Assembly (NCBI GenBank): GCA_017518705.1
Contig: JAFWUC010000060.1
Span: 1-24,506 of the forward strand
Direction: 5' to 3'
DNA: 24,506 bases
Origin: Clostridia bacterium
Lineage (GTDB): Bacteria; Bacillota_A; Clostridia; Christensenellales; Aristaeellaceae
The position numbers were made by a program, and so were the translations under genes. The notes under the pieces were generated by a model. That model ran no database searches and was not told the DNA's origin. It was given only the letters and a program-made list of their open reading frames with translations. The number at the start of each line of letters is the position of its first letter. Within the stretch, counting starts at the first letter, position 1. This document shows positions 1 to 24,506 of the stretch, one piece after another.

Positions 1-413
1 ATGACGACCTTCTTGGCGCCGGCGTCGATGTGCGCCTGGGCCTTGGCCTTGGAGGTGTAGAAGCCGGTGCACTCCAGCACTACGTCGACCTTCAGCTTTT
101 TCCAGGGCAGATTCTGGGCCTTGGGCTCAGCATAAATGGTGATCTCAGTGCCGTCCACGGTGATGGAGCCGGGACCCTTTACGGTCTTGCCGTCTTCTTC
201 AAATACGGGCTCCTTGGATTCAACGGTGTGCTTGTTTTCGCCGATCACGCCGCAGTAGCCCTTCTGAGCGGTGTCGTACTTGAGCAGATGCGCGAGCATG
301 GCGGGGCTGGTCAGGTCGTTGATGGCCACGATTTTGTAGCCCTTAGCGCCGAACATCTGACGGAAAGCCAGGCGGCCGATGCGTCCAAAGCCGTTGATTG
401 CAACTCTTACCAT
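1..413 (-). CDS. gap: Glyceraldehyde-3-phosphate dehydrogenase, N-terminal part (cut by window start)
   Basis: Glycolytic, cytoplasmic NAD-dependent GAPDH, which converts glyceraldehyde-3-phosphate, phosphate and NAD to 1,3-bisphosphoglycerate. About 137 codons are visible, covering the N-terminal Rossmann NAD-binding domain. The protein opens [19 protein letters not shown], which contains the family's NGFGRIGR dinucleotide-binding loop. It continues with [18 protein letters not shown] and later [20 protein letters not shown], all typical of GAPDH. The catalytic cysteine (near residue 150 in the family) lies beyond the window edge, so completeness cannot be judged. The ATG at 413-411 is preceded by an AGGGAGG ribosome-binding site, and a consensus promoter lies about 60 bp further upstream. 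The gene appears to begin its transcript, because the only upstream neighbours on this strand are the integrated element and its terminators. Confidence 0.97.
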
Positions 414-470
414 AAGAAAAACCTCCCTAAATGATTGCGATATGTACGGTAAAATAAACTACCATCCCTT

Positions 471-499
471 ATTATAGCGCATCGGCGGACGTTTGTCCA
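471..499 (-). promoter_or_regulatory. Sigma-A promoter of gap
   Basis: On the minus strand, -35 TGGACA (499-494) and -10 TATAAT (476-471) are separated by exactly 17 bp. The -10 lies about 58 bp upstream of the gap ATG, leaving a short leader. No obvious repressor palindrome was seen, so regulation cannot be read from the sequence. Confidence 0.75.
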
Positions 500-567
500 T
501 AGAAAAGGCGGGACATTTTGCGCCCGGTGTGTTATATTTTGCCACATATAAGGGAAAAAGCAAAACA

Positions 568-597
568 AAAGCCCGAGATCTTTTGATCTCGGGCTTT
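568..597. terminator. Intrinsic terminator, originally downstream of tRNA-Lys
   Basis: A perfect 13-bp inverted repeat (568-580 with 585-597, core GCCCGAGATC) encloses a TTTT loop. On the minus strand the stem is followed by TGTTTTGCTTTT, which suits termination of transcripts coming from the right. It sits just outside the left 43-bp repeat, so it was most likely the terminator of tRNA-Lys before the element inserted. Confidence 0.75.
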
Positions 598-602
598 ATT
601 CG

Positions 603-645
603 TACACCTTCAGGGACTCGAACCCTGGACACCCTGATTAAGAGT
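603..645 (-). repeat. Left attachment site: displaced 3' half of tRNA-Lys
   Basis: These 43 bp are identical to 3012-3054 inside the intact tRNA-Lys gene. They run from the anticodon loop (TCTTAA on the minus strand) through the T arm and acceptor strand to the discriminator base. The identity stops abruptly at both ends. This is the usual footprint of a tyrosine integrase recombining in the anticodon-loop to 3'-end part of a tRNA gene. No 5' tRNA half is present here, so it is not a functional tRNA. Confidence 0.9.
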
Positions 646-809
646 TAACACGGAGATGACGCGAAAATCCTGTTTTCAGAGTGCCGTATTTTGCCCGATT
701 TTTGACCGATGATACTGACTGAGTGGTAGTAATTATTCTGACTCGCTTTCGAACAGCAGAATCAGTAATTTGGATGATATATTACAAATTTGAATGTGTC
801 AAGGCCGAA

Positions 810-821
810 ATGACTCTGATT
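810..821. repeat. Inverted repeat copy 1 near left element end
   Basis: The 12-mer ATGACTCTGATT here is the exact reverse complement of AATCAGAGTCAT at 2954-2965. The two copies lie inside the element near opposite ends, 165 bp from the left att repeat and 47 bp from the right one. They could be arm-type binding sites for the integrase or an accessory factor. That role is inference; only the repeat is observed. Confidence 0.4.
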
Positions 822-848
822 ATCTGTAAATTTATCGATGATGCTAAA

Positions 849-1475
849 TTATATCTCCCAATGGATGCTACGTGGATATACATGCAATACTGAAGCGGCC
901 AGATGATTCATCTGCTGTCTAACTTCTTCTGGGCCAACAATACGGTTTTTGTTCTTTAGCCCAACAATCCATGCTAAGAACTGATTATTCACGACAACGG
1001 GCACATCTACCTCACATGTGCTTTCTTTCGTATTTAAGCGCGGGACAAGATTGCTGCCAAACTTATCAACTATCAAGTAATAGTAGAAGTTGGGGCACCA
1101 TAGCGTTACCATAGTCTTTTCGCCGCCAAACAGATTGAAAGTCGATTGAGTGCGGAAAGGCAGTTCTTTTTTTAGTTTTTCATATTCTTCTTCGCCCTGA
1201 CGCGGTTCGTCAAGGATAGTTACATCTGTAATGCGGTCTATGCGATAATATGTGATTCTCTTTCTGTCATATCCAACAAGGTAGTAGTTATCTTCGTGGT
1301 AGAGCGTGAGCCATGGGCTGGTATAATGGCCGCGCTTATCATACTGTTTCTGGTTGTGAATATTGATGCGGAAATATTGAAATTCGATTCGGCGGTTTTG
1401 TTCAATTGCCTGTGAAATAAGACTGACATTATCGTGAAAACCATCGTCTATATGCTTGGCGCGGTTGGCAACCAT
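849..1475 (-). CDS. WYL-domain transcriptional regulator, N-terminally truncated
   Basis: This 208-residue protein matches the C-terminal two thirds of WYL regulators. A linker (VANRAKHID, residues 2-10) is followed by the WYL sensor fold (IEFQYFRI near 30-37; SPWLTLYHEDNYYLVGYD near 53-70; YRIDRITDVTILDEPR near 77-92) and the C-terminal WCX-like extension. Full-length relatives have about 300 residues and begin with a winged-helix DNA-binding domain, which is absent here. In the same frame, codons for KESYELNRQT extend upstream of the Met to a TGA at 1508-1506, so the family linker continues past the apparent start. That indicates loss of the 5' part rather than a short family member. An AAGGAG ribosome-binding site (1505-1498) serves an ATG that stops after two codons (1495-1487). 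The WYL ATG begins 11 nt after that stop, so translation may depend on reinitiation. It may be a pseudogene. Confidence 0.7.
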   Translation of the reverse strand: MVANRAKHIDDGFHDNVSLISQAIEQNRRIEFQYFRINIHNQKQYDKRGHYTSPWLTLYHEDNYYLVGYDRKRITYYRIDRITDVTILDEPRQGEEEYEKLKKELPFRTQSTFNLFGGEKTMVTLWCPNFYYYLIVDKFGSNLVPRLNTKESTCEVDVPVVVNNQFLAWIVGLKNKNRIVGPEEVRQQMNHLAASVLHVYPRSIHWEI

Positions 1476-1505
1476 AGTTTGACGGTTCAGTTCATAAGAC
1501 TCCTT

Positions 1506-1977
1506 TCATTAGCGGTTTATTTGGCTTATCTGCTTGCCTTTATTATGCGGTTTGGGGTTGTTTCCTTCCCTCACCTTGCAAGCATATTATATAAAAAGCA
1601 GACAGCATCTAAATGCATTCAGCAAAAAGTTTTTTCTCGAATCAAGATTTAGAAAATGCCCATTTTATTGAGGCTTTGGGCTATTTAATGGAACAATCAC
1701 GAAGAAAAGATAAACATCCAAAATGTTTTGTGATATACTTACAAAAATCAGGGCAAATACAAGGAAAATTGGCCGCGAAACAGGCCGATTTTTGTGCAAA
1801 TTGAACAACCGCGACAACTGTAAATGACTCGCAGCCATTTCTGAAAGAAAGATGCGGCCTCAACTATAGTGAAGCCGCAATGATGATAAGAGTTGCCGGA
1901 GGTTTGTAAATGGTTGCCCATTTTTGAAAAAAGATGATTATAGACGATAATTGTTGAATAAAGATGCTGGCGAGTTA
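1506..1977. other. Gene-poor stretch inside the element
   Basis: About 470 bp between the truncated WYL gene and the integrase 3' end. Short open frames exist on both strands, but none has a convincing ribosome-binding site or a recognisable product. One plus-strand frame (1829-1909) gives a fragment with a faint resemblance to excisionases and is described under findings. The DNA is AT-rich with frequent stops, consistent with decayed cargo. Confidence 0.6.
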
Positions 1978-2901
1978 TTATTGTCTGGCTTTTTCCACAA
2001 TTCTGTTTAGAGGATTCAGTAGATCAAAGTCTTTCTGTATATCACTGCCATAAAGATTCACATAATGTCTTGTCATATTCATTGTTGAGTGCCCTAAGAT
2101 GGCTTGCAACTGCATCATTCCGCCGCCAGCAATGATATAGTTCTTGGCAAATGTATGTCTGAATAGATGGATAGAAGTCTTCATCACATTCCGTGAAACA
2201 TTGTACTTTCGTATTGAAGAATAGATGGAGTGCGATTCCATTTGCGTATTTGACTGTGAAGGGAACAAGTAGTCTTCGGGGTTCCAATCCCAAGTTTTCA
2301 GATAAGTATCCAACACGCTTTTAAGTGAACTGCTCATCGGAATGAACTGCTGCTTTCGGTTCTTTAGTTTTCGCAGTCGGATGCTGCTGTTTTCAAAATC
2401 TAAATCGCAAATCTTTATGCTGATTAGAGTCCCTGCCCTGATTCCTGTTGCTATGAACATATTCACTACTGCCCAAGAACGCCACTCCACCCAATTGTCA
2501 GTCTGCGGTTGCTTGAGCAGCCGTATCAATTCTTCATCGGTGTATGGGTCTTTAACTGTCTCATCTTCTTTAAGCAGAGCGATGGGGAAGGGCTCAAGGT
2601 ATTTCTGCTTGAAACAGAAATTGAGGAAGGCTCGGATACCGCGTAAATGGTTATTGATAGAAGTAATCCGCAGATTGCGGTTCATTTCTCCTAAAACAAA
2701 CTCGTCAAGCACATCTTGACTGATTTCCTCAATATATTTCAGCCGTTGAGCGGTTGTAAAGTGCTTTATTGTGTCCTCATAGAATTCCAGTGATCTCGGC
2801 GAAAGGTTCTTCAAACGGCACTTTTTCAGAAAACATTCAACTGCCTCTGATATTGTTTGCTTACAAAACTGGTCTGGGTTTTTAATCTTCTTGATAGACA
2901 C
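1978..2901 (-). CDS. Tyrosine recombinase / integrase of the tRNA-Lys element
   Basis: This 307-residue site-specific recombinase cuts and rejoins DNA through a covalent phosphotyrosine. An N-terminal SAM-like core-binding domain spans about residues 15-105 (ISEAVECFLKKCRLKNLSPRS onward), followed by the catalytic domain at about 118-300. The full active-site set is visible: Arg155 in ATGIRAGTL, a beta-hairpin Lys in KLKNRK (180-183), His245 and Arg248 in HLFRHTF, His271 in LGHSTM and Tyr280 in TRHYV. The length is normal for XerC/D-like integrases. The start is GTG at 2901-2899, with GGGAGG six bases upstream. The gene lies about 110 bp from the intact tRNA-Lys, which holds the right att site, and is very probably the enzyme that inserted the element. 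It appears intact, so excision might still be possible, although no certain excisionase gene is present. Confidence 0.93.
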   Translation of the reverse strand: MSIKKIKNPDQFCKQTISEAVECFLKKCRLKNLSPRSLEFYEDTIKHFTTAQRLKYIEEISQDVLDEFVLGEMNRNLRITSINNHLRGIRAFLNFCFKQKYLEPFPIALLKEDETVKDPYTDEELIRLLKQPQTDNWVEWRSWAVVNMFIATGIRAGTLISIKICDLDFENSSIRLRKLKNRKQQFIPMSSSLKSVLDTYLKTWDWNPEDYLFPSQSNTQMESHSIYSSIRKYNVSRNVMKTSIHLFRHTFAKNYIIAGGGMMQLQAILGHSTMNMTRHYVNLYGSDIQKDFDLLNPLNRIVEKARQ

Positions 2902-2953
2902 TGTTTTCCTCCCAAAATTCTACCACAAAATCAGGGTAATTTCGGTATCGAAA

Positions 2954-2965
2954 AATCAGAGTCAT
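2954..2965. repeat. Inverted repeat copy 2 near right element end
   Basis: AATCAGAGTCAT is the exact reverse complement of the 12-mer at 810-821. It lies between the integrase start and the new tRNA-Lys terminator, 47 bp from the right att repeat. A role as an integrase arm site or an autoregulatory site for the integrase gene is possible but unproven. Confidence 0.4.
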
Positions 2966-2973
2966 AGGGGATA

Positions 2974-3004
2974 AAAAACGCCCGAAATCTCAATGATTTC
3001 GGGC
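2974..3004 (-). terminator. Intrinsic terminator of tRNA-Lys supplied by the element
   Basis: The stem GCCCGAAATC pairs with GATTTCGGGC (2980-2989 and 2995-3004) around a 5-base loop. On the minus strand it is followed by GTTTTTTATC, a good U-tract. It lies 7 bp past the tRNA-Lys 3' end and would stop the tRNA transcript before the integrase gene. Confidence 0.85.
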
Positions 3005-3011
3005 CATGCAA

Positions 3012-3054
3012 TACACCTTCAGGGACTCGAACCCTGGACACCCTGATTAAGAGT
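3012..3054 (-). repeat. Right attachment site within tRNA-Lys
   Basis: The second copy of the 43-bp perfect direct repeat, running from the anticodon stem-loop to the discriminator base of the intact tRNA. Insertion restored a complete tRNA here and left the old 3' half at 603-645. Confidence 0.9.
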
Positions 3055-3084
3055 CAGGTGCTCTACCAACTGAGCTAAAGGTGC
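3012..3084 (-). tRNA. tRNA-Lys (anticodon CTT)
   Basis: A 73-nt cloverleaf on the minus strand. The acceptor strands GCACCTT and AAGGTGT pair, with a first G-U. The D stem is GCTC/GAGC, the anticodon stem CCTGA/TCAGG with loop CTCTTAA (anticodon CTT, reading Lys AAG), and the T stem CAGGG/CCCTG with loop TTCGAGT. The discriminator is A. CCA is not encoded; the next bases are TTG. The 3' 43 nt double as the right attachment site of the element. Confidence 0.97.
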
Positions 3085-3103
3085 TCGTCAACGAACAGAA
3101 AAT

Positions 3104-3132
3104 ATTATATTACGCCGTGGCGTTTCTGTCAA
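3104..3132 (-). promoter_or_regulatory. Consensus promoter of tRNA-Lys
   Basis: On the minus strand, a perfect TTGACA (3132-3127) and a perfect TATAAT (3109-3104) with a 17-bp spacer, about 20 bp upstream of the tRNA 5' end. The spacer contains a short palindrome, ACGCC-GT-GGCGT (3112-3123). A full consensus promoter fits a highly expressed stable RNA. Confidence 0.85.
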
Positions 3133-3183
3133 TAGGTCAAATTGTTAATTATGGGAAAAAGTCGGACGCCCGTGTCAGCAAGC

Positions 3184-3212
3184 TTGTAATTCGGGGAAAC
3201 ATACTGTATAAT
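3184..3212 (+). promoter_or_regulatory. Promoter of the 3244-12209 gene run
   Basis: -35 TTGTAA (3184-3189), a 17-bp spacer and -10 TATAAT (3207-3212), ending 31 bp before the TTG start at 3244. It diverges from the tRNA-Lys promoter. No comparably good promoter was noticed before 12209, so this one may drive the whole run. Confidence 0.75.
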
Positions 3213-3243
3213 AAAATAGGAAATATATCTCGGAGGAAAAGAA

Positions 3244-4596
3244 TTGACCTGTCCAAGATGTGACGCGACGATCAAAGCTTCAATGCGCAGGTGCCCAAAG
3301 TGCGGCCTGCCGCTGAGCTATGCTGATAAAGTAGAAAACCGGGACCGGCTGCCGCTTAGTAGTGTGTTCATAAGGGCGGGGCTGGTGCTTGCGGCCATAT
3401 TGATCACGTTGGTAGTGATACAGCTGATAGAGGAACCCATCAGGATCCGCAGGCAGAACAGGGAGATCACCAGAAGGTACGTTAATCAGGTGGTGGAGAC
3501 CCTGACGCTGGACAGCGGCTACAAGGCGCACGCCCTGACGTTCTTCGGTGAGGACGGAGACTGCGTGTATCTTGAGGAGCTGGGCCAAAGCTACATGTTC
3601 GTGGGCGGGATCGCCCGCGTGGAAGTGCCGGACTATATCTGGTTCGACAAGGATCCCACGCTGATCGACAACGCGCTTATCACGTTTTCGCCCGTGTACA
3701 TATCCGCCTCGGGCCAGAAGACCCGCATTCCCGTGTTCTCGGTAGAGGTGGAGGTGCCCGAAGCGCCTGTGACCATAACCCAGCCCGCCCGGGACAACGT
3801 TACGGTCATAACCTCGCAGACGGGCCTCAGCATGAACGTGATATACGGCAGCCAGGTCATAATCAACGGCGAGGACGTATCTAGCAAAGTCACCCGCGAC
3901 GGCAAGCTGGACCTGACGCTGAACATAGAGCCCATAGGCGACAACAACGTGTCCATAATCGTGCGCACGGACAACCACAAGGAAGCCCGGCGCGACCTGG
4001 TGTTCTACAGGGAGGAGATGGACATAGAGCTGGAGGTAGCCACCAGCGTAAGCTTCATAAGCCGCCTCAACTACATGACCATCACCGGCAAGACCGAACC
4101 GGGCGCCTGGATAACGGTGGACACGAACCATGACGCGGACAGCCTTAAGATCAACCAGCAGACGGGCGTGTTCTCATTCAGGGCCCGATTCTCGGCTTAC
4201 GGACAGAACCTGGTGTCCTTCCACGCCTCCATGGCGGACAGGAAGGACTCCGCTATCTCCTTCTACGTGGATTACCTGCCGGCAAAGGGCGAATACACCC
4301 GCAACGCCTGTCAGATGGACTACGCCCAGCTGCGCCTGCTGTACGAGCAGTGGCACGGCCGCGTGTTCCTGTGCATCGGCAAGATCGTTGACACGATCAC
4401 TTCGGGCGACAAGACGCTGAGCATCATGAATGTGGGCAACAGCGAAAACGTGAAGCTGGTCGCTCTGGAGAACCAGTCCAACCAGGGGCGCTTCCTCCAG
4501 GGAGAGGAATACGCCCTGTACTCCGACGTGGCGGGCCGTGTGTTCTACGGAGACACGTACATTCCGTACCTGATAGCCCGCTACACCAAGGATTAG
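3244..4596 (+). CDS. Zinc-ribbon, single-pass membrane protein with Ig-like extracytoplasmic region
   Basis: A 450-residue protein of unknown function. It opens with a small zinc ribbon (CPRC at 3-6 and CPKC at 17-20). A basic, polar stretch follows, then one hydrophobic segment (about 41-62, VFIRAGLVLAAILITLVVIQL), which suggests a cytoplasmic zinc ribbon and a large outside domain. The outer part is rich in beta-strand patterns. Two successive Ig-like segments are suggested, the second by ITGKTEPGAWITVD, a pattern common in bacterial Ig-like repeats. The last about 90 residues alternate in a way that suggests a small beta-barrel, but this is only an impression. The start is TTG with GGAGG eight bases upstream (3232-3236), directly before the Cys motif. 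It leads the gene run and is followed 9 bp later by another exported protein. Confidence 0.85.
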   Translation: MTCPRCDATIKASMRRCPKCGLPLSYADKVENRDRLPLSSVFIRAGLVLAAILITLVVIQLIEEPIRIRRQNREITRRYVNQVVETLTLDSGYKAHALTFFGEDGDCVYLEELGQSYMFVGGIARVEVPDYIWFDKDPTLIDNALITFSPVYISASGQKTRIPVFSVEVEVPEAPVTITQPARDNVTVITSQTGLSMNVIYGSQVIINGEDVSSKVTRDGKLDLTLNIEPIGDNNVSIIVRTDNHKEARRDLVFYREEMDIELEVATSVSFISRLNYMTITGKTEPGAWITVDTNHDADSLKINQQTGVFSFRARFSAYGQNLVSFHASMADRKDSAISFYVDYLPAKGEYTRNACQMDYAQLRLLYEQWHGRVFLCIGKIVDTITSGDKTLSIMNVGNSENVKLVALENQSNQGRFLQGEEYALYSDVAGRVFYGDTYIPYLIARYTKD

Positions 4597-4605
4597 GAGG
4601 CAGGC

Positions 4606-5475
4606 ATGAAAAAACTCGCTCTCGTGCTGGCGTTAATGATGTGCTTTTCCGTTTTGGCGATAGAGGAAGCGTTCGACGGCTCGGTGTATTCCGCCTACAA
4701 GGCGGTGCTTGCCCCGGGCACGCTGGACGGCTGGGATGAGGTGAGCTACATCGAGCCGTCCGGCCTGCTGCTGAGCGCGTACAAAGCCAACGCCGAGCTT
4801 ACAATAAGCCTGGAGGAAAGCGACGAAACGCCGCAGGCGGCACTGGAACGGCACGTAAACGGCGTTGTCCGCTACGGCACCATCCAGCAGAAAAGCCAGG
4901 TGAGCCCCATCACCGCGGGACACTTTACCAACGGCGCCTACGTGAGTTATTCCTACCGCTCAAAGCGCGACACGGGCAGCGGCGACGTGTATTACGTGGA
5001 CATGGTGGGCGCGATGCTGAGCGGAGGACGGATGCTCATGCTCACCGAGACCCGCTGGGGCAAGGACGCGGGGGAGAGCGTGCTTTTGGGCCGCATTCTG
5101 CCCGCATTCAGCCTGGAAACGCGGGAGATATCCACCGAGTATAAGGCATTCCTGAAGTCCGCGGAAGAGAAAAGTGACGGCATATACGTCACCATAGACT
5201 ACTGCGACATGGAGTACGGCGGAGAGTTCGGCGTGGTGTTCGCCAACAACGACGATCCTACGGAATACACCTGCCGCCTGAGCCGGGACTGCGAGATCTG
5301 GCTGGGTCAGCAGGTCGGCGGACTGTACGCCATAAAGCAGATAACGCCCGACGCGGCGGAGATATCCATAGCGATAGAAAGCTATTACAATCAGAACCTG
5401 GTGGAACCCATATATACGGTACTGTTCAACCGGGCGGGCGAGATCGTCCGGCTGATGCACTATAACGCCCTGTAA
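4606..5475 (+). CDS. Exported protein of unknown function
   Basis: A 289-residue protein beginning with a classical signal peptide: MKK, a hydrophobic core LALVLALMMCFSVLA and a likely cleavage just after it. No lipobox or membrane anchor is seen, so secretion or weak wall association is likely. The mature part is mixed alpha/beta with no motif I recognise. The start ATG has GGAGG six bases upstream. It sits 9 bp after the zinc-ribbon membrane protein and 15 bp before lepA, in one apparent operon. The conserved neighbour lepA gives little hint about its role. It may be lineage-specific. Confidence 0.85.
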   Translation: MKKLALVLALMMCFSVLAIEEAFDGSVYSAYKAVLAPGTLDGWDEVSYIEPSGLLLSAYKANAELTISLEESDETPQAALERHVNGVVRYGTIQQKSQVSPITAGHFTNGAYVSYSYRSKRDTGSGDVYYVDMVGAMLSGGRMLMLTETRWGKDAGESVLLGRILPAFSLETREISTEYKAFLKSAEEKSDGIYVTIDYCDMEYGGEFGVVFANNDDPTEYTCRLSRDCEIWLGQQVGGLYAIKQITPDAAEISIAIESYYNQNLVEPIYTVLFNRAGEIVRLMHYNAL

Positions 5476-5490
5476 ACGGAGGACAAAGGC

Positions 5491-7296
5491 TTGACGGAGC
5501 TCAATCACATCCGAAATTTCTGCATAATCGCCCATATCGACCACGGCAAGAGCACCCTGGCGGACCGTCTGCTGGAAAAGACCGGCGTGATGGCCGCCCG
5601 TGATATGACCAGCCAGGTGCTGGACAGCATGGAGCTGGAAAGGGAGAGGGGCATAACCATCAAGTCCAAGGCAGTCAGGATGCCGTACACCGCCAAAGAC
5701 GGCAAGGTCTACGAGCTTAACCTGATCGACACTCCCGGCCACGTGGACTTCACTTACGAAGTGAGCCGCGCGCTGGCGGCGTGCGAGGGCGCCATACTGG
5801 TGGTGGATGCCACCCAGGGCATAGAGGCGCAGACACTGGCCAACGTGTACCTGGCGCTGGATCACGATCTGGAGATACTGCCGGTCATAAACAAGATAGA
5901 CCTGCCCAGCGCCCAGCCCGAGGTGGTCAGAAAGGAGATAGAGGACGAGATAGGCCTCGACGCCGAGGACTGTCCGCTCATCAGCGCCAAGATGGGCATA
6001 GGCATAGACGAGGTACTGGAAAAGGTGGTGGAGGTCATTCCGCCCCCCAAAGCCGATGCGTCCAAACCTCTGAAAGCCCTGATATTCGACAGCTATTACG
6101 ATAACTACCGCGGCGCGATAAGCTCCGTAAGGCTGATGGAAGGCAGCGTCCGCGTGGGGGACAGGATCCGCATGATGGCCTGCGGCAAGGAGTTTGACGT
6201 TACCGAGTGCGGCGCGTTCCTGCCGGGCGGCTACCTGCCTAGGGGGGAACTCAACGCGGGAGACGTGGGCTACATCGCCGCCTCCATAAAGGACATAGCG
6301 GATATCCGCGTGGGCGACACCATAACCACCGCCGAAAACCCTGCCGACAGCCCCCTGCCCGGATACAAGCCCGTGCAGCCCATGGTGTTCTGCGGAATAT
6401 ATCCCGCCGACGGCGCGGATTATGAGAGCCTTAAGGACGCCCTGGAACGCTTAAGGCTCAACGACGCGTCCCTGAGCTTCGAGCCGGAGACCAGTGTGGC
6501 GCTGGGATACGGCTTCCGCTGCGGCTTCCTTGGGCTTCTGCACATGGAGATCATCCAGCAGCGGCTGGAAAGGGAGTTCGACCTGGACCTGGTCACCACC
6601 GCGCCAAGCGTCATATACCACGTCGTCAAGACGGACGGGACCATGGTGAGCATAGACAATCCCACCAACCTGCCGCCCATCAACGAGATACAGTACATGG
6701 AAGAGCCCTTCGTGGATGCCCGGGTGATCACGCCCGCGGACTACACAGGCGCCATAATGGAACTGTGCCAGAAAAAGCGGGGCACCTTCAAGGACATGAA
6801 GTATATAGACGGCGGCAGGGTGAGCCTGACGTACGATCTGCCGCTCAACGAAGTCATATACGACTTTTTCGACACGCTCAAAAGCCGCACCCGCGGCTAT
6901 GCCAGTTTTGACTATGAACTTAAAGGCTACGTGGAGAGCGACCTGGTGAAGCTGGATTTGCTGCTTAACGGCGAAGCCTGCGACGCGCTGAGCATAATCG
7001 TTCACCGCGACAGGGCGTACGCGAGAGGGCGCTCCATAGCCGAAAAACTCAAGGACGCCATTCCGCGCCAGCTGTTCGAGATCCCCATCCAGGCGGCCAT
7101 AGGCGGCAAGATAATCGCCAGGGAGACGGTGAAGGCGCTCAGGAAAGACGTGCTCGCCAAGTGCTACGGCGGCGACATCACCCGCAAAAAGAAGCTGCTT
7201 GAAAAGCAGAAGGAAGGCAAAAAGCGCATGCGCCAGGTGGGCAGCGTGGAGGTGCCTTCCGAGGCGTTCATGGCAGTGCTCAAAATGGATACATGA
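5491..7296 (+). CDS. lepA: Elongation factor 4 (LepA), ribosome-associated GTPase
   Basis: This translational GTPase acts on stalled or mispositioned ribosomes and aids ribosome biogenesis. At 601 residues it has the normal length. The G1 motif is AHIDHGKS (14-21), the G3 motif DTPGH (80-84) and the G4 motif NKID (134-137). The switch region around RERGITIKS and the family C-terminal end, rich in Lys and Arg with [10 protein letters not shown] as the last residues, are also typical. The start is TTG at 5491, preceded by CGGAGGACAAAGGC; no ATG lies close by in frame, and the N-terminus [20 protein letters not shown] fits the family exactly. Its stop overlaps the hemW start (ATGA), implying translational coupling. 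The lepA-hemW order is common in Bacillota. Confidence 0.98.
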
Positions 7297-8426
7297 CCTC
7301 GCTCTACGTTCATATACCCTTCTGCGTGCGCAAGTGCGCATACTGCGATTTCGAGAGCTATGCCGGACGGCTGGACAGGGCTGACGCATACATCTGCCGG
7401 GTGCTGGAGGAAGCGGAAAAAAGGCGCGCGGAATACGGGGCATTTTCCTGCCTAAGCGTGTATCTGGGCGGTGGCACGCCCTCGCTTTTGACCCCGGAGC
7501 AGCTTGGCAGGCTGTGCGGGGAGCTGTTTGACATGTTCCCGCCGGAAAAAGACGCGGAGGTCACGCTGGAAGCCAATCCCGGTACGGTTACGCCGGAACT
7601 TTTTGCCGCCGCGGTGCGTCTTGGGTTCAACCGGCTTTCCCTGGGAGTGCAGGCGAAGCAGGAAAGGCTGCTTAAGCTGCTGGGCAGGGTACATACTTTT
7701 CCCGAGGCGCTCCGCGCCGTTGAGATGGCGCGGGAGGCAGGCATACGCAACATCAACTGCGACGTTATGTGCTGCCTGCCGACGCAGATGGAAGAAGAGC
7801 TCAACGAGACGCTAAGCAGTGTGGCGGATGCGGGGGCGGAGCACATATCGTGCTACAGCCTGATACTCGAGGAAGGCACACGGCTGCACAGGCAGGTGGA
7901 AAGCGGCGAACTGTCCCTGCCTAACGAGGAAGCGCAGCGCAGGCAGCTTAAAAGCGCGTCTGCGACTCTGAAAAGCAGGGGTTTTGAGCGATACGAGATA
8001 TCGAATTACGCCCGGAAGGGCTGCGAGTCCCGCCACAACATGGTGTACTGGGAACGGGGAGACTACCTGGGGCTGGGATGCGCGGCGCATTCCTTCATGC
8101 GGGGCGAGCGTTTTGGCAACCCGGGCTTCGACAGGTATTTGGCGGGAGAGGACGGCCTTGATCGGGAAGCGGTCAGCAGGGCTTCCGCGCTGGAAGAAGA
8201 GATACTTCTGGGCACCCGGCTCGTAAAAGGTATAAATCTTGAGCGCATACGGGTCGAGTACGGGGCGCAGGCCGCCGATAAACTGCTCGGACGCGCCGAA
8301 AAACTAAAAGGGCTCGTGCTTATCGAAGACGGGCGGCTGAAACTTACGGACGAAGGTTTCTTCGTCCACAACGCTGTGGTGCTGGAACTCGCGGCGGCCG
8401 TGCAGGGCGCCGTGCCGGACATATAA
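7293..8426 (+). CDS. hemW: Radical SAM heme chaperone HemW
   Basis: A 377-residue radical SAM protein of the HemN-like family. The 4Fe-4S/SAM motif CVRKCAYC (Cys11, Cys15, Cys18) follows the family's LYVHIPF lead, and the glycine-rich SAM motif GGGTPS is at 59-64. Length, the compact N-terminus and the position right behind lepA all favour HemW (heme binding and delivery) over the oxygen-independent coproporphyrinogen oxidase HemN. Relatives are often annotated as the latter. The start overlaps the lepA stop by the ATGA arrangement. In many Bacillota this gene is followed by hrcA-grpE-dnaK; here it is followed by a secreted RNase gene. Confidence 0.95.
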
Positions 8427-8436
8427 GGAGGAACGA

Positions 8437-8982
8437 ATGAGGAAGATACTTTATCTCGCGCTTGCGCTGCTGCTGGCGCTTTCCTGCCTGGGGGAAAACA
8501 TTTCCGCCGACAACTGGGTGCAGCCGGAGGTCATCTGCGAAGACGGCGTGGCGCTGGCGGAGATCCCGGCCGGTCTCTCTTTCGAGATCTTAATGGTCGA
8601 ACTGGGTGAGGATTACTATCTCTGGCCGGAGGTGGCGCTTTATCTGCATGCGTTCTGCCAACTGCCGGAAAACTATATCACAAAAAACGACGCCATGGAC
8701 CTGGGCTGGGATTCCCGCGCGGGCAATTTGTGGGTGGTCGCGCCGGGCATGGTGATCGGCGGAGACAGGTTCGGGAACTATGAACGCCAGCTGCCCGCCG
8801 CGAAAGGCAGGAAGTATTACGAGTGCGACGTGGACTATGAGGGAGGCTACCGGGACAACGGCAGGCGCATAGTGTTCTCCAGCGACGGGCTCATCTACCT
8901 TACTTTTGACCACTACGACACTTTTACCCTGTTATATGACGGCTGGTACGAAGCGGACGCAAAGTACGTGCCGGCAAATTAG
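8437..8982 (+). CDS. Secreted barnase-type ribonuclease
   Basis: This 181-residue protein belongs to the microbial N1/T1 (barnase) RNase family, which cleaves single-stranded RNA, usually 3' of guanosine. A signal peptide (MRKILYLALALLLALS) and an about 45-residue pre-domain precede the RNase domain at about 65-167. Alignment by eye to Bacillus barnase is strong: LPENYITK, GNLWVVAPG, IGGDRFGN, RRIVFSSDGLIYLTFDHYDTF. The catalytic set is kept: Lys83 (barnase Lys27), Arg125 (Arg69), Glu129 (Glu73), Arg139 (Arg83), Arg143 (Arg87) and His159 (His102). A C-terminal tail of about 14 residues extends beyond barnase. An AAGGAGG site precedes the ATG. A barstar-like gene follows after 8 bp, as expected for a toxin and its inhibitor. 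SCLG in the signal region is a poor lipobox, so secretion is favoured over lipid anchoring. Confidence 0.93.
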   Translation: MRKILYLALALLLALSCLGENISADNWVQPEVICEDGVALAEIPAGLSFEILMVELGEDYYLWPEVALYLHAFCQLPENYITKNDAMDLGWDSRAGNLWVVAPGMVIGGDRFGNYERQLPAAKGRKYYECDVDYEGGYRDNGRRIVFSSDGLIYLTFDHYDTFTLLYDGWYEADAKYVPAN

Positions 8983-8990
8983 GAGGCAGT

Positions 8991-9263
8991 ATGTACATAA
9001 TCGACGGAAGCAAAATGGCCACCCGGAAGGATGCCTGGGACGAGATCAAAAGGGGCATCGACGCCCCCGCATATATGGGCAGCAACCTTGACGCGTTAAA
9101 CGACATACTGGGGGAGACCAGGGGAGATATCCTGCTGACCCATGCGTGCGTGATGCTCAACAGCCTGGGCAGATACGGCTGCCGCATACTCGAGGTGTTT
9201 TTTGCGGCTGCGAAAGCCAACAAATACCTTTCTTTCTCGGTAGGTCACAAGCCTGAGGAATAA
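8991..9263 (+). CDS. Barstar-family ribonuclease inhibitor
   Basis: A 90-residue cytoplasmic protein the size of barstar (89-90). It starts with the family's IDG strand and contains the binding-helix signature PAYMGSNLDALNDIL (26-40). By alignment to barstar, Tyr28, Asp34 and Asp38 match Tyr29, Asp35 and Asp39, which fill the barnase active site. Trp38 is replaced by Asn37, and the position of Glu76 appears to be Ala72 within ILEVFFAAAK. The gene begins 8 bp after the barnase-type RNase stop and has a GGAGG site. It most likely protects the producing cell from its own RNase before export. It is followed 2 bp later by the MATE transporter gene. Confidence 0.92.
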   Translation: MYIIDGSKMATRKDAWDEIKRGIDAPAYMGSNLDALNDILGETRGDILLTHACVMLNSLGRYGCRILEVFFAAAKANKYLSFSVGHKPEE

Positions 9264-9265
9264 CA

Positions 9266-10654
9266 GTGCTGGCGCAGGACAGAAAACGCTATCTTAAGCT
9301 CATCGCCCACCTGGCATGGCCGACCATACTGGAGCAGACGCTGTCCACACTGGTAAGCTACGTGGACACCGCGATGGTGGGGCGCCTGGGCACCCAAGCC
9401 ACCGCCGCCGTAGGCTGCACCATGACCGTAAACTGGATGCTGGGCAGCGTGGTGATGGCGCTGGGCATAGGCTTCCTGGCCTATATAGCCCGGAGCATGG
9501 GCGCGGGCAAACAGGAGCAGGCGAGAAAAGCTTCCGCCCAGTCGGTCACGGTGGCAGTGAGCCTTGGGCTCATAATGACCGCGGTCGTGCTGCCTTTGGC
9601 AAACAGGGTGCCCGTCTGGATGCGCGCGGATAAGAATATACAGCAAAAGGCAGGCGAATACCTGTTCATTTTGTATATGCCGATGGTATTCCGTTCCGCT
9701 TCGATAATGTTCGGCACGGTATTGAGGGCTTCGGGCGACACCCGCACGCCCATGCGGGTGAACACGGGCGTGAACGTGATTAACGTGGTGCTCAATTTCC
9801 TTCTGATCTACAGGACCAGGGAGCTCACGCTGCTGGGACTGAAGTTCACCTGCCCCGGCGCGGACCTTGGCGTTACTGGCGCGGCGATCGCAAGCGCGAT
9901 CGCGTTCACTGTGGGCGGCATCTGGATGACCGTATGCCTGTACAAAAGTCCGGTCGTATCTCCGAAAGGTCACAGTTACAGGCCGGATAAGGCGATACTC
10001 GGCCCCTGCTTCAGGGTGGCACTGCCCAGCTGTCTGCAGAGGCTGGCGACCAGCAGCGGATACGTGGTGTTTTCCAGCATGATAAACTCCATAAACCAGG
10101 TGTCGACCGCTGCCCACACCATAGCCAACACCGCGGAAAGCGCGTTCTATATCCCCGGCTGGGGCATGCAGACCGCGGCCAGCACTCTGATAGGCAACGC
10201 TTACGGTGAGGGCGACAGGGAAAAGCTCAAGGCGCTGTCACGCCTGCTGCTGATAATCGAGTTTATCGTGATGACGGTGAGCGGGACGATACTGTTCCTG
10301 GGCGCGGAAGGGCTGATAGGCCTGTTCAACCGGGACGAAGAAGTGATCTCGCTGGGAGCAAAGGTGCTGAAGATGGTGGCGATCTCGGAGCCCATCTACG
10401 GTATCGCCATAATCATCGAGGGCATATTCAACGGCATAGGAGACACTTTCCACTCTTTCCTGTTCAATGTGACGGGCATGTGGGGGATAAGGATACTGGG
10501 CACTTACATATTCGTGTCCCTCATGGGCGGAGACCTGACCGCCGCCTGGGGCTGCATGATCGCCCACAACGTGTGCCTGGGCATAATGCTGAGCATAAAA
10601 TATCTTCGGGGCAGATGGAGACCCGGAACAAATGCCGAGACAAATGCGTCTTAA
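9266..10654 (+). CDS. MATE-family efflux transporter
   Basis: A 462-residue polytopic membrane protein with about 12 hydrophobic segments in two similar halves, the normal MATE size. Family-type sequences include WPTILEQTLSTLVSYVDTAMVGRLG in the first helix, GTVLRASGDTRTPM after helix 5, and the second-half counterparts GWGMQTAASTLIGNAYGEGD and IFNGIGDTFHSFLFN. Such carriers expel cationic drugs or metabolites using Na+ or H+ gradients; the substrate cannot be told from sequence. The start is GTG at 9266 with GAGG upstream inside the barstar 3' end, two bases after the barstar stop, suggesting coupled translation. Confidence 0.93.
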   Translation: MLAQDRKRYLKLIAHLAWPTILEQTLSTLVSYVDTAMVGRLGTQATAAVGCTMTVNWMLGSVVMALGIGFLAYIARSMGAGKQEQARKASAQSVTVAVSLGLIMTAVVLPLANRVPVWMRADKNIQQKAGEYLFILYMPMVFRSASIMFGTVLRASGDTRTPMRVNTGVNVINVVLNFLLIYRTRELTLLGLKFTCPGADLGVTGAAIASAIAFTVGGIWMTVCLYKSPVVSPKGHSYRPDKAILGPCFRVALPSCLQRLATSSGYVVFSSMINSINQVSTAAHTIANTAESAFYIPGWGMQTAASTLIGNAYGEGDREKLKALSRLLLIIEFIVMTVSGTILFLGAEGLIGLFNRDEEVISLGAKVLKMVAISEPIYGIAIIIEGIFNGIGDTFHSFLFNVTGMWGIRILGTYIFVSLMGGDLTAAWGCMIAHNVCLGIMLSIKYLRGRWRPGTNAETNAS

Positions 10655-10697
10655 CAAAGTCGGCACTGCGATTAAATGACACTTTAGGAGGCAATAC

Positions 10698-12209
10698 ATG
10701 AAAAAACTTATAAGCATGCTGGTCGTGCTGTGTCTGTGCCTTTCTGCCGTAGCTTTTGCGGACGGCGCCATGGGCGACCTTTACGACAAGGTGGTGCATC
10801 TGGCGTTTGACACCACCAACGTGACCCTGACCGCCGAGGCGGAGTTCAAATTCGACGGGGAATGGTTCAAGACCATGCACGCGTCATATAAGCAGGACGG
10901 CTTCCGTTCCTACTTAAGCTACATGCTTGACAGCCCCACTCTGGAGGACAGCGTGTATACGGGCGGCTATACCGTGTTCGGAGAGGGAAACGTCGCTTAT
11001 TCCAACGACACTTACCTGGGCAATTACTACTATGAGAACCCCACCAAACTCAGCGACAGGGTGCTGGTGCGCACTCCCAAGACGGACATGCTGCTAGGGC
11101 TGGGCAAGCTGCTCGCGCTGGACGCCGAAGATTACGTGACCCAGGACGTTAGCGAGAAAGCCTACACCTTCAAGGCGGGCGCGCTGGACGAAGTGATCAA
11201 CCGCAGCGCGTATTACCTGATAATGGACTACATACGCGACAATTACTACATGGACCTGTTCCACGAGTGGGACTACAGCGCCAGCGGCGAAAAGTACACC
11301 TATGTGTACTATGAGGACCATCAGGAGCTGGCGGCTCAGAAATTCCTGCAGATCTACGGCGAGGAGTTCCCGGTGGATGCGGCTTATGACGAACTGGACG
11401 AGACCACGCTGGGCAGATACGACGTGGTGCTCAGAATGCTGGACCAGATGGAAAACGAGATCCGCAAGGCGTACGGCGGAAAAGTGGTGTACGTCAAGAA
11501 CGACGGCACCGCCCAGGTGTTCGATTCCTTTGAGGAATACGCCGTGGAGGCGGGGATCGTCGAAGTGGATTATGTAAACTACCTGTCTTCGCTCAAGCGC
11601 TTCTATTCCGACAAGTACGGCGAGGAACTCACCGACGAGACCATTAGCATCATCTCCTTCACCGCTTCCGAGGAACTCTGGATGGCGTATCTGGAGCTGG
11701 GCGAAGCGATGGATGAGTATTATATCCAGCTCGCCAGGAGCGAGGATCCCAAGGCGATCTACGCCGTGGTGCGCGAAGACGGCACGCTCAAAACCTATCA
11801 GATCAGGAGGGGCAAGACGCTGACCGTGACCCAGGAGGTCATGGCAAACATCAGCTACGCGTCCCTGGCTTCTCTGGATTCCAAGGTGATTCTTGACGAC
11901 GCGGGCAACCTGAGCGTATTTGAAGGCACCGCCGAGATCAGCGTAGAGTACACCGACGGCAGCAAACATACCCTCGAGATCGCCTTTACGCTCGGAGCGA
12001 AGGATTACGGTTCCACCAAAGTGCCCGAGACCTTCGTGCCTGAAGAGTACGGTCTGGTAAGCTATGAGGAGTACGTGGCGAGCCTGGAAAGCGAGAGCGG
12101 CGAGGAAGGCCCGAGCATTGAAGAGTTCCTGGCCAACGCGCCCAAGACCATAAGCTTTATGGGCAAGACCTTTGAGACCGAAGTAGATTATTACGGCGGC
12201 GAAGGCTGA
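10698..12209 (+). CDS. Large exported protein of unknown function
   Basis: A 503-residue protein with a clear signal peptide (MKKLISMLVVLCLCLSAVAFA, cleavage probably after AFA). The mature chain is acidic and very rich in Tyr, Asp and Glu. It shows no Cys-based or catalytic motif I recognise and no C-terminal anchor or sorting signal. The middle (about 180-330) looks helical and the last third looks like beta-sandwich (ISVEYTDGSKHTLEIAFTLG). The start ATG has GGAGG seven bases upstream. It is the last gene before the strong terminator at 12233. The 43-bp gap after the MATE gene contains no obvious promoter, so co-transcription is likely. The signal sequence resembles that of the 289-residue exported protein, but the mature parts do not look related. 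Confidence 0.85.
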   Translation: MKKLISMLVVLCLCLSAVAFADGAMGDLYDKVVHLAFDTTNVTLTAEAEFKFDGEWFKTMHASYKQDGFRSYLSYMLDSPTLEDSVYTGGYTVFGEGNVAYSNDTYLGNYYYENPTKLSDRVLVRTPKTDMLLGLGKLLALDAEDYVTQDVSEKAYTFKAGALDEVINRSAYYLIMDYIRDNYYMDLFHEWDYSASGEKYTYVYYEDHQELAAQKFLQIYGEEFPVDAAYDELDETTLGRYDVVLRMLDQMENEIRKAYGGKVVYVKNDGTAQVFDSFEEYAVEAGIVEVDYVNYLSSLKRFYSDKYGEELTDETISIISFTASEELWMAYLELGEAMDEYYIQLARSEDPKAIYAVVREDGTLKTYQIRRGKTLTVTQEVMANISYASLASLDSKVILDDAGNLSVFEGTAEISVEYTDGSKHTLEIAFTLGAKDYGSTKVPETFVPEEYGLVSYEEYVASLESESGEEGPSIEEFLANAPKTISFMGKTFETEVDYYGGEG

Positions 12210-12232
12210 TAAACAAAACACGGACATAAAAG

Positions 12233-12270
12233 CCGTGCGCGGTCAAACTGACCGCGCACGGTGTTTTTTT
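12233..12270. terminator. Bidirectional intrinsic terminator
   Basis: A perfect 13-bp GC-rich stem (12233-12245 with 12249-12261, core GTGCGCGGTCA) with a 3-base loop is followed on the plus strand by TGTTTTTTTAT. On the minus strand a shorter CTTTTATG tail follows. It ends the 3244-12209 run and probably also the convergent minus-strand gene whose stop is at 12283. Confidence 0.92.
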
Positions 12271-12282
12271 ATACGGGTCGAC

Positions 12283-13323
12283 CTAATCTCCGCTCGGCAG
12301 GAACACCAGGTTGGCGATGTCGTGCCCTTTCACTTCAAACGGATCGACAGACAGGGACAGGTGCACGCCCCTGTCGATCGTGGAATCAAACACTTTCTCC
12401 ATATCGTTCAGGTGCGGCTGCGACATGTTTATGCCCTTTAAGCCGTCCAGAGCGGCCAGCTGGTCTATAAAATGATCGCCCTTGCCGCAGAAGTGGACTA
12501 TGCCGCCGTATTCTTTGAGCAGCCTGCCGTCGTAGGGAGCGATGTATTCCCTGAAGAACTTGGGAGAAAGGTTCATGGCGCTGTCGTCTCTGAGCACCAG
12601 GCTGCCGCCTTCCACATACCTGAAATAGTTGCTGCGCCCGCGGTTTTCCGGGAAGAGTTCCAGCCAGCCTTCTATCTGGAGCTTGATGTAGGCGGCAAGC
12701 TTGTTCTGCAGGGCATGTATTTCGTCCGGCAGGTCGTAGAGGGCATAGAACAGTTCGCTGCCCCACAGCAGCTCCAGATTATCCATGGGACCCTGCAGGT
12801 CGGGCTGCTCAACATGCACGTATTTACCGATTTTGGGATATGTGTCGGCGATCTCCCTGAACAGCCTGCCAACGCGGTAAATGTCCCTGAAATTGCCCGC
12901 CTGCAGATCCGGAAGGGGCTGGTCGATCAGCTCGATGCACTTTTCCTCGCCCAGCTTTATCACGTTGGGCAGGGTATTGCTTTCTCGGGGCATTACGAAT
13001 AGCGGCGCTCCGAAAGCGGAGGCTACGTTGCCAACGCCGTAATTGCATCTTACGCGCAGGGGGAAGCTGCCGTCCCGGCTGAGACGCTGATTGACGCGGC
13101 AAAACTCGCTGAGCAGCATTTTCTCGTCGTCCGCTATGGCGTCGTTTATGTTGACCGCCGGCCAGTAAAGACCGGAAGGCGCGGCTTTTCTGCCCCGGGG
13201 CCTGTCCCCGCTGCCCGCTTCGTGGCGGCTCCAGGCGGACAGATACGCCTGTATCTCGTCCTCCGCGCGCTCGTCTATGCGGCTTTCTATGTCATCCAGA
13301 TATTTTTTGATGAGATCGGTCAT
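12283..13323 (-). CDS. URO-D superfamily protein (uroporphyrinogen decarboxylase / MtaA-like fold)
   Basis: A 346-residue protein related to the uroporphyrinogen decarboxylase superfamily, which also contains corrinoid-dependent methyltransferases such as MtaA. The pattern GGIVHFCGKGDHFIDQLA near the C-terminus gives His277-x-Cys279, the kind of His/Cys zinc ligand pair used by the methyltransferase branch. The typical linker MNLSPKFFREYIAPY (about 250-264) precedes it. The N-terminal Arg-rich substrate loop of true HemE is not apparent, so heme synthesis is unlikely. The ATG overlaps the stop of the upstream radical SAM gene (ATGA), so the two proteins are probably made together and act together. 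The substrate is unknown. No corrinoid-binding protein is seen nearby. Confidence 0.82.
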   Translation of the reverse strand: MTDLIKKYLDDIESRIDERAEDEIQAYLSAWSRHEAGSGDRPRGRKAAPSGLYWPAVNINDAIADDEKMLLSEFCRVNQRLSRDGSFPLRVRCNYGVGNVASAFGAPLFVMPRESNTLPNVIKLGEEKCIELIDQPLPDLQAGNFRDIYRVGRLFREIADTYPKIGKYVHVEQPDLQGPMDNLELLWGSELFYALYDLPDEIHALQNKLAAYIKLQIEGWLELFPENRGRSNYFRYVEGGSLVLRDDSAMNLSPKFFREYIAPYDGRLLKEYGGIVHFCGKGDHFIDQLAALDGLKGINMSQPHLNDMEKVFDSTIDRGVHLSLSVDPFEVKGHDIANLVFLPSGD

Positions 13324-14447
13324 ATGACGATATCCTCCGGATTGTAGCCTTTTGGCAGGGGCTCTTCGCTTAAAAAGGGCAGGCTTTCGTCTTCCAGCGC
13401 GGGCAGCAGCGCTTCAAAAGGTATGCCGTCAAACTCGCTGCCGTAGGTGGAACGCCCGAACCAGCCGCCTTCCTTGGCGCACTGGTTGAGGTCGCGGGCG
13501 AACTTGGTGCGGTTGGAACAGTCGTGCACCAATACTGGCCAGCCCTCCTGTGCGGCGTCTTTCATGAGCCTTAAGCTGAGCTCACGGCTGAAAACGGGGG
13601 AGAGGTAGCCATGCCGGTACATATACATGCTTTCGCCCAGGTAATTCTGAACGTTGTTGGGATTCAGATGCAGTTCCGCCAGGTTTATGAAATCCGGCCC
13701 CGCGTCCAGCACGGCGGCTTTCTTTTTTGCGAAGGCGGCGTAGAATTCTCGGGTCATGGGCGTTTCGATGCCTACCATGGGTATGTACTTTTTCGCCGCG
13801 CGGATGTTGTTTATGACCCTGTCGGAGCACAGGCTTGCGCCCAGGTTGATGCGCAGCTCGTTAAGCCCCGCGTCGCCCAGCGCTTTAAGCTGATCTTCGG
13901 TGGCGTGGATGCCGTTGGTATACAGGTGCTGATACACGCCCGCCTTGGCGAGGCGCGAGATCATGGAGTAGTATTTTTCTATCTCCATGAACGGCTCCAG
14001 GTACACGTACGCGACTCCGCTGGGCTTATTTCCGGCGGACAGGAGCAGATCGATGTCTTCCTCGCGGAATTTGGTGCCGCCGATCTCCCACATTCCCTCA
14101 CCGATGGGCGGGATCTCGTCCAGCACGCCGTAATCGTAACAGAAGGGGCAGGCGGCGTCGCACTTGTTGGTCTTGCGTATGGCGCCCAGCCCCGTTCCGC
14201 ACAGACAGCTCACGCAGCCCTTGGGGAAACGGGAAAAATCGCCCACGTATTTTGTGCGTCCGTTCAGGCTTTTAAGCCCCGGAATCTCGCTTTCCAGCTG
14301 CGAAAACCTGTGTTCCACGGCGCTTTCAAGCTGAAACAGTCCGCTGTATGCGATCTCCGTCTGCCGGGGAGAAAGCTCTTCCCCCTGCTGCTGGAGCTCG
14401 GCAAAAAACCTGAACCATATAAGTGCATCCCGCTTGGAAATCAGCAT
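13320..14447 (-). CDS. Radical SAM protein of unknown function
   Basis: A 375-residue protein with the radical SAM cluster motif CDAACPFC (Cys96, Cys100, Cys103). Just before it lies a second cysteine group, CVSCLC (Cys78, Cys81, Cys83), and further cysteines occur near the C-terminus (VHDCSN and LNQC), possibly for an auxiliary cluster. The central part (YVYLEPFMEIEKYY, LYTNGIHATEDQL, LRINLGAS) has the beta-alpha pattern of the radical SAM barrel. I chose the ATG at 14447-14445 because GGAGG sits seven bases upstream; the open frame extends 32 codons further without a usable site. No cobalamin-binding motif is visible. The gene is coupled by an ATGA overlap to the URO-D-like gene. The pathway is unknown. 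Confidence 0.85.
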   Translation of the reverse strand: MLISKRDALIWFRFFAELQQQGEELSPRQTEIAYSGLFQLESAVEHRFSQLESEIPGLKSLNGRTKYVGDFSRFPKGCVSCLCGTGLGAIRKTNKCDAACPFCYDYGVLDEIPPIGEGMWEIGGTKFREEDIDLLLSAGNKPSGVAYVYLEPFMEIEKYYSMISRLAKAGVYQHLYTNGIHATEDQLKALGDAGLNELRINLGASLCSDRVINNIRAAKKYIPMVGIETPMTREFYAAFAKKKAAVLDAGPDFINLAELHLNPNNVQNYLGESMYMYRHGYLSPVFSRELSLRLMKDAAQEGWPVLVHDCSNRTKFARDLNQCAKEGGWFGRSTYGSEFDGIPFEALLPALEDESLPFLSEEPLPKGYNPEDIVI

Positions 14448-14537
14448 AACACCACCTCCCGAATATAATAAATCATAATTGTGACGATACGGTTTAGAAA
14501 GTATGAAGGATTGGATGCCGCCCGCACAAATATGCTC

Positions 14538-14566
14538 TTGCAATAATCGGAGAAATGGGATATAAT
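14538..14566 (+). promoter_or_regulatory. Promoter of rsfS
   Basis: -35 TTGCAA (14538-14543), a 17-bp spacer and -10 TATAAT (14561-14566), about 35 bp before the rsfS ATG. The radical SAM gene diverges from this region, but its own promoter is not clear by eye. Confidence 0.75.
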
Positions 14567-14600
14567 AAACCTGCGAACACTGTTTGAACGGAGGGGTTTT

Positions 14601-14966
14601 ATGTACGAACCCAAAGATTTGGCGCTAGAGATCGCCCAAGTGCTGGACAGCAAAAAGGCGGAGAACATAACTATACTCAAGGTGGATCAGCTTACCAGCA
14701 TAACGGATTATTTCGTGATCTGCTCCGGCCGCAGCGCCCAGGCGGTACACACGCTTTATGAAGAAGTGTCCGACCGCATGGCTGAAAAAGGCATCGCTTT
14801 CAGGAGAAACGACGGCGTAAGGGAGAGCCGGTGGATCGTGCTGGACTACTCCAGCGTGATCGTGCACATTTTCCACCCGGAAGAAAGGGAGCACTACAAC
14901 ATCGAACGCCTGTGGGCGGACGGCACCAACCAGGTGGAGTTCGTCCCCGAAAAGCCGGGAAACTGA
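14601..14966 (+). CDS. rsfS: Ribosomal silencing factor RsfS (Iojap family)
   Basis: A 121-residue protein that binds ribosomal protein uL14 on the 50S subunit and blocks subunit joining in starvation or stationary phase. The family pattern is plain: KAENITILKVDQLTSITDYFVICSGRSAQAVHT at about 18-50, then GVRESRWIVLDYSSVIVHIFHPEEREHYNIERLWAD at about 74-110. Length is normal. The ATG has GGAGG nine bases upstream and its own promoter. It usually sits next to nadD and yqeK in Bacillota; here it stands alone between a divergent radical SAM gene and a terminator. Confidence 0.97.
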   Translation: MYEPKDLALEIAQVLDSKKAENITILKVDQLTSITDYFVICSGRSAQAVHTLYEEVSDRMAEKGIAFRRNDGVRESRWIVLDYSSVIVHIFHPEEREHYNIERLWADGTNQVEFVPEKPGN

Positions 14967-14980
14967 TCAAGCATAAAAAT

Positions 14981-15013
14981 AAACGCGGATGCCTGAAACG
15001 GGCATCCGCGTTT
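14981..15013. terminator. Bidirectional terminator between rsfS and the cda operon
   Basis: A perfect 13-bp stem (14981-14993 with 15001-15013, core CGCGGATGCC) with a 7-base loop. The plus-strand tail is TTTAATG and the minus-strand tail is ATTTTTATG. It serves the convergent rsfS and cdaA-cdaR transcripts; the stop codon of the minus-strand 140-codon gene abuts the stem. Confidence 0.85.
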
Positions 15014-15435
15014 TAATGTGTAAGCTTTTTGCCGGAAGCGCGCGCCGAACTGCCGGGATGTGCGGGCTGACCGGCCCGGCTCGGAACGCGCCTTGGCACG
15101 ATGGTGCTGGGCTTGCGTACGGGCGCAGCGGAGGCGGAAGCGGGTTTCCGGCTGCGGGGACGTACCAGTTCGTCGTTCACTATCATGCGCTTCTTGGCAA
15201 ACCACCACCAGTGGGGTTTCCAGCGCGCGACGTAGATGAGCAGGTTGATCACCGTGCCGATAAGCAGCGCAATGACCAGAAGTCCCTTCCAGTGGCTCAG
15301 TATAAGCCCTGACAGTCCGCCGGAGGAACCTTCGCCCGTGATAAAGCCGATTATGCCGTTTATAAAGTACTGAAACCAGTCCAATACGCCGTGGAACGCG
15401 TCGGACAGCCACTTAAGCGGCCCAAAGCTGCTCAT
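15013..15435 (-). CDS. Small single-pass membrane protein with basic, Pro/Ser-rich tail
   Basis: A 140-residue protein of unknown function. An amphipathic N-terminal region (about 8-35) precedes one strong hydrophobic segment (about 50-69, GLLVIALLIGTVINLLIYVA). An aromatic membrane-border patch (KPHWWWF) follows, then a tail of about 60 residues very rich in Arg, Lys, Ser, Ala and Pro, probably disordered and cytoplasmic. Its ATG overlaps the cdaR stop (ATGA), so it is translationally coupled to the cyclic di-AMP locus. In many Bacillota this third position is occupied by glmM. No enzymatic motif is present; a regulatory or scaffold role at CdaA-CdaR is only inference. Confidence 0.8.
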   Translation of the reverse strand: MSSFGPLKWLSDAFHGVLDWFQYFINGIIGFITGEGSSGGLSGLILSHWKGLLVIALLIGTVINLLIYVARWKPHWWWFAKKRMIVNDELVRPRSRKPASASAAPVRKPSTIVPRRVPSRAGQPAHPGSSARASGKKLTH

Positions 15436-16742
15436 TGAGCCACCTCCTCAAGCTTGCCGACGCTCAAACTTATGAACGCCTCAGTGATCTCGAAATGCTC
15501 GTCTATCCCGCCGTTTACCAGCAGCTGAACGGGCACACGGTACTCACCGGGCTCATCGGCCGTTACGACCGCCCGGAGGGACAGCGCAGAGGGATCGAGC
15601 GCGCTGATCTGGCTGTAAAGCCCGGTCAGGGTAATGTCAGCCTGTTCGGGAGAATCGCTGACATACAGACCGTCCTCAAGGCCGGAGGTGTCCAGGCTCA
15701 CCGGCACGGCGGCGTACTGGTGGGAAACGCTCTTTTCGCTTACGCTCACGTTCATATACACGCTTTTGGCGGAGACGTACCTGAATTCATCCAGCTCGGA
15801 GAAGCTGAGCGTGGCGTTGAAAGAGGAGGAGATCTCGCCGAGATCGGGGATATCCAGGGGCAGGTAGTCCAGCGCGTCCAGCAGCTCGGCGGAGCCGGCT
15901 ACAGTGATCTGGCTGGGCTGGAAGGCCACGGAATCGATCTGGTAGCCTTCCTTGAGTTTGATCTGGGCGATATCCACGCTGACGTTCAGCGCCTTCTTGG
16001 GATATACCTCCAGCACAACGTAGCAGGTGTTAGACGAACGGGTCAGCAGGGTGGTGGGCAGCACGTTTTCGTCCGCGTCAAGCAGCTGCGTGACGGCGGA
16101 TTTGCGTATGACAGTGCCGCGCCCGGACGTGTCCACCTGAGCCTTTACGCTTTTGACCTGGCTGACCAGGGAGGCGGGGCCGGAAACGGTTATCTGCTGG
16201 GGATTCAGGCTGGCGGAAGATTCGCCGTACCAGTATTTATCGGTATCCTCGCCCACGAATTCAGGCTCTATGGACAGGATGCGGGTATCCAGGTTTTCAA
16301 TGGTCACGGAAATGGTCGGCGGGTTGATTTTGGACACGGTGCCGTATGCGGCGGTGGCTACCAGGGGCACGTCGTAGGTGCCGGGGGAGCTTATGCCGGT
16401 AAAGTCTGGAGTGACGCGGATGTTGCGGGCAGCCAGAAGGGAATACTGGCTCTGGGGCACGGTCACGCTCACGTCGATGGAATTCTGGTACTCGGCGAAT
16501 ATGTCGGTGGACGCCGCGAGAGTATACGCGCTCAGCGTGTTCGCGCCGGAAGGCGTGACCGACACGCTTTCGATCATCTTTGTGCGGGTCAAAGACGGGG
16601 TGGAGGAGATTATGTATGTCCACAGCACAAGCGCCAGAAGCAGGCTGAGGAGCTTCAGCCACAGGCGCTGCGTGAGGAAACTCCACACTGCCCTTGCGAT
16701 ACCGGGCAGGGCGGCCTTTATGCGGGAAATAAGCTGTTTCAT
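15432..16742 (-). CDS. cdaR: CdaR, YbbR-repeat regulator of the diadenylate cyclase
   Basis: A 436-residue membrane-anchored protein. One N-terminal transmembrane helix (about 28-48, RLWLKLLSLLLALVLWTYIIS) is followed by an extracytoplasmic region of about four YbbR-type beta repeats (roughly 55-145, 150-240, 245-330 and 340-425). Repeat signatures include PPTISVTIENLDTR, ITVSGPASLVSQVKSV and QITVAGSAELLDALDYL. CdaR binds CdaA at the membrane and modulates cyclic di-AMP synthesis. The start ATG overlaps the cdaA stop (ATGA), and the stop overlaps the next small membrane gene in the same way, so all three proteins are probably made in step. Confidence 0.95.
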   Translation of the reverse strand: MKQLISRIKAALPGIARAVWSFLTQRLWLKLLSLLLALVLWTYIISSTPSLTRTKMIESVSVTPSGANTLSAYTLAASTDIFAEYQNSIDVSVTVPQSQYSLLAARNIRVTPDFTGISSPGTYDVPLVATAAYGTVSKINPPTISVTIENLDTRILSIEPEFVGEDTDKYWYGESSASLNPQQITVSGPASLVSQVKSVKAQVDTSGRGTVIRKSAVTQLLDADENVLPTTLLTRSSNTCYVVLEVYPKKALNVSVDIAQIKLKEGYQIDSVAFQPSQITVAGSAELLDALDYLPLDIPDLGEISSSFNATLSFSELDEFRYVSAKSVYMNVSVSEKSVSHQYAAVPVSLDTSGLEDGLYVSDSPEQADITLTGLYSQISALDPSALSLRAVVTADEPGEYRVPVQLLVNGGIDEHFEITEAFISLSVGKLEEVAQ

Positions 16743-17602
16743 TTGACTGCCTCCCCGCTTGAGGGCTTGAGCAGGCGCGCGGAACGGCCGAGCTTGCCCT
16801 CGAACAACTCGGTCAGTATGCCTGTAAGCGTCTTCTGGTCCAGATATCTGTTAAGCCGGCCTTCCCTCGCGGCGGAAATCACGCCGGTCTCCTCGCTCAC
16901 CACCAGCGCGACGGCGTCGCTCGTCTCGGTTATGCCTATGGCAGCGCGGTGGCGCGTGCCGAGCTCCTTGGAAATATCGGGGTCGTTGGACAGCTGCAGT
17001 ATGCAGGCGGCGGCCAGTATGCGCCCGTCGCGGATTATCATGGCGCCGTCATGCAGGGGAGTGTTGGGCTCAAAAATGTTTTCTATGAGAGGAGCGGTGA
17101 TGTCGGCGTTGACCATGGTGCCGGTGTCGGCGAATTCCCTGAGCCCCGTCTTGCGCTCCACGACTATAAGCGCGCCTATGCGCTTTTTGGACATGTCCGT
17201 CATGGCGGTCACGATCTCGCTGACTATCTGGGAAGTGTTGGCGCTGGAGGAGTGAGAACCGGGACCGGAAGATATGAAGCTGCTGCGTCCCAGCTGTTCC
17301 AGCGCTTTTCTGAGTTCGGGCTGGAAAAGTATGACCAGAACGACTACACCGGTGTTCAGCACCTGCTGCAGCATCCAGGAGACCACGTTGAGCTGTAAGA
17401 CATTTGTGAGCCAGGCAAACAGAAGCAGCACCGCGACGCCCTTTATAACGGCGCTTGAACGGGTACGGATTATAAGACGGATAAGTGCGTAAATGATTAC
17501 GGCAGTGATGATTATGTCAAGGAAATTGCGCCAGTCAGGCTGCTGGAACAGGTTGGCAAACAGGGTCTTTATGGCGTTTGCTACGCCGCTCAACCAGGTC
17601 AT
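16739..17602 (-). CDS. cdaA: Membrane diadenylate cyclase CdaA
   Basis: A 287-residue enzyme making the second messenger cyclic di-AMP from two ATP, which controls potassium and osmolyte balance and wall homeostasis. There are three N-terminal transmembrane helices (about 28-46, 51-69 and 74-93). The DAC domain follows, with the two catalytic signatures DGA (185-187, in LHDGAMII) and RHR (217-219, in GTRHRAAIG). Length is normal. The start ATG at 17602-17600 was chosen because the frame is closed by a TGA two codons upstream. Its ribosome-binding site (GGAAGG) is weak and distant, so expression may be modest. It leads the cdaA-cdaR-membrane protein operon. Confidence 0.97.
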   Translation of the reverse strand: MTWLSGVANAIKTLFANLFQQPDWRNFLDIIITAVIIYALIRLIIRTRSSAVIKGVAVLLLFAWLTNVLQLNVVSWMLQQVLNTGVVVLVILFQPELRKALEQLGRSSFISSGPGSHSSSANTSQIVSEIVTAMTDMSKKRIGALIVVERKTGLREFADTGTMVNADITAPLIENIFEPNTPLHDGAMIIRDGRILAAACILQLSNDPDISKELGTRHRAAIGITETSDAVALVVSEETGVISAAREGRLNRYLDQKTLTGILTELFEGKLGRSARLLKPSSGEAVK

Positions 17603-17639
17603 GACTCATCACCGCCTTCCTTATATACTGCCACTGTTT

Positions 17640-17645
17640 ATTATA
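17640..17645 (-). promoter_or_regulatory. Probable -10 element for cdaA
   Basis: TATAAT on the minus strand (17645-17640), about 38 bp upstream of the cdaA ATG. No good -35 is found 16-18 bp upstream (the best is TATAAA-like), so this is only a tentative promoter, possibly needing an activator. Confidence 0.35.
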
Positions 17646-17720
17646 CAACAAATCGGGCACAGATTTATAACGCAACAATTATTTAACAAATCTGCATCAA
17701 ATCCGTAAGAATTAGACGCA

Positions 17721-17758
17721 AAACCCTGCCTTATGTTCCTTCGCGGACATAAGGCAGG
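17721..17758 (-). terminator. Terminator of the dprA-hslU operon
   Basis: A perfect 12-bp stem (17725-17736 with 17747-17758, CCTGCCTTATGT and its complement) with a 10-base loop lies 13 bp beyond the hslU stop on the minus strand. It is followed by GTTTTGCG. The U-tract is short, but the stem is strong and the position fits. Confidence 0.7.
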
Positions 17759-17771
17759 CATAAGAGGTTTT

Positions 17772-19139
17772 TTACAGTATGTACCTGTGCAGGTCCGAAT
17801 TAGCGGTGGCGGTCTTGAGCTGTCCGCGGATATAATCGGGAGTTATTACCACCTTGGTCTCGGGCGCGTCGCCGCCGCCCGCGTTGAAGGCGATGTCGCT
17901 CAAGATCGTTTCCATGACCGTGTGCAGGCGGCGTGCGCCTATGTTTTCGCTGCTTTCGTTGGCGTCGAAGGTGTGGCGGGCGATCAGATCCAGCGCTTCG
18001 TCCTCAAACTCCAGTTCCACGCCGTCCACCTTCAAAAGCGCCTTGTACTGGTTTATCAGCGCGTTCTGGGGCTGGGTGAGGATGCGCTTGTAGTCATCCA
18101 CGGTCAGGGGCTTTAGATCTACCCTGACGGGGAAACGGCCCTGCAGCTCGGGGATCAGGTCGCTGACTTTGCTCACGTGGAACGCGCCTGCGGCGATAAA
18201 CAGTATGTGGTCGGTGCGCACGGGGCCGTACTTTGTGTTGACGGTGCAGCCTTCCACGATGGGAAGGATATCCCTCTGCACGCCTTCGCGCGACACGTCC
18301 GGGCCCGCCTTGGAACCCTGTCCGGCCACTTTGTCTATCTCATCGATGAACACTATGCCGTGCTGCTCCACCCGGGAAATGGCATCGGAATACACCTTGT
18401 CCATGTCCACAAGGCTGTCTTCTTCCTCGGCGGTGAGTATGCGGCGGGCTTCGCTCACGGGCACCTTCCTGAGCTTGGTCTTCTTGGGCAGCATGCCGCC
18501 CATCATGTCGCTTATGCTCATGTCGGTGCCCGGGATCTCGGCTTTGGGGGTGTTTTCCTCGACTTCGATCTCCACGATCTGGTTTTCCAGCTCCCCGGCC
18601 ATGAGTTTGGCGCGCAGGTCTTCCCGCTTGGAGGTCATTATCTCCTTTTCCTCGGGGCTTTCCTCGGGTTCCTTGCGGGTATTGCCAAGTATTATGTCGA
18701 TGGGATTGGTCTTTTTCTTTACGGGGTGCGCCATAAGCTCGACGAGGCGGTTGTTTGCCGCCTGCACCGCCAGGTCTTTTATCTCGTTTACCTGACGATC
18801 TTTCTCAAGGCGGATGCCCGCTTCGGTCAGGTCGCGGATTATGGAATCCACGTCCCTGCCCACATAGCCCACTTCTGTGAACTTGGTGGCTTCGACCTTT
18901 ACGAAAGGCGCGTCCACCAGCTTGGCAAGGCGCCTGGCGATCTCGGTCTTGCCCACGCCCGTGGGACCCACCATCAATATATTCTTGGGCGTGACTTCTT
19001 CCCTGACGCTTTCGGGCAGCTGCATGCGGCGGTAACGGTTCCTGAGCGCCACGGCCACGGCTTTTTTGGCGTCATCCTGCCCGATTATGTATTTATCCAG
19101 TTCCTGAACGGTCTGTTTCGGTGTGAGCGTGTTCATCAT
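17772..19139 (-). CDS. hslU: HslU (ClpY) ATPase of the HslUV protease
   Basis: A 455-residue AAA+ unfoldase that feeds proteins to the HslV peptidase. Walker A is GPTGVGKT (58-65) and Walker B is IVFIDE (262-267). The pore loop GYVGRD (91-96), the substrate-gripping site, is intact. The long charged insert at about 110-250 is the family's I domain. The C-terminus SDLHRYIL is the tail that docks into HslV and activates it. The start ATG overlaps the hslV stop within ATGATGA; a second Met follows at once, and GAGGTGAT just upstream supports the first. It is the last gene of the operon. In many relatives codY follows, but not here. Confidence 0.98.
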
Positions 19140-19672
19140 ATCACCTCGCAGATAATGTGGTCATTGGTGTAGACGCAGATGGAGGAGGCGATCTTAAGCG
19201 CTTTTACCGCGATGTCCCGGGCGGGGAGATCCGTGTTTTCCATGAGCGCCCGGGCGGCTGCCAGCGCGTAATTACCGCCGGAACCGATGGACAGTACGCC
19301 TTCGTCCGGCGTGATGACTTCGCCGGTGCCGCTTATAAGAAGCAGCTCGTCCTTGTTGGCGGCGATAAGCAGCGCCTCCAGGTTCCTCGCTTCCCGGTTC
19401 ATGCGCCAGCCCTGCGCCAGTTCCACCGCGGCTCTTTCAAGATTGCCGGAGTACTGGGTCAGATTGTTTTCAAGCTTTTCGCACAGGGCGAAGGCGTCGG
19501 AGACGGTGCCCGCGAAGCCCACCAGCACCTCGCCGTTATATATCCTGCGCACCTTTTTGGCGGTGTTTTTCATGACCACGTTTTCGCCCATGGTCACCTG
19601 TCCGTCGCCCGCGATGGCGGTTATGCCGTCCCGCTTGACCGCGCAGATGGTCGTACCTTTGAATAAGTCCAT
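19136..19672 (-). CDS. hslV: HslV (ClpQ) peptidase of the HslUV protease
   Basis: A 178-residue proteasome-beta-like peptidase forming the double hexamer capped by HslU. Family marks are [10 protein letters not shown] at 7-16, AGDGQVTMG at 21-29, [15 protein letters not shown] near 41-55 and [16 protein letters not shown] near 127-142. The TTI nucleophile motif is preceded by six residues (MDLFKG), so the active N-terminal Thr must be exposed by removal of a short propeptide. Bacillus HslV likewise carries a prefix, whereas E. coli has only Met. GGAGG precedes the ATG by seven bases. It lies 11 bp after trmFO and overlaps hslU. Confidence 0.98.
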
Positions 19673-19683
19673 TTTATCCTCCG

Positions 19684-20991
19684 TTATAAGGCGTATTCCT
19701 GTTTTATCCTGCCGATCTCATCAAGCGCTCTTTGGCTTATGAGTTCGTAGCGTTCTTTTTTGTTGCGGATCTTCTTTTCGAAAGGGGGCAGCAGCCCGAA
19801 GTTGGCGTTCATGGGCTGGAAATCCCCGGAAGGTGTCACGGTGTGGCGGGTGAGCGCGCCCAGAAGCGTTTTGCCGCCGAAATCGGGTTCCTGTTTGCCT
19901 TCGAGCCGCATTGAGAGCCCCAGCGCCGCGACAAGCCCCGATGCGGCGGACTCCATATAGCCCTCGACTCCGGTCATCTGTCCTGCAAAGCGCAGAAACG
20001 GCCTGCCTTTGACCTGATAATTCAGGTCCAGCACGTCCGGGCTGTTCAGATAAGTGTTTTTGTGCATTACGCCATACCTGGCGAATTCGGCGTGCTCAAG
20101 CCCGGGGATCATGCCGAACACGCGCTTCTGTTCGCCGAATTTAAGGCGCGTCTGGAAACCTACCAGGTTGTACAGGCTGCCGCTTAAGTTGTCCCGCCTT
20201 AACTGCACCACGGCGTAGGGCATTTTGCCGGTGCGCGGATCGACGAGCCCCACGGGTTTCATGGGTCCGTACGCCAGCGTCTGCCTGCCGCGCTGGGCGA
20301 GGATCTCCACGGCTATGCAGCCCTCGAACACCAGGTTTTTGTCAAAGTCGTGCACTTCAGCCGTCTCGGCGGAGATGAGAGCGTCGTAAAACGCGTTATA
20401 TTCGTCCTCATTCATGGGACAGTTCAGGTAGTCGTCGTCCCCCTTGCCGTAGCGGGAGGCGGCGAAGACCTTGCTCATATCAAGGCTATCCAGGGTCACG
20501 ATGGGGGCTTCCGCGTCGAAAAAATGCATCTGCGAAAAGCCGGGCAACGCTTTGATGCTGTCGGACAGCGCCTCGTGGGTAAGCGGGCCGGTGGCGATGA
20601 CGGCAGGCTCGGGCGGGATATCGTCGATCCTTTCCCGTACGACCTCGACCAGGGGATGAGAGGAAAGCGCTTCGGTGATATACGCGCTGAAAGCGGTCCT
20701 GTCCACTGCCAGCGCGCCGCCGGCGGGCAGCCTTGAGGCAACGGCAGCCTTCAGTATCAGGCTGTCAAATTGCCGCATCTCCGCTTTGAGCAGGCCGGAG
20801 GCGTTGGAAAGATAATCCGCCTTGAGGGAATTGGAACACACCAGTTCCCCAAAGCCTTCGGACTGGTGGGCGGGGGAGAAGCACTTGGGCTTCATTTCCG
20901 CCAGCCTGACCCGGTGTCCCCGCTTTGCCAGCTGCCAGGCGGCTTCGCTGCCCGCCAGGCCGGCGCCCACTATGGTGACGAACTCATTCAT
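19684..20991 (-). CDS. trmFO: TrmFO, folate/FAD-dependent tRNA (uracil-54-C5) methyltransferase
   Basis: A 435-residue flavoprotein that forms ribothymidine at position 54 in the tRNA T loop, using methylenetetrahydrofolate. The FAD-binding [10 protein letters not shown] (9-18) opens the protein. The conserved [18 protein letters not shown] follows with Cys52, and a second conserved cysteine, Cys225 in [14 protein letters not shown], matches the position of the catalytic Cys226 of the Bacillus enzyme. Also family-typical are GPMKPVGL and [21 protein letters not shown] stretches. Its ATG overlaps the topA stop by 8 bp, implying coupling. It follows dprA-topA, the usual order in Bacillota. Confidence 0.98.
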
Positions 20992-23083
20992 CGGCGTCTT
21001 CGGACTTGATCTCTTCGCGGTAGCGGCAGCTCTCGTTCTGGCACACGCGGGCGGTGGCGCCGCCGCGCAGGTACTTGAGCGTCATATAGCCGCCGCACTT
21101 GGGGCAGGCTTCCTTGACGGGCATGTCCCAGGACACGAAATCGCAGGCGGGGTAGTCTTCGCAGCCGTAGAATTTACGGCCTTTTTTGTTGATCCTCTCG
21201 ATCAGGCGCTTGCCACACTTGGGGCAGGGCGCTTCGATGTAGGTGAGCAGGGTCTGGGTATAGCGGCACTCCGGGAAACGGGGGCAGGCCAGGAACTTGC
21301 CGAAACGCCCGCGGCGGTACACCAGCATGGCGCCGCAGTTGGGGCATGGCACATCGCTGACTTCAGGAGTGATCTCCACTTTTTCCAGCTGTTTTTCAGC
21401 TTCCGAAAGCTCTTTTTCAAAGGGATAGTAGAAACCGCCGATCACGTTCTGCCACTTGAGCTCGCCCTCGGCGATCTCGTCCAGCTGGGTCTCCATCTGG
21501 GCGGTGAATTCGGTATCGACGATGTCGGGGAATGCCTTGCTCATGACGTTGGTGACAATCTTGCCGAGCTCGGTGGGGTACAGGCGCTTTTTCTCCCGCG
21601 CCACGTAGCCCCTGCCCAGGATGGTGGAGATGGTGGGCGCGTAGGTGGAGGGGCGGCCTATGCCTTTTTCTTCCAGCGTCTTCACCAGCAGCGCCTCGGT
21701 GTAACGGGCGGGAGGCTGGGTAAAGTGCTGGGATGGGGTGATCTCCAGCGCCTGGCACGCATCGGAAACGCTGAGCTTGGGGATGCGCCCGCTCTTCTCG
21801 GCGCTGTCGTCGTCGGTGCCTTCCTCATATACGGCAGTAAAGCCGGAAAAACTCTTTTTCTGGCTGCTGTGACGGAAAGTGACCGTGCCGCAGGTTATGT
21901 CCGCAGTCATGGTATCGTAGGCGGCGGGAGTCATCTGGCAGGCCACGAACCGGTTGTATATGAGCCGGTACAGCTTGTACTGGTCGCTCGTCAGGGATGC
22001 CTTTATCGCGTCGGGGCTCAATTCCAGAACGCTGGGGCGGATCGCTTCGTGGGCGTCCTGAGCGCCCTGGCGCGCCCTGTACACGTTGGGCGTGTCGGGC
22101 AGGTATTCGGCCGGGTAATTGTCCGAGATGTAGCTTCTGACCTGCGCGATGGCTTCGTCGGAGATGCGGGTGGAGTCGGTGCGGATGTAGGTCACCAGAC
22201 CTATCGCGCCTTCGCCCTTGATCTCAACGCCTTCATAAAGCTGCTGGGCGATCTGCATCGTCTTGGATGCGGTGAAGTTCAGTTTTCGGCTGGCGTCCTG
22301 CTGCAATGACGCGGTGGTGAACGGAGCGGCAGGGGACTTGTACCTGGTGGAAGTCTTTATATCCGAAACGGTGAACGGTTTTCCGTCGACCAGGGAAACG
22401 ACCTGTTCGGCATCCTGCCGGTTCTTAAGATCCTTTTTCTCGCCGTTTATGCCCCAGAACTGGGCGTCGAAGCGGGTCTTGCCGCTTTGGAACGCGGCGT
22501 CAATGAGCCAGTACTCTTCCGGCACGAAGGCGTCGATCTCTTCCTCGCGCTCGACTACCAGCCTGGTAGCCACGCTCTGCACGCGCCCGGCGGACAGGCC
22601 CTTCTTCACTTTTGCCCACAGGATGGGACTGATCTTGTAGCCCACCAGCCTGTCCAGCACGCGCCGCGCCTGCTGGGCGTCCACCAGTTCCAGGTTTATG
22701 CTCCTGGGCGCGCTCAGGGCGGCCTTTACGGCTTTTTTGGTGATCTCGTTGAACTCGATCCGGCAGGGAGAAGCGGGATCGAGCCCCAGAAGGGTGCACA
22801 GATGCCAGGAAATGGCCTCTCCTTCGCGGTCAGGGTCGGTGGCGAGCAGTATCTTTTTAGCGCCCTTGGCTTCCCGGCGAATGTCTGCGATCAGATCTCC
22901 GCGGCCGCGAATGGTGATATATTTCGGCTCAAAGTTATTTTCGATCTCCACGCCCAGCTGGCTCTTGGGCAGATCCCGTACGTGCCCCTGGGAGGCGATG
23001 ACCCAGTAGTTTTTACCCAGGTACCTGCCGATAGTGTGCGCTTTGGCGGGAGACTCGACTATCACGAGAGTATAATTGCTCAA
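20984..23083 (-). CDS. topA: DNA topoisomerase I (type IA)
   Basis: A 699-residue enzyme relaxing negative supercoils. The TOPRIM domain (1-140) has VIVESPAKAHTIGRYLG with Glu10, and the acidic TDPDREGE (82-89). The catalytic tyrosine is Tyr299 in GLVTYIRTDSTR, with Arg301 beside it. The C-terminal about 120 residues hold three four-cysteine zinc modules, each starting CPNCG or CPKCG, then an acidic tail. Length is normal for Bacillota. The start is TTG at 23083-23081 with GGAGG seven bases upstream; no ATG fits, and the family N-terminus begins right here. Fifteen bp separate it from dprA. Confidence 0.98.
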   Translation of the reverse strand: MSNYTLVIVESPAKAHTIGRYLGKNYWVIASQGHVRDLPKSQLGVEIENNFEPKYITIRGRGDLIADIRREAKGAKKILLATDPDREGEAISWHLCTLLGLDPASPCRIEFNEITKKAVKAALSAPRSINLELVDAQQARRVLDRLVGYKISPILWAKVKKGLSAGRVQSVATRLVVEREEEIDAFVPEEYWLIDAAFQSGKTRFDAQFWGINGEKKDLKNRQDAEQVVSLVDGKPFTVSDIKTSTRYKSPAAPFTTASLQQDASRKLNFTASKTMQIAQQLYEGVEIKGEGAIGLVTYIRTDSTRISDEAIAQVRSYISDNYPAEYLPDTPNVYRARQGAQDAHEAIRPSVLELSPDAIKASLTSDQYKLYRLIYNRFVACQMTPAAYDTMTADITCGTVTFRHSSQKKSFSGFTAVYEEGTDDDSAEKSGRIPKLSVSDACQALEITPSQHFTQPPARYTEALLVKTLEEKGIGRPSTYAPTISTILGRGYVAREKKRLYPTELGKIVTNVMSKAFPDIVDTEFTAQMETQLDEIAEGELKWQNVIGGFYYPFEKELSEAEKQLEKVEITPEVSDVPCPNCGAMLVYRRGRFGKFLACPRFPECRYTQTLLTYIEAPCPKCGKRLIERINKKGRKFYGCEDYPACDFVSWDMPVKEACPKCGGYMTLKYLRGGATARVCQNESCRYREEIKSEDADE

Positions 23084-23098
23084 AACTTTACCTCCATC

Positions 23099-24184
23099 TT
23101 ACGCCGGACGGTACAGATTGCCCGGCAGCTTTATTATTATTGACCTAAGCTGCATGGTTGTCAAGCGGGAATTCAGCTGCGCGGGGGAAAATCCTGTTAA
23201 ATGAGTGAGCTCGTCGAAACTTTTTGCTTCTATTTTAAGTTGTTCGTATATGAGCTTTTCCTCGTCATCCATGTCCGGCAGGGTCTGCTTTCTGCGCTTT
23301 TTTGCGGGACGCGCTCCCCAGCCCATTGCTTCGAGTATGTCCCAGGGAGAGAGCGCCGCGCCTGCGCCGTTCTGTATCAGGTGATTGGGGCCTTCCGAGA
23401 GACTCTGGTATATGGAGCCCGGCACGGCGAACACTTCCCTTGAAAACTCAAGGGCGAAGGAAGCGGTTATCATGGCGCCGGAAGCCATGTCTCCTTCCAC
23501 GATCAGCGCGCCTGCGCTCAGGCCCGCGATAATGCGGTTGCGCGCGGGAAAGGAATACCTGGAAGGCCTTTCACCGGGAGGCATCTCGCTTATCAGCAGC
23601 CCGCCGGACTGCACTATGCGCCGGGCGAGCTCGGCGTTCTCGGGCGGGTAGACCGTGTTAAGCCCGTTGCCGAGCACCGCTATGGTGCGGCCTCCCGCGT
23701 CCAGCGCCGCCAGGTGCGCTTCGGTATCGATGCCCCGGGCCAGTCCGCTTATCACTGTCACGCCCTTTTGAGCCAACTGGAACGAAAACTCCTTCGCGGC
23801 CTTTTTGCCGTCATAGCTGGCGCGGCGGGTGCCGACCACGGCGAAGGTCTTTTCGTCCTCTATGGGGCCTTCGCCCATGACGAACAGCACTCCGGGCGGA
23901 TCGGGTATGTTTTCCAGCGACGGGGGATAGTCTTCGCTTGTCCGTGTGATGAAGCGGATGTGCGCTTCGTCCAGTTTCCCGATAAGGGCGTCCGGACCTT
24001 CGTCCAGTGCCTGTTTGAGCAGGCGGAACATATCCTCCTCGAACAGAGGCCTGAACTCATCCGGAGCTTCGATTATTTCGCTTAGGTCGCCTGCCTGGGT
24101 GAGCAGGTTGTAGAAACGGCGCGGCGTCATGCCTTTCAGGCACCACAGCGTCAGCCACGCAGTTTCTTCCCGGGAATAAGCCAT
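23099..24184 (-). CDS. dprA: DprA/Smf, DNA-processing protein
   Basis: A 361-residue protein that binds incoming single-stranded DNA and loads RecA during natural transformation; it is also widespread in species not known to be competent. An N-terminal helical (SAM-like) part spans about 1-80. The extended Rossmann fold follows with FAVVGTRRASYDG (114-126), SGLARGIDTEAH (146-157), VLGNGLNTVYPPEN and FPARNRIIAGLS (212-223). A winged helix closes the protein (about 295-361). The ATG at 24184-24182 has GGGAG about eight bases upstream. It is the first gene of the dprA-topA-trmFO-hslV-hslU operon, and its promoter is described separately. Confidence 0.97.
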   Translation of the reverse strand: MAYSREETAWLTLWCLKGMTPRRFYNLLTQAGDLSEIIEAPDEFRPLFEEDMFRLLKQALDEGPDALIGKLDEAHIRFITRTSEDYPPSLENIPDPPGVLFVMGEGPIEDEKTFAVVGTRRASYDGKKAAKEFSFQLAQKGVTVISGLARGIDTEAHLAALDAGGRTIAVLGNGLNTVYPPENAELARRIVQSGGLLISEMPPGERPSRYSFPARNRIIAGLSAGALIVEGDMASGAMITASFALEFSREVFAVPGSIYQSLSEGPNHLIQNGAGAALSPWDILEAMGWGARPAKKRRKQTLPDMDDEEKLIYEQLKIEAKSFDELTHLTGFSPAQLNSRLTTMQLRSIIIKLPGNLYRPA

Positions 24185-24196
24185 GCATACGCTCCC

Positions 24197-24224
24197 AAAA
24201 TGCTTTTTTTCATTAAAGCATTTT
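24197..24224. repeat. Inverted repeat across the dprA promoter start region
   Basis: AAAATGCTTT (24197-24206) and AAAGCATTTT (24215-24224) are perfect inverted copies, 8 bp apart. They overlap the dprA -10 element and the expected transcription start. It could be an operator or a 5'-end RNA hairpin; neither is shown by the sequence alone. Confidence 0.5.
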
Positions 24225-24240
24225 TGTAAGTTTTCGTCAA
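24212..24240 (-). promoter_or_regulatory. Promoter of the dprA-topA-trmFO-hslVU operon
   Basis: On the minus strand, -35 TTGACG (24240-24235), a 17-bp spacer and -10 TTTAAT (24217-24212). A TGC just before the -10 gives an extended -10. It lies 28 bp upstream of the dprA ATG and diverges from the tRNA promoter. Confidence 0.75.
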
Positions 24241-24263
24241 GCGAAATTTTTTTGAAAAGGGTA

Positions 24264-24292
24264 TTGACAAATGGGCACTAAGGTGATATCAT
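24264..24292 (+). promoter_or_regulatory. Promoter of the tRNA cluster
   Basis: -35 TTGACA (24264-24269), a 17-bp spacer and -10 TATCAT (24287-24292), 28 bp before the 5' end of tRNA-Val. Confidence 0.8.
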
Positions 24293-24320
24293 ACTAAAAG
24301 TCGCCGTAAGGTGATGCCTC

Positions 24321-24393
24321 GGGAGCATAGCTCAGTTGGGAGAGCACTTGCCTTACAAGCAAGGGGTCACAGGTTCGAGCCCTGTTGTTCCCA
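24321..24393 (+). tRNA. tRNA-Val (anticodon TAC)
   Basis: A 73-nt cloverleaf: acceptor GGGAGCA/TGTTCCC, D stem GCTC/GAGC, anticodon stem CTTGC/GCAAG with loop CTTACAA (anticodon TAC), T stem ACAGG/CCTGT with loop TTCGAGC, discriminator A. The CCA end is not encoded. Confidence 0.97.
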
Positions 24394-24398
24394 TACGT

Positions 24399-24472
24399 GG
24401 TCCGGTAGTTCAGTTGGTTAGAATGCCAGCCTGTCACGCTGGAGGTCGAGGGTTCGAGCCCCTTCCGGATCG
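24399..24472 (+). tRNA. tRNA-Asp (anticodon GTC)
   Basis: A 74-nt cloverleaf: acceptor GGTCCGG/CCGGATC with one G-U pair, anticodon stem CCAGC/GCTGG with loop CTGTCAC (anticodon GTC), T stem GAGGG/CCCCT-like with loop TTCGAGC, discriminator G, the Asp identity base. No CCA is encoded. It starts 5 bp after tRNA-Val. Confidence 0.96.
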
Positions 24473-24478
24473 TAATGT

Positions 24479-24506
24479 GCCTCGGTAGCTCAGTCGGTAG
24501 AGCAGG
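24479..24506 (+). tRNA. Third tRNA of the cluster, 5' part only (cut by window end)
   Basis: A 5' acceptor strand GCCTCGG, then TA, the D stem GCTC/GAGC and the loop AGTCGGTA are visible before the window stops, ahead of the anticodon. tRNA-Phe often follows Val and Asp in Bacillota clusters and its D arm looks like this, but the isotype cannot be read. Confidence 0.8.

Follow-up and report, generated by a model that had tools for sequence, protein, structure and literature searches.

Introduction

The ribonuclease barnase of Bacillus amyloliquefaciens and its inhibitor barstar are the standard model of tight protein binding, and the value of the pair analysed here lies there. In barnase, Glu73 is the catalytic base and His102 the catalytic acid, and Trp38 of barstar lies by Arg59. 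A published table of interface contacts pairs barnase Arg59 with barstar Asp35 and Glu76 and assigns barstar residues 29, 42 and 44 to other barnase residues; Trp38 is mentioned, in the same excerpt, as clashing with Glu60 during binding (PMC4207830). Balifase of Bacillus licheniformis lies, according to an extract of its description, in an operon with the barstar orthologue YrdF (PMC5021464), in disagreement with an excerpt of a later paper, which has B. licheniformis lacking barstar (PMC8837141). An excerpt of Zhang et al. 2012 describes two-gene barnase–barstar pairs, toxin first and immunity gene second, as widely distributed (PMC3482391). At the level of titles and abstract openings, we found nothing on tandem barnases, natural barnase–barstar covariation or barstar–QueA fusions, and a literature search combining barnase, barstar and Clostridia as whole words found nothing.

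Natural pairs that keep or lose Arg59, with accompanying changes in the inhibitor, make sequence-based prediction of binding and of pair discrimination testable. Here we describe such a pair, and a conserved MATE transporter neighbour that offers a lead to the purpose of these RNases.

Results

The window, that is, the whole stretch analysed, covers 24,506 nt of a Clostridia bacterium (Aristaeellaceae; assembly GCA_017518705.1, contig JAFWUC010000060.1, positions 1 to 24,506 of the forward strand). We confirmed the two ORFs singled out by the initial annotation, 8 bp apart on the same strand, and placed them among the following features:

3184..3212, + strand: promoter-like site TTGTAA-17-TATAAT from a simple promoter scan, likely operon start
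3244..4596, + strand: 450-residue protein with a zinc-ribbon-like N-terminus and a hydrophobic segment, by eye
4606..5475, + strand: 289-residue protein, signal-like N-terminus by eye
5491..7296, + strand: lepA (elongation factor 4), named from sequence in the initial annotation
7293..8426, + strand: hemW-type radical SAM protein, Pfam Radical_SAM and HemN_C above cut-off
8437..8982, + strand: barnase-type RNase, 181 residues (Pfam, PDB sequence match, predicted fold)
8983..8990, + strand: 8-bp gap between RNase and inhibitor genes, read directly (TAGGAGGCAGTATG)
8991..9263, + strand: barstar-type inhibitor, 90 residues (Pfam, predicted fold)
9266..10654, + strand: MATE transporter, Pfam MatE 191.9 bits, beginning 2 bp after the inhibitor gene
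10698..12209, + strand: 503-residue protein, signal-like N-terminus by eye, final gene of the conserved block
12232..12262, + strand: terminator-like hairpin of 14 pairs with a T run, likely operon end; terminator-like on the - strand too

LepA was matched in 11 of 13 genomes at 66-76% identity over nearly its full length. The zinc-ribbon matches of the 450-residue protein are below the curated Pfam cut-offs, and the 289-residue protein has no Pfam match up to E 0.1. The lepA and hemW genes overlap by 4 bp, the RNase gene begins 10 bp past hemW, and the RNase and inhibitor ORFs are each preceded by a GGAGG-type ribosome-binding site, that of the inhibitor overlapping the final base of the RNase stop codon (TAGGAGGCAGTATG). 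Our scan for promoters and terminators was a simple one, with + strand promoters considered from 3000 to 14700; it returned the sites at 3184-3212 and 14538 in that interval and no others. Since promoter-like sites were no more frequent than expected by chance (6 found, 5.8 expected), the case for 3184-3212 rests on its position. Terminator-like sites exceeded expectation (21 found, 9.9 expected); 12232-12262 has the longest stem, and shorter ones fall within genes. Enclosure of the eight genes (3244-12209) between these promoter-like and terminator-like sites suggests one operon, in which the RNase and inhibitor genes would be co-transcribed with the others.

Beyond the hairpin, two overlapping ORFs lie on the minus strand, one (12283-13323) with a weak, below-cut-off match to uroporphyrinogen decarboxylase, the other (13320-14543) encoding 407 residues with a CxxxCxxC motif seen by eye; the two also neighbour each other next to the operon in L161 and next to the 503-residue gene in L171. 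At the other end of the window, minus-strand genes at 849-2901 encode a WYL-domain protein and a tyrosine recombinase next to a GAPDH-like ORF (by eye); these may belong to a mobile element or to what is left of one.

The initial annotation had called the 181-residue protein a barnase-type RNase, and profile, catalytic residues and predicted fold agree. It belongs to Pfam PF00545 (Ribonuclease; E 2.8e-15, 57.1 bits against a curated cut-off of 24), and barnase chains in the PDB match its residues 65-165 (best E 3.4e-29). Its AlphaFold2 model (mean pLDDT 92.4) has barnase as the best Foldseek match, with an rmsd of 1.1 Å, a TM-score of 0.95 by target length and 49% identity. A hydrophobic N-terminus is followed by a leader of about 35 residues and a catalytic domain at about residues 60-167. 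Where a signal peptide had been claimed, this N-terminus looks signal-like by eye and forms a helix at residues 2-15 of the model; the RNase is probably exported through it. Lys83, Glu129, Arg139, Arg144 and His159 correspond to barnase Lys27, Glu73, Arg83, Arg87 and His102, in columns invariant in all 113 RNase–barstar pairs that we aligned, and superposition on barnase together with the alignment would place them close together in space. Of the active-site residues listed earlier, Lys83, Glu129, Arg139 and His159 stand, and Arg143 gives way to Arg144 as the counterpart of Arg87. The statement that every alignable active-site residue is kept left out position 59, which is Tyr115 here and Arg in barnase. 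We did not count this position as family-defining; across the 113 pairs it is often a residue other than Arg, in relatives that keep the full catalytic set. The protein is predicted, from sequence and model, to be a barnase-type, guanyl-preferring RNase.

Among 120 RNase homologues listed (of 1,072), 48 contain two barnase domains (P0003, P0005-P0049, P0064 and P0070). In 47 of these, the catalytic His102 is retained by exactly one domain. Its partner domain carries Gly, Ala, Arg, Asn, Lys or Ser at that site, almost always alongside conserved Glu73, Arg83 and Arg87. P0064 has a first domain truncated at the His102 site. Position 59 is mostly Tyr in the His-bearing domain and mostly Arg in the other. 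Perhaps such a second domain binds RNA or barstar but does not cleave.

The 90-residue product of the downstream gene, annotated as a barstar homologue, belongs to PF01337 (Barstar; E 2.3e-11, 43.9 bits against a curated cut-off of 23.4). Solved barstars match it weakly in sequence (best E 0.008), and its model (mean pLDDT 85.9) has a barstar as the best Foldseek match (TM about 0.8, 21% identity). Its N-terminus is not signal-like. Asp34 and Asp38 align with barstar Asp35 and Asp39; Asn stands at barstar position 38 (Trp in barstar), Val at 73 and Ala at 76 (Glu in barstar). We did not count Trp38 and Glu76 as family-defining. With an enzyme lacking Arg59 and an inhibitor lacking Trp38 and Glu76, tight binding cannot be taken for granted. 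In NCBIfam the RNase had no match and the inhibitor had one, at chance level. As far as the checks proposed with the initial annotation were run, both proteins match their profiles and the two models match the barnase and barstar folds, in which the catalytic residues of the RNase would cluster.

Barstar domains also form the N-terminus of other enzymes encoded downstream of barnase-type genes. These include the queuosine enzyme QueA (L005, 3457-4764, 2.2 kb from the RNase; L017, 5288-6586), a PALP protein (L040, 6462-8156), a radical SAM protein (L020, 6432-8594) and a NUDIX protein (L056, 6433-7236). Barstar ORFs similar in size to the fusions are found in L019, L024 and L073.

We then estimated selection on the pair with NG86. 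The dN/dS of the RNase was 0.115 against L161 and 0.108 against L162, and that of the inhibitor 0.106 and 0.100, close to those of hemW (0.140 and 0.148); with a dS of 0.89-1.27 for the pair, these figures are rough. Both genes are under purifying selection, which argues against a fast arms race.

These data bear on two readings of the RNase as a toxin, which were ranked low given the missing delivery domain or DNA-binding match, the signal-like N-terminus and the gene order. We know of no route by which freely released barnase-type enzymes enter other bacteria, and this weighs against a competition weapon, in which the secreted RNase would kill neighbouring cells and barstar would be the immunity gene, a simple form of polymorphic toxin–immunity pair. 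Further, Pfam searches up to E 0.1 matched the RNase to nothing besides PF00545, leaving its toxin domain with no attached domain for trafficking or delivery, and a dN/dS of about 0.1 is not diversifying. A weapon is thus improbable, even though the toxin gene comes first with an adjacent immunity gene, an arrangement described as perhaps an incipient TI gene order in the excerpt of Zhang et al. 2012 (PMC3482391), and a MATE transporter comes next. Still less can be said for a stress-linked toxin–antitoxin module acting inside the cell, which we regard as very improbable: an RNase with an adjoining inhibitor gene would suit it, but the RNase N-terminus is signal-like, the toxin gene precedes the inhibitor gene, and the Pfam search matched the 90-residue inhibitor to Barstar alone and to no DNA-binding family. 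Among the roles suggested by the initial annotation, stress-linked self-killing fits badly and RNA breakdown fits best.

To place the pair among its relatives, we considered the best 80 of 566 RNase loci from a search of genome contigs, using an iterated barstar profile and taking as adjacent a same-strand barstar ORF that starts at most 80 bp ahead of the RNase stop and at most 600 bp past it. By this definition barstar is close downstream in 63 of these best 80 loci and not in the other 17. Among the 17, the sequence of L001 and L008 stops shortly past the RNase, L033 is left out only because its barstar ORF, as called, has a 130-bp overlap, and L005 and L080 carry a barstar at a distance of more than 2 kb. 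A window-type barstar profile was matched in 55 of 396 genomes of the order of G001, and the window's own barstar in 137 of 300 genomes of the family of G400. The search of related genomes thus recovers the conserved pair, but the adjacency, presented at first as notable, is ordinary and already published.

What is more particular to the window's lineage is a block of four genes. In the six nearest relatives, chosen by barstar identity (84, 79, 76, 65, 57 and 57%), the RNase–barstar pair is kept throughout, and so is the order RNase, barstar, MATE and 503-residue protein, although the contig of L162 stops within the last gene. Barstar and MATE genes are at most about 10 bp apart or overlap in all six. 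Upstream, lepA-hemW is present only in the two nearest, L161 and L162, and the remaining four show four different contexts, making five in all. The pair had been located inside the lepA-hemW operon; it does share their predicted operon, but it lies downstream of both genes, which are uninterrupted, and we rejected it as part of lepA-hemW proper given the other upstream genes in four of the six. L163 and L164 have identical promoter hexamers, TTGACC-17-TAAAAT, just 5' of the RNase. The L163 copy overlaps the 5' end of the RNase ORF as called, in which a likelier start (Met-Lys-Lys) is found further in. A second promoter-like site in L163 falls between the RNase and barstar genes, and the promoter scan found none in L166. 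We infer that, in the window's lineage, the block had a promoter of its own before it came to form the end of a lepA operon.

The conserved block raises the question of whether its products cooperate, for example with the MATE moving a small molecule tied to RNA breakdown. The block is kept despite differing upstream genes, with the barstar and MATE genes so close in every case and the hexamers shared by L163 and L164. Set against this, L166 has no promoter-like site, the second site in L163 separates RNase from barstar, and this MATE is unmatched in the retrieved flanks of all of the best 80 of 566 RNase loci. Moreover, 20 loci were fetched with the gene of the 503-residue protein, and in 14 the fetched stretch lacks a MATE; the six with a MATE beside the gene are all in the six nearest relatives. 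Co-inheritance inside one clade is also possible without shared function. We therefore consider a functional unit of four genes rather unlikely, while noting that it would be compatible with the explanation that we prefer below. The 503-residue family is wide (96 of 300 genomes), has no Pfam match over cut-off and occurs in tandem copies in some genomes (relatives in G530, G516 and G570).

The second feature of the pair concerns its interface. In the 113 distinct neighbouring RNase–barstar pairs, aligned from the loci obtained, barstar Asp39 is invariant and Asp35 is present in 112. Barnase position 59, in contrast, is Tyr in 79, Arg in 26, Phe in 4, Asn in 3 and Met in 1; barstar 38 is Trp in only 12, and barstar 76 is Glu in 17 and Asp in 74. 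Leaving out the 4 pairs with Asn or Met at position 59, Trp38 is present in 10 of 26 pairs with Arg59 and in 1 of 83 with Tyr59 or Phe59. The reverse holds when barstar 38 is His, Asn or Ser (1 of 26 versus 48 of 83), and an acid at 76 is found in 26 of 26 versus 64 of 83. The trend at 38 persists among 45 barstars less than 45% mutually identical (Trp38 in 4 of 8 with Arg59, 0 of 35 with Tyr or Phe).

Corrected mutual information over 7,560 inter-protein column pairs ranked position 59 with barstar 73, 76 and 38 as 1, 3 and 4, and for each of these three barstar positions it was the top-scoring barnase column. Position 59 ranked 5695, 837 and 6380 with barstar 29, 42 and 44, and 6693 with barstar 80. 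The method is noisy: the pair at rank 2 (window RNase residue 65 and barstar 10) is not a contact known to us, and other pairs in the top 20 include signal or leader residues. Covariation of position 59 with barstar 73, 76 and 38 nevertheless supports contact between the inhibitor and the neighbouring RNase, and so favours their partnership.

The signal is partly shared descent. Within the window's clade, Arg59 goes with Asp76 in 3 of 3 (L127-L129), and Tyr59 with Ala, Ala, Arg and Asp in the window, L125, L126 and L130; position 38 is not cleanly separated there, L127 combining Arg59 with Asn38. A phylogeny-aware test had to use a weak tree, in which 37 of 110 inner branches are well supported and the bootstrap had not settled. 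On this tree position 59 must have changed 12 times; well supported branches force at least 3 of these changes and allow 3 independent pairs, too few for significance. Averaged over these, the expected direction was seen in 1.1 of 3 for an aromatic residue at 38 and 0.9 of 3 for an acid at 76, and the opposite in 0.0 for both.

We tentatively propose, with somewhat more doubt than confidence, that the barnase–barstar interface has been rewired naturally, in a series of forms, across Clostridia and related Bacillota: position 59 would have switched between Arg and Tyr repeatedly, inhibitor positions 38, 73 and 76 would have changed alongside, and pairs would discriminate their partners; in the window's clade, the pair would travel within a relocating four-gene unit with a MATE, which would have become, in the window's lineage, the tail of a housekeeping lepA operon.

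Discussion

The pair probably consists of a guanyl-preferring RNase that breaks down RNA outside the cell and a cytosolic inhibitor that serves as a safeguard. Our data show gene structure, profile membership, predicted folds, active-site conservation, purifying selection, neighbourhood in relatives and interface covariation, and we infer export, activity, binding, co-transcription and a nutritional role. The RNase would be synthesised with a signal peptide and exported, and would then cleave RNA outside the cell by the barnase mechanism, with Glu129 and His159 in the places of Glu73 and His102. The downstream barstar, remaining in the cytosol, would plug the active site of unexported RNase mainly through Asp34 and Asp38. 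Both proteins would be translated from one mRNA, on which ribosomes bind for the inhibitor at the stop codon of the RNase, and this arrangement may keep the two in step. The likeliest use would be degradation of external RNA for phosphate and nucleobases; against this nutritional role, a steady supply from the lepA operon is ill-suited to a phosphate-starvation enzyme.

The locus can be compared with three described systems. Like the pairs of Zhang et al. 2012, it has two genes in the order toxin, then immunity; the excerpt of that work mentions neither a MATE neighbour nor the Arg59 site (PMC3482391). Balifase–YrdF is likewise, in the extract of its description, a secreted barnase-type RNase sharing an operon with a barstar orthologue, but its neighbour genes are different and balifase is induced by phosphate starvation (PMC5021464).

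Barnase and barstar of B. amyloliquefaciens resemble the window's proteins in the fold of the enzyme (rmsd 1.1 Å, 49% identity) and all five catalytic-site residues compared, and in the fold of the inhibitor (TM about 0.8) with Asp35 and Asp39. They differ in that the window genes are adjacent, and in that Tyr replaces Arg59 in the enzyme and Asn and Ala replace Trp38 and Glu76 in the inhibitor. The pair is real and ordinary, and the points of interest are its conserved block with a MATE transporter and the two-sided change of a known interface.
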